Made by a program: the position numbers and the translations under genes. A stretch of DNA of 64,000 bases from Iodobacter fluviatilis. GTDB lineage: Bacteria; Pseudomonadota; Gammaproteobacteria; Burkholderiales; Chitinibacteraceae. Under the pieces are notes generated by a model that ran no database searches, was not told where the DNA came from, and worked only from the letters and a program-made list of their open reading frames with translations. The stretch is taken from positions 1,426,001 to 1,490,000 of the forward strand of contig NZ_CP025781.1 in the NCBI RefSeq assembly GCF_004194535.1, given 5' to 3'. Shown here piece by piece: positions 1 to 64,000 of the stretch; within the stretch, counting starts at the first letter, position 1; each line of letters starts with the position of its first letter.

Positions 1-220
1 TTGGAATAAAAAAGCCACTTAAGTGCGCTAGCGTACAGACAGTTTTTTTCTTCCCACGCATTGTTTATGCCTAAGCACTTACCCCCTTCTTAAGCAAGCT
101 ACTTGGCATGCTTGCTAGTATCGGGTGCACTGAGAAAAGCCTATTTAAAGCGCATCAACAGCTCAATACCACGGTTGATCGCCATTTTTATAACCCACTT
201 TTTTCTGATGGAGAAATAAG

Positions 221-1057
221 ATGCATTTAAACGCCCACAAACTACTGATTGCCTCAAGCCTTGCCGCTGCCCTCACTGTCTTTAGCGGTCCGCTTGCTGC
301 GGCAAGCATTCCCCAGGAAATCAGCGATGCCAAACAGGAAACCCAGATCTGGACCACCTATGCCTTAAGCCCTTATCTGCGAGCCAGTGATCTCAAAGTA
401 TCTGTGCAAAACGGTAAAGCAGTGCTGAGCGGAAAAGTAGATGAAGAGGTCAATAAAGACTTAGCCAAACAAATCGCCCTAGGCGTTGGCGGAATTAAAG
501 AAGTCGATAATCAGATTGTGGTTCAGGCGGATTACGCACCAGTCAAAGAAGGCGCAAGCCGTAGTTATGGCGAAGCAATAGACGATGTGAACATCAGCGC
601 GGCGATTAAATCGAAGTTGCTTTGGAGTAAAAATACCGATGGGCTAAGCACAACGGTAGAGAGCCATGCAGGTAAGGTGCGGCTAGCGGGTACAGCCAAC
701 ACTGTGAAATCCAAAATACTGGCCAGCAACTTGGCCATGAACACCCGTGGCGTGGTTTCGGTAGATAACCAAATTGTGGTGGATGGGGCTAAAACCCAGG
801 TTATTAATAGCGTCAAAAGCACTGCATCCGATGCAGATCAAAGCATTAGTGATAGCTGGGTCACCACCAAAGTCATCTCCACCTTTCTATATTCCCGAAA
901 CGTGCCAAGCACAGATATCTCAGTGAGTACACAACACGGCGTGGTGACACTCAGTGGTAAAGTAGCCAGCGGTGCAGAGCGCTCTTTAGCCATCGAGCTG
1001 GCAAAAAATGTACGTGGCGTGAAGCGTGTAGAAGCCAAGGGGCTCATCGGCCTTTAA
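221..1057 (+). CDS. Periplasmic protein with three BON domains (OsmY-like)
   Basis: 278-residue protein with an N-terminal signal peptide (hydrophobic stretch at residues 8-22, probable cleavage after the AAA near residue 28). Three BON domains follow, at about 40-105, 120-190 and 205-278. Each has the family pattern of a strand ending in V-x-L-x-G, a helix and a closing V-x-x-V-x-N or V-x-R-V segment. BON domains bind phospholipid or envelope surfaces, and OsmY-type proteins protect the periplasm during osmotic stress. E. coli OsmY has two BON domains, so three is larger than usual. A GGAG lies upstream of the ATG and a terminator follows the stop. The neighbours are other envelope and stress genes, which supports a stress role; the exact function is inferred. 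Confidence 0.85.
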   Translation: MHLNAHKLLIASSLAAALTVFSGPLAAASIPQEISDAKQETQIWTTYALSPYLRASDLKVSVQNGKAVLSGKVDEEVNKDLAKQIALGVGGIKEVDNQIVVQADYAPVKEGASRSYGEAIDDVNISAAIKSKLLWSKNTDGLSTTVESHAGKVRLAGTANTVKSKILASNLAMNTRGVVSVDNQIVVDGAKTQVINSVKSTASDADQSISDSWVTTKVISTFLYSRNVPSTDISVSTQHGVVTLSGKVASGAERSLAIELAKNVRGVKRVEAKGLIGL

Positions 1058-1078
1058 TTACATTTATTCCCAATTAAT

Positions 1079-1114
1079 GGATCACCGGCCTCAATGGGCT
1101 GGTGGTCCTTTTTT
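1079..1114 (+). terminator. Rho-independent terminator after the BON gene
   Basis: A 12-bp stem (left arm 1079-1090, right arm from 1097 to 1108, two G-U pairs) with a short loop is followed by a run of six T. It lies 22 bp after the BON-protein stop and separates it from the DUF1003 gene. Confidence 0.75.
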
Positions 1115-1157
1115 ACATTATTGGATCCGCTATCCAAATAAGCCTTTTTCTCTACAG

Positions 1158-1166
1158 CCCCCCCCC
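1158..1166 (+). repeat. C9 homopolymer upstream of the DUF1003 gene
   Basis: Nine consecutive C in the leader of the DUF1003 gene, about 20 bp before its ATG and just upstream of the AAGGA-like ribosome binding site. Tracts of this length are prone to slippage. No coding region is affected. Confidence 0.6.
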
Positions 1167-1185
1167 AACAAGGACACTCCGCATC

Positions 1186-1734
1186 ATGAACAACTCAAAC
1201 GAGCAGCTCGCCAGCCAGTTTTTAAAAACCTGCAAAGATGCAGGGGAAAGCGAGCAAAAAGTCATGGAGCGTTTAACAAAACGCCTACATATAAGCCATA
1301 ACACCAATAAGAACTTTGATGACTCTTTAACTTTGGGCCAGCGACTGGCCGATAAAATCGCTATTTTTGGCGGCTCTTGGACATTTATTCTTATTTTTAT
1401 AGGCATACTTTTTGCGTGGATCGTCCTCAACACGCTGATCTTGGCTAATAAATCCTTTGATCCTTACCCTTATGTTTTCCTTAATCTGATTTTATCCATG
1501 CTGGCAGCATTACAAGCCCCTGTGATTATGATGTCGCAAAACCGGCATGCCGCCAAAGATCGTGCCGCGGCCGAGCATGATTACGAAGTGAATTTAAAAT
1601 CAGAACTAGAAGTGCTGGCTTTGCACCAAAAAATTGACGTCTTGCGCGATCAACAATGGTCCGAGCTGGTTTCAATGCAGCAAGAGCAAATTAAGCTCCT
1701 CACTCAAGTGCTTGAAAAAAACAAAACCTCATAA
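1186..1734 (+). CDS. DUF1003 family inner-membrane protein
   Basis: 182 residues from the ATG at 1186, preceded by AAGGAC at a suitable distance; an in-frame upstream start at 1102 would run through the terminator hairpin and is unlikely. Two transmembrane segments (about residues 60-82 and 94-116) are joined by a short loop. The family hallmark follows: a PYxFLNLxLS segment, QAPxIMMSQNR, and a charged cytoplasmic tail with KDRxxAEHDYxVNLKxE and a coiled-coil end. DUF1003 proteins are common in proteobacterial stress clusters, but no molecular function is established. The flanking BON and Crp/Fnr genes fit such a cluster. Confidence 0.85.
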   Translation: MNNSNEQLASQFLKTCKDAGESEQKVMERLTKRLHISHNTNKNFDDSLTLGQRLADKIAIFGGSWTFILIFIGILFAWIVLNTLILANKSFDPYPYVFLNLILSMLAALQAPVIMMSQNRHAAKDRAAAEHDYEVNLKSELEVLALHQKIDVLRDQQWSELVSMQQEQIKLLTQVLEKNKTS

Positions 1735-1874
1735 ACCAAAACACCGAGCTTTTGATCTGGCTAATGCAGCTCGTCATTTAAACGCTTCAACACATAGAAC
1801 TGACACTTAAACAACAAATTACTTACAAAAAAAACTATAAAAACTTTACTTTTACCACTTTTTTATTGACGATA

Positions 1875-1894
1875 TATGTTCGGTAAAGAACATA
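1875..1894. promoter_or_regulatory. Palindromic operator candidate upstream of the Crp/Fnr pseudogene
   Basis: A perfect 7-bp inverted repeat (TATGTTC and GAACATA) with a 6-bp spacer lies about 97 bp before the start at 1991. It is directly preceded by a -35-like TTGACG at 1866-1871. Size and symmetry fit a dimeric regulator binding site. Which regulator binds is not known; the site is not a canonical Crp (TGTGA) or Fnr (TTGAT) box. Confidence 0.4.
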
Positions 1895-1990
1895 GTATTA
1901 GCAAGTAATTCGGTATAACTAAGGGTAAGTACTTCATTCACTTTGCAGCACCTAGCTCTTTATTGAATAAATACCAAGCTGGAGACTCAA

Positions 1991-2744
1991 ATGACAGAAC
2001 TTCATTTCCCTTGCCAAAACCTTATTCTTACCACTTTACCGGCAACTCACTATGCCTCTTTAGCACCGCTATTAGAGCTTATTCACCTGCCGCTGGGCCA
2101 TGTGCTTTATGAATCTGGAGCACAAATGCAGCATGTTTATTTTCCAACCAACAGCATCGTTTCTTTACTTTATGTTTTAGAAAGTGGTGCATCCGCCGAA
2201 ATAGCCATCGTCGGCAACGAAGGCCTTGTGGGAATATCACTCTTTATGGGCGGTAATAGCACACCGAGTCGGGCTGTTGTACAAAGTGCAGGTTTTGCCT
2301 ATCGGCTAGGCAAAAAACAAATTAACGCCGCCTTTGATAAAGCCGGCCCCTTGCAACATTTACTGCTGCGTTACACCCAAGCACTGCTCACTCAAATGGC
2401 ACAAACCGCGGTCTGCAACCGCCATCACTCATTAGATCAACAACTCTGCCGCTGGCTATTATTAAGCTTGGATCGTCTGCCCTCTTAATAAGCTAATCAT
2501 GACCCAAGAGCTAATTGCCAATATGCTGGGCGTGCGTAGAGAAGGCGTTACAGAAGCGGCAGGTAATTTACAAAAAGCCAAACTCATTGAATACAGCCGT
2601 GGCCGTATTGCGGTACTAGATCGTCCAGGCTTAGAAAAAAGGGCCTGCGAATGCTATGCCGTCGTTAAAACAGAATTTGATCGCCTACTACCCTGCAAAA
2701 ACTTGCGTAATCCCAGCACCACAACAAAAGCCATGGCCTTTTAA
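1991..2744 (+). pseudogene. Crp/Fnr-type regulator, broken by a +1 frameshift
   Basis: The first 165 codons encode a cNMP-binding-like sensor (beta-roll with LGHVLYESG, VYFPTNSIVSLLYVLESG and GNEGLVG). They end at TAA 2486-2488, right after the DRLPS motif. The DNA-binding half continues one frame over (from about 2487, with an internal ATG at 2499) as a winged helix-turn-helix: MTQELIANMLGVRREGVTEAA, then the wing with YSRGRIAVLDRPGLEKRACECYAVV. Against the intact paralogue at 9283-10011, one extra T around 2483-2486 explains the break. Without that base the product would be about 250 residues. It lacks the glutamates and arginine of a typical cAMP pocket, so the ligand is unknown. The break may be real or a sequencing error; two separately translated domains are also conceivable. 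Confidence 0.75.
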
Positions 2745-2774
2745 CTCGCCCCCCGTCCTTCAATAAACACACAA

Positions 2775-2808
2775 AAGGGGCTTAGCATATATGCCAAGCC
2801 CCTTCTTT
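2775..2808 (+). terminator. Rho-independent terminator
   Basis: Long stem with left arm AAGGGGCTT and right arm AAGCCCCTT around an AT-rich loop, followed by TCTTT. It lies 30 bp after the Crp/Fnr pseudogene stop and can also end minus-strand transcripts from the DUF883 side. Confidence 0.7.
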
Positions 2809-2821
2809 AATGCTCTTGCTG

Positions 2822-3246
2822 CTACCGAACTTTCTCAAGGTAAGGGGCGTCATTTGCCAGCGGTTTACCCTTATTACTTCCAATTGCTGATCTTATGAGG
2901 CGATCCTGTTTCACCTCTAATGTATCCCGCACTAGAGGTAAGTACGCAAAGGCAAAGCATAGAGCGCAGCCAATAAACCGAACTCAATGCTTAGGTTGTA
3001 AAAAATCAAGCACAAAATGCACCAGATCCAACACCCCAGGCTCTCCCAAGTCAGGTAGACGATCAAAATAGTGCCATACGCAATCGCGAACCATGCCAAT
3101 AAAACGGCAAAACTTAAAACCAAAAACAATTTTAATTAACGCGTGCGCAATTTTGCCCAAGCTAGAACAACTCGCTCCAGTTTAGATAAAAGCCCAGCAA
3201 AACTATTGCTACTAATAAATAAGCGCTGAGTACCCGTCTGGAAATA
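2822..3246 (-). pseudogene. Degraded phage-holin-family (YqjE-like) membrane protein gene
   Basis: Directly behind the DUF883 stop, and in the same frame, the minus strand reads a segment (FAGLLSKLERVVLAWAKLRTR) typical of the start of YqjE/DUF1469 proteins. It is interrupted by TAA at about 3130-3132. It then continues as a strongly hydrophobic two-helix region (residues encoded 2932-3129: VLSFAVLLAWFAIAY, then CWIWCILCLIF). After a further frame change, a charged tail (VRDTLEVKQDRLIRSA) runs to a stop at 2822-2824. No start codon is found in frame. In many proteobacteria a YqjE-like gene follows a DUF883 (YqjD) gene, which is the same order. Assignment is by pattern and context only. Confidence 0.4.
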
Positions 3247-3555
3247 TTACTTACTACTACGGCCCAAGATAGCGCCTAGCAATAGCCCTGTGCCAGCAGC
3301 AACTGCCACCGAGCGCCATGGGTTAGCTTTTACACACTCCCCAGTTGAACACACGATGGATTTACTCGCTTCCACAGCACTTCCCTGCACATCCCGTGCC
3401 ATGAGTAGAACGCGATCTAGCCGCAGCATGCCCTGATTAACCGCCTCATCCGCCTTTTCACCAGTCAATGATCTTGCTGATTGCAACAGTGCTTGCGCAT
3501 CTTTAACGAGGCTCGCTACATCGGTATTAAGCGGCTTTGTATGGTTTCCAAACAT
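3247..3555 (-). CDS. DUF883 family (YqjD/ElaB-like) membrane-anchored protein
   Basis: 102 residues from the ATG at 3555, which has AAGGAA seven bases upstream; a start at 3570 is possible but has no such site. The N-terminal two thirds form an amphipathic helix region rich in A, L and D. The C-terminus has the family signature: a VKANPWRSVAVAAGTGLLLGAILGR glycine-rich single membrane helix ending in basic residues. E. coli YqjD binds ribosomes at the membrane in stationary phase through this tail anchor. A cysteine pair (CSTGEC) before the helix is unusual. The remains of its usual partner YqjE follow directly downstream. Confidence 0.8.
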   Translation of the reverse strand: MFGNHTKPLNTDVASLVKDAQALLQSARSLTGEKADEAVNQGMLRLDRVLLMARDVQGSAVEASKSIVCSTGECVKANPWRSVAVAAGTGLLLGAILGRSSK

Positions 3556-3626
3556 AATTAATTCCTTCATATAGGTAAAAAATCGGCCCCGAAAATATAA
3601 CTAGGCTTAAGCAGGGGCAAGCCCAA

Positions 3627-4163
3627 TCAGGTTACGAGTAGATCCCGCATATCATCGGCGTGCTCTTCCTCTTTCGCCATAATTCCGGCAAGCAAGAGAC
3701 GAGTTGTTGGATCGGTATCGCCGAGGTCTTTGATCATCTGGCGATAAGATTCAATCGCTACCCGCTCAGAAATCAAATTGGCCTTAATCATGGCCAAAAT
3801 ATTGTCTGAGTCGTCATACTCAGCGTGGCTACGGGCCGTAAGGGTATTGGGGTTAAAATCCGGCTTACCATTCAATTGCACAATCCGTGCGGCTAGCAAA
3901 TCCGCATGGGCTTGCTCCTCTTGTGCATGCAGCAAAAACTCCGCCCGAATGGGCCCATTTAGCAAGCCGCTGGCAGTGTAGTAATGCCGCTTGTAGCGCA
4001 AAACACAGACTAATTCTGTGGCTAAAGCGTCATTCAGCATCGCCACCACTTGCTGGCGGTTGCCCTGATACCCCGCAGTGACCGCGCCATTGCTAATATC
4101 TTTAGCTGCCGCTCTTATTTCCTCAATATCAATACCTGGATAGATATTTGTAATATCACTCAT
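3627..4163 (-). CDS. Ferritin-like protein (bacterioferritin/Dps-type)
   Basis: 178 residues forming a four-helix ferritin-like bundle. The di-iron ligand pattern is visible: E in NDALATELVCVLRYKRHYY (about residue 51), E-x-x-H in QEEQAHADLL (about 82-85), E in ISERVAIESY (about 133) and E-x-x-H in AKEEEHADDM (about 166-169). Such proteins oxidise and store ferrous iron and protect against peroxide. A conserved Met that would ligate heme in true bacterioferritin is not obvious, so the non-heme subfamily is more likely. It lies between the OmpA lipoprotein and DUF883 genes on the same strand and is probably co-expressed in a stress regulon. Confidence 0.8.
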   Translation of the reverse strand: MSDITNIYPGIDIEEIRAAAKDISNGAVTAGYQGNRQQVVAMLNDALATELVCVLRYKRHYYTASGLLNGPIRAEFLLHAQEEQAHADLLAARIVQLNGKPDFNPNTLTARSHAEYDDSDNILAMIKANLISERVAIESYRQMIKDLGDTDPTTRLLLAGIMAKEEEHADDMRDLLVT

Positions 4164-4211
4164 GATTTTTCTCGATTTAAAAAAGAACAGAAAAATAGGA
4201 TGTGACGCTGC

Positions 4212-5039
4212 TTAACGTGGTGTTACTCGGCCAGTATCGTCAGAAAGAATAATCTCAACGCGTCGGTTGAGTTGACGGCTATCGGCTGTTTTATTTGAGG
4301 CCACAGGATGAGCCTCGCCATAGCCATGAATGGCAATACGGCTATCTGCAACACCCAATTCTTGCAAAGCATTGCGCACGGCTGTAGCGCGGCGTTCAGA
4401 CAAACCTTGGTTGTGCTTAGCGGCCCCAGTGCTATCGGTAAAGCCTTCAACGAGGACAGTGCGATTTGGGTTTTGCTGTAAAACATCGGCTAATTTTTTA
4501 GCCGTTTGCATCCCCACGTCATTCAAGCGCGATAGATCTGTACCAAAAAGCACGTCACTTAGAGTGACCACCATGCCACGTTCGGTTTTTTTTGCTTTTA
4601 AGTCTGCCAATTGTTGATCAAGCTGGCTGACATGGGCTTTAGCATTCTGCACTTCCACTTTAGCCTGATCGGCCTCCTTGGTACGCTGCTCTAGCCGCGC
4701 TTGATCTCTTATTTTTGCGCTATTCACAACTCCAGCCTCGCTGGCTTTTTGCTTGGCTACTTCCTGTGTTAGCGCAATTTTCTGTTTTGCCAAATAGGCC
4801 AGATTATCAATTTCTTTCTCACTATCTTTATTGATCGCCGCTGCATTCGCTTTATTTAAAGCATCCCCCGCCTGCTTCATTTCTACAGCGGCATAAGTTA
4901 ATACCGCCGGATCATTTTGTATGGCCACATAATCTATCCGTGTTTGATCCAATAAACCTGTGCTTGTAGGTGCTGTTCCACAAGCAGCAATCAACACGGC
5001 GATTGCCAATAATATAGGCGTAACAATTTTCTTATTCAT
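4212..5039 (-). CDS. OmpA-family lipoprotein with DUF4398 N-terminal part
   Basis: 275 residues from the ATG at 5039, preceded by AAGGA; the longer reading from 5090 lacks a signal peptide at its start. Residues 1-20 form a lipoprotein signal with lipobox IAAC. An alanine-rich DUF4398-like region and a coiled coil follow (about 35-150). The C-terminal OmpA domain (about 160-270) carries GFTDSTG and the NRRVEI motif, with the Asp and Arg that bind diaminopimelate of peptidoglycan. The protein should tether outer membrane to cell wall. The upstream neighbour is a second DUF4398 lipoprotein, separated by a long hairpin at 5103-5149. Confidence 0.85.
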   Translation of the reverse strand: MNKKIVTPILLAIAVLIAACGTAPTSTGLLDQTRIDYVAIQNDPAVLTYAAVEMKQAGDALNKANAAAINKDSEKEIDNLAYLAKQKIALTQEVAKQKASEAGVVNSAKIRDQARLEQRTKEADQAKVEVQNAKAHVSQLDQQLADLKAKKTERGMVVTLSDVLFGTDLSRLNDVGMQTAKKLADVLQQNPNRTVLVEGFTDSTGAAKHNQGLSERRATAVRNALQELGVADSRIAIHGYGEAHPVASNKTADSRQLNRRVEIILSDDTGRVTPR

Positions 5040-5102
5040 GATGAAATCCTTGAAGCCACACAGTACATCTGCGTAGCAAAATACAATCAACAGAGTAGGG
5101 CC

Positions 5103-5149
5103 TGATTACGAAAGTGCTTAAGCGTGAAGATGAAGCATTTTCATAATCA
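5103..5149 (-). repeat. Long intercistronic hairpin between two lipoprotein genes
   Basis: Arms of 17 bases (5103-5119 and 5133-5149) pair with one mismatch and one G-U around a 13-base loop. No T run follows on the minus strand, so it is not a classical terminator. Its position between the DUF4398 and OmpA genes fits a processing or mRNA-stabilising element. Confidence 0.5.
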
Positions 5150-5167
5150 AGAAACGGGGCGAGCTGA

Positions 5168-5545
5168 TTATTTATTTGCGCGGTTTAGCTCTTCGCGCAT
5201 CACTCTAATATCGTCCTGTAGTGCTTGCTCTGCGACTTCTGCCTTGCCCGAATTCGCTTTACTTTGTGCTAGTTTGGCATCCGATTCAGCCTGATTAGCT
5301 AGCTCTGCAGCGAGCTTGAAATCCTTAGCCGCCATTGCCTTATGCGCGCGCTGCATTTTTTCTCGCGCCATATTCATTTCTACGGGCGCATATTTAGCCC
5401 CGCCCGCTCCTGCTGCATTTTCAACGGCAGCATCAGATACGGCGACATCGGCAGTAGCAGGTGTTTTCATACTGCTACAACCGGCCATGAGTAAAACGGC
5501 GCTAATGCCCAAGAGCTTGAGCCATTGTTTTGATTTTGTTGGCAT
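5168..5545 (-). CDS. DUF4398 domain lipoprotein
   Basis: 125 residues from the ATG at 5545, which has GAGGAA upstream; the longer frame to 5653 adds an unlikely 36-residue leader. Signal peptide with lipobox LLMAGC (Cys near residue 23). The mature part is a short spacer rich in A and V, then a two-helix alanine-rich domain (KYAPVEMNMAREKMQRAHKAM and ELANQAESDAKLAQ) typical of DUF4398. The family is found next to OmpA-type lipoproteins, as here, but its role is not established. It is probably the first gene of a minus-strand operon with the OmpA, ferritin and DUF883 genes. Confidence 0.8.
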   Translation of the reverse strand: MPTKSKQWLKLLGISAVLLMAGCSSMKTPATADVAVSDAAVENAAGAGGAKYAPVEMNMAREKMQRAHKAMAAKDFKLAAELANQAESDAKLAQSKANSGKAEVAEQALQDDIRVMREELNRANK

Positions 5546-5930
5546 GATGTTCCTCTTTAAACTGTGAATGGGTTTTTCCCCACATGCCCCTGTTATAAGC
5601 TGATTTTTGTACTCGATCGGTACGCTGACGCACATAGCGCTATTTTTTGTCATGCTTAGAAAGCTATTAAAACGCCCCGATTGCCATCTAACTCATTGCT
5701 TAATTTGTTAAAAAAAACACCACCCTCTGTACGTTAACGCTCAGACAATCCTGCTATTTCAAAGCACTATATTAATTCAATGCATTTTTATCTCTGCCCT
5801 ACTCGCAAAGCGCCCCAAATAGCAGCTCTCAAAGCAATACCTCTCAATAAAACAATGGGGATAAAGAAAAGGGCGAGGCAGCAGAGAAACTCAGGTTTTT
5901 CTCTATTTAAAAATAACCATGCAAGAGCCC
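5546..5930. other. Intergenic region, former promoter region cut by the IS
   Basis: No gene seen. It must hold the promoter of the minus-strand DUF4398 gene. Before the IS insertion it lay immediately upstream of the plus-strand Crp/Fnr gene now starting at 8561. A small hairpin (AGAGAAA/TTTCTCT, 5883-5904) is present. No convincing promoter could be assigned. Confidence 0.4.
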
Positions 5931-5938
5931 TTGCTCGG
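5931..5938 (+). repeat. Left copy of IS target site duplication
   Basis: TTGCTCGG directly abuts the left end of the IS21 element. The identical octamer follows the right end at 8510-8517. Confidence 0.92.
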
Positions 5939-5944
5939 TGTTGA

Positions 5945-6001
5945 CGCCGACCGAAAACTGACCCACCACAGCTAGTTCTGCCGATCCAAAATTGACCCAG
6001 G
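5945..6001 (+). repeat. Left-end multiple terminal repeats of the IS
   Basis: Two tandem copies, 5945-5967 and 5979-6001, of a motif ending in TGACCCA(C/G). They match the inverted copies at the right end and are probable IstA binding sites. Confidence 0.85.
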
Positions 6002-6043
6002 TGCTTTACTTATTCTGCTTAACTCTTGAGCAGAGGATAAAAG

Positions 6044-7573
6044 GTGATCACCATGGAAATGATGGGCAAAATCCGCAGGATGTATTTTCGCGATAATCTG
6101 TCGCTGCACGAAATCACCAAGCGCACGGGGCTGGCGCGTAACACTATTCGCGCTTGGGTTCGCAAACCCGCTGCCAAGGCTGAGCCGCAATACGTACGGC
6201 AGCGTAAGCCTGGCAAACTGACGCCCTATCATGCCACTCTAGAACAAGCCCTGACTGCCGACTCCTTCCGATCCAAGCAGAATCGTCGCACCGCCAAAGC
6301 CTTGTTTGAGCAGATTCAAGCTGAGGGTTATACAGGGGCTTACAGTGGCGTCACTGATTTCGTTCGTGCTTGGCGGGGCAAAGCCGGTAAGACCCCACAG
6401 GGTTTTGTGCCCTTGCAATTTGCTTTGGGCGAAGCCTTTCAATTTGATTGGAGTGAGGAGCATCTACTTATTGGTGGTATTTATCGGCGCATTCAAGTTT
6501 CCCATCTGAAATTGTGTGCCAGTCGCGCCTTCTGGTTAGTGGCCTATCCCAGTCAAGGGCATGAAATGTTGTTCGATGCGCATACTCGATCCTTTGCGGC
6601 TTTAGGGGGTGTGCCGCGCCGAGGCATTTACGACAATATGAAGACCGCTGTTGATAAGGTATTGAAAGGCAAAGGCCGGATCGTGAATGCCCGATTCTCG
6701 GTGATGTGCGCCCATTATTTGTTTGATCCCGACTTTTGCAATGTCGCCTCTGGCTGGGAAAAAGGCGTGGTTGAAAAGAATGTCCAAGATAGTCGGCGGC
6801 GAATCTGGCTGGAGGCGCAAAGCATCAAGTTCAGTACCTTTGACGCATTGAATGCGTGGCTGGCCGAGCGTTGTCGCGTCTTATGGGGCGTGCTCAGGCA
6901 TCCCGAATTCAAAGGTCTGAGCATTGCCGAGATGTTGGAGCAAGAGCGTTTAGAAATGATGCCGATGCCGACCCCGTTTGATGGTTACGTTGAGCATCTG
7001 GCTCGGGTTTCCAGCACCTGTTTAATCACCGTCGCGCGCAATCGTTACTCGGTGCCTTGTGAATGGTCGCGGCAGCGTGTGAGTGTGCGCTTGTATCCCA
7101 CGCAAGTTGTGGTGGTGGCGAATAATGAAATCATGGCCCGACATCAGCGGCTGACGGGGCAACAGCAGGTGAGCTTTGATTGGCTGCACTATATTCCGCT
7201 GATTGCCCGTAAGCCGGGGGCCTTACGCAATGGTGCGCCCTTTACGTCGATGCCTGCGCCCTTATTGCAGCTCAAGGAAAGGTTGTTACGGCGTAACGGG
7301 GGAGACAAGGTGATGGCGCAAGTGCTGGCCACGGTTCCGGTGGCGGGTTTGGATGCAGTACTGGTTGCGGTTGAGTTGGTACTGGAGTCAGGCGTCATCA
7401 GCATTGAACACATTTTAAATGTAGTGGCGCGATTGAATGACCCACCGTCCGCTATTAGCGCTGAAACGCAGCTGCAATTAGTAGAAGAACCGCAGGCGAA
7501 CACCCAGCGTTACGACGGCTTGCGTGCAGCGAGCGAGTTCGACAGCGACCACGAGGAGTCGAGCCATGCATGA
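6044..7573 (+). CDS. istA: IS21 family transposase IstA
   Basis: 509 residues from GTG 6044; ATG 6053, with AAAGG eight bases upstream, is an equally likely start. N-terminal helix-turn-helix (about 15-45: [20 protein letters not shown]). The DDE integrase core has its first Asp in FQFDWSEE, its second in [12 protein letters not shown] and the Glu in [18 protein letters not shown]-terminal region with the usual Mu-type beta domain follows. IstA cuts and joins the element's ends. The stop overlaps the istB start by 8 bases, so the two are translationally coupled. Confidence 0.95.
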
Positions 7574-8366
7574 GATGAGTGTTGAACTCAAAGCCTTGCG
7601 CTTGCATGGGATGGCGGCCGCTTGGCTGGATCTGAAGAGCCAGGGCGGCCAGAGTATGGAAACGTGTGGCTGGCTGATTGAGCATTTATTGCAAGCAGAA
7701 CACAGCGATCGTAAGGTGCGCTCGATTCAGCATCAAATGAGCGCAGCGAAGTTTCCCGTGCATCGTGATTTAGCGGGATTTGACTTTAGCGCGAGCAAGG
7801 CAGATCAAGCACTGGTCAATCAACTGGCGACATTGGCCTTTACCGACACGGCACAAAATACCGTACTGATTGGCGGCCCAGGCACGGGTAAAACACATTT
7901 GGCCACGGCGTTAGCGATCGGCGGGATCACGCATCACGGCAAGCGCGGCCGTTTTTATTCGACCGTGGATTTGGTCAATTTACTGGAAAAAGAAAAACGT
8001 GAAGGCAAAGCAGGTCGTATTGCACTCGCGCTGATGCGAGTGGATGTGGTGATTTTGGATGAACTGGGCTACTTACCCTTTAGTCAGGCCGGAGGCGCAT
8101 TGCTGTTTCATTTGTTGTCGAAGCTCTATGAGCACACCAGCGTCATCATCACCACGAATCTGAACTTCTCGGAATGGTCGAGTGTATTTGGCGATGCCAA
8201 GATGACGACGGCGTTGTTGGATCGGCTGACGCACCATTGCCACATTGTAGAAACGGGGAATGACTCCTACCGTTTCCAGCACAGCAGCTTAGCAGCAAAA
8301 ACGAAGATAAAACAAAGGGAGCAAAGCAGAAAGGAGGAAGCGCGTACCGAGGCTGAGCGGTTTTAA
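7566..8366 (+). CDS. istB: IS21 family helper ATPase IstB
   Basis: 266 residues from the ATG at 7566, which overlaps the istA stop. DnaA/DnaC-like AAA+ ATPase: Walker [12 protein letters not shown] (about residues 104-114), Walker [11 protein letters not shown] and sensor 1 IITTNLNF. It assembles on target DNA and directs IstA. The start is 14 codons inside the longest open frame, chosen for the overlap and the conserved N-terminus ([13 protein letters not shown]). Length matches the family. Confidence 0.95.
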
Positions 8367-8385
8367 GCCGAACCTGAAGGCGTAA

Positions 8386-8412
8386 AAATAGCGGGTGAGT
8401 GGCCCGCTATTT
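8386..8412 (+). terminator. Terminator-like hairpin inside the IS
   Basis: Perfect 10-bp stem (AAATAGCGGG/CCCGCTATTT) with a 7-base loop, 20 bp after the istB stop. The A-rich left side and T end make it usable in both directions. It would limit readthrough from the IS into the downstream gene. Confidence 0.6.
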
Positions 8413-8456
8413 GCTAGACTTATGCACAGTTGCTCCGATAAAAAGCAACGCTCGGC

Positions 8457-8503
8457 CCTGGGTCAAAATTCGATCGGCAGGGTGGGTCAAATTTCAATCG
8501 GCG
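8457..8503 (-). repeat. Right-end multiple terminal repeats of the IS
   Basis: Two copies (8457-8479 and 8481-8503), inverted relative to the left-end repeats. Confidence 0.85.
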
Positions 8504-8509
8504 TGAACA

Positions 8510-8517
8510 TTGCTCGG
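8510..8517 (+). repeat. Right copy of IS target site duplication
   Basis: TTGCTCGG, identical to 5931-5938. It places the insertion 43 bp upstream of the Crp/Fnr-type gene at 8561. Confidence 0.92.
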
Positions 8518-8560
8518 CCTTCTGAGTATTTTCCTTGCCATTCTAGGGAGAGATTAATTC

Positions 8561-9275
8561 ATGCCAATTCCACTGCATGCGCTCAGCGACAATCGTTTGC
8601 TAGCCGCTTTACCAAGCCAAGATCAGCAACGATTTTTAGCACGCTGCGAAGTGCTCGAACTGAAATTTTCCGACGTGCTCTCTGAGCCTGGCGCGTGCGT
8701 CCAGTACGTTTATTTTCCGCTAGAAAGTTTTATTTCTTTATTGGCGTCGATGGATGGGCATCCCACGCTGGAAGTGGGATTAATCGGCAATGAAGGCATG
8801 CTAGGCGCCTCGCTTGCTTTGGGAGTGGAGATTTCACCGCTGCATGCTTTGGTGCAGGGGCAAGGAACAGTACTACGCATGACGGCCAAGAGGTTTTGCG
8901 AAGAGTTGCAACACAGCAAGGCGCTGCAATATATCCTACCGCGCTACCTCTATGTGATCATCAAGCAGCTAGCACAAACCGCAGCTTGCGCTCGCTTTCA
9001 TGTGATTGAAGCACGATTGGCGCGCTGGCTTTTAATGACACACAGATAGGGCGCATTCAGATACCTTTCACATTACGCAAAAATTTCTAGCCTATATGCT
9101 GGGCGTGCGCCGCGTAGGGGTCACCACGGCCGCCACCACTTTGCAAAATCACAAACTGATTCGCTATAGCCGTGGCGAGATCACGATACTCGACCGAAAG
9201 GGCTTAAAAATGGCCGCTTGCCAATGCTATGAAGCCGACAAAACCAGCTACTCAAGCATTATGAAAAATATTTAA
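8561..9275 (+). pseudogene. Second Crp/Fnr-type regulator, broken by a +1 frameshift
   Basis: The sensor half (MPIPLHALSDNRLLAALPSQD, then VYFPLESFISLLASMDG and GNEGMLG) is open to TAG 9047-9049. The continuation in the next frame reads DRAHSDTFHITQKFLAYMLGVRRVGVTTAA and a wing (YSRGEITILDRKGL), ending at TAA 9273-9275. One extra base near 9041-9044 explains the break; the restored protein would be about 237 residues. It is more diverged from the other two paralogues than they are from each other. An IS21 copy sits 43 bp upstream and probably cuts off its native promoter, so the gene may be both unexpressed and inactive. Confidence 0.75.
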
Positions 9276-9282
9276 TCGCTGC

Positions 9283-10011
9283 TTAGTGGCTGGATGCGTC
9301 GGACACATCAGACAAAAGCCGACTTAATTCTTTTTTGACCACGGCGTAACACTCACAAGTGTGTTGCTCTAGCCCCAAGCGATCTAACACCGCAATATGG
9401 CCACGGCGATAGCTGATATAACCTGCACGTTGCAAGTTTCCAGCCGCTTCCGTCACCCCTACCCGCCGTACACCCAGCATATTGGCCACCAATTCCTGCG
9501 TCATAATCAGTTCATTGCCACTGAGGCGATCCAACGTGAGTAATAGCCAGCGGCAAAGCTGCTGCTCGACGGAATGATGCCGATTGCACACCGCGGTTTG
9601 GGCCATTTGGGTAATCAGCGCTTGGGTATAGCGCAGTAATAAACCCTGTAAAGCCGCCCCACGGTTGAATTCATCTTTTAAAACCTGACGAGGTAGTCGA
9701 TATGCATAACCCGCCGTTTGCACCACCGCTGAGCTGGGCGTGGTGTCCCCTCCCATAAATAAAGAGACGCCCACGACACCTTCATTGCCAACTCCGGCCG
9801 TTTCTGCTGAAGCGCCCGATTCCATTACATAATGCAGTGAGACTATCGAGGAGGTTGGAAAATAAGCATGACGCAATTGCTCACCCGGCCCGTAAAGCAT
9901 ATCGCCGAGCCGCATCGGCACTAATTCCAAATGTATGGCTAATAATTCAAGCTCGGCCGCTGATAAGGCAGCAAGCAGATGATTTTGTTGAGGACTATGT
10001 ATTGCTGGCAT
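9283..10011 (-). CDS. Crp/Fnr family transcriptional regulator (intact paralogue)
   Basis: 242 residues. The cNMP-binding-like beta-roll sensor (about 10-125; LGDMLYGPGEQLRHAYFPTSSIVSLHYVMESG, GNEGVVG) is joined by a long helix to a winged HTH (about 165-225; MTQELVANMLGVRRVGVTEAAGNL and YRRGHIAVLDRLGLE). The recognition-helix region carries GVRRxGVTxAA, shared with the two broken copies, so all three may bind the same DNA motif. The fingerprint for cAMP binding is absent. It is the last gene of the operon with the REC-PAS, kinase and CheB-CheR genes (24-bp gap), which suggests it is an output or feedback regulator of that system. Confidence 0.85.
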   Translation of the reverse strand: MPAIHSPQQNHLLAALSAAELELLAIHLELVPMRLGDMLYGPGEQLRHAYFPTSSIVSLHYVMESGASAETAGVGNEGVVGVSLFMGGDTTPSSAVVQTAGYAYRLPRQVLKDEFNRGAALQGLLLRYTQALITQMAQTAVCNRHHSVEQQLCRWLLLTLDRLSGNELIMTQELVANMLGVRRVGVTEAAGNLQRAGYISYRRGHIAVLDRLGLEQHTCECYAVVKKELSRLLSDVSDASSH

Positions 10012-10035
10012 AGGGAACCATCGAAAGAAATTTTT

Positions 10036-10854
10036 TCACTTAGAAGTCAGCTCTACACCAATGCCCCGATAGCCAATAAAGCGGCAGGATCGATCAAACA
10101 TGGGCTCGCCACTGACTTGAAACTTTTGCGCTGATCCATCGGGATGAACACGGCTAAACACAAAGTCTAGAAAAGGCTGTCGCGCATTGATGGTGGCCTG
10201 TAATTTTTGGCGCTCATCTTCATTCCAGCCCTCTTCGATCGCTTCTTCTACATCGCCAGCTAAAGCATCCACTCGAATGCCCAGCATTTCTAAAACAGGG
10301 CCAGATACTTTGGTAAAGTTCATCTGCTCGTCCTGCTCCCAATACCAGTCAGAGGCCAGCTCGGTCAGGCTGCGATAGCGCGCCTCACTTTCGCGTAATT
10401 CGGCAGTTCGCTCTGCTACTGTGCTTTCCAGCTCCTTGCTATAGCTTTCCAGCTTTTTATATAAGAGGCGTACTTCCAGCAGGTTATGAATACGGGTTTT
10501 AACTTCCACTAAATCAAAAGGCTTGCTAATAAAATCTTTAGCCCCTGCCTGCAAAGCACGCAGCTTATGCCCCGGTTGCGCAGTAATCACCAACACCGGT
10601 AAATAAGCGTCTTCCTCATTGGTTTTAAGGCATTCCATCACTTGAAAGCCATCCATTACGGGCATCTGCAAATCAAGCAAAATCAAGTCATAACGGTTTT
10701 TTCTATGCAGCTCACAGACCATAGTTGGGTCCATGGTTGAGGCAACTTGCGTATAGCCAGCATCGCTCAATAATTGCTCAAACAAGCTGACATTACTCTC
10801 TTGATCATCAACAATCAGAATGCTGGCATTCAGGATTTCAGAATGATGAATCAT
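10036..10854 (-). CDS. Response regulator with REC and PAS domains, no output domain
   Basis: 272 residues. REC domain 10-125 with acidic pair D16-D17, phosphoacceptor D61 (LILLDLQMP) and K111 (ISKPF). A short coiled coil follows (YSKELESTVAERTAELRESEARY), then one PAS domain (about 160-270; YWEQDEQMNF to FIGYRGIGVE). In most proteins of this layout a GGDEF or kinase domain follows PAS; here the protein simply ends, without a frameshift sign at its end. The start ATG overlaps the kinase stop by 4 bases (ATGA). It presumably accepts phosphate from the kinase upstream and acts by protein contacts. Confidence 0.85.
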   Translation of the reverse strand: MIHHSEILNASILIVDDQESNVSLFEQLLSDAGYTQVASTMDPTMVCELHRKNRYDLILLDLQMPVMDGFQVMECLKTNEEDAYLPVLVITAQPGHKLRALQAGAKDFISKPFDLVEVKTRIHNLLEVRLLYKKLESYSKELESTVAERTAELRESEARYRSLTELASDWYWEQDEQMNFTKVSGPVLEMLGIRVDALAGDVEEAIEEGWNEDERQKLQATINARQPFLDFVFSRVHPDGSAQKFQVSGEPMFDRSCRFIGYRGIGVELTSK

Positions 10855-13094
10855 GATGATTTTTCCTTTTTATTCACCCGAATAGCTTCTGTTTTTACAA
10901 AATTCAGTGCGAGATCTAAAGTTTCCATAAATTCATGCAGCTTGATGGGCTTAGTCAGATAGTGGAAAAACCCCGCAGCTAAGCCTTTATCAATATCACG
11001 AACCATCGCATTGGCGCTGATCGCCACCACTGGAATAGGTGCGGTATTTGGATCTTGGGCCAAAATTTGTAATGCCTCGATACCGCTGATTCCTGGCAAA
11101 TTAATATCCATAAGGATAATGTCGGGCAGCGATGCGCGGGCAATCTCAATGCCCCGCTTGCCATCCCTCGCACTCAGTAAGCGAATATCTGGCCTACGCA
11201 TCATCAAGCTTTCCACCAACATCAGGTTGGCCGGATTGTCCTCAACATAGAGCATGGTGTACGACGCGCCTTGTAAGGGTGGCGTTGCAACGATCATGGG
11301 TTCTTCCAAATGATCGAGCAGTAGCGGCTCATTAACCAAGCTCAATTCAAGCCAAAAAGTGCTTCCCTCACCAAAGTGGCTTTCCACTCCAATCACGCCG
11401 CCCATTAATTCAACCAAGCGCTTACACACAATCAAACCAATGCCGGTTCCTTCTACATGCGCCTCTTGCCCCAAACGATTAAACGGTTGAAACAGCTGTG
11501 ATAGCTGCTCTGGCGCCAGCCCCGCGCCGGTATCCCGCAAGCTAATACGAATAGAATCAGGCTGGCTTAAGGTGCATTCAACCACCACCGAGCCGCCTTC
11601 TTTATTGTATTTAATTGCGTTAGAAAGCAGATTAATCAGCACCTGCTTCAGCCTAGTCTGATCGGCATATACAAAGTAGGGCAAGTTGGCAGGTGGAAAC
11701 ACCACGCTAATGCCACGACCTTGCGCTTGCGGCTCTATCATCGTCTCGCATTCACGCATCACGTCGGTCAACAAAATAGGCTCCATCGAGAGAGACAATT
11801 TGCCAGACTCGATCAAGGCCAGATCAAGAATTTCATTGATCAGCTCCAGCAGATACCAACCCGCTTTCAAAATTTGATCAATACTGCGCGTTTGAGAATC
11901 GGTGGGCTCGGGTGAACCCGATTCCAAAATTTGGGCAAAGCCAAGAATGGCATTGAGCGGCGTGCGTAACTCGTGGCTCATGCTGGAAAGAAAATCCGAT
12001 TTGGCTAAATTGGCTTTTTCGGCCACGGCGGTAGCGCGCTCTAATTCGGTATTTTTAAGTTGCAAGGCCTGATCAAGCAGCGTTCGTTCAGCCTCTACCA
12101 ATTTACGCGCAGTGTTATCCGTGCCGATCAAGAGATAGCCAATAATCGTTTCTCTTGCGTCCCGCAAAGCCGTCACCGATACCGCTGCGGGGAAACGGCT
12201 GCCATCTTTGCGGATATAAGTCAGCTCGTAGATGTCTTCTATCCCACGGGAAGCCTTAAATACCAGCGCTTCAAAGCCGGGGGAAATAGGCGTAGCCAGC
12301 TCAACACTCAGCGCATTGGCCCGCTCAATGATTTCTTGTGGATCAGAAATATCAGCAGGGGTAATTTTGTTCACCACCTCTTCGGCCGTATAGCCCAGCA
12401 TGCATTCTGCGCCCACATTAAAAATCTGAATCACGCCTTGCGCATCGGTCGCAATACTCGAAAAATTAGCGCTATTGAAAATCGCCTTTTGCAAACTGCC
12501 TTCTTTCAGCTGCACTTCTTCTGCCAGCTTACGCTCGCTAATATCACTCAGCACGATGCGTAGATCAGGGCTGCCCTCTTGATCGGCAGGAGCAGAGGCG
12601 ACCAAATGCGCCCAAAATTGCAGGCCATCGTTTTTTAGCATACGCAGCTCGCCAATCTGCGGCTCACGCGTTTCCAGCAGCTGTTTGCCTAATAGGTAAA
12701 AAATATCCTGATCTGCTTTTGCAATAAATTGGCTAAATGGCTGATTCACTAAGGCTCTGTGATTGGTCCCCAAAAGCGTGGCCGCCGTGAGGTTGGCTTG
12801 CAGAATACGCCCCTCTTTACTGATGGTGCAGTAGCCCACAGGTGCCAAATCATAAAGATCGAAATATCGTGTGCGCACCGCATCTAAATCAATCTGCGTT
12901 CGACGCAACTCTTCATTTTGCATTTCTAATTCAATTTGATGCACGCGTAATTCATGCAGCAGCCGCTGTGTTTCTTGTAGCGACATGGTATCGACGTCTT
13001 CTAATAATTCTGCCTCGCTCTCACGAACCTGCTCTTCGGCTTGCCCGCGTAAAGCGAGTTCTGCCGCCAAAGCTACCTCCTTTTTATTTGCCAT
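10851..13094 (-). CDS. Hybrid sensor histidine kinase (PAS-PAS-HisKA-HATPase-REC)
   Basis: 747 residues from the ATG at 13094, preceded by GGAGGG and overlapping the previous stop by 11 bases. N-terminal coiled coil with HELRVHQIELEMQNEELRR, then PAS (about 80-185) and PAS (about 200-325). The HisKA H-box is SSMSHELRTPLNAILGFAQ (phosphorylated His near residue 382). The HATPase has N-box LLSNAIKYN, DTGAGLAP and GTGIGLIVCK. The C-terminal REC has YVEDNPAN and phosphoacceptor Asp in IILMDINLPG. No transmembrane segment, so it is a cytoplasmic sensor. It lies between the CheB-CheR fusion and the REC-PAS partner in one operon. Confidence 0.9.
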   Translation of the reverse strand: MANKKEVALAAELALRGQAEEQVRESEAELLEDVDTMSLQETQRLLHELRVHQIELEMQNEELRRTQIDLDAVRTRYFDLYDLAPVGYCTISKEGRILQANLTAATLLGTNHRALVNQPFSQFIAKADQDIFYLLGKQLLETREPQIGELRMLKNDGLQFWAHLVASAPADQEGSPDLRIVLSDISERKLAEEVQLKEGSLQKAIFNSANFSSIATDAQGVIQIFNVGAECMLGYTAEEVVNKITPADISDPQEIIERANALSVELATPISPGFEALVFKASRGIEDIYELTYIRKDGSRFPAAVSVTALRDARETIIGYLLIGTDNTARKLVEAERTLLDQALQLKNTELERATAVAEKANLAKSDFLSSMSHELRTPLNAILGFAQILESGSPEPTDSQTRSIDQILKAGWYLLELINEILDLALIESGKLSLSMEPILLTDVMRECETMIEPQAQGRGISVVFPPANLPYFVYADQTRLKQVLINLLSNAIKYNKEGGSVVVECTLSQPDSIRISLRDTGAGLAPEQLSQLFQPFNRLGQEAHVEGTGIGLIVCKRLVELMGGVIGVESHFGEGSTFWLELSLVNEPLLLDHLEEPMIVATPPLQGASYTMLYVEDNPANLMLVESLMMRRPDIRLLSARDGKRGIEIARASLPDIILMDINLPGISGIEALQILAQDPNTAPIPVVAISANAMVRDIDKGLAAGFFHYLTKPIKLHEFMETLDLALNFVKTEAIRVNKKEKSS

Positions 13095-16000
13095 GTTTTT
13101 GCCCTCCATCCTGCGTATCTGTTGCCCGCTCGGTAGTAGCAATGGCATACATTGCGCCTGCCGCATTCACCAAGGCCGTAGAGGTCATGGACACTTTTAA
13201 AATATCACCGCTCTTGCTCAAACGTTGGGTGTGGTAGGGTTCCAGAACTTTTGACTGGCTAAGCTGATGAACTTGCAGCAAGGCTTCTTTTCGCAAGGGC
13301 TCGGGGATCCGATCCGCCACATTCATCAACAGCGCCTCGGCCTCGCTCCAGCCATACATCCGCGAGGCGCCTGGGTTCCAGGCCAGCATACGGCCATTTA
13401 AATCTTGCACCGTAATGGCATCATGCGCGTCTCGTACCACCACGGCTAAACGCAGCAGCTCATTGGCTTTGCGAAGCGCATCTCTGGTTTGCACCATTTC
13501 AGTAATATCTACAAAGGTGATCACCGCACCTTCAATCATATTATCCAGCGTGCGATAGGGCTGAATACGCATCGTGTACCACTTACCCGCTTCGGTTTGT
13601 ACATCAATTTCTTTTGGAATCAGGGTATTGAGCACGGCTTGCACATCGCTGACCAGCTGCCCATAGCCCCGTAAATTAGTCACTGTATGCCCAACTGGCC
13701 GGCCTACATCGCTTAAAATCAAATTAATGATCTTGGTCGCGGCAGGGGTAAAACGCAGAATATGCAGCGCATGGTCAACAAAAATAGTGCCTATGCCGGT
13801 GCTAGCCAGCAGGTTATTTAAATCATTACTGGCGCGGGATAAATCAGCCACCTTGGTCTGTAATTCCATGTTTACCGTGGTCAATTCCTCGTTAATCGAT
13901 TGCATTTCCTCCTTAGAGGTTTCCAGCTCTTCATTGGTCGATTGCAACTCTTCGTTCACTGACTGCATTTCTTCATTAGAAGATTTGAGCTCTTCATTAA
14001 TGGTTTCTAATTTCTCATTGCTCACCTGAAGATATTCATCTTTTGCGCAAAGCTCTTCATTTAAAGCGGCAATCCGTGCATCGATCTTGCTGTGTTCCCC
14101 TCCTTCAAGCAGTGCTACGCTAATCGGCAAAGCGGGGCTAAGAAGCAGCGTTGCGTCTTCCAAAACAATCAAATACAACATCCCTTCCGTAGGCTTCCCC
14201 ATCGCGACTGGGCGAATCGTCAGATTAACCGGCGTGAAATGCCCGTTGGTTTTAACGCTCAAATTAAGCCGCTGGATCGTTTCATTTTTGCTTACTGATT
14301 TATGCAAGGTGGCAATTAGCTCTCGGCGTAATCCTTCACGCGCCATCTTCAAAATATTATTAATCCCCGCCTCGCCTTCGGGCAGCTCCAAATACATGCC
14401 CGTGCGCCCATGCAAATACAGAATATCGCCATGCTCATTCACCAAGGCAGCAGCCGGTGCCAGCTGCTGCAAGAGCGCTTGCTCGGTGACTTCACGTAAA
14501 GAGCGCTTTGCCGGGCTTAATTTGCTTGCTGCCGGAGGAAGGGCTACTTCGCTCATCGCTATTGGAGGCTGAAATGCCTTTTGCCTGCCATAAGCGTCTT
14601 GTTTTCGCTGATAAAGCTTAGATTTAGCATCCACGACAGCAAATAAATCAGAGAATTCACCCACTGTTTCTGAAGTTCCCAAAAATAGAAACCGGCTTGG
14701 GTTCAGTGCATAGTGGAACATGGGAATCAGCTTTTTCTGTAACTCTGCCCCCATGTAAATCATCAGATTGCGGCAGCTGATTAAGTCTAATTTAGAAAAA
14801 GGCGGATCTTTAATCACATCCTGCTCAGAAAAAACCAACATATCGCGGATGCCTTTATGAATGCGATAGGCACTACCATCAGCTTCAGCGGTAAAAAAAC
14901 GCGCTAGCCTTTGTGGGGAAATATCAGCAGCAATCGTTGCTGGATACAGTCCTGCACGGGCTGTGGCAATCGCCCGGCGATCCATATCGGTAGAAAAAAC
15001 TTGTAGCGTGTAATTCTGCTTTAATGCCTCTTGTTGCTCTTGCAACAAAATAGCGATGGAATACGCTTCTTCGCCAGTAGAGCAGCCCGTCGACCAAACA
15101 CGAATCGTCGCCCCAGCAGGCTTCCCTTTAAAGAGTAGGGGAATCACCTGCTCTTCAAGCGCCAGAAAAGCTTCTGAATCTCTAAAAAAATGCGTGACGC
15201 CAATTAAAATATCGCAAAACAAAGCTTCTATTTCATCAGGCATCTTTTGCAAATATTTAACATACTGCTCAGTTGTATCAAGCTGATGCACCGCCATACG
15301 CCGCTCTATCCGCCTTAGGATCGTGCTCGGCTTGTACTGAGAAAAATCGTGGCCTGTTTGTGTGCGCAATAAAATAAAAATTTTCTTGAGCGAGTTTTCA
15401 TCCTTGGCAATAGGCTTCACGATTGTGCTGCTTGACTTGCCAAATTCATGAGCCACATAGGCAATCAACTTAGCAGGCATGTCCGCAGGCTTGAGCGTGC
15501 AATCAACCAAACCGGTGGCAATCGCACTGCTTGGCATACCATCAAACTCGGTAGAGGCCGGCGTCTGCGCCATGACCATCCCACCTTCACCCTTAATCTG
15601 CCGAATACCTACAGTACCGTCGCTGCCTGATCCAGATAGCACAATGCCAATGGCCAGCTCATGCTGATCTTGCGCCAATGAGCTGAAGAAAAAATCAATG
15701 GGTAAGCGGTGCCCACGTGGCTCAGCAGGCGCAAGCAAATGCAGCGCACCATTCAAAAAGGCCATATCGTGGTTTGGGGGATAATGTAAGCACAATTGGG
15801 CTGCACCACCATGCCATCCTCAACTTCAAAGACCTGCATAGGGGTGTAGCGCTGAACTAAATCGCTGAGAATGCTTTTATGATCCGGAGCAAGATGCTGC
15901 ACCAATACAAAAGCCATTCCCATATCAACATCTACGGGTATTCCCGAAAAAAACGCTTCAAACGCCGCCAAACCACCCGCAGAAGCGCCAATACCAACAA

Positions 16001-16103
16001 TGGGGAAAGAAACAGCGGAGGGAGTGTCTAGCGGAACAACAAGGCTGGGCAGATGCTCCAAAACTTGAGTTTTGGCTTTCTTTGTTACTTTTCCAGCGGT
16101 CAT
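13084..16103 (-). pseudogene. CheB-CheR-PAS fusion protein gene with a frameshift
   Basis: Two frames together encode about 1006 residues. The N-terminal piece (16103 to 15753) holds the first half of a CheB methylesterase domain: GIGASAGG with the active Ser and VQHLAPDH with the active His. The second piece (to 13084) holds the rest of CheB (LSGSGSDGTVG with the catalytic Asp). CheR methyltransferase follows, with RRIERRM and the SAM loop STGCSTGEEAYS. Then a long glutamate- and asparagine-rich coiled coil (13860-14080) and two PAS domains. The frames meet in a C5 run (plus-strand G5, 15776-15780): one more C would join IIP to PNHDMAFLNG. It could be a true mutation, a slippage-prone site or a sequencing deletion. 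No REC domain precedes CheB. Confidence 0.85.
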
Positions 16104-16390
16104 ACATCATCCTAACGCCAAGCTGGCGTATTAAGAAATGAGTGTACGCTACTAAGGATCATTCACAGTGCTTATTAAAAGCTCAAGCATAAACGAACCT
16201 CACGCTGATCGAGTTAGCCATGTAGATCGGCTTAGCGGCTAGATGTATGAGTTGATCTCGCATAGGTTGTGGTTAGCAGTCTGCGTGCGAGGTTAATCTC
16301 ACGTAGGTTGGGTTAGTAGCTTTATCGCGTAACCCAACACGCAAACCACAGGTGCTTAGTCATTACGCTAGGGCGCCTTTTTTCCGCCCA
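16104..16390. other. Intergenic region with a palindromic repeat
   Basis: No gene is seen between the CheB-CheR gene and the rRNA operon end. It contains several degenerate copies of a GGTTAGC-like word (16210-16320) and the inverted repeat at 16307-16338. The promoter of the signalling operon should lie at 16104-16200 on the minus strand but could not be pinned down. Confidence 0.4.
16307..16338. repeat. Palindromic repeat, REP-like
   Basis: Perfect 9-bp arms (GTTGGGTTA 16307-16315, TAACCCAAC 16330-16338) with a 14-base loop. The wording resembles dispersed GTAGGTTGGGTTA-type palindromes seen in many proteobacterial genomes. Only one full copy is in this window, so dispersal is not shown here. 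Confidence 0.45.
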
Positions 16391-16431
16391 AAACAAAACC
16401 CCCGCCTCTTTCGAGTACGGGGGTTTTGTTT
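16391..16431 (-). terminator. Terminator of the rRNA operon
   Basis: Strong stem AAACAAAACCCCCG/CGGGGGTTTTGTTT around a 13-base loop, with its own T-rich arm, just behind the 5S gene. Confidence 0.85.
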
Positions 16432-16444
16432 ACGGCTTAGGGTG

Positions 16445-16558
16445 TCTGGCAATGACCTACTTTCACACAGGTAATCTGCACTATCATCGGCGCTAAGGTG
16501 TTTCACTGTCCTGTTCGGGATGGGAAGGAGTGGGGCCACCTCGCTATGGTCGCCAGAC
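16445..16558 (-). rRNA. rrf: 5S ribosomal RNA
   Basis: About 114 bases; read on the minus strand it begins GTCTGGCGACCATAGC and ends GCCAGAC, with the conserved CCCATCCCGAACAG in loop C and GTAGGTCATTGCCAG at the end. It is the last gene of the rRNA operon. Ends may be off by a few bases. Confidence 0.92.
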
Positions 16559-16700
16559 TTTAACGGGTTAACTCGTTGTGTGTATTGCTCCACAACGCGT
16601 TCAGTTCAATAGAAGAAGTAATAGATTACTTTGTTGCGGTCTCAAATTTAACTCTAATCTGGGTAGATTATACCGTCGCACACACGCGCTTCAGGTTATA

Positions 16701-19591
<2,891 letters not shown>

Positions 19592-19742
19592 TATAACCTC
19601 AAACACGTATTAACAAAGTTAATACAATTCAAAGTATCTGATTTCGCTTTGTTTGCGACACTTAAACCTCAGTTCTGACTTCGAGATTTAAGTTTTGATA
19701 CAATCTACCCTTATTTATTTCTAAATTTGAGTATTACTTCTT

Positions 19743-19762
19743 CTATTTTTTTAAAGATCAAA
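19743..19762 (-). promoter_or_regulatory. boxA-like antitermination site upstream of 23S
   Basis: On the minus strand the sequence TTGATCTTTAAAAAAATAG lies in the tRNA-Ala/23S spacer. The same GATCTTTAAAAAAATA string occurs in the 16S leader near 21928-21943. Duplicated boxA before 16S and 23S is the usual rRNA operon arrangement for Nus-factor antitermination. Confidence 0.6.
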
Positions 19763-19881
19763 GATACGTCTTGCTGATTTTAGAAACCAGAAATAAATGA
19801 TCGTCTCAAGCGATGAATCTCTCTTGAGACAGTGATTTATTTCTATTTTCTGAACTTCATTTTTCCACCACTCTAAAAGAA

Positions 19882-19957
19882 TGGTGGAGGCTAACGGACT
19901 CGAACCGTTCACCCCCTGCTTGCAAAGCAGGTGCTCTACCAGATGAGCTAAGCCCCC
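19882..19957 (-). tRNA. tRNA-Ala (anticodon TGC)
   Basis: 76 bases, minus strand, beginning GGGGGCTTAGCTC and ending in an encoded CCACCA. The anticodon loop TTTGCAA reads TGC and the T-arm has GGTTCGAGTCC. It stands in the 16S-23S spacer after tRNA-Ile, the normal order. Confidence 0.97.
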
Positions 19958-20126
19958 AATAATTCCGCACATACTCAAATCAAATTGGCTGCTCAATAAA
20001 TTCATTAAGCAATCACCTTTCTGGCCGCAATAGTCAAGTGAGGCTAGAAATAAAATAACGCCGTGTACGTTTCAGTACACAAGTTATTTTATGACGACGC
20101 ATCACGCAGGCTAGTGCGGATTAGAA

Positions 20127-20203
20127 TGGTGGGTCAGACAGGAATCGAACCTGTGACCCCCGCCTTATCAAGACGATGCTCTAACCGACTGAGCTACTGA
20201 CCC
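20127..20203 (-). tRNA. tRNA-Ile (anticodon GAT)
   Basis: 77 bases, minus strand, from GGGTCAGTAGCTCAG to an encoded ACCCACCA. The anticodon loop CTTGATAAG reads GAT, with T-arm GGTTCGATTCC. First tRNA of the 16S-23S spacer. Confidence 0.97.
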
Positions 20204-20270
20204 AATGTGATTTCGTATCTTCTTTTCTACAGCCGATGAGTGTGAGTACTCAATCCAAAAGACTTCTCTT

Positions 20271-21805
<1,535 letters not shown>

Positions 21806-22114
21806 AATCGCTAAGCTAGTACTTACTGGCTTACTTTATTCGGCACATCCATCGCTGAATGCGCCTTACTAATGCAAGCACTTGTTTCGCTTCCGAATCA
21901 AGCACTCACACTCATCGACTGTATTTTTTTAAAGATCATTCGCTGCGGCTAGAACACCGTGTTGCTGTGTGTGCTGCAGCGAGAGGCCGAAATATACGGG
22001 CCTTGGCCTGTGAGGTCAACCACTACCGCACAAAAAAAGCGTAGTAATAGGCTAAGTGGTTGATTTAAATAAGCTGTATTTGTAAGCAGAAACACTAGCT
22101 ACAAAACAAACAAT
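21806..22114 (-). other. rRNA operon leader and promoter region
   Basis: Gene-free stretch between mnmA and 16S. Reading on the minus strand it holds an AT-rich upstream tract, the promoter (22019 to 21991), a boxA-like GATCTTTAAAAAAATA near 21928-21943, and the 16S processing region. The word TGAGTGTGAGTGCTTGATTCG near 21892-21920 has a partner on the 3' side of 16S (TGAGTGTGAGTACT complement, 20235-20250), which can help form the RNase III stem. Confidence 0.65.
21991..22019 (-). promoter_or_regulatory. rRNA operon promoter
   Basis: -35 TTGACC (plus coordinates 22014-22019) and -10 TATATT (21991-21996) with a 17-bp spacer, close to sigma-70 consensus, preceded by a T-rich UP-like tract (22029-22036). 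It lies about 190 bp before 16S. Confidence 0.75.
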
Positions 22115-23182
22115 CTACGCGATGATGCCGCCCCCCAAACAGACCTCACCATCGTATAAAACTACTGATTGCCCAGGAGTGACTGCCCATTGCGCTTCAT
22201 CGAAACGCAACTCACAACGGCCATCTTCTATCCAGAGCAACTCACATGCAGCATCTTGCTGGCGATAGCGTGTTTTTGCAGTATAGCGACCTAGCGCTGG
22301 TGACTCACCTAGGACCCAAGAAAGGTCTTGCGCCTGTAAAGTACTTTTAAGTAGCAATGGATGATCATGACCTTGCACCACAATCAGCTCATTTTTAGCC
22401 ATATCCTTGCCAGCAACAAACCAAGGTGCACCCTCCCCGCCAATACCCAAACCTTGGCGCTGACCGATAGTGTGATACATCAAACCCATATGTTCGCCCA
22501 TGTGTTTACCCTCTGGAGTAACCATAGGCCCTGGCACTTTAGGTAAGTAGCGATTAAGAAACTCACGGAACGGACGCTCACCAATAAAGCAGATACCGGT
22601 GCTGTCTTTTTTCTTGGCGTTATGCAGGCCAATTTTCTCTGCCAACTCACGCACTTCTGTTTTCAGCATATTGCCCAGCGGAAAAACAGCATGAGCAACT
22701 TGCTCTTGGCTGAGCTTATAGAGAAAGTAACTTTGATCTTTACTGGAATCTTTAGCGCGAAGCAGCTCTGTACGGCCATCTGAGCGGACTCGATTTGAAG
22801 CGTAATGTCCCGTTGCCAGCTTAGTGCCCCCTAATTTGATCGCGTAATCAAGAAAGCACTTAAATTTAATTTCGCTATTGCACAAGATATCTGGGTTTGG
22901 CGTTCGACCAACCGAGTACTCGGCCAAAAAATAGCTGAACACTCGTTCTTTATATTCTTGGGCGAAATTAACCAGCTCGATCTCAACCCCTACTTTATCC
23001 GCAACCGAGATTGCATCCAGGCTGTCTTCTTTGATCGAACAATACTCATCAGTATTATCGTCTTCCCAGTTTTGCATAAAGACGCCAACTACGTCGAAGC
23101 CCTGCTCCTTTAAGAGCCACGCTGTCACCGAGGAATCTACCCCACCAGAAAGCCCTACTACAATTTTGTCAGACATACTCAT
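22115..23182 (-). CDS. mnmA: tRNA-specific 2-thiouridylase MnmA
   Basis: 355 residues. N-terminal PP-loop ATPase motif [15 protein letters not shown] (9-23) that adenylates U34. Catalytic cysteines are in [10 protein letters not shown] (about 100) and [12 protein letters not shown] (about 197). C-terminal beta-barrel for tRNA binding. It makes s2U34 in tRNA-Lys, -Glu and -Gln using sulfur relayed from IscS. Last gene of rluE-nudJ-mnmA, the same order and the same position next to icd as in E. coli. Length is typical. Confidence 0.95.
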
Positions 23183-23208
23183 ATTCCAGTAAACGTACTA
23201 CGATCGTT

Positions 23209-23658
23209 TCAGCGATCAAAATCACGCAAAATCTCTAGCGGATAACGGCGTCCCGCCAAATAATCATCAATGCACTCTAGCAATAAGGGACTGCGATGCT
23301 GGCTAACACGAGCCACAATCTCTTCACGCGTCAACCAAACAGCTCGTTCAATATCTGAATCCAAAGCTCGTCCTTCATCAACCCCAATTACGACACCACT
23401 AAAGGAGAAACGAAGATATGTTAACTCCGGCTGTTCGCGCGGCGACCATTGATAAATACCAAGCAAGGCTCGAGGTTCGAAATAATGCGCCGTTTCTTCT
23501 AGTGTTTCTCTAATGGCAGCATCAACAATACTTTCCCCATATTCAATATGACCCGCAGGCTGATTAAGTTTTAACTCGCCGTGAATAAGTTCTTCCACCA
23601 ACAAAAAGCGCCCGTCTTTTTCAATGACTGCGGCGACGGTGGCATTAGGCTTCCACAT
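23209..23658 (-). CDS. nudJ: Nudix hydrolase NudJ
   Basis: 149 residues from the ATG at 23658, chosen because AGGAGC stands five bases upstream and the N-terminus WKPNATVAAVIE matches NudJ; a start at 23676 is also open. Nudix box around residues 37-60: GHIEYGESIVDAAIRETLEETA, with the G-x5-E-x7-RE-x2-EE pattern. In E. coli NudJ hydrolyses thiamine pyrophosphate and nucleoside phosphates. It lies between rluE and mnmA as in E. coli, with 24 bases to each neighbour. Confidence 0.88.
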   Translation of the reverse strand: MWKPNATVAAVIEKDGRFLLVEELIHGELKLNQPAGHIEYGESIVDAAIRETLEETAHYFEPRALLGIYQWSPREQPELTYLRFSFSGVVIGVDEGRALDSDIERAVWLTREEIVARVSQHRSPLLLECIDDYLAGRRYPLEILRDFDR

Positions 23659-23682
23659 TGCAGCTCCTGCATTCATTCGTTA

Positions 23683-24306
23683 TTAGCGCGTTTTATTCGG
23701 ACCGCGACGGCCACGCTGCTTAGGTTTTGTCGTGACCTCGGCTGGGTGATGTTGCCGAGGGGCCACAACAAACTCTTCACGCCATGCACCCAAAGGCAAA
23801 TGATCTAAAGTCCAATCACCAATTGCATAGCGTACCAATCGCAAGGTAGGAAACCCTACTTTGGCAGTCATGCGTCGCACCTGACGATTTTTGCCCTCGC
23901 GGATAATGATTTCAAGCCACGTCGTCGGCACACTTGCACGAAAACGTACCGGCGGTACTCGCACCCATAATTGCGCAGGTTCTTCAATAATTCTGACTTG
24001 AGCCGGTAGAGTTGTAAAATCCCCCAGATTAACGCCTGTCAATAAAGGCAGCAAATCCAACTCAGTCGGGCTACCCTCTACCTGCACCCAATAAGTTTTT
24101 GCCAGCTTGTGTTTGGGGTCAGCAATTTTAGCCTGCAATGGCCCTGAATCTGTTAAAAGCAACAAGCCTTCAGAATCAGTATCTAAACGTCCCGCTGGAT
24201 AAACGTCCTTAATAGGAACAAAATCAGCCAGCGAAGCATGCGGCGGCGAAGGTGAAAACTGGCAAATCACCCCGTAAGGTTTATTTAAAAGAATAAGCTT
24301 TGGCAT
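23683..24306 (-). CDS. rluE: 23S rRNA pseudouridine synthase RluE
   Basis: 207 residues. RsuA-type pseudouridine synthase with catalytic Asp in AGRLDTDSEGLLLLT (about residue 42) and motif GKNRQVRRMTAKVGFPTLRLVRY. There is no N-terminal S4 domain, which matches RluE rather than RluB or RsuA. It modifies U2457 (E. coli numbering) in 23S rRNA. The C-terminal tail (QRGRRGPNKTR) is basic. First gene of the rluE-nudJ-mnmA operon, divergent from icd by about 125 bp. Confidence 0.88.
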   Translation of the reverse strand: MPKLILLNKPYGVICQFSPSPPHASLADFVPIKDVYPAGRLDTDSEGLLLLTDSGPLQAKIADPKHKLAKTYWVQVEGSPTELDLLPLLTGVNLGDFTTLPAQVRIIEEPAQLWVRVPPVRFRASVPTTWLEIIIREGKNRQVRRMTAKVGFPTLRLVRYAIGDWTLDHLPLGAWREEFVVAPRQHHPAEVTTKPKQRGRRGPNKTR

Positions 24307-24431
24307 AGCGACTTGGCAGTATTGCTACAAAACAGCGATAATAGGCTGTTTTTTCGTTGGCGCTCCACAAGAAATTCACAATACCAGCCGACAAAACGCG
24401 ACAAACCACTCGACACAACAGGAATGAACAG

Positions 24432-25655
24432 ATGAGCCTGATCAAAGTTCCGCAGGATGGCGCGAAAATCGTCCAAAACCTTGCGACTCCAGATAATCCA
24501 ATTATCCCATTTATCGAAGGTGATGGCATTGGCGTAGATATCACCCCCGTGATGATCGACGTTGTCGACGCTGCGGTAAAGAAATGTTACGGCAGTGGCC
24601 GTAAGATTCACTGGATGGAAATCTATTGCGGTGAAAAAGCATCTAAATTGTATCCGGATGGCACTTACCTGCCAGACGAAACCTTGGCCGCACTGCAAGA
24701 ATACGTAGTATCGATCAAAGGCCCTCTAGCAACTCCAGTTGGCGGCGGTATTCGCTCACTCAACGTAGCACTGCGCCAGCAACTTGACCTCTACGTTTGC
24801 CTGCGTCCAGTTCGCTACTTCCAAGGCGTTCCATCCCCAGTGAAGCATCCAGAATTGATCGAAATGGTCATTTTCCGTGAAAACACCGAAGACATCTACG
24901 CCGGTATCGAGTGGGATGCTCAATCTGAAGGCGCGAAAAAAGTCATCAACTTTTTGCAAAATGAAATGGGCGTGAAAAAAATTCGCTTCCCAGAAACATC
25001 GAGCATTGGCATCAAACCAGTAAGCAAAGATGGTACTGAGCGCCTTGTACGTCGAGCTATCCAATACGCAATCGACAACAATCGCAAGAGTGTTACCTTG
25101 GTTCACAAGGGAAACATTATGAAATACACCGAAGGCATGTTCCGCACCTGGGGCTATGAATTAGCCAAAAAAGAATTTGGCGGTGTAGAGATTGATGGCG
25201 GCCCATACCTTGAGCTACCAAATGGCATCGTGATTAAAGACGTCATTGCTGACGCATTTTTACAGCAAATCTTGTTACGTCCTGCCGAATATGATGTTAT
25301 CGCCACATTAAACTTGAATGGCGACTACATCTCAGATGCACTCGCGGCACAAGTTGGCGGTATCGGCATTGCTCCTGGTGCAAACTTGTCGGATAGCGTT
25401 GCTATGTTTGAAGCTACACACGGCACGGCGCCAAAGTACTCCGGCCAAGACAAGGTAAATCCTGGCTCATTGCTGCTATCCGCAGAAATGATGTTACGTC
25501 ACATGGGCTGGAAAGAAGCGGCTGACTTAATTATTACTGCCATGGAAAAAACCATCGCGGATAAGATCGTTACTTACGACTTTGCCCGCCTAATGGACAA
25601 TCCAACAGAAGTAAGCTGCTCAGGCTTTGGCAAGGCAATCATTGAACGTATGTAA
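24432..25655 (+). CDS. icd: NADP-dependent isocitrate dehydrogenase
   Basis: 407 residues from the ATG at 24432 (AGGAA upstream); the in-frame ATG at 24357 lacks this and overlaps the divergent promoter region. The isopropylmalate/isocitrate dehydrogenase fold has substrate motif [20 protein letters not shown], the phosphorylatable-Ser-type loop [11 protein letters not shown] and NADP site [11 protein letters not shown]. It converts isocitrate to 2-oxoglutarate in the TCA cycle. The substrate-loop Ser of E. coli Icd, target of AceK, is conserved as GGGIRS. A terminator follows the stop. Confidence 0.96.
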
Positions 25656-25673
25656 TCACTGATTCAGCCCTAA

Positions 25674-25697
25674 GACCCCCGCTTCGGTGGGGTTTTT
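25674..25697 (+). terminator. Terminator of icd
   Basis: ACCCCC-GCTTCG-type stem with GGGGT followed by TTTTATT, 20 bp after the icd stop. Confidence 0.8.
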
Positions 25698-25733
25698 ATT
25701 GGCTGTAGCATATAAATCAGAAAATACAGACGC

Positions 25734-25760
25734 AAAAAAACCCCGCCTTAGCGGGGTTTT
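25734..25760 (-). terminator. Terminator of the downstream cold-shock gene
   Basis: AAAACCCCGC/GCGGGGTTTT stem with loop CTTA and flanking A and T runs. Usable in both directions; on the minus strand it ends the csp transcript. Confidence 0.85.
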
Positions 25761-25776
25761 GATCACCAGCAGCTAA

Positions 25777-25980
25777 TTAAGCAGCTTGGATGTTAGAGGC
25801 TTGTTTGCCTTTAGCACCATTGGTGATATCGAAAGAAACGCGCTGGCCTTCTTTCAGTGTTTTAAAGCCTGGCATGTTGATCGCTGAGAAGTGAGCGAAG
25901 ATGTCTTCGCCGCCTTCGTCTGGAGTCACAAAGCCGAAACCTTTAGAATCATTGAACCACTTTACGGTACCTAGAGCCAT
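25777..25980 (-). CDS. Cold-shock protein, CspA family (copy 1)
   Basis: 67 residues, single cold-shock domain with RNP1 KGFGFVTP (14-21) and RNP2 DIFAHFS (29-35). It binds single-stranded RNA and DNA and melts mRNA structure. It differs from the neighbouring copy only at residue 52 (Asp instead of Glu in the S-F-x-I-T-N segment), so the two arose by recent duplication or conversion. The location opposite clpS is where E. coli has cspD. The paralogue lies 112 bp upstream on the same strand, with its own terminator between. Confidence 0.93.
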
Positions 25981-26051
25981 TTTGGCACTTCCTATCTAAA
26001 CAGTGAAACATGGACTACTCCAGTATGGAGCCCCAACCAAGGGATAGTCCG

Positions 26052-26071
26052 AAAATACCCGCCTAAGCGGG
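26052..26071 (-). terminator. Terminator between the two cold-shock genes
   Basis: CCCGC-TTAG-GCGGG stem followed by TATTTTC on the minus strand, 20 bp after the copy 2 stop. It suggests that the two copies are separate transcription units. Confidence 0.65.
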
Positions 26072-26092
26072 ATACCCATCACCTAGCTACGA

Positions 26093-26296
26093 TTAAGCAG
26101 CCTGGATGTTAGAGGCTTGTTTGCCTTTAGCACCGTTGGTGATCTCAAAAGAGACACGTTGGCCTTCTTTTAAGGTTTTGAAGCCTGGCATGTTAATCGC
26201 GGAGAAGTGAGCGAAAATGTCTTCGCCGCCTTCGTCTGGAGTAACAAAGCCGAAGCCTTTGGAATCATTGAACCACTTAACAGTGCCCAGAGCCAT
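26093..26296 (-). CDS. Cold-shock protein, CspA family (copy 2)
   Basis: 67 residues with the same RNP1 and RNP2 motifs as copy 1; the only change is Glu at residue 52. An AGGAAAGA ribosome site precedes the ATG. The leader upstream is long (a promoter candidate at 26427-26456 gives about 125 bases), as in cold-inducible csp genes whose 5' untranslated region acts as a thermosensor. Divergent to clpS-clpA. Confidence 0.93.
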
Positions 26297-26607
26297 TTGG
26301 GGTCTTTCCTATCAACTTGTAAAACATGAACCGCCTCTTTAAGAGGCACCATGAGGTTTGAGGTCCAAGACCAGCAAAACGGCCAAACCGGTACTGCAGA
26401 AACTTGTACATCAAACTCGAGCCACCTTTTTACGCGACTTTTACACCGAAGGTCAAGTAAAATTCTAAAAGTGGCGACGCGTATTAAATAAAAAACCACA
26501 CTCAAAAACAAGCAAACACACCATCCACCCACGTTGATGCAGATCAGAGCTTGAAAAAGAGCGTGGGAGGACCAAAATGATTACAAACCACACAAATTGG
26601 TAGCAAA
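26297..26607. other. Divergent regulatory region between csp copy 2 and clpS
   Basis: 311 bp without a gene. It carries the csp leader on the minus strand (26297 to about 26420) and the upstream region of clpS on the plus strand. A candidate csp promoter is given separately. No clear clpS promoter was assigned. Confidence 0.5.
26427..26456 (-). promoter_or_regulatory. Candidate promoter of csp copy 2
   Basis: -35 TTGACC (26451-26456) and -10 TAAAAA (26427-26432), spacer 18 bp, on the minus strand. It would give a long leader typical of cold-shock mRNAs. The -10 is poor, so confidence is low. Confidence 0.35.
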
Positions 26608-26919
26608 ATGCCTGCACAGCATCAAACCGATGCCGAACTTAATCAGCAATCGATACTCTCACCACCACCCGCTTTGTGGCGCGTACTGCTGTTAAATGAT
26701 GACTTTACACCGATGGATTTTGTCATCAATGTTTTAGAAAAATTTTTTGGAATGAACCGTGAACGAGCAACGCAGGTTATGCTTAAGGTTCACACAGAAG
26801 GGCGCGGGATGTGTGGGATTTTTCCTAAAGACATTGCGTCCACTAAGGTCGCAGAAGTCAGCCAATATTCCAGGCAACATCAGCAGCCACTGCAATGCAC
26901 AATGGAGGTGAACGAATGA
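26608..26919 (+). CDS. clpS: ClpS, adaptor of the ClpAP protease
   Basis: 103 residues with an unstructured N-terminus, then the ClpS core: [17 protein letters not shown] with the N-end-rule pocket residues N-D-D, the [16 protein letters not shown] segment and a C-terminal helix. It delivers proteins with bulky N-terminal residues (Leu, Phe, Tyr, Trp) to ClpA. Its stop overlaps the clpA start (ATGA, 26916-26919), so translation is coupled. Confidence 0.95.
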
Positions 26920-29180
26920 TTGCCCAAGAACTTGAAGTCAGCCTCCACATGGCCTTTACGGATGCGAGGCAAAAGCGCCACGAGTACATTACAGTGGAAC
27001 ATCTTTTACTTGCGCTGCTAGACAACCCATCTGCAGCAGAAGTGCTGCGCGCATGCGGCGCGCACATGGATGAGCTACGTCGCCAACTTGGCGACTTTGT
27101 AAAAGAACATACTCCGGTCGTTTCAGGCGATAGCGAAGTTGAAACCCAGCCTACCATTGGTTTTCAACGCGTCATACAACGCGCTATATTGCACGTGCAA
27201 TCATCAGGAAAGAAAGAAGTAACGGGTGCCAATGTACTTGTTGCCATCTTTGGAGAAAAAGACAGCCACGCGGTTTATTATCTTCATCAACAAGCGATTA
27301 CACGCTTGGACGTTGTCAATTTTATTGCTCATGGCATCGCAAAATCGGCCAGCGCACAGCAGCCCATTCCACGTACAGAACAAAACGAAGAACACGAAGA
27401 AGAAACAACCACAGGGGGAGCTCTCAGCAGCTTCACTGAAAACCTAAATCAGCAAGCGATTGCAGGCCGAATTGACCCGCTTATTGGGCGTGAGCATGAG
27501 TTGGAGCGCGTCATTCAGACACTATGCCGTCGTCGCAAAAACAACCCTCTGCTCGTAGGAGAGGCTGGCGTGGGCAAAACAGCCATTGCCGAAGGATTAG
27601 CGCGCCGTATTGTTGAAGGAAACGTGCCTGACATCCTTAAAGATGCAACAGTTTACGGCCTTGATATGGGTGCACTCCTTGCGGGAACTAAATATCGTGG
27701 CGACTTTGAGCAACGCCTTAAAGCCGTAATCAAACAACTACAAGAAGAACGAAATGCGGTGCTGTTCATTGATGAAATTCATACACTGGTCGGTGCCGGT
27801 GCAGCTTCTGGCGGCACCTTAGACGCCTCTAATTTATTAAAGCCGGCCCTATCTAATGGCACATTAAAATGCATTGGTGCAACGACTTATACCGAATACC
27901 GTGGTATTTTTGAAAAAGACAACGCTTTATCACGTCGCTTCCAAAAAATTGATGTCCCCGAGCCAACCGTCGAACAAACAATTGAGATTTTAAAAGGCTT
28001 GAAAGATAAATTTGAGCAACACCACGGCGTAAAATACACCTTGGCCGCACTCACAACGGCTGCAGAGCTTTCTGCCAAATACATCAATGACCGTCACTTA
28101 CCCGATAAAGCAATTGATGTCATTGACGAGGCGGGTGCGGCACAAAAGATTTTGCCTAAATCCAAGCAAAAGAAAACCATTAACAAACACGAAATCGAAG
28201 AAATCGTGGCTAAAATTGCACGTATTCCTCCAAAGAGTGTCTCAACCAACGATCGCAACACCCTTAAAACACTGGAAAGTGATCTTAAGCACGTCGTATT
28301 TGGCCAAGAGAAAGCCATTGAATCGGTAGCAACTTCGATAAAAATGGCAAGAGCAGGTCTAGGAAACCCACAAAAACCCATTGGTGCTTTCTTATTTAGC
28401 GGCCCAACTGGCGTAGGAAAAACCGAGGTGGCCCGCCAATTGGCTTACACGATGGGTATTGAACTACTACGCTTTGATATGTCCGAATATATGGAGCGCC
28501 ACGCGGTTAGCCGTTTAATTGGCGCGCCTCCGGGCTATGTTGGTTTTGAGCAGGGCGGCCTACTCACCGAGGCGATTACCAAACACCCATATGCCGTATT
28601 ACTGCTAGATGAAATCGAAAAAGCGCACCCAGATATCTTTAACGTGTTGTTACAAGTGATGGATCATGGCACGTTAACCGATAACAATGGACGCAAGGCT
28701 GACTTTAGAAATGTCGTTATTGTTATGACCACTAATACCGGCGCGGAAACACTCACAAAATCAGTAATTGGTTTTACAACGAGCAAGCAAACGGGCGATG
28801 AGATGCAAGAAATTAAGCGCATGTTTACGCCAGAATTCCGCAACCGCTTGGATGCGATTATTCCATTTGCACCGCTTTCGCACGAAATCATTATGCAAGT
28901 TGTAGATAAATTCCTCATTCAACTTGAAGTTCAGCTGCAGGAAAAGAAAGTAGAAGCACACTTTACTCCCGCGTTGAAAACGCACCTTGCCGCCGAAGGC
29001 TTTGACCCAATGATGGGGGCTAGGCCAATGGCAAGGCTGATTCAAGATACCATTAGGAAAGCGCTTGCCGATGAGCTGCTATTTGGTCGATTAATACATG
29101 GCGGCGAAGTGACTATCGATATTGATGATAATGGAAAAGTTAGCCTAGATATCTCCAATAAAGAAGCCATCCCAGCTTAA
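26916..29180 (+). CDS. clpA: ClpA, ATPase subunit of ClpAP protease
   Basis: 754 residues from the ATG at 26916, which has GGAGGTG upstream and overlaps the clpS stop. N-domain (1-145), an acidic linker with a Glu- and Thr-rich run, then AAA+ module 1 (Walker [14 protein letters not shown], Walker [11 protein letters not shown]). Module 2 has Walker [14 protein letters not shown], Walker [13 protein letters not shown] and the ClpP-binding IGF loop SVIGFTTS. It unfolds substrates for ClpP. Terminator directly behind. Confidence 0.96.
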
Positions 29181-29192
29181 GATCTATGACAT

Positions 29193-29230
29193 AAAAAGCC
29201 CCCCATCCAGCTTTGGATGGGGGGCTTTTT
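29193..29230 (+). terminator. Terminator of clpSA
   Basis: Perfect stem AAAAAGCCCCCCATCC/GGATGGGGGGCTTTTT with loop AGCTTT, immediately after clpA. Bidirectional; it also serves the convergent mscS gene. Confidence 0.92.
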
Positions 29231-29264
29231 ATGAACCTCATTCCTACATAACCAAGCCAAATAA

Positions 29265-30089
29265 TTACACCTGTTGCTGTACCACAACAGTTTGAGCAGG
29301 CATTGGTACTGGAAATCCAGCAGCAGCCAAGCTTTCTTTAATCATGCGATTAGTATCAAAATAGACTTGCCAATAATGATCATTATGGCAATATGGGCGC
29401 ACTACCAAGACAGGCCCAACCAAATTAAATTCAAGAATTTCTACATCGACCTTAGGCTCAGCCAATACATTAGGGATGGCGGTAATCTTATCACGCAACA
29501 CCTGCATTGCTGCAACATGATCAGCACTCCCAGCCAATTGAGCCTTTAAATCAACTCTGCGAAATGGATTCAAAGTGAAATTCTGAATATTGTCAGAAAA
29601 AATCTTATTGTTTCCAACCAAAGTCATCACATTATCTGGCGTATTAATCATAGTAGAAAACAAACCAATTTCGCTTACTGTCCCTACAATCCCTCCCACC
29701 GCCACAAAATCACCCACCTTAAACGGCCGTAATACAATAATAAAAGCACCTGCGGCAAAGTTAGCCAATAAGCCGGACCACGCCATACCAATTGCAATAC
29801 CACCAGCGGCAATTAGCGCTGCGAATGTTGTCGTTTGAATACCACAGTAGCCCAATATACCAATCACGAGCAAGATATTCAAAGTAACCGTAATGACTGA
29901 GCCCACATATCGCAATACAGTAGGATCAACCCTTTGCTTACTTAAAGAGTTTTGCACCAAACGAACGGCAAAACCGATCAGCCAGCGACCAATCACCCAA
30001 AAAGCAATCGCGGCAAAGATTTTCACCCCGAACTCTGTTACATAACCCATAGCAAGTTCTTGATACTTCTGCGCCCAAGTTGTATCCAT
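29265..30089 (-). CDS. mscS: Small-conductance mechanosensitive channel MscS
   Basis: 274 residues: three transmembrane helices (about 20-42, 62-85 and 90-125). The pore helix TM3 has the glycine-alanine pattern AALIAAGGIAIGMAWSGLLANFAAG. It is followed by the MscS beta domain (FKVGDFVAVGGIVGTVSEIGLFSTMINTPDN and GNNKIFSDNI). It opens under membrane tension and releases solutes on hypo-osmotic shock. Length is close to E. coli MscS (286). Convergent to clpA. Confidence 0.93.
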   Translation of the reverse strand: MDTTWAQKYQELAMGYVTEFGVKIFAAIAFWVIGRWLIGFAVRLVQNSLSKQRVDPTVLRYVGSVITVTLNILLVIGILGYCGIQTTTFAALIAAGGIAIGMAWSGLLANFAAGAFIIVLRPFKVGDFVAVGGIVGTVSEIGLFSTMINTPDNVMTLVGNNKIFSDNIQNFTLNPFRRVDLKAQLAGSADHVAAMQVLRDKITAIPNVLAEPKVDVEILEFNLVGPVLVVRPYCHNDHYWQVYFDTNRMIKESLAAAGFPVPMPAQTVVVQQQV

Positions 30090-30152
30090 TCTATATCTCC
30101 GCTAGCCGCCAAACGGCGGATTGACTATGAGATTAGCATACAGAGATTATTC

Positions 30153-31061
30153 TTATGAACGAGAACCACGCGGATGATGTTCTTTATGCAAAGATTTCAA
30201 ACGAGCCGATGCAACATGAGTATAAATTTGCGTAGTTGTGATATCAGCGTGCCCTAGCAACATTTGCACCACCCGCAAATCAGCGCCATGATTTAACAAA
30301 TGCGTGGCAAATGCATGCCTTAAAACGTGTGGGCTTAAATGACTCGCATCAATACCCGCCGCTGCAGCATACTGCTTAATGATGTACCAAAACCCTTGCC
30401 GAGTAAGCGGATGCCCACGCTGGTTAACAAAGGCCTCAGCCACCTGATGCACTCCAACCAACAAAGGTCGAGAATGGGCCAAATATTGTTCAACCCAATC
30501 AGCAGCCACCTCCCCCATCGGTACTAAACGCTGCTTCCCGCCCTTACCCGCCAAGATTTGCACATAACGTTCACGTAATTTTATTTGCCCTAATGGCAGA
30601 GTAACTAACTCAGTCACACGTAAACCGGTAGCGTACATCAGCTCCAGCATAGCCCGATCTCTTAAGCCACTTGCCTGATCAAGCTCTGGAGCCAATAAAA
30701 GCGCCTTGATGCGATCCTCATCCAAGGCCTTAGGTAAGGGGCGAATCCGTTTAGGCGCGGTCAGCTCAGCGGTAGGATCAAAACTTGCCTGCCCTGATAA
30801 AATCCAGTGTCGATAAAATTTGCGCAAGCTAGCCATACGCCGTGCCAAAGTGGCCGCCTTCATATCGCGGGCCTGCCTAGCTAAAAAAGCTTGCACACAC
30901 TCCCGATCAGCATTCAGCAGATCACACTGCCGCTCCGCCAACAGCCACTGAGCCCAAATCAGCAAATCACGCCGATAACTATCAATGGTATTTTTAGAAA
31001 GCTGATCACTCAGCCAAACAGCATCTAAAAATTCATCAATTAAAAGTAATTGTTCATCCAT
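30153..31061 (-). CDS. xerD: Tyrosine recombinase XerD
   Basis: 302 residues from the ATG at 31061, which overlaps the ogt stop by 8 bases and aligns with the XerD N-terminus (DEFLDAVWLSDQLSKNTIDSY); an in-frame ATG at 31076 is also possible. Core-binding domain 1-90. The catalytic domain has Arg in YATGLRVTELVTL, Lys in GKGGKQR, H-x-x-R in SPHVLRHAFATHLLNHGAD, His in LLGHADITTTQ and nucleophile Tyr in IYTHV. It resolves chromosome dimers at dif with XerC. The motif ADLRVVQMLLGH separates it well from phage integrases. Confidence 0.94.
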   Translation of the reverse strand: MDEQLLLIDEFLDAVWLSDQLSKNTIDSYRRDLLIWAQWLLAERQCDLLNADRECVQAFLARQARDMKAATLARRMASLRKFYRHWILSGQASFDPTAELTAPKRIRPLPKALDEDRIKALLLAPELDQASGLRDRAMLELMYATGLRVTELVTLPLGQIKLRERYVQILAGKGGKQRLVPMGEVAADWVEQYLAHSRPLLVGVHQVAEAFVNQRGHPLTRQGFWYIIKQYAAAAGIDASHLSPHVLRHAFATHLLNHGADLRVVQMLLGHADITTTQIYTHVASARLKSLHKEHHPRGSRS

Positions 31062-31542
31062 GCCGCGCTTGCTCATGATTTAGCAACCAGCGCTTTATAG
31101 GCAACCAATCCACGCCATTTCGCCCAGCATTAAAACCACCCAAGCCCTTGGCCGCCACAACGCGATGACAAGGAATAAACAAAGGCAAAGGATTTCGACC
31201 ACAAGCACCTCCTACCGATCGAGGACTGGACTGGATACGCTTGGAAATTTCGCCATAGGTTTGCACATTTCCTACAGGGATCGTCGCAATCTCAGCCAAA
31301 ACCTTATGTTGATGCGCACTAACCGACAACATAAAAGGCAGATCCAAGACAAACAAAGGATTTTGAAAGTAACAAGCTAACTGACGTGCCGCCTCTACAA
31401 GCAAGGGACTTGTTGTCGCCAATAAAGGGGCAGAAGGAGGAAGAAATTCAAGCAAAATCAACTGTGCATCATGCTCGGCTAGCCCCAGAGGCCCGACGGG
31501 GCTCGCAATAACCGCATGATAAGCCATGCTTTCGATACGCAT
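31054..31542 (-). CDS. ogt: Methylated-DNA-protein-cysteine methyltransferase (Ogt type)
   Basis: 162 residues. C-terminal helix-turn-helix with the NPLPLFIPCHRVV active-site motif (acceptor Cys near residue 126) and the preceding RSVGGACGRNP Arg finger; N-terminal ribonuclease-H-like domain. It transfers methyl groups from O6-methylguanine or O4-methylthymine to its cysteine, a suicide repair. The start with upstream GAGG is used; an ATG five codons later is also possible. Coupled to xerD by an overlap. Confidence 0.9.
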   Translation of the reverse strand: MRIESMAYHAVIASPVGPLGLAEHDAQLILLEFLPPSAPLLATTSPLLVEAARQLACYFQNPLFVLDLPFMLSVSAHQHKVLAEIATIPVGNVQTYGEISKRIQSSPRSVGGACGRNPLPLFIPCHRVVAAKGLGGFNAGRNGVDWLPIKRWLLNHEQARHG

Positions 31543-31575
31543 AACAACCTCAAACGATCTTTGTTATGGAAACGA

Positions 31576-31600
31576 AAACGCGGGCACTCGGCCCGCGTTT
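31576..31600 (-). terminator. Terminator of the rpsP-rimM-trmD-rplS operon
   Basis: Perfect 10-bp stem AAACGCGGGC/GCCCGCGTTT with a 5-base loop, followed on the minus strand by TTCGTTTCC. Lies 21 bp behind rplS. Confidence 0.85.
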
Positions 31601-31621
31601 AAATACTGTTTGCTTAAAAAA

Positions 31622-32005
31622 TTAAGCCGCAGCTTTAGCAACAATCTTACGTGCTGGCAATTTTTCCTTAATACGTGCAGATTTACCTGAACGATCACGG
31701 AGGTAGTAAAGCTTAGCACGACGTACATCGCCGCGACGCTTCACTTCAATACCAGCTACCAGTGGTGAGTAAGTTTGGAATGTACGCTCAACACCCATAC
31801 CGGCAGAAATTTTACGCACGATAAAGGAGCTATTCAGGCCGCGATTACGCTTAGCAATCACAACACCTTCATAAGCCTGCAGACGCTCACGTGTACCTTC
31901 CTTAACCTTGACCTGAACGATCACGGTATCGCCAGGGGCGAACTCAGGAATAGTCTTAGCTAAGCGAGCGATTTCTTCTTGCTCAAGTATTTGAATCAAA
32001 TCCAT
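31622..32005 (-). CDS. rplS: 50S ribosomal protein L19
   Basis: 127 residues. Typical L19 sequence: [46 protein letters not shown], then [11 protein letters not shown] and [27 protein letters not shown]. It lies at the 30S-50S interface. Last gene of the conserved rpsP-rimM-trmD-rplS operon. Confidence 0.97.
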
Positions 32006-32046
32006 GGGGTATTACTCCAATGTGAAGCTTGTTCCTTCAAAGGTGG

Positions 32047-32838
32047 TCAAACCACCTGATCTTGGCTTATCACCAGATCCGCCTTAAATTCGGCCAGAAG
32101 ACGAGCTTCCTCTTTTGATAGCTGTCGCTCTTTTAACAAGTCAGGCCTACGCAAAAGCGTTCGACCCAAAGACTGTTTTAAGCGCCAGCGCCGTATCAAT
32201 GCATGATTTCCTGAAAGTAAGACTTCCGGTACGTTCATACCTAGATAATTTTCGGGACGGGTGTAATGCGGGCAATCCAGCAACCCATCCACAAATGAAT
32301 CTTCTTCTGCACTCGCTGCGGTATTAAGCACACCAGGCAATTGGCGAATGATGGCATCCATCAATACCATTGCAGGCAGCTCTCCACCCGAAAGCACATA
32401 ATCACCTACCGAGATTTCCTCGTCGATCTGGCGATCTAGCAAACGCTCATCTACACCTTCATAACGACCACATAACAAAACCAGACCCGGCTTTTTTGCT
32501 AGCTCTAGCACTTTATCATGCGTTAATGTCGCCCCTTGGGGAGATAAATAAACGGTATGCGTTATAGCAATACCAGCCTCACGCTGCCTATTTTTAGCGG
32601 CTTCCAGCGCGCTTTCTAGCGGCTCTGGCAACATCACCATACCGGGGCCACCACCATACGGCCGATCGTCCACAGTGCGGTGTTTGTCTATAGTGAAATC
32701 GCGTGGATTCCAACTGATTAGTTCAAACAAACCTAATTCAACCGCTCGCCGAGTAATTCCATGACGAGTGATCGCCTCAAACATCTCTGGAAACAAAGTA
32801 ATCACATCAAAGTGATTTACCTCAGCCCTAGTAATCAA
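32047..32838 (-). CDS. trmD: tRNA (guanine-N1)-methyltransferase TrmD
   Basis: SPOUT methyltransferase, about 263 residues from TTG 32838. Knot motifs: [41 protein letters not shown]. Catalytic Asp in the later [11 protein letters not shown] region. It makes m1G37 in tRNAs with G36, preventing frameshifting. The start is uncertain: the family begins just before [12 protein letters not shown], where here no ATG, GTG or TTG stands in frame. TTG 32838, overlapping the rimM stop, is the nearest upstream option. A single missing G would recreate an ATG after GAGGTAA (see findings). Confidence 0.9.
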
Positions 32839-33373
32839 GGCCCCAATCCACAGAGATTGTTTTAGCAGCAAGATCAACCTTAAGCACAACATGAGGTACA
32901 AAAGGCAGCAGACGTTCGGTCTGGCCATCTTTTACAACGATCACATCGTTAGCTCCGGTTTCAAACAAGTTATCCACAACACCCAGCTTCTCACCTTGCT
33001 CATTGATGACATCTAGACCGATTAAATCGACCCAGTAATATTCATCAGCAGCAGGTACTGGCAGCAGGCTGCGTGAAACTGCAATTTTACAACTCTTTAA
33101 CGCAAATGCCGCATCGCGATCATTTACACCTTCAAGTTGAGCTGCAAGTTTCTTGGTATGAACTTGGCCTTGAACAAGCGTATAAGCTTGCCATTGACCC
33201 TCCTGACCGATCCACCAAGTGTCGTAGTCAAAAAGACTATCGGCATCTTCAGTATCACCTACCAGATTGATCCAGCCATGAATACCAAAAGCCCCACTCA
33301 CGTAACCCATGATCAAAAGATCATCTGGCACTGATAATGAAGCACGCTTTTGCGTAGTCACGGCTTGAATCAA
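32828..33373 (-). CDS. rimM: 16S rRNA processing protein RimM
   Basis: 181 residues. N-terminal RimM domain with [17 protein letters not shown]-terminal PRC barrel with [21 protein letters not shown] and [13 protein letters not shown]. It assists late maturation of the 30S head by binding S19. The reading frame starts at TTG 33373, sharing bases with the rpsP stop (TTGA); GTG 33361 is an alternative. No ATG is available before the first conserved block except one inside it, so the start is not certain. Confidence 0.92.
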
Positions 33374-33627
33374 GCAGCAACAGCAGCTGGTTTGTAGCTC
33401 TTCAGCAACTTGGCAACGGAGTCAGAAGCTTGCGCACCAACGCCTACCCAGTAACTTACGCGGTCCATAGCTAGACGCACGCCTTCTTCGCCATCTTTAG
33501 CGAGTGGGTTGTAAAAGCCAAGACGCTCAACAAAGCGACCGTCACGACGATTACGGGAGTCGGTTACAACAACGTTGTAAAACGGACGGTTTTTAGCACC
33601 GCCGCGGGAAAGACGAATAACAACCAT
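33370..33627 (-). CDS. rpsP: 30S ribosomal protein S16
   Basis: 85 residues: [41 protein letters not shown], the full S16 signature. First gene of the rpsP-rimM-trmD-rplS operon, with rimM overlapping. Confidence 0.97.
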
Positions 33628-33727
33628 GGCATTAAACCCAATAATGGAGATTAATTTAAAGGGGTTCGATTATGAAACAAAAACTCAAACCCCGCAAGAA
33701 TAACCGGCAAAAGTACAGTAAAAACAA

Positions 33728-33752
33728 TCACGTTGTAAAGCTTAACGTGATA
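33728..33752 (-). terminator. Probable terminator of ffh
   Basis: Inverted repeat ATCACGTT/AACGTGAT with a 9-base loop, followed on the minus strand by TGTTTTTA. Lies between ffh and rpsP; the gap also holds the rpsP promoter, which I could not place. Confidence 0.5.
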
Positions 33753-33856
33753 TTCGGCAGCCGGTCAGGAGCGAATTTTAATAAATAAGGTGCATCAAAG
33801 GGATGCATACCCCCCTCTACAAACAAGCAACGATCGGGGTCTGGGGCAATATCGTT

Positions 33857-35209
33857 TTACAAACCTGGCAACATTCCCTTCATGCCACTCATTCCACGCA
33901 TCAGCTTCGCCATACCGCCTTTGGAGAACTGTTTCATCATTTTTTGCGTTTCTTCAAACTGCTTAAGCAAGCGATTCACTTCTTGAACTTGAACTCCAGC
34001 CCCAGCTGCAATGCGGCGTTTGCGGCTGGCTTTGAGTAACTCTGGTTTGCGACGCTCCTCTGGGGTCATCGAATTAATAATGCCCTCAATCCGAGCCACC
34101 GATTTGTCAGTCACTTGGCTGTTAGCCATCTGGCTCACTTGGCCTGGCAGTTTATCCATCAAGGCACTCATACCGCCCATTTTTTTCATTTGCTGGATTT
34201 GTATTTTAAAATCTTCCAAGTCAAACCCTTTACCGGATTTAACTTTTTTCATCATTTTAAGTGCTTCTTCTTGATCAACGCTATTTTGCACGTCTTCAAT
34301 CAAGGACAGTACATCGCCCATTCCTAAAATACGGCCAGCCATACGGTCTGGATGGAATGGCTCTAGGCCGGAGAGCTTTTCACCCGTACCCAAAAATTTA
34401 ATCGGTTTTCCCGTAATATTTCTGACAGATAATGCCGCACCACCTCGCGAATCACCATCCATTTTAGTCAACACAACGCCAGTCAAAGGCAGTGCTTCAT
34501 TAAATGCTTTGGCAGTATTAACCGCGTCCTGCCCCTGCATGGCATCCACCACAAACAGAGTTTCAACCGGATTAACGGCCGCATGCAGAGCCTTAATTTC
34601 GGCCATTAAGGCTTCATCGATCGCCAAACGACCGGCCGTATCGACAATCAACACATCATGAAAATGTTTTTTCGCATAATCATGTGCAGCAAGCGCGATA
34701 TCCACTGGCTTTTGCGCAACATCAGAAGGAAACCACTCAACCTCTAATTGCCCAGCCAGCGTTTTCAGTTGCTCAATCGCTGCGGGGCGATAAACGTCGG
34801 TCGATACCAACAAAACTTTCTTTTTTTGTGTTTCTTTAAGTAATTTTGCAAGCTTACCCGATGTAGTTGTCTTACCCGCCCCCTGTAAACCCGCCATTAA
34901 AATGACGGCAGGTGGTACGGCGGCTAAGTTCAACGCATCATTTTGTGCGCCCATTAGCTTGGTCAGTTCCTCATAAACAACACCAATTACCGCTTGACCA
35001 GGGGTAAGACTACCAATAACTTCTTGGCCCTGAGCGCGAACTTTTACGTCGTTAATAAATTGCTTAACAACAGGCAAAGCCACGTCAGCCTCAAGCAAGG
35101 CCATGCGCACTTCACGCATTGCGTCTTGAATATTGTCTTCTGTAAGGCGAGACTGGCCACGTAAATTTTTAACGACGCCAGATAGACGACTGGAAAGATT
35201 TTCGAACAT
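33857..35209 (-). CDS. ffh: Signal recognition particle protein Ffh
   Basis: 450 residues from the ATG at 35209 (AAGGATC upstream); a longer frame to 35239 has no ribosome site. N domain (1-85). GTPase G domain with G1 GLQGAGKTTTSGKLA, G3 DTAGRLAIDE and G4 TKMDGDSRGGAAL. M domain with the methionine-rich signal-sequence groove and the RNA-binding helix-turn-helix SRKRRIAAGAGVQVQEVNRLLKQFEE. It pairs with 4.5S RNA and FtsY for co-translational targeting. Divergent to ypjD-corB, as in E. coli. Confidence 0.97.
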   Translation of the reverse strand: MFENLSSRLSGVVKNLRGQSRLTEDNIQDAMREVRMALLEADVALPVVKQFINDVKVRAQGQEVIGSLTPGQAVIGVVYEELTKLMGAQNDALNLAAVPPAVILMAGLQGAGKTTTSGKLAKLLKETQKKKVLLVSTDVYRPAAIEQLKTLAGQLEVEWFPSDVAQKPVDIALAAHDYAKKHFHDVLIVDTAGRLAIDEALMAEIKALHAAVNPVETLFVVDAMQGQDAVNTAKAFNEALPLTGVVLTKMDGDSRGGAALSVRNITGKPIKFLGTGEKLSGLEPFHPDRMAGRILGMGDVLSLIEDVQNSVDQEEALKMMKKVKSGKGFDLEDFKIQIQQMKKMGGMSALMDKLPGQVSQMANSQVTDKSVARIEGIINSMTPEERRKPELLKASRKRRIAAGAGVQVQEVNRLLKQFEETQKMMKQFSKGGMAKLMRGMSGMKGMLPGL

Positions 35210-35268
35210 GCTTGATCCTTTGCTTGGCGACTGCCCCAAGAGGGACCTCGCTCTGATAGACTTATATA

Positions 35269-36111
35269 ATGAGCATTTTACCTGAAGTTAGCCCAGCGAC
35301 TTATTTAGCGCTGCCGGCCTTAACCATTTATTTGTTGCTTGGCTGGCATTTTTGCCGCAGCCGGCTGGCTTCCTCTCACTCCAAAAGCCTGCTTACGCCA
35401 ACTCTAGAGCAACTACTGTTAATCAGTGGCTTGTTGCTACACGCCTCCGCCCTCTTCCCCTCCCTACTTTGGGCAAGCACCTTGCACTTTGGTGCGGCAG
35501 AAGCATTATCGCTTAGCGCGTTTTCCACCTTGTGCATCTATGTATGTGGGCAACTTTTCTGGAAAATGGATGGCTTACAACCCCCTATGTTAGGCATAGC
35601 AGCGATATTTTTACTGCTATCACTACTATTGCCCACCGGGCATCCGATTACTTATCCATTAAGTCCATTATCACGTGGTCACTTTTTATTAGCCATGTTC
35701 GCCCACGGCATGCTGCTTAATGCCGCTGGAGTTGCCATTCTAATGCGTTTTGCAGATCAAACACTGCATCAAGCCAAAGCAGGGTCGTTAATACGCACAC
35801 TTCCACCATTAATGACATTAGAAAAGCTCATGTTTGCCTGCGTACGCATGGGCTTTATTTTACTGACCTTTGCTCTTCTTTCAGGAATATTTTTTTCCGA
35901 ACTTGCTTGGGGACATGGACTTGTTTTTTCACATAAAATTATTTTATCCATCGCAGCTTGGCTCGTATTCGGCACACTACTTTGGGGAAGATTTAAATAT
36001 GGGTGGCGTGGACGCTTCGCTGCCAACTGGACTCTTGCTGGCTTTGCACTACTCTTCCTAGGGTATATAGGTAGTCGTTTTGTTTTTGAGGCGCTCTTGC
36101 ACCGTATATAA
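35269..36111 (+). CDS. CcsA/YpjD family inner-membrane protein
   Basis: 280 residues, eight predicted transmembrane helices. The cytochrome c assembly (CcsA-like) domain occupies about 70-275, with LARGHFLLAMFAHGML in place of the WWD-type region and a C-terminal segment WGHGLVFSHKIILSIAAWLVFGTLLWGRFKYGWRGR. In E. coli the orthologue ypjD also sits divergent from ffh and ahead of corB/yfjD. Its function is poorly known; it is not part of a complete cytochrome c maturation set here. The start ATG overlaps the divergent promoter region tightly (59 bp to ffh). Confidence 0.8.
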   Translation: MSILPEVSPATYLALPALTIYLLLGWHFCRSRLASSHSKSLLTPTLEQLLLISGLLLHASALFPSLLWASTLHFGAAEALSLSAFSTLCIYVCGQLFWKMDGLQPPMLGIAAIFLLLSLLLPTGHPITYPLSPLSRGHFLLAMFAHGMLLNAAGVAILMRFADQTLHQAKAGSLIRTLPPLMTLEKLMFACVRMGFILLTFALLSGIFFSELAWGHGLVFSHKIILSIAAWLVFGTLLWGRFKYGWRGRFAANWTLAGFALLFLGYIGSRFVFEALLHRI

Positions 36112-36149
36112 TCAACACGCTCCCACTCAACCACGGGCCATGTAATATT

Positions 36150-37412
36150 TTGGAACAGCTCTCCTTAGCATTTCTCTACACAGCGCTTGCTGCTTGCTTA
36201 TTTACATCCGCTTTTTTTTCTGGAGCAGAAACCGCCATGATGGCGGTTAATCGCTATAAAGTAGCCAGCAAAGCGCGCCAAGGCCATCGCGCAGCAGTCC
36301 GTACCCAAAAATTATTAAGCCAAACGGATAAACTTCTTTCCGTCATTTTAATTGGCAATACCGTTATCAATACCGCCTCAGCGACATTATCAGCCCTTAT
36401 TGCAGATCGATTATTTTCAGGTAATGATTTCGCCTTAGCGATTGCTACATTATTGGTGGCATTTGCTATCCTTATTTTTTCTGAAGCGACTCCCAAAGTA
36501 CTTGCAGCAACGTACCCAGAACCCTTAGCTTACACCGCCTCTGCCCCCTTATTATTGCTATTAAGAGTACTTTACCCTGCGGTTTGGCTAGTTAATTTAT
36601 TTGTTACCGGGTTAATTAACACATTACGCCTCAAAAAAAACCATGACAATCAACAAGCACTGTCACCAGAAGAACTGCGCTTATTGGTTTTAGAATCTGG
36701 GCGACATATGGAAAAAAAACACCATACAATGTTGTTAAACCTATTTGAGCTAGCGAGCATTACAGTTGATGATGTAATGACACCGCGCCACCAAATGGAA
36801 AGCATTGATTTAGACGCGCCAACGGATGAGATTCGCAAACAAATATCCACATGCCATCATACGCGCCTCCCTGTTTATTCAGGCAATCCTGACAATATCA
36901 TTGGTATTTTACATAGTCGAAAAGTTCTATCATTAAAAGAAGATGAAATAGACCAAAGCAGTTTGCGTGAAATGATGCGCCCCCCATACTTTATTCCATC
37001 TAGTACTCCCTTATTTACGCAATTACAAAACTTTCAAGAAAACAAACGTAGAATAGCCGTCGTCGTTGATGAATATGGTGAAATGCAAGGGCTAGTTACT
37101 CTTGAAGATATTCTTGAGCAAGTCGTCGGAGAGTTCACCACTAACGCCCCTACGCAAGGAGCAAAAGTGTTGCGCCAACCCGATGGTAGTATTTTACTGG
37201 ATGGTGCTTCAAGCCTACGTGAGTTAAATAGAAAGCTTCGATTAACGTTTCCTATAGATGGGCCCAAAACATTAAATGGCCTAATCCTTGAACACTTTCA
37301 AGATATACCAGACGCGGGAACGTGCTTAGTTTTGGCCGGCCAACGTCTTGAAATAGTTCAAACGCAGGACCGCAGTATTCGCGTAGTCCGGCTTTATGCA
37401 GCTAATATTTGA
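36150..37412 (+). CDS. CNNM/CorB family transporter (HlyC/CorC type)
   Basis: 420 residues from TTG 36150; no ATG exists before the first membrane helix. DUF21 membrane domain (1-190, with FFSGAETAMMAVNRYKVASKARQG and the Pro-rich TPKVLAATYPE segment). Two CBS domains (about 205-325; VMTPRHQMESID, HHTRLPVYSGNPDNIIGIL, VVVDEYGEMQGLVTLEDILE). C-terminal CorC/HlyC FAD-like domain. Family members export or sense Mg2+/Co2+. In the ypjD-corB pair. Confidence 0.88.
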   Translation: MEQLSLAFLYTALAACLFTSAFFSGAETAMMAVNRYKVASKARQGHRAAVRTQKLLSQTDKLLSVILIGNTVINTASATLSALIADRLFSGNDFALAIATLLVAFAILIFSEATPKVLAATYPEPLAYTASAPLLLLLRVLYPAVWLVNLFVTGLINTLRLKKNHDNQQALSPEELRLLVLESGRHMEKKHHTMLLNLFELASITVDDVMTPRHQMESIDLDAPTDEIRKQISTCHHTRLPVYSGNPDNIIGILHSRKVLSLKEDEIDQSSLREMMRPPYFIPSSTPLFTQLQNFQENKRRIAVVVDEYGEMQGLVTLEDILEQVVGEFTTNAPTQGAKVLRQPDGSILLDGASSLRELNRKLRLTFPIDGPKTLNGLILEHFQDIPDAGTCLVLAGQRLEIVQTQDRSIRVVRLYAANI

Positions 37413-37536
37413 TATGCAGTATAAATATATTTTTCTTTAGCTTCGAATAGCAACGCAATTTCAAAAGCTATTTGCTAAACTAAGGATGTAATAATCATTA
37501 GCTGTTTTTCCCTTTTTCGATTACATATTGAAGACC

Positions 37537-39246
37537 ATGTCAGCTCCCAACACACCTGTATCTGGTCTTGCCCGCCTTCTTGTTCAGCACGGAAGATTGA
37601 TTGAAGCGGACGCAGAGGCTTTGCAAGCTACGGCCAACAGCAGTAAAACGCCGTTCATTGAGCAACTCATACGCAGTCATAAAATGACTGCGAGGGATGT
37701 GGCTGAGTTTTCGTCGCAAGCCTTTGGCTACCCGCTACTCGACCTTGATCACCTTGATTCAAGCTATATCCCTCAAGGGGTCTTAGATCACAAAGTAATG
37801 CAGATCCAACGAATCGTGCCGCTTTTTAAGCGTGGCACGAAGCTATTTATTGGCCTATCTGACATCACTAACCTGCAAGCGCTTGAAGAAGTTCGCTTTC
37901 AAACCGGCTTGCAAGTCCAACCTCTGGTGGTTGAAGACAGCAAGTTAGTATCATTACTCGATAAACTTATAGAAGCCGCAGGTGGCAATTTAAGCAAAAT
38001 GTCGCTAGATGACGTCGACCTAGAAATGGCCGGCGATGAAGAAGATGTCAGTCAAAACGACGCAGCAGCGAAGGAAGTGGATGACACTCCTATTGTTAAA
38101 TATCTGCAAAAAATCTTACTTGATGCCATTAATGCTGGCGTTTCAGATATTCACTTTGAGCCCTACGAAAAGTACTTTCGGATTCGCTATCGACTAGACG
38201 GGGTATTGCGCGAAGTAGCTCAGCCCCCGCTGGCAATTAAAGACAAACTTGCATCTCGAATTAAAGTTATTTCTAAGCTCGATATTTCAGAAAAGCGCGT
38301 TCCTCAAGATGGCCGCATGAAGCTTGTGCTGTCTAAAAGTCGTGCAATTGATTTTCGGGTATCCACCATGCCAACCATGCATGGCGAGAAAATTTGTATG
38401 CGGATTTTAGATCCATCCTCTGCCACGCTGGGCATTGACGCCTTAGGTTACGATCCAGATCAAAAAGAAATTCTGCTTGAGGCCATCCAACGCCCATACG
38501 GCATGATCTTAGTAACAGGCCCAACCGGCTCAGGCAAAACAGTTTCACTCTATACCTGCTTGAATATTCTGAATCAGCCAGGGATTAATATCTCTACGGC
38601 AGAAGATCCATGCGAAATTAACTTGCCTGGCGTTAACCAAGTTAATGTCAATGAAAAATCAGGGCTCACCTTTGCCGTGGCGCTAAAAGCCTTTCTGCGT
38701 CAAGATCCTGACATCATCATGGTGGGGGAAATTCGTGACTTGGGTACCGCCGATATCTCGATTAAAGCGGCACAAACTGGGCATATGGTGTTTTCTACCT
38801 TACACACCAACGACGCCCCTACCACTCTAACCCGTATGTTAAACATGGGAATTGCCCCGTTTAACATCGCATCATCCGTTATTTTGATCACTGCTCAGCG
38901 CTTAGCTCGTAAGCTGTGCAGTTGCAAAGCGCACATTGATATCCCTCACCAAGCCTTACTGGATGCGGGCTTTTTAGAAGAAGATCTGGATGGCACTTGG
39001 AGCCCCTACAAGCCAGTTGGCTGTGATATTTGTAAGGGTTCAGGCTATAAAGGCCGTGTAGGGATTTACCAAGTCATGCCCATTACGGATGCAATGAACC
39101 GCATCATTATGACAAACGGCAACGCCATTGATATTGCAGATCAAGCAAAGCGAGACGGTGTTCGTGATTTGCGTCAGTCTGGCTTACGTAAAGTAAAGCA
39201 AGGTCTCACTTCATTAGAAGAAATTATGGCGGTGACGAATGAATAA
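37537..39246 (+). CDS. pilB: Type IV pilus assembly ATPase PilB
   Basis: 569 residues from the ATG at 37537. N-terminal MshEN domains (c-di-GMP or regulatory fold). GspE-type ATPase with Walker A GPTGSGKTVSL (about 330), Asp box DPDIIMVGEIRD, His box GHMVFSTLHTNDAPTT. A zinc tetracysteine motif combines CSC near 470 with CDICKGSGYKGRVG. It powers pilin polymerisation. Upstream of pilC and pilD in the usual order. pilA is not in this window. Confidence 0.95.
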   Translation: MSAPNTPVSGLARLLVQHGRLIEADAEALQATANSSKTPFIEQLIRSHKMTARDVAEFSSQAFGYPLLDLDHLDSSYIPQGVLDHKVMQIQRIVPLFKRGTKLFIGLSDITNLQALEEVRFQTGLQVQPLVVEDSKLVSLLDKLIEAAGGNLSKMSLDDVDLEMAGDEEDVSQNDAAAKEVDDTPIVKYLQKILLDAINAGVSDIHFEPYEKYFRIRYRLDGVLREVAQPPLAIKDKLASRIKVISKLDISEKRVPQDGRMKLVLSKSRAIDFRVSTMPTMHGEKICMRILDPSSATLGIDALGYDPDQKEILLEAIQRPYGMILVTGPTGSGKTVSLYTCLNILNQPGINISTAEDPCEINLPGVNQVNVNEKSGLTFAVALKAFLRQDPDIIMVGEIRDLGTADISIKAAQTGHMVFSTLHTNDAPTTLTRMLNMGIAPFNIASSVILITAQRLARKLCSCKAHIDIPHQALLDAGFLEEDLDGTWSPYKPVGCDICKGSGYKGRVGIYQVMPITDAMNRIIMTNGNAIDIADQAKRDGVRDLRQSGLRKVKQGLTSLEEIMAVTNE

Positions 39247-39264
39247 AACACAAAGAGGGTCATC

Positions 39265-40488
39265 ATGGCAGTAGCATCTAAAGCCCTAAAAGTAAAAGAA
39301 TTTACTTTTGTATGGGAAGGTAAAGATCGTGGCGGCAAAATAGTTAAGGGCGAAATGCGTGCCAGTGGCGAGCACGTCGTAAAAAACACGCTGCGGCGCC
39401 AGGGTGTTAATGTTCTAAAAGTAAAGAAACAACGCATGGGCTCCAGTAAGAAAATTACTGACGAAGATATCACCATGTTTACACGCCAGCTTGCCACCAT
39501 GCTCAAGTCAGGGGTTCCTTTACTTACCTCATTTGATATCGTCGCAAAAGGCCATAGCAATCCATCCGTAACCAAGTTGCTTTTAGATATCAAAAACGAT
39601 ATTGAAACCGGATCGTCCCTTACTCAAGCCTTTAGAAAACACCCTAATGAATTTGATGCGCTGTATTGCAACTTAATTCAAGCGGGTGAACAAGCTGGTA
39701 TTTTGGATGCCCTACTCGCACGGCTTGCTACGTATAAAGAAAAAACACTTGGCGTTAAAAAGAAAATTAAATCGGCACTATTTTATCCAACTGCCGTGAT
39801 TGTTGCTGCATTTGTGATTACGGCAGTCATTATGATTTTTGTTATTCCCGCATTTAAGGAGCTATTTTCTAGCTTTGGTGCAAACCTGCCAACACCAACG
39901 CTGGTTGTAATGGCAATTTCAGATGTTTTTGTTACCTACTGGTGGCTCATATTTGGCGGTATTTTTGGTGGGATTTGGGGCTTCTTAAAAGCGTGGAAAA
40001 AATCTGAAGCTATTCAAATCGTGATGGATCGCTTACTGCTAAAAATTCCAATCATTGGGCAAATTATGCTTAATGCAACCATTGCGCGCTGGTGCCGCAC
40101 CTTGTCCACCATGTTTGCAGCAGGAGTGCCATTAGTAGAATCACTCGACTCGGTGGGCGGTGCGGCGGGTAATTATCTGTATAAAATTGCCACCAAAAAA
40201 ATTCAAAATGAAGTAAGTACTGGCACTAGCCTCACTTTGTCCATGCAAAGCACCAATATGTTTCCCAATATGGTGATGCAAATGGTCGCAATTGGTGAAG
40301 AATCTGGTGCATTAGATTCAATGCTCAGTAAAGTCGCCGATTATTATGAAGAAGAGGTAGATAACGCCGTTGAAGCGCTTTCCAGCTTAATGGAGCCCAT
40401 CATTATGGTGGTCTTAGGTACGCTGATTGGTGGTCTAGTGGTTGCTATGTACTTACCAATTTTCAAAATGGGCGAGGTTGTCGGTTAA
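39265..40488 (+). CDS. pilC: Type IV pilus inner-membrane platform protein PilC
   Basis: 407 residues. Two GspF domains (about 75-195 and 275-400), each with FTRQLATMLKSGVPLL- or WCRTLSTMFAAGVPLV-type helices, and three to four membrane helices (near 175-200, 220-245, 375-400). It anchors PilB and passes its motion to the pilin. Last base overlaps the pilD ATG. Confidence 0.95.
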   Translation: MAVASKALKVKEFTFVWEGKDRGGKIVKGEMRASGEHVVKNTLRRQGVNVLKVKKQRMGSSKKITDEDITMFTRQLATMLKSGVPLLTSFDIVAKGHSNPSVTKLLLDIKNDIETGSSLTQAFRKHPNEFDALYCNLIQAGEQAGILDALLARLATYKEKTLGVKKKIKSALFYPTAVIVAAFVITAVIMIFVIPAFKELFSSFGANLPTPTLVVMAISDVFVTYWWLIFGGIFGGIWGFLKAWKKSEAIQIVMDRLLLKIPIIGQIMLNATIARWCRTLSTMFAAGVPLVESLDSVGGAAGNYLYKIATKKIQNEVSTGTSLTLSMQSTNMFPNMVMQMVAIGEESGALDSMLSKVADYYEEEVDNAVEALSSLMEPIIMVVLGTLIGGLVVAMYLPIFKMGEVVG

Positions 40489-41357
40489 TGATTGAGTTGT
40501 TTTTAGATAACCCCGCCATATTTGGCGGGTTTTTATTCGCACTAGGCTTATTGGTTGGTAGTTTTTTAAATGTCGTAATCCATCGCATTCCCAAAATGAT
40601 GGAGCAGCAATTCAGGCAAGAATGCCAGCTGATTGATGCCCCCATCGACGCGCCGATGCCACAAGCCACTTGCTATAACTTAATTGTTCCTCGCTCAGCC
40701 TGCCCCAGCTGTGGCCATGCAATAAGTGCATTAGAAAATATTCCCGTGATTAGCTATCTAATGTTAAAGGGGCGCTGTCGAGGGTGCAAGATTCGCATTA
40801 GTCCACGTTACCCCTTAGTCGAGCTACTTTGTGCAACGCTTACCGCTGTTGCTGGGCTGCACTTTGGAGTAACCATTACAGCCATCGCAGCTATTTTACT
40901 CACATGGTTTTTGATCGCCTTAGTCTTTATTGATGCCGATACCTATTTACTGCCAGACAGCATCACGCTGCCCTTGCTTTGGCTAGGACTTCTATTCAAC
41001 TTAAATAATGTTTTTGTACCTTTAGATCAGGCTGTAATTGGGGCCGTTGCCGGTTACCTTGTACTGTGGAGCGTGTACTGGATATTCAAACTCATTACCG
41101 GCAAGGAAGGAATGGGCTATGGTGACTTCAAACTACTTGCAGCCCTTGGCGCATGGTTCGGATGGCAAGCACTGCCGAGCGTCATATTACTTTCGTCAAT
41201 TAGCGGAGCAGTAATCGGCATTGCACTCGCCATCCTTGCTAAACGCGGCATGGGAAAGCCTATGCCTTTTGGCCCTTATTTAGGTATTGCAGGCTGGCTC
41301 ACATTAATTTTTGGCACCACGTTACAACAAATGATCTTTAATGGTGGAGCCATTTAG
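40488..41357 (+). CDS. pilD: Prepilin leader peptidase/N-methyltransferase PilD
   Basis: 289 residues, about eight transmembrane helices. Cytoplasmic zinc tetracysteine motif CPSCGHAIS...GRCRGCK (71-98). Catalytic aspartates in VFIDADTYLLPD and GYGDFKLLAALG. It cleaves type IV prepilins after Gly and methylates the new N-terminus. The start overlaps the pilC stop by one base. Confidence 0.95.
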   Translation: MIELFLDNPAIFGGFLFALGLLVGSFLNVVIHRIPKMMEQQFRQECQLIDAPIDAPMPQATCYNLIVPRSACPSCGHAISALENIPVISYLMLKGRCRGCKIRISPRYPLVELLCATLTAVAGLHFGVTITAIAAILLTWFLIALVFIDADTYLLPDSITLPLLWLGLLFNLNNVFVPLDQAVIGAVAGYLVLWSVYWIFKLITGKEGMGYGDFKLLAALGAWFGWQALPSVILLSSISGAVIGIALAILAKRGMGKPMPFGPYLGIAGWLTLIFGTTLQQMIFNGGAI

Positions 41358-41965
41358 TGAGGGCAGATGGCATGCGGGTTATTGGGCTCACAGGAGGAAT
41401 AGGCAGTGGTAAATCAACCGTTGCTCGGCTTTTTGCTGAGCAAGGCGTGCCTGTTATTGATACAGACGAAATTGCCCACGCTCTTAGCACTCCGCCATCG
41501 CCCGCCTTAGCGCAAATTGCCCAAACATTTGGCCCAGAATTTTTAAGCGAGGATGGATCATTAGATCGTGTACGAATGCGCCAGCATGTTTATGCAGAGC
41601 CTACGGCAAAAAAAAAGCTAGAAGCAATTTTCCATCCACGGATCAAAGATACAGCGATACAGATGCTTGATGCTTTGCCAGAGCAAACGCCCTACGCCAT
41701 TTTGGCAGTACCCCTGCTATTTGAAACAGGGAACTATAACCAAATCATTGATCGCAGCTTAATAGTGGATTGCTCTATTGAGCTGCAAATTGCCCGTGTT
41801 CAAGCTCGCAACGGCCTAAGTCAGCATGAAATCGAGGCGATTATTGCAAGCCAGTGTCCAAGAAAAGCACGAATAGAACTCGCAGATGATATTATTTTAA
41901 ATGAAACGACGCTCGCTCATTTACAATCTACCGTTAGCGCTCTTCATCAGCGATATCAGGATTAA
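41357..41965 (+). CDS. coaE: Dephospho-CoA kinase CoaE
   Basis: 202 residues from GTG 41357, which overlaps the pilD stop; ATG 41372, directly before RVIGLTGGIGSGKST, is the more family-like start with GAGGG upstream. P-loop TGGIGSGKST, lid and CoA-binding segments (DTDEIAHALS, HPRIKD, VPLLFETGNY). It phosphorylates dephospho-CoA in the last step of CoA synthesis. The pilBCD-coaE-zapD-yacG order is conserved in beta- and gammaproteobacteria. Confidence 0.94.
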   Translation: MRADGMRVIGLTGGIGSGKSTVARLFAEQGVPVIDTDEIAHALSTPPSPALAQIAQTFGPEFLSEDGSLDRVRMRQHVYAEPTAKKKLEAIFHPRIKDTAIQMLDALPEQTPYAILAVPLLFETGNYNQIIDRSLIVDCSIELQIARVQARNGLSQHEIEAIIASQCPRKARIELADDIILNETTLAHLQSTVSALHQRYQD

Positions 41966-42043
41966 ATATGTCGGTTTACGTAATTGATTTTAATAAACCA
42001 TTTCTTGCTGCAAAATCGAATATCTTCGCCGGTTAGACGCATC

Positions 42044-42802
42044 GTGATTAGCTACGAATTTCCAATTAACGAGCGCATTCGCACCCTTTTGCGACTCGAA
42101 CACTTATACAACCGCACCATAGAGTATGTGGGGAGAAACTCTGCCACCGACCATCATGCGGCCCTACTCGGCCTATTCGAGATTATGGAAGTCGCTAGTC
42201 GCGCGGATATGAAATCAGATTTATTGCAAGAATTAGAACGCCAGCGACAGGCTTTATCTGCCCTGCGAAATAATCCCCAGATATCCGAAGACGCCCTCGA
42301 GCGTGTTTTGATCGACATCGAAGAAACGCATTGCAAGATGTTGAATATGACGGGTAAATTTGGGCAGGCACTACGTGAAAACGAGTGGTTAATGGCCATT
42401 AAACAACGTGTAACGATACCTGGGGGGGCCTGTGCTTTCGATCTTCCCTCCTACCATTATTGGCAGCAGCAAACCCCAGAATATCGCCGCTCAGATATTG
42501 ACGCATGGTTCACCCCCCTGCTCCCCATCAAACAAGGCATCGATATTATCTTACGCTTACTGCGTGACAGCATGCGTGAGAATAGCTACACAGCAAAAAA
42601 TGGCAACTTCCAGCAAATGTCTGGGGGCAAAACCGTTCAACTATTAAGAGTAAGCCTGCCAGCACATTTGGCCGCTGTTCCAGAGCTATCTGCGAACCGT
42701 TACGCCATTAATATTCGCTTTGTTATCCCCTCAACCAGTGGAGAACGCGCCAAGGTCGTTGATTCAGATATCGACTTCCAACTCGGCTACTGCAACCTAT
42801 GA
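42044..42802 (+). CDS. zapD: Cell division protein ZapD
   Basis: 252 residues from GTG 42044, which places [21 protein letters not shown] at the N-terminus as in the family; TTG 41984 is an open but less likely start. Helical N-terminal part and the beta region [28 protein letters not shown] and the end DIDFQLGYC. ZapD cross-links FtsZ filaments at the septal ring. The stop overlaps the yacG start (ATGA). The short 22-codon frame at 41967 before it is probably not a gene. Confidence 0.92.
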
Positions 42803-42990
42803 CAGCGCCTATATTTCAAACCAAATGCCCAAGTTGTGGTAAACAACATACATACTCCACAACGAATCCAAACCGACCTTTTTGCTCCGAACGCTGCAAA
42901 CTGATTGATTTGGGACGCTGGGCAAATGAGGAATACAGCATTCCAGCTCCAATTACCAGCCCTGAGGATGTAGATTCTTTGCCGAACTAA
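42799..42990 (+). CDS. yacG: DNA gyrase inhibitor YacG
   Basis: 63 residues with a single zinc finger of four cysteines: KCPSCGK and [19 protein letters not shown], the family signature. E. coli YacG binds GyrB and blocks DNA binding. Last gene of the pilBCD-coaE-zapD-yacG run. No terminator follows before the olsB regulatory region. Confidence 0.93.
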
Positions 42991-43002
42991 AGCAATGTTA
43001 GT

Positions 43003-43046
43003 CTGTCATTCCAGCTTCATCTCATCGTCATCGCAGTGTCATCTGC
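43003..43046 (+). promoter_or_regulatory. Double Pho-box-like array upstream of olsB
   Basis: Four 7-base half-sites in exact 11-base register: CTGTCAT (43003), GCTTCAT (43014), TCGTCAT (43025) and GTGTCAT (43036), each followed by four bases. PhoB binds direct repeats of CTGTCAT-N4 in the same orientation as the gene, as here. The first half-site is perfect and all four keep TCAT. Weak -10-like sequences (ATTAAG/TTAAGT, 43051-43057) lie about ten bases behind the last half-site, the spacing of PhoB-dependent promoters. PhoB itself is outside the window. Confidence 0.65.
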
Positions 43047-43088
43047 AAGCATTAAGTTTCCTCATACATCGGAGGAAACTTAATGCTT
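43047..43088 (+). promoter_or_regulatory. Perfect 17-bp hairpin sequestering the olsB start
   Basis: Left arm 43047-43063 and right arm 43072-43088 are perfectly complementary around an 8-base loop. The right arm contains GGAGGA (43071-43076, its first base in the loop) and the ATG (43083-43085), so an RNA carrying both arms would hide the ribosome site and start codon. No T run follows, so it is not a terminator. An RNA starting at or after about 43062 would lack the left arm. As DNA it could equally be an operator palindrome. Confidence 0.8.
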
Positions 43089-43826
43089 CAAACTCAGATC
43101 ACCCCTAGCCGTAAACCTAAACTCTCCGCCTCTATCGCGCACAGTGAAGAGCTCATCTGCGCCGCACAAGCACTACGCTACCAAGTGTTTGTAGAGGAAA
43201 TGGGTGCGCGCATGATATGCCGCGAACCTGGCATTGATCGTGACCTGTTCGATGCTTACTGTGACCATTTATTGGTTCAAGACGATGAAACTGGAGAAGT
43301 AGTTGGCACCTATCGCATTCTACCCCCTCATCAAGCCCGTAAACTGGGCAGCTACTACTCAGACACAGAGTTTGACTTGACTCGACTTGGGCATCTACGC
43401 GAACAGTTGGTAGAAATTGGCCGCTCCTGCGTACATCCAGATTACCGCTCTGGCGCCACGATAACCCTGCTCTGGGCAGGCCTTGCTGAGTATATGAGCA
43501 AGAACAACTATAACTACCTTATTGGCTGCGCCAGCATTTCTATTGCTGACGGAGGCCATGTTGCCGCTAGCCTGTACCGCAAGCTTGCAAAAGAAAAGCT
43601 CGCACCTATTGAATGGCGCGTCTTTCCGCGCTGCCCACTGCCCATCGCAACGCTAAATCAACGGTTAGACACAGAAATTCCGCCGCTCATCAAAGGATAT
43701 TTACGTGCTGGTGCGCTCATTTGCGGTGAACCTGCATGGGATCCTGATTTCAATACGGCCGACCTATTTATCCTTTTGCCAATGCAAAACTTGGATATCC
43801 GCTATGCCAGACATTTCATGCGGTGA
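43083..43826 (+). CDS. olsB: Probable ornithine N-acyltransferase OlsB
   Basis: 247 residues, GNAT-type acyltransferase of the OlsB/hemolysin-like family. ALRYQVFVEEMGA opens the domain; YRILPPHQARKLGSYYSDTEFDL and VEIGRSCVHPDYRSGATITLLWAGLAEYM follow, then GCASISIADGG. OlsB attaches a 3-hydroxyacyl chain from ACP to ornithine, the first step of ornithine-lipid synthesis. The start has GGAGG at ideal spacing but inside a strong hairpin. The gene is paired with an O-acyltransferase (olsA-like) and preceded by Pho-box-like repeats. Ornithine lipids replace phospholipids under phosphate limitation in several bacteria, which supports the assignment. Substrate is inferred. Confidence 0.82.
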   Translation: MLQTQITPSRKPKLSASIAHSEELICAAQALRYQVFVEEMGARMICREPGIDRDLFDAYCDHLLVQDDETGEVVGTYRILPPHQARKLGSYYSDTEFDLTRLGHLREQLVEIGRSCVHPDYRSGATITLLWAGLAEYMSKNNYNYLIGCASISIADGGHVAASLYRKLAKEKLAPIEWRVFPRCPLPIATLNQRLDTEIPPLIKGYLRAGALICGEPAWDPDFNTADLFILLPMQNLDIRYARHFMR

Positions 43827-43911
43827 TCTTCACATAGATAGGAATTGGCCTAAGGCCCAAGAAACAGCTAAACTCAGAGCATTCAGAATTTTCCTATAGA
43901 AATTTAGCTGC

Positions 43912-44685
43912 ATGCGCACTCCATTGTTCTGCCTACGCCTTAGTCGCTTGTGCCGCTTAATTAGCCATTTTGCTAAAGGATTATTTAAAGTTACCTTTCG
44001 GTTTCCAAGCATGGCACTTGAAGACAGGGTCAACTACATTCAAAAATGGTCAAAACAATTTACTCAAATTTTGGGTGTAAGACTGCGCGTGCAGGGTATT
44101 GAACCTGGACAGTACCCAAGTCAACATATGCTACTCGCCAACCATATTTCTTGGTTAGACATTTTTGTATTAGACTCGGTAACCGTTTCACGTTTCGTGG
44201 CCAAATCCGAGCTCAAGTCATGGCCAATTATCGGCAGACTCTGCATAGGCTCTGGCACATTGTTCATTGAACGTGATCGCAAACGAGATACCGCCAGAGT
44301 CAACCAAGCTATTGTGACCGCTCTGAACGAAGGACATTGCATTACAGTATTTCCTGAAGGCACTACCGGCTGTGGGCGTCAGCTGCTACCTTTTCGATCC
44401 TCACTTCTGCAGGCAGCGATTGATGGAAAGGCAACGATCCAGCCCGTTTATTTACGCTATACCGACGCCGAAGGAAAATATTCAGATGCCGCCACTTACA
44501 TTGGCAACATGTCTATTGCCCAATCTGCGTGGAGAATATTAGGCACACGATCTTTGCATGCAGAGATCAACTTTCTTGCCCCATTTCCAACGGAGCATGA
44601 AAACCGTCGCACTCTTACACAATTTGTAGAAGCACGCATCTGTACTGCGCACCAAGCATTAAACCCTCAGTCAAGCAGTGCTTGA
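43912..44685 (+). CDS. olsA: Lyso-lipid O-acyltransferase (OlsA/PlsC family)
   Basis: 257 residues, PlsC-type 1-acyl-glycerol-3-phosphate acyltransferase fold. Motif I NHISWLD (H-x4-D, about residues 74-80), motif II LFIERDRKRD and motif III VFPEGTTGCG. One hydrophobic N-terminal segment for membrane association. Next to olsB it most probably acylates lyso-ornithine lipid; the bifunctional role as phosphatidate synthase is also known for this family. The 3' end overlaps the convergent apaH stop by 19 bases. The ribosome site is poor. Confidence 0.8.
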   Translation: MRTPLFCLRLSRLCRLISHFAKGLFKVTFRFPSMALEDRVNYIQKWSKQFTQILGVRLRVQGIEPGQYPSQHMLLANHISWLDIFVLDSVTVSRFVAKSELKSWPIIGRLCIGSGTLFIERDRKRDTARVNQAIVTALNEGHCITVFPEGTTGCGRQLLPFRSSLLQAAIDGKATIQPVYLRYTDAEGKYSDAATYIGNMSIAQSAWRILGTRSLHAEINFLAPFPTEHENRRTLTQFVEARICTAHQALNPQSSSA

Positions 44686-45488
44686 TACTCATAGCGGGCA
44701 GCAACCTGAAAGAGCTGCCCACTGTCTAAATCGATCCCCGTTAAAGCGGCACCCCATACACAGCCCGTATCTAAAGACCATACCTGCTCTTTAAGCATTA
44801 AACCAAGCGCAGACCAATGGCCACAGACCACACGGCGCGGCAATGGTAGCCTATCTTTAGACTCAAACCAAGGGCAAATCCCCGCAGGTGCATGATCCCG
44901 TTCCCCTTTATACTTCAGCTGTAAAGAACCATCTACAGTAACAAAACGCATCCGCGTTAAGCAATTCACAGTAAATCGCAATCTATCTGCTAGCGGCATT
45001 GCTACATCCCAGCTTGCTGGTTGGTTGCCATACATTGTAGATAAAAAGGACTTCCAACCCTCTCCACGCAATGCATTTTCAACCTCGCTAGCCGCATTTT
45101 TTGCATCCTCAAGTGACCAATTAGGGCTGACGCCTGCGTGTACCAACAAAACATCCCCCAGATCTATCAATAGAGGTTGCTGTCTTAACCACCCAATCAA
45201 AGCATCAGCATCAGGTGCAGCCAAAATATCTTGAACCGTATCACCATGCTTTACCTGAGAGACCCCCGCATACACGGCCAACAGATGTAAATCATGATTC
45301 CCTAACACAGTCGAAATCCCCATACTCTGAGAAGCCCAACGAAGTGTTTCAAGTGAAAATGGCCCACGATTTACTAAATCACCAACAAGGTAGATTTGAT
45401 CATTTTGTGGATTAAAAGCCATGGCATTAAGCAAAGACATTAACTCAGCATAGCAGCCCTGAACATCACCAATTGCATATCGTGCCAT
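44667..45488 (-). CDS. apaH: Diadenosine tetraphosphatase ApaH
   Basis: 273 residues, calcineurin-like phosphoesterase. Metal ligands are in YAIGDVQGCYAELMSLL, YLVGDLVNRGP and LGNHDLHLLAV; later VHAGVSPNW and CGHWSALG. It splits Ap4A to two ADP and removes Np4 caps from RNA. The tail overlaps the olsA-like gene on the other strand. Length matches E. coli ApaH (280). Confidence 0.95.
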   Translation of the reverse strand: MARYAIGDVQGCYAELMSLLNAMAFNPQNDQIYLVGDLVNRGPFSLETLRWASQSMGISTVLGNHDLHLLAVYAGVSQVKHGDTVQDILAAPDADALIGWLRQQPLLIDLGDVLLVHAGVSPNWSLEDAKNAASEVENALRGEGWKSFLSTMYGNQPASWDVAMPLADRLRFTVNCLTRMRFVTVDGSLQLKYKGERDHAPAGICPWFESKDRLPLPRRVVCGHWSALGLMLKEQVWSLDTGCVWGAALTGIDLDSGQLFQVAARYEYQALLD

Positions 45489-45546
45489 AACTCATCCAAT
45501 TAACAGCTAAAATGAAAAATACTCTTAAGCCAGCAGAATAAAGACC

Positions 45547-46434
45547 ATGATCGCAGACAAACGACTAGATCTTAACGATTGGCTCATTAAATTAAGTCAA
45601 ATCGAGCTACCCACCCTTCAGTATACGCTTGATCAAATGCATAATTTGCAGTCAAGAATTGACGACATCAGTATTAGAGAAATCTCTCAACTTATTCGCC
45701 ATGACCCTCTGCTCACGCTACGATTAATACGTTTTCAGCAAGAGCACCGTAGCACAACCCAATTGACTGACGTTAATACGATTAACCGTGTCCTACTCAT
45801 GATTGGAATGGGGGGCTTTTTTCGTGAATTTGGTAAGATGCAAAGCATTGAAAATAGATTACATTCAACGCCAGAGGCATTGCAGCGAGTAAGACAACTT
45901 ATTTCACGATCCTATTTAGCAGCTAAAATCGCTGAAAGCTTAGGCGGGCAAAGAAATGATGTAGATCCTGAAGAAGTCACAACCGCATCATTACTACATG
46001 ACCTAGCAGAAATCTTAATTTGTTTGAGCGCACCAGAATTAACTCAAAATATAAATCAGCATCTACAAAAAAAACCTGGAACACGCAGCCATGATGCGCA
46101 AAAACTTATCCTAGGCTTTACTTTTAATGAATTACAAACGGAGTTAGCTCAGCGCTGGCATTTACCCAGCCTGCTATCTCATCTCATGGATGAACGGCAC
46201 TTAGATGAACCAAGGGTAAGAACCGTCACTATTGCAACATCAACAGCAAGACACCTAGCCAACAGCTGGCAAGACCCCGCACTACCCGATGACTACATAA
46301 ACATCGCAAATCTATTATCTTTTGATACCGAGCAGGCATACAACCTAGTGCGTAATGTTTGCCTTAAAACAGCACATGAATGGCAATGGTTTTCAGTACT
46401 CCCTGTCGCAACAACGCTACCACAAGTTAACTAA
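45547..46434 (+). CDS. HDOD domain protein
   Basis: 295 residues. HDOD domain (about 10-215): LPTLQYTLDQMHNL, IRHDPLLTLRLIR, then the degraded HD region ASLLHDLAEILI and the LGFTFNELQTELAQRWHLP segment. HDOD proteins resemble HD phosphohydrolases but lack full metal sites and act in signalling. Here one HD pair (H-D in LLHD) remains. No second domain is present, so this is a stand-alone HDOD protein. Divergent from apaH with a 58-bp gap; a terminator follows. Confidence 0.8.
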   Translation: MIADKRLDLNDWLIKLSQIELPTLQYTLDQMHNLQSRIDDISIREISQLIRHDPLLTLRLIRFQQEHRSTTQLTDVNTINRVLLMIGMGGFFREFGKMQSIENRLHSTPEALQRVRQLISRSYLAAKIAESLGGQRNDVDPEEVTTASLLHDLAEILICLSAPELTQNINQHLQKKPGTRSHDAQKLILGFTFNELQTELAQRWHLPSLLSHLMDERHLDEPRVRTVTIATSTARHLANSWQDPALPDDYINIANLLSFDTEQAYNLVRNVCLKTAHEWQWFSVLPVATTLPQVN

Positions 46435-46448
46435 CAAAACAGCAGGCA

Positions 46449-46479
46449 ATAAAAAAGCCAACCTTACGGTTGGCTTTTT
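46449..46479. terminator. Bidirectional terminator between HDOD gene and rplQ
   Basis: AAAAAAGCCAACC/GGTTGGCTTTTT stem with loop TTAC. A and T runs on both sides, so it can end the HDOD transcript and the whole minus-strand alpha operon. Confidence 0.9.
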
Positions 46480-46510
46480 ACTTTACTACGAAAGGCTGTA
46501 AAGCAAGCGA

Positions 46511-46900
46511 TTACTCGCCAGCCTCAACCGCTTCCGCTTCTTCAGGACGGTCTACAAGCTCAACGAATGCCATAGGAGCATTGTCGCCTTGACGGAAACC
46601 GCACTTCAGAATGCGAAGATAGCCACCATTACGGGTAGCGTAGCGCGGGCCGAGCACGTCGAATAACTTAACCACCATATCACGATCGCGAGTGCGATTG
46701 AACGCCAGACGGCGGTTCGCAAGCGAAGGCTTTTTACCCAAAGTGATCAAAGGCTCTGCAACACGGCGCAGTTCTTTTGCTTTAGGTAAAGTGGTCTTGA
46801 TGACTTCGTGACGGAGCAACGAATTCGCAAGATTACGCAACATCGCCAGACGATGACTCGTCGTACGATTTAATTTGCGATTAGATTGACGGTGACGCAT
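46511..46900 (-). CDS. rplQ: 50S ribosomal protein L17
   Basis: 129 residues: [28 protein letters not shown] is the L17 signature, with an acidic tail rich in Glu and Ala. Last gene of the alpha operon, 24 bases behind rpoA. Confidence 0.97.
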
Positions 46901-46924
46901 TTGTCGATTTCCTTTTGCCCGCTA

Positions 46925-47908
46925 TTACGGCTTTTCTAAGCCAGCAGGCGGCCAGTTTTCAAGGCGCATGCCCAGCGAGAGGCCTTTAGAGGCAAGAACT
47001 TCCTTGATCTCGTTAAGCGATTTACGCCCAAGATTAGGTGCCTTCAAAAGCTCAGTCTCGGTACGCTGGATCAGGTCGCCGATATAATAGATGTTCTCTG
47101 CCTTCAGGCAGTTAGCCGAACGGACAGTCAGTTCGAGGTCGTCAACCGGGCGCAACAGAATCGGATCGATTTGTGGCGCTTGTGGTTGTTCTTCCTCTAC
47201 GGGAGTGCCTTCAAGATCAGCGAACACGGCGAGCTGGTCAATTAGCATACGCGCAGCTTGGCGGACTGCCTCTTCAGGTTCAATTACGCCATTGGTTTCA
47301 ATGTCAATAATCAAACGATCAAGATCAGTGCGTTGTTCTACACGTGCGCTTTCTACGTGGTAGCTCACACGGCGAATTGGGCTGAATGACGCATCAAGCA
47401 TGATGTTACCGATAGTACGGCCTTCATCTTTACCTAAGCGATTAGGGGCAGGTTGATACCCACGACCCTTCTCAACCGTAATCTCCATATTGAGCTTGCC
47501 ACCAGCAGACAGATGGGCAATCACATGATCTGGATTGATCACCTCAACATCGTGTGACAGCTGAATATCGGACGCTTTAACGACGCCCTCACCCTCTTTT
47601 GAGAGGGTGAGAACAACCGAGTCCCGACCATGCAGCTTGAGCACAACGCCTTTGAGGTTCAGTAAGATATCAACAACATCTTCCTGTACACCATCCAGTG
47701 CGGAATATTCATGTACCACACCTTCGATCTTAACTTCAGTCGGCGCGAAGCCAGACATCGAAGAAAGAAGAATGCGGCGCAGAGCATTACCGAGCGTATG
47801 GCCGTAACCGCGCTCGAACGGCTCCATCACGACCTTCGCCTGGGCAGCATTTAAAGCCTGCACATCAATGATGCGCGGCTTGAGCAACTCATTCGCGTTG
47901 ATTTGCAT
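46925..47908 (-). CDS. rpoA: RNA polymerase alpha subunit
   Basis: 327 residues. N-terminal dimerisation domain ([23 protein letters not shown]) and C-terminal alpha-CTD (about 250-327; [46 protein letters not shown]), with the 265-determinant Arg and NLGRKS loop that contact UP elements and activators. Between rpsD and rplQ as in the standard alpha operon. Confidence 0.97.
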
Positions 47909-47942
47909 AAGTCAGTATCCCTTGGCTAGCCGGGTCAGAATG

Positions 47943-48575
47943 TTACTTGGAGTAGAATTCCACAACCAGCGCTTCATTGATGTCGCTAGACAGATCAGAA
48001 CGCTCTGGCATGCTTTTAAACGTACCTTCAAGCTTTTTGGAATCTACCTGAACCCAGCTCGGGAAACCGATACCCTCAGCCAAGGAAACAGCTTCCTGGA
48101 TGCGAGCCTGAGTCTTCGACTTATCGCGAACTGAAACAACGTCGCCAGCCTTAACCAAGTACGATGGAATATTTACAACACTGCCGTTTACCACAATTGC
48201 CTTGTGGGAAACAAGCTGACGAGATTCGGCACGTGTAGAGCCAAAACCCATACGATAAACCACGTTATCGAGACGACATTCGAGAATCTTTAACAGATTT
48301 TCGCCTGTCGAGCCTTTACGACGGCTAGCTTCTTCAAAATAACGACGGAACTGACGTTCCAATACACCGTAAATGCGACGAATCTTTTGCTTTTCGCGCA
48401 AATGAACACCGTAGTCGGACAGACGTGATGGCTTCTTACCGCCACTCACACCATGCTGACCAGGAGCTTGTTCTAGTTTGCACTTACTATCCAAAGAACG
48501 ACGAGCGCTCTTAAGGAAAAGATCCGTACCCTCACGACGTGCAAGTTTGCACTTGGGTCCAATATAACGAGCCAT
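47943..48575 (-). CDS. rpsD: 30S ribosomal protein S4
   Basis: 210 residues beginning [19 protein letters not shown], with the S4 RNA-binding domain ([38 protein letters not shown]). S4 nucleates 30S assembly and in E. coli represses the alpha operon. The N-terminal cysteine motif is reduced to single cysteines, so no zinc is expected. Confidence 0.97.
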
Positions 48576-48589
48576 AACTTACTCCGGGA

Positions 48590-48982
48590 TTAGATACGAC
48601 GCTTCTTCGGCGGACGACAACCGTTATGCGGAATCGGCGTAACATCCGAAATACTCGTAATCTTGAAGCCGAGTGCGTTTAATGCACGCACAGCAGATTC
48701 ACGACCCGGACCCGGACCCTTGATGCGAACTTCGAGGTTCTTTACACCGTATTCTTGGGCAACTTTACCAGCAGCTTCTGCAGCTACCTGAGCTGCAAAA
48801 GGTGTACTTTTCCGAGAGCCTTTGAAACCAGCACCGCCCGAGGTAGCCCAAGACAGTGCATTCCCTTGGCGATCAGTGATGGTAATGATTGTGTTATTGA
48901 AAGATGCGTGCACGTGCACAACACCTTCAGACACGCTCTTTTTGACTTTCTTACGTACACGTACTGTGTTTGCTCTAGCCAT
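48590..48982 (-). CDS. rpsK: 30S ribosomal protein S11
   Basis: 130 residues: [45 protein letters not shown] and the end [14 protein letters not shown] are diagnostic. Alpha operon, between rpsM and rpsD. Confidence 0.97.
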
Positions 48983-48999
48983 TCTTCAATTCCTTGCTA

Positions 49000-49362
49000 T
49001 TACTTCTTGCCAGCGATGGACTTACGCGGACCCTTGCGAGTACGCGCATTGGTACGAGTACGCTGACCGCGGCACGGAAGCCCCCTGCGGTGACGGAAAC
49101 CACGGTAACAACCAAGGTCCATAAGACGCTTGATACTCATGGTCACTTCGCGGCGTAAATCACCCTCGACAACATACTTGCCAAGTTCTTCACGCAGCAG
49201 ATCTAGTTCAGCATCACTGAGATCTTTTACCTTTTTTGTAGGCTCAACGCTTGTAGCTGCGCAGACGGCATAGGCGCGAGTGCGACCAATACCGAAAATA
49301 GCCTGAAGGCCGATCACAGTATGCTGATGATTCGGGATATTAACCCCAGCAATACGGGCCAT
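49000..49362 (-). CDS. rpsM: 30S ribosomal protein S13
   Basis: 120 residues: [30 protein letters not shown] and the basic tail [19 protein letters not shown]. It contacts tRNA and the 50S bridge. First gene of the alpha operon, 64 bases after rpmJ. Confidence 0.97.
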
Positions 49363-49426
49363 ACTTTTCTTACCCCAGGTTCAAAAAGCTTTGCATATTA
49401 ACATCAGAAACTGATTGTCGCAACAA

Positions 49427-49540
49427 TCAGCCTTGACGCTGCTTGTGCCGCGGGTCGGTGCAAATCACACGCACAACACGGTTGCGGCGTACGATTTTAC
49501 AATTGCGGCAAATTTTCTTGACCGACGCTTGAACTCTCAT
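49427..49540 (-). CDS. rpmJ: 50S ribosomal protein L36
   Basis: 37 residues, [20 protein letters not shown] and then a C-x-D-P-R-H ending. C-x2-C plus Cys and His form the zinc site of the zinc-binding L36 form. It lies between infA and rpsM. Confidence 0.96.
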
Positions 49541-49575
49541 CGTCTTTCCTTTCGATCAAAATTAAATCCGAGCTG

Positions 49576-49794
49576 TTATTTAGCTCGGAATACAATGCGA
49601 GCCTTGGTCAGATCATAGGGAGTCAACTCCACTGTAACCTTATCTCCAGGCAGGATACGGATGTAATGCATCCGCATCTTACCAGAAATATGACCAAGAA
49701 CCACATGTCCGTTTTCGAGCTTGACCTTAAACGTTGCATTTGGCAACGTTTCTAGGACTTCGCCCTGCATCTGAATGACTTCGTCTTTCGCCAT
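49576..49794 (-). CDS. infA: Translation initiation factor IF-1
   Basis: 72 residues, one S1/OB fold: [43 protein letters not shown]. It blocks the ribosomal A site during initiation. Twelve bases behind secY, ahead of rpmJ; this insertion of infA between secY and rpmJ is common in betaproteobacteria. Confidence 0.97.
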
Positions 49795-49806
49795 AGCCTG
49801 TTACGC

Positions 49807-51111
49807 CTAGCCCTTGAAGTTAGCTTTCTTGAGCAGACTCTCGTACTGATGTGAGAGCACGTATGACTGCATCTGCGACATAAAGTCCATTGTCACAACT
49901 ACCAGAATCAACAGAGAAGTACCACCAAAATAGAATGGAACATTCCACTTCAGTATCAAAAACTCTGGAATCAAGCAGATTACCGTGATATAGACTGCAC
50001 CAATAAGTGTGAGCTTTAAGATCAACTTTTCGATATATTTTGCAGTGTGGTCACCCGGGCGATAACCCGGAATCATTGCCCCACTCTTCTTCAAGTTATC
50101 TGCAGTTTCCTTCGGATTGAAGACTAAAGCAGTGTAGAAGTAGCAGAAGAAAATGATCGCTGTCGCATACAACAATACATAGAGCGGCTGACCAGGATGC
50201 AGCATGTCACCGATCGATTTTAACCATGACAATTTATCGCTATTACCAGTCCAGGACAGTAACGTCGCAGGGAATAGGATAATTGACGAAGCAAAAATCG
50301 GAGGGATCACGCCCGCCATATTCAGTTTCAGCGGAAGGTGAGTGCTCTGTGCCTGCATCATACGATTGCCAACTTGGCGTTTCGCATAATGAACAGGGAC
50401 TTTACGCTGGCCACGTTCAACAAACACGACCGCAGCAGTTAATAGCACAACACCAACAAAGAGGAACAACACAAGCAAAATAGGTAATGCACCTTGATTA
50501 GCCAGCGATAAAGTTTTGCCGATTGCCGAAGGCAAGCCGGAAGCAATACCAGAACAGATCAGTATAGAGATACCGTTACCGATGCCTCGTTCAGTAATCT
50601 GCTCCCCCAGCCACATCAGGAACATGGTGCCTGTAACCAGCGTCACGATCGTTGTAAACACAAACTGAGCTTGTGCCACAACTACTAGATTGGGCTGTTT
50701 AAAGAGCATCATTGCAATACCAAAACTCTGTGCAGTAGCAAGAAGCAGCGTCGCATAACGCGTATATTGCGTAATTTTACGACGGCCTGCCTCCCCCTCT
50801 TTTTTCATCTGCTTCAGAGATGGCAGCACCTCGGCAGCGAGCTGTAAAATAATCGATGCCGAGATGTAAGGCATGATCCCGATAGCGAACACGGTAAAGC
50901 GAGAGAGGGCACCACCGGAAAACATATTGAACATGTTCAATAAACCGGTTTGCGACGACTCAAACAATTTTGCCAGTTCAGCTGGATTGATGCCCGGCAC
51001 CGGGATGTGTGCGCCGATTCGATATACGATCAGCGCCCCGATGAGGAACCAAATCCGGCGTTTAAGATCCGCAAACTTGTTTGCAGAACTAGCCAGAGCG
51101 GGATTTGCCAT
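49807..51111 (-). CDS. secY: Protein translocase subunit SecY
   Basis: 434 residues, ten transmembrane helices. Motifs include [23 protein letters not shown], the plug region after helix 1, ASIILQL, and [12 protein letters not shown] in the cytoplasmic loop. It forms the Sec translocation channel with SecE and SecG. It follows rplO in the spc operon. Confidence 0.97.
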
Positions 51112-51137
51112 TACTGCCTTATCCTCAGTTTACCGAA

Positions 51138-51572
51138 TTACTCGGTGATGCTGCCACCAGCTGCTTCAATAGCAGCACGGGCACCCTTAGTTACAGCCAA
51201 GCCCTTAAGTACAACTGCACGCTCAATAGTGCCGGAAAGTACAACTTTCCCGCGCAGAGCACGCTGAGATACCACACCAGCTTGAAGCAGCGCTTCAAAA
51301 GTAATTTCGCTCAATGGCAAATCATTGATGTCCGACAAGCGAACTTCAGCGGTATCACCACGTGTGAGAGAAACAAAACCACGCTTTGGCAGACGGCGTT
51401 GCAAAGGCATTTGACCGCCTTCAAAACCGACTTTATGGAAACCACCAGTACGTGACTTCTGACCTTTGTGACCACGACCAGACGTTTTGCCTAAGCCAGA
51501 GCCAATACCGCGGCCTACACGACGCTTAGCGTGAGTAGAACCAGCAGCTGGTTTCAGGTTATTAAGTTCCAT
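51138..51572 (-). CDS. rplO: 50S ribosomal protein L15
   Basis: 144 residues, [44 protein letters not shown] glycine-rich N-terminal tail, then the globular part. spc operon, starting directly after the rpmD stop. Confidence 0.97.
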
Positions 51573-51758
51573 TTAGCCTTCCACCTTCAGTAGGTAGCTA
51601 ATCTTGTTAGCCATACCACGATTTTCTGGGGTATCGATCACTTCAGAGCTACTGTTAAGACGACGGAGACCTAAGCCACGGGCGCAAGCCTTGTGAGCTT
51701 CCAGTCGACCAATCAGACTTTTAACTAAAGTTACTTTGAATTTCTTAGAGTCGCTCAT
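51573..51758 (-). CDS. rpmD: 50S ribosomal protein L30
   Basis: 61 residues, [32 protein letters not shown] and the Met-rich turn of L30. The start overlaps the rpsE stop (ATGA). spc operon. Confidence 0.96.
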
Positions 51759-52270
51759 TTAGCAGCTCCTAGAATCTCTTCAACGCTCTTACCACGTTTC
51801 GCAGCGATATCCGCTGGTGTATGCAGCTTAGAAAGACCGTTTAATGTTGCACGCACAATGTTGTACGGGTTGGTCGAACCATGGCACTTTGCCGAAATAT
51901 TATGGATACCCATAACTTCGAACACAGCGCGCATTGGGCCGCCAGCAATAATACCCTTACCATCTGCAGCAGGTTGCATAAACACGGTAGTCGCGCCATG
52001 CTTGCCGTAAACGGTGTGTTGGATAGTACCGTTATTCAAAGAAACTTTCTGCAATTTGCGGCGAGCTTCTTCCATTGCTTTTTGTACAGCTACAGGCACT
52101 TCTTTCGATTTGCCCTTGCCCATGCCAACGCCGCCATCACCATCACCAACAACTGTCAGTGCGGCAAAACCAAGGATACGACCACCCTTGACGACTTTGG
52201 TAACGCGATTTACAGCGACCATCTTTTCACGAAGGCCGTCGCCGCGTTCTTCCATATCGTTCTTAGCCAT
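51755..52270 (-). CDS. rpsE: 30S ribosomal protein S5
   Basis: 171 residues. Double-stranded RNA-binding-like N domain ([41 protein letters not shown]) and C domain with [17 protein letters not shown]. It is important for decoding fidelity. spc operon. Confidence 0.97.
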
Positions 52271-52289
52271 ATATCAACTCCAAACTCAA

Positions 52290-52643
52290 TTAGAAGACGA
52301 GGCCGCCCTCACGAGCGGCATCAGCTAAGGCCTTAACACGGCCGTGATATTTGAAGCCGGAACGGTCAAATGCAACCGTTTCGACACCCGCAGCTTTCGC
52401 TTTTTCTGCGATACGCTTGCCAATCACGACTGCGGCATCAACAGAGCCGCCATTCTTGATTTGGCCACGAACATCTGCTTCAAGTGTTGAAGCAGAAACC
52501 AGTACTTTGCTACCGGTTTCGTCGATGATCTGGGCGTAGATGTGACTGTTGGTGCGATGCACCGACAGACGCAACATCTTGAGCTCCGCAATCTTTGCAC
52601 GGGTTTTACGTGCGCGGCGGAGTCGAGCTTGGTTCTTGTCCAT
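52290..52643 (-). CDS. rplR: 50S ribosomal protein L18
   Basis: 117 residues, [33 protein letters not shown] and the [24 protein letters not shown] end. It binds 5S rRNA with L5 and L25. spc operon. Confidence 0.97.
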
Positions 52644-52656
52644 GATTCAGCCTCGA

Positions 52657-53190
52657 TTACTTCTTCTTGGTTTCTTTCAATACGACAACCTCATCCGAAT
52701 AACGTACGCCCTTGCCTTTATATGGCTCTGGCTTACGGTATTCACGGATTTCGGCTGCAACTTGACCAACTAGTTGCTTGTCGGCGCCCTTGAGGACGAT
52801 TTCGGTTTGCGTCGGGGTTTCCACCTTCACACCCACAGGCATTGTATGCGCAACTGGATGAGAAAAGCCGAGAGTCAAGTTCAAGACATCGCCTTGAGCT
52901 TGAGCACGGTAACCAACGCCTACCAGCAAGAGCTTACGCTCAAAGCCTTTAGAAACGCCTGCTACCATGTTGTTTACCAACGCGCGCAATGTACCGGACA
53001 TAGAGCGAGCATGCTTAGATGCACTCTTGGCGGCAAATTGTACGGCATTGTCCTCAACCTTAACGTCAACATCAACGCAAAGTGCTTGCGTCATTGTGCC
53101 GTGCGGGCCCTTCACAACGATTTCACCAGCTGCGAATTGAACTTCAACGCCTGCCGGGATAACTACTGGGTTTTTTGCTACGCGAGACAT
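52657..53190 (-). CDS. rplF: 50S ribosomal protein L6
   Basis: 177 residues with the two repeated L6 domains. [17 protein letters not shown] opens it and [21 protein letters not shown] near the end is the signature. It lies near the sarcin-ricin loop. spc operon. Confidence 0.97.
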
Positions 53191-53202
53191 CGATTCACCT
53201 CT

Positions 53203-53595
53203 TTAAGCGACGACGCACAGAAGCTCGCCACCAATACCATTGGCACGTGCTTTGCGATCTGTCATTACGCCTTTGGAGGTGGACAAAATAGCCACACCCA
53301 GACCGTTCATCACCGTTGGGATTTCTGTTGCACCTTTGTAGATGCGCAGACCCGGCTTGGACACACGGTCCAAACGCTCGATAACCGGACGACCAGCGTA
53401 GTACTTGAGTTCGATGGTCAGAACAGGCTTAACTTCACCTGCGACTTCAAACGATTCGATATAACCTTCATCTTGCAACACGCCAGCAATAGCTAACTTC
53501 AGTGTGGACGACGGCATTGTAACTTGTGCCTTGTCCGCACGTTGTGCGTTGCGAATACGGGTTAGCATATCGGCGATAGGATCATGCATTGCCAT
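53203..53595 (-). CDS. rpsH: 30S ribosomal protein S8
   Basis: 130 residues, [30 protein letters not shown] and the end [20 protein letters not shown]. It binds 16S helix 21. In E. coli S8 also represses the spc operon by binding near rplE; no such site was searched in detail here. Confidence 0.97.
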
Positions 53596-53610
53596 GTTTT
53601 ATCTCTCCTA

Positions 53611-53916
53611 TTACCAGCTAGCCTTGACCATGCCAGGAACTTCACCCTTAAAGGCGAGTTCACGTAGCTTGATACGGCCGAGTCCGAATTTGCGATACAC
53701 GCCACGACCACGACCAGTAATCGAACAACGATTTACTAGACGTACTGGGCTTGCATTACGCGGAAGCTGCTGGAATTGCAAACGAGCAGCAAAACGCTCT
53801 TCGTCAGATGCATTCTGGTCATTGATGACCGCCATCAGCTTTTCACGCTTGGCGGCGTACTTAGCGACGGTTGCACGACGCTTTTCCTCACGCTTAATCA
53901 CTGCGACTTTAGCCAT
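53611..53916 (-). CDS. rpsN: 30S ribosomal protein S14
   Basis: 101 residues from the ATG at 53916 ([14 protein letters not shown]); the longer frame to 53976 would overlap rpl[28 protein letters not shown] is diagnostic. It is the long, zinc-free form of S14. spc operon. Confidence 0.97.
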
Positions 53917-53923
53917 GGTTGCC

Positions 53924-54463
53924 TCAACTCTTGAATGGGAACTTGAAGCAAGCGAGTAAAGCACGCGCTTCTTCATCGGATTTAGCTGTAGTGGTAATCG
54001 TAATATTCATACCACGTAAAGCGTCAATCTTGTCGTATTCGATTTCTGGGAAAATGATTTGCTCACGCACGCCCATATTGAAATTTCCACGACCGTCAAA
54101 CGATTTACCACTCACACCGCGGAAATCGCGCACACGTGGCAAAGCAACCGTTACCAGACGATCCAAAAATTCGAACATGCGTTCGCGGCGCAAAGTCACT
54201 TTGCAGCCAACCGGATACCCTTCACGAATCTTGAAACCAGCAATCGACTTTTTAGCTACAGTAACAACCGGCTTTTGACCAGCAATCTTCACCAAATCAC
54301 CAACAGCATGATCCATCACTTTCTTATCCGCAATCGCTTCGCCAACACCCATGTTAATGGTAATTTTGTCGATACGTGGAACTTGCATGATGGACTTATA
54401 ACCGAACTGCTCAACCAGCTTCGGAATTACTTGATCTTTATAAAACTCTTGCAGACGTGCCAT
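53924..54463 (-). CDS. rplE: 50S ribosomal protein L5
   Basis: 179 residues, [43 protein letters not shown] with the [18 protein letters not shown] loop. It binds 5S rRNA and contacts the P-site tRNA. spc operon. Confidence 0.97.
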
Positions 54464-54476
54464 TTTTCATCACCCC

Positions 54477-54797
54477 TTAGCCGCCAACCACTTCGCCACT
54501 AGACTTAAAGAAACGAACCTTGCGGCCATCCTCTAAAGTCTTGAAGCCAACGCGATCAGCCTTGCCCGTTGCAGTGTTAAACAAGGCAACATTAGAAATG
54601 TGAACCGGCATAGTCTTTTCGACAATACCGCCCTGTACACCGCGCATTGGATTTGGCTTTTGGTGTTTTTTCACCACATTAACGCCTTCAACAACGACAC
54701 GATCTTCAGCCGGGATTACGCGCAGCACTGTACCGCGCTTGCCGTTGTCCTTGCCTGTGATAACGATGATTTCATCGCCTTTGCGAATCTTGTTCAT
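54477..54797 (-). CDS. rplX: 50S ribosomal protein L24
   Basis: 106 residues from the ATG at 54797 ([25 protein letters not shown] motif); an in-frame ATG at 54827 overlaps rplN and is unlikely. It is an early assembly protein of the 50S. spc operon. Confidence 0.96.
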
Positions 54798-54807
54798 GCC
54801 CGTCCCC

Positions 54808-55176
54808 TTACAACACTTCTGGCGCAAGTGAAACGATTTTCATAAATCGTTCATTGCGCAGCTCACGAGTAACTGGCCCAAAAATACGGGTACCAATTGG
54901 CTCAAGCTTGGCATTAAGGAGAACTGCAGCGTTGCCATCAAACTTGATAAGCGAACCATCAGCACGGCGTACGCCCTTAGCGGTGCGAACCACTACGGCG
55001 CTATATACGTCACCTTTTTTAACACGACCACGAGGGGCAGCATCTTTAATGGCAACCTTAATAATATCGCCCACCGAAGCGTAGCGACGCTTGGAACCAC
55101 CAAGAACCTTAATGCACATTACTGAACGTGCACCAGTGTTATCAGCAACTTCAAGCCTAGTTTGCATTTGAATCAT
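54808..55176 (-). CDS. rplN: 50S ribosomal protein L14
   Basis: 122 residues from the ATG at 55176 ([37 protein letters not shown]), with GGAGG upstream. First gene of the spc operon. A 186-bp gap to rpsQ holds a terminator, a promoter candidate and two small tandem hairpins, much more than the usual spacing in this cluster. Confidence 0.97.
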
Positions 55177-55209
55177 TGAAACAAACCTCCAACTTTTTCC
55201 GCCTATAAT

Positions 55210-55242
55210 CTCGGCAAGACCGAGTCGCTCGGCAAAACCGAG
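55210..55242 (-). repeat. Tandem mini-hairpins in the rplN leader
   Basis: Two 15-base units (55210-55224 and 55228-55242) differ at one base in the loop. Each reads CTCGG-loop-CCGAG on the minus strand. The units lie 34-66 bases before the rplN start. Alternative pairing between units is possible. Function unknown; a binding site for a ribosomal protein repressor is one idea. Confidence 0.6.
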
Positions 55243-55313
55243 CATTAGCAGCTAGTTTTGGATCCCGTAGGGAAGAACTCCATACACAACATGTGTTATA
55301 TATGGATAAGAAA

Positions 55314-55344
55314 GCGGGCATTGTACATAAAGCACAATACCCGC
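55314..55344 (-). terminator. Terminator of the S10 operon, behind rpsQ
   Basis: 11-bp stem with one G-U (arms 55334-55344 and 55314-55324), loop of 9, followed by TTTCTTA on the minus strand. It stands 19 bases behind rpsQ, at the S10/spc operon boundary. Confidence 0.7.
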
Positions 55345-55348
55345 GCAA
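55320..55348 (-). promoter_or_regulatory. Promoter candidate of the spc operon, inside the terminator
   Basis: -35 TTGCGC (55343-55348) and -10 TACAAT (55320-55325), spacer 17 bp, minus strand. Both elements fall within the terminator hairpin, so transcripts starting here begin after its 3' arm. E. coli also has the spc promoter between rpsQ and rplN. Confidence 0.55.
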
Positions 55349-55362
55349 GCACGTATTAAATA

Positions 55363-55623
55363 TTAATTACGAGCTTTCTCTACCAGCGTCGTCACAGCCC
55401 AATTTTTTGTTTTGGACAATGGACGAATTTCTACGATTGTAACCAAATCACCTTCGTGATATTGATTGCTTTCGTCATGCGCATGGTATTTTTTGGAACG
55501 ACGCATCATCTTGCCGTAGAGCGGGTGTTTAACCAGACGCTCTACCAACACGGTAACAGTCTTATCCATTTTGTCGCTGACGATACGGCCTGTCAGTTCG
55601 CGCTTCAGTTTAGCTTCAGACAT
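55363..55623 (-). CDS. rpsQ: 30S ribosomal protein S17
   Basis: 86 residues, [42 protein letters not shown]. Last gene of the S10 operon; a terminator follows. Confidence 0.97.
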
Positions 55624-55625
55624 CG

Positions 55626-55814
55626 TTAAGCCGCCTTCTGAGCCATGATGGTATGAACGCGCGCAATATCTTTGCGCACACGGTTGAGTTCGCTTGGCTT
55701 GGCCAGTTGACCCGTCGCATGCTGCATACGCAAGCTAAATTGCGCCTTCAACAATGCGGTCAACTCAGCCTTCAGCTCTTCAACAGATTTCTGATGTAGT
55801 TCAGCAGCTTTCAT
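55626..55814 (-). CDS. rpmC: 50S ribosomal protein L29
   Basis: 62 residues, two helices, with [33 protein letters not shown]. The start overlaps the rplP stop. It sits at the peptide tunnel exit next to L23. Confidence 0.97.
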
Positions 55815-56230
55815 CGTTGTCCCGCCTGACGAGTGACAAAGGTAGTCGCGAATGGCAATTTAGCAGAAGCAAGACGGAAAGCCTCGCGTGCAACTACTTC
55901 ATCAACACCATCCAACTCATACAATACTTTGCCTGGTTGAATCTCAGCAACCCAGTAATCTGGGCTACCCTTACCATTACCCATTCGCACTTCAGCGGGC
56001 TTGGTAGAGATTGGCTTATCTGGGAACGTACGAATCCATACACGGCCACCACGCTTAATATAACGCGTGATCGCACGACGGGCGGATTCAATCTGACGTG
56101 CAGTCAGACGACCACGACTTGTGGCCTTGAGCCCAAACACACCAAAAGCAACGCTGTTACCACGAGTAGCAATACCCGTGTTACGGCCCTTCTGGACCTT
56201 GCGATACTTAAGTCTAGTTGGCTGCAGCAT
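55811..56230 (-). CDS. rplP: 50S ribosomal protein L16
   Basis: 139 residues, [36 protein letters not shown] and [35 protein letters not shown], diagnostic. It overlaps the rpsC end by 17 bases. S10 operon. Confidence 0.97.
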
Positions 56231-56921
56231 TACGTGGCCCCTTCCGTGCGTTTTTCTTCTGAGCTTCAGGTGCTGGTTCAGCAGCCTTTTCGCCCGGCTT
56301 CATTTCGCCTTTATAAACCCAAACCTTGATACCAATAATACCGTAGGTGGTTTTGGCTTCAGAAGTAGCGTAATCAATATCAGCACGCAGGGTATGCAAA
56401 GGCACACGGCCTTCACGATACCACTCGCAGCGCGCAATTTCGATGCCGTTCAAACGACCTGACGACATGATTTTGATACCTTGGGCACCAAGGCGCATTG
56501 CGTTTTGCATTGCACGCTTCATTGCACGACGGAACATAACGCGCTTTTCAAGTTGCGCGGAAATACTATCAGCAATAATTTGTGCATCGATTTCAGGCTT
56601 ACGCACTTCTTCGATGTTTACATGCACGGGCACATTTAAGATTTTTTGCAGCGCTTTCTTAAGCTGCTCAATATCCTCACCCTTCTTACCAATCACCACA
56701 CCAGGACGAGCCGTGTAGATAGTGATTTTAGCGTTCTTAGCCGGACGCTCGATTACGACACGACTCACCGAAGCACTGGCCAGTTTCTTTTTCAGATAAT
56801 CGCGTACAGCGATGTCCTCATTGAGCATACCGGCAAAATTGCTACTGTTGGCGTACCAACGCGAAGCCCAGTTCTTGGTGACGGCGAGACGAAAACCCGT
56901 CGGATGAACTTTCTGACCCAT
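56214..56921 (-). CDS. rpsC: 30S ribosomal protein S3
   Basis: 235 residues. KH domain ([18 protein letters not shown]) and C-terminal domain ([43 protein letters not shown]), then an Ala- and Lys-rich tail. It has helicase activity at the mRNA entry. S10 operon. Confidence 0.97.
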
Positions 56922-56930
56922 AGTCGCTCC

Positions 56931-57260
56931 TTAATCGCCAACAATCAATGTGATATGGCAAGTTTGCTTCTCGATACGATTGCCACGGCCTTTGGCACGT
57001 GCGCTGAAACGCTTAAGAGAAGGCCCCTTATCCACAAAAATTGTGGTCACTTTGAGTGCGTCGATATCGGCGCCTTCATTGTGCTCAGCATTGGCAATAG
57101 CGGATTCCAAAACCTTCTTAATTAAAACTGCGCCCTTTTTAGGGCAGAAGGCCAGGATGTTCAACGCCTGCTCTACCGGCTTGCCACGGACTAGGTCAGC
57201 GACCAGCCGCGCTTTTTGGGCGGAGAGGCGAGTGTTGCTTAATACAGCAGATACTTGCAT
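56931..57260 (-). CDS. rplV: 50S ribosomal protein L22
   Basis: 109 residues, [36 protein letters not shown] and the tunnel loop [23 protein letters not shown]. It lines the exit tunnel, site of macrolide resistance. S10 operon. Confidence 0.97.
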
Positions 57261-57269
57261 GTCTTCACC

Positions 57270-57545
57270 TTATCGCTTGGCTTTTTTGTCCGCAGCATGG
57301 CCTTTGAACGTGCGGGTGAGTGCGAACTCGCCCAGCTTGTGTCCAACCATGTTTTCGTTCACATATACCGGAACGTGCTGCTTACCATTGTGAACTGCAA
57401 TTGTCAGACCAACGAAGTCTGGCAACACAGTAGAACGGCGTGACCAAGTTTTCACTGGACGCTTGTCGTTCGCCGCGCGGGCAGTTTCCACCTTTTTAAT
57501 CAGGTGCAGGTCAACGAATGGGCCTTTTTTAATAGAACGTGCCAT
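57270..57545 (-). CDS. rpsS: 30S ribosomal protein S19
   Basis: 91 residues, [20 protein letters not shown] and [31 protein letters not shown]. It pairs with S13 in the 30S head. S10 operon. Confidence 0.97.
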
Positions 57546-57550
57546 TTACA

Positions 57551-58387
57551 TTACCTCTTGTTCGCGGGACGACGACGCACGATCATATTGCTTGTGCGCT
57601 TGTTGCGACGAGTGCGATAGCCCTTAGCAGGCTGGCCCCATGGACTTACTGGAACACGACCTTCACCAGTACGACCCTCACCACCACCGTGCGGGTGATC
57701 AACCGGGTTCATAGCAGTACCACGTACGGTTGGACGAATACCCAACCAACGCTTAGCACCTGCTTTACCGTAGGAGCGAAGGTTATGCTCTTCGTTACCT
57801 ACCTCACCGATTGTTGCACGGCAATCAACGTGAACCTTGCGGATTTCGCCCGAACGCAAACGCAACTGAGCGTAAGCACCTTCACGAGCCAACAACTGAA
57901 CACCTGCACCAGCAGAACGCGCCAACTGAGCGCCTTTACCTGGCTGCAATTCGATGCAGTGAATAGTGGAACCAACTGGGATATTGCGAATAGGAAGGGT
58001 ATTACCCACCTTAATCGGCGCATCCGAGCCAGAAATCACAGTCATATCAGCCTTCAGGCCTTTAGGAGCAATGATGTAACGACGCTCACCATCAGCGTAG
58101 CAAAGCAACGCAATATTAGCGGTACGGTTAGGATCGTACTCAAGACGCTCAACGCGACCTACGATACCATCCTTGTCATTGCGCTTAAAGTCGATAAGAC
58201 GATAATGCTGCTTATGACCACCACCCATATGACGGGTTGTGATCACACCACGGTTGTTACGACCAGCAGTCTTGCTTTGCGATTCGAGCAAAGGAGCGTA
58301 CGGAGCACCTTTGTGCAGATCCGAGTTCACAACCTTGACGACGGCGCGGCGACCGGGGGACGTCGGTTTTACTTTTACCAATGCCAT
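57551..58387 (-). CDS. rplB: 50S ribosomal protein L2
   Basis: 278 residues, [19 protein letters not shown] and the [23 protein letters not shown] segment with the conserved His near the peptidyl transferase centre. A 370-codon frame on the opposite strand here is only a shadow. S10 operon. Confidence 0.97.
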
Positions 58388-58399
58388 TTTCAGTCTCCT

Positions 58400-58705
58400 T
58401 TACTGCGCTGCCGCGAGGTCGAGTTCTTGGCCTGCAGCCAGGCTAATATAAGCCTTTTTCCAGTCCTTGCGACGACCTACGGTACGACCAAATTTCTTGC
58501 CCTTGCCCTTGACATTCAATGTCGACACACCTTCAACCTTCACTTTAAAGAGAAGCTCAACAGCGGCCTTGATTTCTGCCTTGGTAGCGTCCGTGGAAAC
58601 ACGGAAAACAACTTGGTCATTCTTTTCAGCCACAAAAGTGGTCTTTTCTGACACGATAGGTGCCAAAAGAACTTGAAGCAGACGATTTTCAGAGAATTGC
58701 ATCAT
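58400..58705 (-). CDS. rplW: 50S ribosomal protein L23
   Basis: 101 residues, [41 protein letters not shown] and [11 protein letters not shown]. Docking site for trigger factor and SRP at the tunnel exit. The start overlaps the rplD stop (ATGA). S10 operon. Confidence 0.97.
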
Positions 58706-59322
58706 GCGTACAACTCCTCAAAAGCTTGCAATGCTTCACGAGTGATAACCACTTTCTTATAACGAACGAGGCTCACTGGATCAGCTTGCGATGGCTCAAG
58801 GACCAGAACGTGCGCAAGATTGCGCGACGCAAGGTACAAGTTCTCATCCAACTCTTTAGTAATAATCAACACGGAGTCCAACTGCATAGCAGCTAGCTTC
58901 AGTGCAAACGCCTTAGTCTTGGGTGTTTCAGCAATAAAGCTTTCCACCACCACCAGACGCTCTTCACGAACCAGTTGCGACAAGATGGTCGCAATACCAG
59001 CGCGGAACATCTTACGGTTAACTTTTTGGGAGAAGTTCTCGTCTGGGCTATTCGGGAAAGCACGACCACCACCACGCCATAGCGGGGAAGAACTCATACC
59101 AGCACGAGCACGACCAGTACCCTTCTGCTTCCAAGGCTTTTTGGTCGAGTGACTTACGTTATCACGACCTTTTTGAGCACGATTGCCGCTACGAGCATTT
59201 GCGAAGTAAGCGGTCACTACTTGGTGAACCAGCGCCTCGTTAAACTCGCGTGCGAACAGTGCATCGGAACCAGCAACAGCGGCTTGCGCCTCGCCAGCAG
59301 CATTGATGACTTTAAGATCCAT
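58702..59322 (-). CDS. rplD: 50S ribosomal protein L4
   Basis: 206 residues, [57 protein letters not shown], the tunnel extension of L4. In E. coli, L4 represses its own operon by attenuation; the terminator at 60016-60049 is a candidate target here. S10 operon, its last base shared with rplC region borders. Confidence 0.97.
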
Positions 59323-59966
59323 TACGCACCTGCCTTCACACTCGGACGAACAACGACGTCATTGCCCTTGCAGCCAGGGACAGCACCCTTAACTAACAAC
59401 AATTGACGCTCGGCATCGACACGGACGATTTCCAGGTTCTGGGTGGTACGCTGAACGTTACCCAATTGACCTGCCATGCGCTTACCAGGAAATACACGAC
59501 CCGGATCTTGCGCTTGACCAATAGAACCCGGCGTATTATGCGAGCGCGAGTTACCGTGGGAGGCACGATTAGATGAAAAGTGGTGGCGCTTAATTACACC
59601 AGCAAAACCTTTACCTAGCGTTGTACCAGTTACATCAACGTACGAACCAGCCGCAAACATCTCAACTGAAAGCTGATCACCAGCCTTCAATTCTGCTAAT
59701 TTCTCTGCAGTGACATTAAATTCAACCAAACCCAAACCTGCTTCCACCCCTGCTTTCGCAAAGTGGCCAGCTTGAGCCTTGTTTACACGACTAGCTTTCT
59801 TTGCACCGAAAGTAACCTGAACAGCTGAATAGCCATCAGTTTCCGGCGTCTTGATTTGCGTAACGCGATTAGCTGACATGTCCAGCACAGTTACCGGAAT
59901 GGACGCGCCATCCTCAGCAAATACGCGGGTCATGCCGACTTTACGTCCGACAAGTCCTAAGCTCAT
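59322..59966 (-). CDS. rplC: 50S ribosomal protein L3
   Basis: 214 residues from the ATG at 59966 ([20 protein letters not shown]), with AAAAGGA upstream; the longer frame runs through a terminator. The [23 protein letters not shown] loop carries the Gln that is methylated in E. coli. First gene of what appears to be the S10 transcription unit in this organism. Confidence 0.97.
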
Positions 59967-60015
59967 AGTTATATCCTTTTCAGGGCCGATTACGATTGAC
60001 CGGCTAAACCCAAAG

Positions 60016-60049
60016 TAAAAAAGGCTTACTACCCTTAGGTAGCAAGCCC
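60016..60049 (-). terminator. Terminator between rpsJ and rplC
   Basis: Perfect 11-bp stem with one G-U (arms 60038-60048 and 60023-60033), a 4-base loop and six T on the minus strand. Strong rho-independent terminator form, 74 bases behind rpsJ. Could be the end of the str operon or an attenuator for rplC and the genes behind it. Confidence 0.8.
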
Positions 60050-60052
60050 GCG

Positions 60053-60081
60053 ACTTTAACAAGATTTTTCTTTTACCGCAA
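60053..60081 (-). promoter_or_regulatory. Promoter candidate for rplC and the S10 genes
   Basis: -35 TTGCGG (60076-60081) and -10 TAAAGT (60053-60058), spacer 17 bp, minus strand. The predicted start near 60046 lies inside the 5' arm of the terminator, so RNA starting here could not form the full hairpin. Confidence 0.5.
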
Positions 60082-60122
60082 GTACTTAGCACATATCACA
60101 GAAAAAAAATCTTGATTGCCGA

Positions 60123-60434
60123 TTACTGTAGTTTGATTTCTACATCAACGCCAGCTGGTAAATCCAGCTTCATCAGCGCATCAACGGTTTTGTCTGTTGG
60201 ATTGACAATGTCCATTAAGCGCAGGTGCGTACGAATTTCCATCTGATCACGCGCCATTTTATTAACGTGCGGGGAACTCAGAATGTCAAAACGCTCAATT
60301 TTAGTAGGAAGTGGAACCGGGCCCTTAACAACAGCACCAGTACGCTTAGCCGTATCAACAATTTCCTGCGCCGAACGATCAATCAGAGCGTAGTCAAAAG
60401 CTTTCAGGCGAATACGGATTTTTTGGTTTTGCAT
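60123..60434 (-). CDS. rpsJ: 30S ribosomal protein S10
   Basis: 103 residues from the ATG at 60434 ([34 protein letters not shown]); an ATG two codons earlier is open. S10 is also NusE, an antitermination factor used at boxA sites like those in the rRNA operon of this window. It follows tuf by 12 bases and is separated from rplC by a strong terminator, so it appears to belong to the str operon. Confidence 0.97.
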
Positions 60435-60446
60435 TTTCACAAGCCT

Positions 60447-61637
60447 TTAAACGAGGACTTTGGCAACTACACCAGCGCCAACAGTACGGCCACCTTCGCG
60501 AATAGCGAAGCGTAGACCTTGTTCCATAGCAACTGGAGCGATCAGGGTAACGGTAACTTCAACGTTATCACCTGGCATCACCATTTCGGTACCTTCTGGC
60601 AAATCAACTGAACCTGTTACGTCCGTTGTACGGAAAAAGAACTGTGGACGGTAGCCGTTAAAGAATGGAGTGTGACGACCACCTTCATCTTTCGACAAAA
60701 CGTACACAGAACCTTCGAACTTAGTGTGCGGAGTGATCGAACCTGGCTTAGCCAACACTTGACCACGCTGAACATCTTCACGCTTAGTACCACGAAGCAA
60801 TGCACCGATATTATCGCCAGCTTGACCTTGGTCAAGCAGTTTACGGAACATTTCGACACCAGTACATGTTGTCTTAACTGTTGTAGTGATACCAACAATT
60901 TCGATTTCTTCGCCGACTTTAACAACGCCGCGCTCAACACGACCAGTCACAACAGTACCGCGACCTGAGATCGAGAATACATCTTCAACTGGCATCAGGA
61001 ACGCGCCATCAACAGCACGCTCTGGCAACGGAATGTATGAATCGAGCGCTTCAGCAAGACGGAAAATAGATGGCTCGCCGTGCTCAGACTGATCACCTTC
61101 CAGGGCCATACGAGCAGAACCAACAATAATTGGAGTGTCATCACCAGGGAAGTCATACTTGCTCAGCAGTTCACGAACTTCCATGTCTACCAATTCAAGC
61201 AATTCAGCATCATCAACCAAGTCAGCTTTGTTCAAGTAAACAATGATGTACGGAACGCCAACTTGACGAGCCAACAAGATGTGCTCACGAGTTTGTGGCA
61301 TAGGACCATCAGCTGCTGAACATACCAAGATCGCGCCATCCATCTGCGCAGCACCCGTAATCATGTTCTTGATGTAATCCGCGTGACCTGGGCAGTCAAC
61401 GTGAGCGTAGTGACGTGTTTCTGTCTCATACTCAACGTGCGATGTATTAATAGTAATACCACGTGCTTTTTCTTCAGGAGCGCTATCGATTTGCGAATAA
61501 TCTTTCGCTTCGCCACCGAATTTCTTCGACAAGATAGTCGAAATTGCCGCTGTCAGAGTGGTCTTACCATGGTCAACGTGACCAATTGTACCAACGTTAA
61601 CGTGTGGCTTTGTGCGCGTAAACTTTTCTTTTGCCAT
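60447..61637 (-). CDS. tuf: Elongation factor Tu
   Basis: 396 residues. G1 [13 protein letters not shown], switch [16 protein letters not shown]3 [13 protein letters not shown]4 NKADLVDD, G5 SARMALEGD; domains 2 and 3 follow. It delivers aminoacyl-tRNA to the ribosome. Between fusA and rpsJ. A second tuf copy is usual elsewhere in such genomes but not seen here. Confidence 0.97.
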
Positions 61638-61663
61638 TGCTATAAATCCTTTAAATTATATGA

Positions 61664-63763
61664 TTATTTTTTGTTCGCAATAATCGCGTCAGCCACATGC
61701 TTCGGCGCTTCGGAGTAGTGCTTGAATTCCATAGAGTAAGTTGCACGACCTTGCGACATTGAGCGCAAGCGAGTCGAGTAACCAAACATCTCGGAAAGAG
61801 GCAACTCAGCCTTAACCATCTTGCCACCAGCAGGATTATCATCCATACCTTGCAAGATGCCACGGCGGGACGAGATATCGCCCATGATGTCGCCCATATA
61901 CTCTTCTGGTGTTTCGACTTCTACGGCCATCATAGGCTCAAGAATTACGGCACCAGCACGACGCATCGCTTCTTTAAATGCAATCGAACCCGCAAGTTCA
62001 AACGCAAGTTGTGAAGAGTCAACATCATGGTACGAACCAAATGTCAAGCGAACCTTAACGTCAACAACAGGGAAACCTGCCAACACACCAGCTTTCAGCG
62101 TGTTCTGGATACCCTTGTCTACCGAAGGGATAAATTCACGAGGAATCGAACCACCCTTAACTTCATCAGAGAAGGAGTAACCATTGCCCTCACCAGCCGG
62201 CTCAACAGTAATTACGCAATGACCGTACTGGCCCTTACCGCCAGACTGTTTCGCGTGTTTACCTTCAACATCGGCCGCGATGCGGGTAATAGTTTCGCGG
62301 TATGCAACTTGCGGAGCACCCACGTTCGCTTCAACGCCAAATTCACGACGCATGCGGTCAACCAGAATTTCTAAGTGCAACTCACCCATACCAGACATAA
62401 TTGTCTGGCCGGTTTCTTCGTCAGTACGCACACGGAAAGAAGGATCTTCTTTCGCCAAGCGATTCAGGGCAATACCCATCTTCTCTTGGTCTGGCTTTGT
62501 TTTTGGCTCAACAGCAACGTGAATCACTGGCTCTGGGAATACCATGCGTTCCAAGATAATGAAGTCACTTGGTGCACATAAAGTCTCACCCGTAGTTACA
62601 TCTTTCAAGCCAATCGCAGCCGCGATATCACCCGCATAAACTTCATCAATTTCTTGACGATCGTTTGCGTGCATTTGCACGATACGGCCAATACGCTCTT
62701 TCTTATCTTTAACCGAGTTCAACACGGTATCGCCAGACTTCACGATGCCAGAGTAAACTCGGAAGAAGGTCAGCTGGCCAACATAAGGATCGCTCATCAA
62801 CTTGAATGCAAGTGCAGAGAATGGAGCAGTATCAGACGCCTCGCGAGTGATAGACTCTTCTTTATGGTTCACACCCGTAATCGCAGCCACTTCAATCGGA
62901 GACGGCATGAAGTCGATTACTGCGTCGAGCATGCGCTGCACACCCTTGTTCTTGAACGCACTACCGCACAACATTGGCTGAATTTCGCACGCTAAAGTAC
63001 GAATACGCAGGCCAGCTACGATATCAGCTTCGCTCAAATCACCTTCTTCAAGGTATTTGTTCATCATCTCTTCAGATGATTCAGCAGCGGCTTCCACCAT
63101 GTTTTCGCGCCATGTTTTCGCCAGTTCAAGTAATTCGGCTGGAATCTCACCGTACTCAAACTTCATGCCTTGCGATGCTTCGTCCCACAAGATTGACTTC
63201 ATCTTGATCAAGTCGACTACACCAGTAAAGCCGTCTTCAGCCCCCACCGGAATAACAACGGGCACTGGATTAGCTTTCAGGCGAATCTTCATCTGCTCAA
63301 CAACGCGGAAGAAGTTAGCACCTTGGCGATCCATCTTGTTTACGAACGCAAGACGTGGAACTTTGTATTTATTTGCTTGACGCCATACGGTTTCAGACTG
63401 AGGTTGAACACCACCCACAGCGCAGTAAACCATGCAAGCACCATCCAGAACGCGCATTGAGCGCTCAACTTCAATAGTGAAGTCAACGTGACCTGGAGTG
63501 TCAATGATGTTAATGCGATGTTCTGGGTACTGTTGCGCCATGCCTTTCCAGAACGTGGTGGTTGCAGCAGAAGTAATCGTGATACCACGCTCCTGCTCTT
63601 GCTCCATCCAGTCCATTGTTGCTGCGCCGTCATGCACTTCACCGATCTTGTGGTTTACACCGGTGTAGAACAAAACGCGTTCAGTCGTCGTCGTTTTACC
63701 GGCGTCGATGTGAGCAGAAATACCAATATTACGGTAATGCTCAATAGAAGTCTTACGTGCCAC
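61664..63763 (-). CDS. fusA: Elongation factor G
   Basis: 699 residues. G domain with [35 protein letters not shown] and [10 protein letters not shown], then domains II-V, with domain [13 protein letters not shown], which enters the A site. It drives translocation. str operon, between rpsG and tuf. Confidence 0.97.
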
Positions 63764-63789
63764 GGGATAGTCCTTTCCGGGTTACGCGA

Positions 63790-64000
<211 letters not shown>

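Follow-up and report, generated by a model that had tools for sequence, protein, structure and literature searches.

A probable translational insulator embedded in the olsB promoter of Iodobacter fluviatilis

Background

Several bacteriophage T4 genes, namely e (lysozyme), soc, 49 and I-TevI, carry a hairpin that hides the ribosome site in long RNA started upstream, and a 100-fold effect is reported for gene e (PMC3014915). As described there, the set consists of phage genes with early/late timing and phage late promoters. A comparable arrangement exists in IS10, in which read-through RNA folds on the ribosome site of the transposase gene, but RNA started at the element's own promoter is without one arm. 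Protection of IS10/Tn10 and of IS200 from outside promoters was reportedly described by Davis in 1985 and Beuzon in 1999. RNA thermometers and riboswitches also hide ribosome sites with hairpins, and there the hairpin is inside the working message.

The gene considered here is olsB, for ornithine-lipid synthesis. Of 43 genomes of Burkholderia sensu lato, 21 were noted to have putative Pho boxes ahead of olsB, and low-phosphate induction of olsB has been proposed, in an account whose accessible part describes no RNA lock (PMC7814305). In the literature covered, mainly titles and beginnings of abstracts with subscription papers mostly outside, we found no lock of this kind at a metabolic gene of a chromosome, and an earlier report may exist. 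The principle is known already, from phage T4 gene e and from IS10; what seems to be new is its setting in a chromosomal metabolic gene.

Here, we describe a hairpin at olsB in a 64-kb stretch of the Iodobacter fluviatilis chromosome (the window; positions below refer to it). The olsB lock is predicted to act in the manner of T4 gene e, in that RNA started upstream would hide the ribosome site. It differs from the T4 genes in belonging to a chromosomal lipid gene with a Pho-type promoter, in occurring across many bacterial families, and in its link with upstream-gene orientation. While IS10 and IS200 are mobile elements with the arm close to the element end, olsB is a regulated metabolic gene. 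As in thermometers, the hairpin lies on the Shine-Dalgarno sequence and the start codon; unlike in thermometers, its left arm is predicted to lie outside the message.

Results

The window contains a hairpin whose arms, at 43047-43063 and 43072-43088 on the forward strand, are 17 nt each, 100% complementary and separated by an 8-base loop (43064-43071), as in the mismatch-free 17-bp hairpin of the original prediction. RNA of 43000-43130 folds at -32.6 kcal/mol (z = -6.2), and none of 200 shuffles folded equally well. The right arm was also correctly described, covering most of the Shine-Dalgarno sequence (GAGG of the GGAGG at 43071-43075), the ATG start codon (43083-43085) and codon 2. Thus, a stable hairpin on the Shine-Dalgarno sequence and start codon, a feature of the T4 gene e type, is found at olsB. 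With arms of at least 13 nt and spacing within 40 nt, nine inverted repeats were identified in the window, of which two are perfect: the olsB hairpin and a 20-bp repeat with a 4-nt loop at 29190-29233. The latter has the ends AAAAAG/CTTTTTATG and looks like a terminator, possibly one for both directions. An apparent second genomic copy of the olsB hairpin proved to be the hairpin itself on the opposite strand, and a plasmid collection searched for relatives returned zero matches.

The gene that begins in the right arm (43083-43826, forward strand) encodes a 247-aa product, a putative ornithine N-acyltransferase with a Pfam Acetyltransf_5 domain (131.4 bits), whose top NCBIfam hits are a pair of OlsB models, at 183.2 bits (cut-off 350) and 179.7 bits (cut-off 320). 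Since both scores fall under the curated cut-offs, the product is named OlsB-like. Its closest named relatives are from Iodobacter (L073, 96% identity; L075, 92%). Downstream on the same strand lies an olsA-like gene (43912-44685; 257 aa), a putative lyso-ornithine lipid O-acyltransferase with a Pfam Acyltransferase domain and two OlsA models as top NCBIfam matches, both under cut-off. The codirectional ORFs 5' of olsB in this 4.59-Mb genome were identified by Pfam as prepilin peptidase, ZapD and YacG, and the other upstream genes of the operon are presumably pil and coaE. The stop of yacG (42799-42990, forward strand; Pfam YacG, 84.5 bits) is 56 nt ahead of the left arm, so ribosomes ending yacG should leave the hairpin closed.

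Four Pho half-sites (GTCAT, TTCAT, GTCAT and GTCAT) occupy 43005-43042 on the forward strand, starting at 43005, 43016, 43027 and 43038. These 11-bp steps ahead of a -10 element are the layout of the Pho regulon, and control by PhoB is predicted. The arrangement is repeated in relatives, and a two-half-site pattern had matches in 43 of 43 family genomes, far over its backward-read control in most. The predicted -10, TAAGTT (43053-43058, forward strand), lies 10 bp past the last half-site. A search of 42700-43200 for TTGACA/TATAAT-type sites gave none. Transcription starts were predicted throughout, being set 7 nt past the -10, which gives 43065 in the window, with an A at 43064 or 43066 as the alternatives. 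The -10 had been expected within the left arm and the start near the loop, at about 43062-43065; both expectations agree with these predicted positions. By layout and conservation, the -10 is predicted within the 5' strand of the hairpin and the start past its end, the order expected of a T4 gene e type of device; the left arm would then be outside the PhoB transcript. In relatives the same promoter-relative segment pairs. The RNA from 43065 does not fold better than its shuffles (z = +0.7), with weak long-range pairing that reaches the Shine-Dalgarno sequence. The predicted cost of opening the ribosome site is 3.9 kcal/mol in this PhoB RNA versus 23.8 kcal/mol in read-through RNA.

To compare the arms among relatives, we collected 150 olsB loci, of which 149 had a start and 75 were left after thinning similar ones (the first set). 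The best promoter score, computed with our own weights on the layout of half-sites and -10 and with one site chosen per locus, was at least 17.0 in all 75 loci, and the predicted leaders were 17-39 nt long. The left-arm core TAAGTTTCCTC is present in the nine same-genus genomes examined, including the window's own. One of these (G003, L045) has a broken olsB, matching in pieces with an internal stop; the Pho half-sites and left arm are retained there and the right arm has a mismatch. This copy was dropped as it had no start. In other genera, the letters of the arms differ and the pairing is mostly retained.

Pairing was measured between a left segment (-16 to +3 of the predicted start) and a right segment (-20 to +6 of the start codon), both native and with segments swapped among loci. 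Native segments paired at a mean of -12.67 kcal/mol versus -7.96 kcal/mol for swapped ones (standard deviation of permuted means 0.28), and none of 20000 permutations was as strong. By locus, 41 of 75 fell within the best tenth of their own swaps and 34 did not. Swaps among related loci pair better, so the test errs on the safe side. With a 12-nt left window moved in 4-nt steps (some windows having 74 of the 75 loci or fewer), z stayed within -1.6 to +1.7 in all ten windows that cover -64 to -17, and the next two gave -2.3 and -2.7. The signal then rose to z = -6.4 at -16 to -5, peaked at -14.2 at -12 to -1 (n = 74), and was -11.3 at -8 to +4 (n = 50).

For a second set, olsB was found at E 1e-40 in 231 of 319 genomes of the order, and 118 loci outside the first set were read from these, 115 of them with a start. 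From these, 83 were non-redundant to each other and to the first 75, and the 73 with a promoter score of at least 17 were used, leaving out the other ten. They are kin of the first set, separate in sequence but not independent in lineage. With a right window of -18 to +6, the nine windows that cover -60 to -17 gave z values of -1.9 to +0.2, followed by -3.7, -3.2 and -3.8. The signal reached -10.0 at -12 to -1 and -12.2 at -8 to +4, and was -7.0 at -4 to +8 (n = 70). Within the PhoB transcript (+1 to +12), no pairing excess was seen in this set (z = +1.2, n = 38). The original prediction had named co-variation of the arms in relatives as one of its checks, and they co-vary in both sets; the contrary pattern that it had named, a left arm lost while the right arm is kept, was looked for across the relatives and was not found. 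Chance as the origin of the hairpin was ruled out by the swaps, by the shuffles described below and by the repeat in the second set.

Accessibility was evaluated as the cost of opening -15 to +3, with read-through RNA modelled from -100. In the first set, the mean cost was 5.0 kcal/mol in PhoB RNA and 12.5 in read-through RNA, and shuffling the left arm of the latter brought it to 8.4; the native cost exceeded the shuffled in 64 of 75 loci, and read-through was below PhoB RNA in four. The second set gave 6.6, 12.3 and 9.6 kcal/mol, and the native arm was again costlier than the shuffled one in 57 of 73 loci. We considered a locus locked if opening read-through RNA cost at least 5 kcal/mol more than opening PhoB RNA and exceeded the left-arm-shuffled value by 1 kcal/mol or more, a threshold chosen on the first set and unchanged for the second. 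By this rule, 49 of the 75 loci in the first set and 33 of the 73 in the second were locked, and 66 of all 148 failed it.

Across the 82 locked loci, the 3' edge of the left arm had its median at +2 (quartiles -1 and +4), lay at or before +4 in 85% and later in 15%, and tracked the leader length (Spearman 0.63). An edge that is centred on +2 and shifts with the leader indicates that the left arm is kept at the beginning of the PhoB transcript. Each left position between -6 and -1 shows all four Watson-Crick pairs across the locked loci. A pyrimidine-purine step was commonest at the predicted start in the 66 unlocked loci (50%, with 35% as the next highest value) and was divided between +1 (38%) and +2 (43%) in the 82 locked ones. 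We take this peak as an independent sign that the starts are placed about right. In the Zoogloea loci L091, L096, L098 and L118, the right arm sits between the Shine-Dalgarno sequence and the start codon, with transcription predicted to begin inside the left arm.

Other genes were evaluated with a fixed 20-nt leader. Starts of zapD and yacG, with kin not thinned, were lock-like in 4 of 99 cases, and window ORFs of at least 150 aa in 5 of 32 including olsB (4 of the 31 others). At the forward-strand ORF at 6044 in the window, the ribosome site folds with upstream sequence and is over the lock threshold. We take this ORF to be IS21-type and transposase-like from the look of its sequence, and a lock there is as expected for an element guarding against read-through. 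A small sample of Pho-pattern loci gave no indication that the lock is a general trait of Pho promoters: 29 loci were read and 13 had a usable start, of which the five that are olsB by their printed protein beginnings were all lock-like, compared to one of the other eight (L289). A further Pho-type promoter in the window's own genome (L155; contig 1, 3507397-3507428) has a predicted 81-nt leader and no lock; from its first residues, the ORF behind it is presumably PhoX-like.

The direction of the upstream gene was called from Pfam and from protein similarity to genes already bearing such names. All orientation counts are for loci with a called direction, setting aside 4 of 75 in the first set (three locked) and 14 of 73 in the second (six locked). 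In the first set, 41 of 54 loci with a codirectional upstream gene were locked versus 5 of 17 with a divergent one (Fisher p = 0.00095), and the two groups showed no difference in PhoB-RNA cost or local GC. The second set gave 23 of 41 versus 4 of 18 (p = 0.023; p = 0.040 minus the weakest calls L171, L173 and L241). Together, this amounts to 64 of 95 versus 9 of 35 (p = 4.5e-5), with median cost differences of 7.4 and 2.8 kcal/mol. An excess of locks beside codirectional upstream genes is expected if the lock protects against read-through. Shifting the limit from 5 to 3, 7 or 9 kcal/mol gave p values of 7e-5, 1e-4 and 0.047, the contrast being weak at 9 kcal/mol (31 of 95 versus 5 of 35).

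The effect was also seen by PGLS. On a quickly built, midpoint-rooted tree of OlsB from 130 loci, divergent loci differed by -3.5 +- 1.0 kcal/mol (p = 0.0006), or by -2.7 +- 0.8 for the left-arm effect alone (p = 0.0013; -2.1 +- 1.0 under full Brownian motion). The independent pairs on well-supported branches numbered only five, with 1.8-4.0 in the expected and 0.1-0.3 in the opposite direction, an underpowered comparison that was not significant. The association has exceptions on both sides: nine divergent loci are locked (L027, L050, L087, L095, L147, L163, L223, L225 and L251), and 31 of the 95 codirectional ones are unlocked. GidA/MnmG is divergent from olsB at L223, L228, L234, L237, L241 and L267, with one of these six locked. 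Phosphate genes were also observed as the upstream neighbour (L062, L217, L226, L251, L256 and L257; L051, L177, L224 and L245; L105), these being polyphosphate kinase (divergent), PhoX (divergent or codirectional) and PhoU (codirectional).

Discussion

The olsB hairpin is probably a translational insulator embedded in the promoter, which would silence read-through RNA and free the RNA started under PhoB. The PhoB-type promoter stretch from the -10 to about +2 would double as the complement of the olsB ribosome site. Any RNA started upstream would contain both arms, fold and stay untranslated. Under phosphate starvation, RNA from the Pho promoter would start in the loop without the left arm, and its ribosome site would be exposed. 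With the left arm only in upstream-started RNA, translation of olsB would be bound to the use of its own promoter. A lock against read-through is favoured because it accounts for the pairing in upstream RNA, for its predicted absence from PhoB RNA and for the codirectional excess. The promoter-dependent gate of the original prediction thus gains support from comparison, namely from the promoter register, the arm co-variation, the lack of excess pairing within the transcript and the fewer locks at divergent genes.

A hairpin that hides a ribosome site is typical of RNA thermosensors and switches, and the olsB hairpin could be one that acts in the working message, with melting, a helicase or a small RNA freeing the site. 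We regard this as quite unlikely, given that the left arm coincides with the -10 to +2 of the promoter in relatives and the message from that promoter should thus be without it. An Rfam search of the hairpin also gave no family match, the best hit reaching 17.3 bits (E = 0.61) against a cut-off of 54.5. A structure that serves processing, decay or attenuation of read-through RNA, rather than a block on translation, would explain the co-variation and the orientation effect equally well. We nevertheless consider it unlikely, as the pairing clusters at the ribosome site, between -13 and +3 of the right segment, and no T-run follows the olsB stem; nothing terminator-like was found in 42700-43200.

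The inverted repeat spans a -10 element, as an operator or another DNA-level repeat for a regulator might. This is a very improbable reading: letters vary among genera while complementarity persists, which a protein reading the sequence would not need, and the swap test rests on RNA pairing. The pairing could finally be a by-product of a pyrimidine-rich start region lying opposite a purine-rich ribosome site, and even swapped arms retain some of it (the mean of -7.96 kcal/mol above). We find this scarcely credible, since native pairing exceeds swapped pairing in both sets, the left-arm shuffle, which preserves composition, cuts the cost in most loci of each set (64/75 and 57/73), and the lock depends on the orientation of the upstream gene. 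Overall, a thermosensor, a target for a helper RNA and a DNA operator fit less well than the insulator.

Conclusions

We tentatively propose, as a possibility that we hold with some doubt, that olsB of Betaproteobacteria is the revealing case of a chromosomal class of promoter-embedded translational insulators, in which the stretch from -10 to about +1 pairs with the gene's own ribosome site where codirectional read-through threatens, and fades beside a turned-round neighbour. If so, inconspicuous locks could also be present at other genes that have short leaders and are under tight control. A simple sequence test is gained, namely the complementarity of -12 to +1 to the ribosome site, which can be applied to any set of mapped promoters. 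For RNA-seq, there would be a caution that read-through RNA across such genes need not give protein, and the arrangement may be of use as a compact design for insulated expression. More broadly, expression of a gene in a compact genome could be tied strictly to the gene's own promoter with no terminator involved, the antisense of the ribosome site being written into the promoter itself. At olsB, the insulator would keep the synthesis of ornithine lipid, a phosphate-free membrane lipid, off under ample phosphate.
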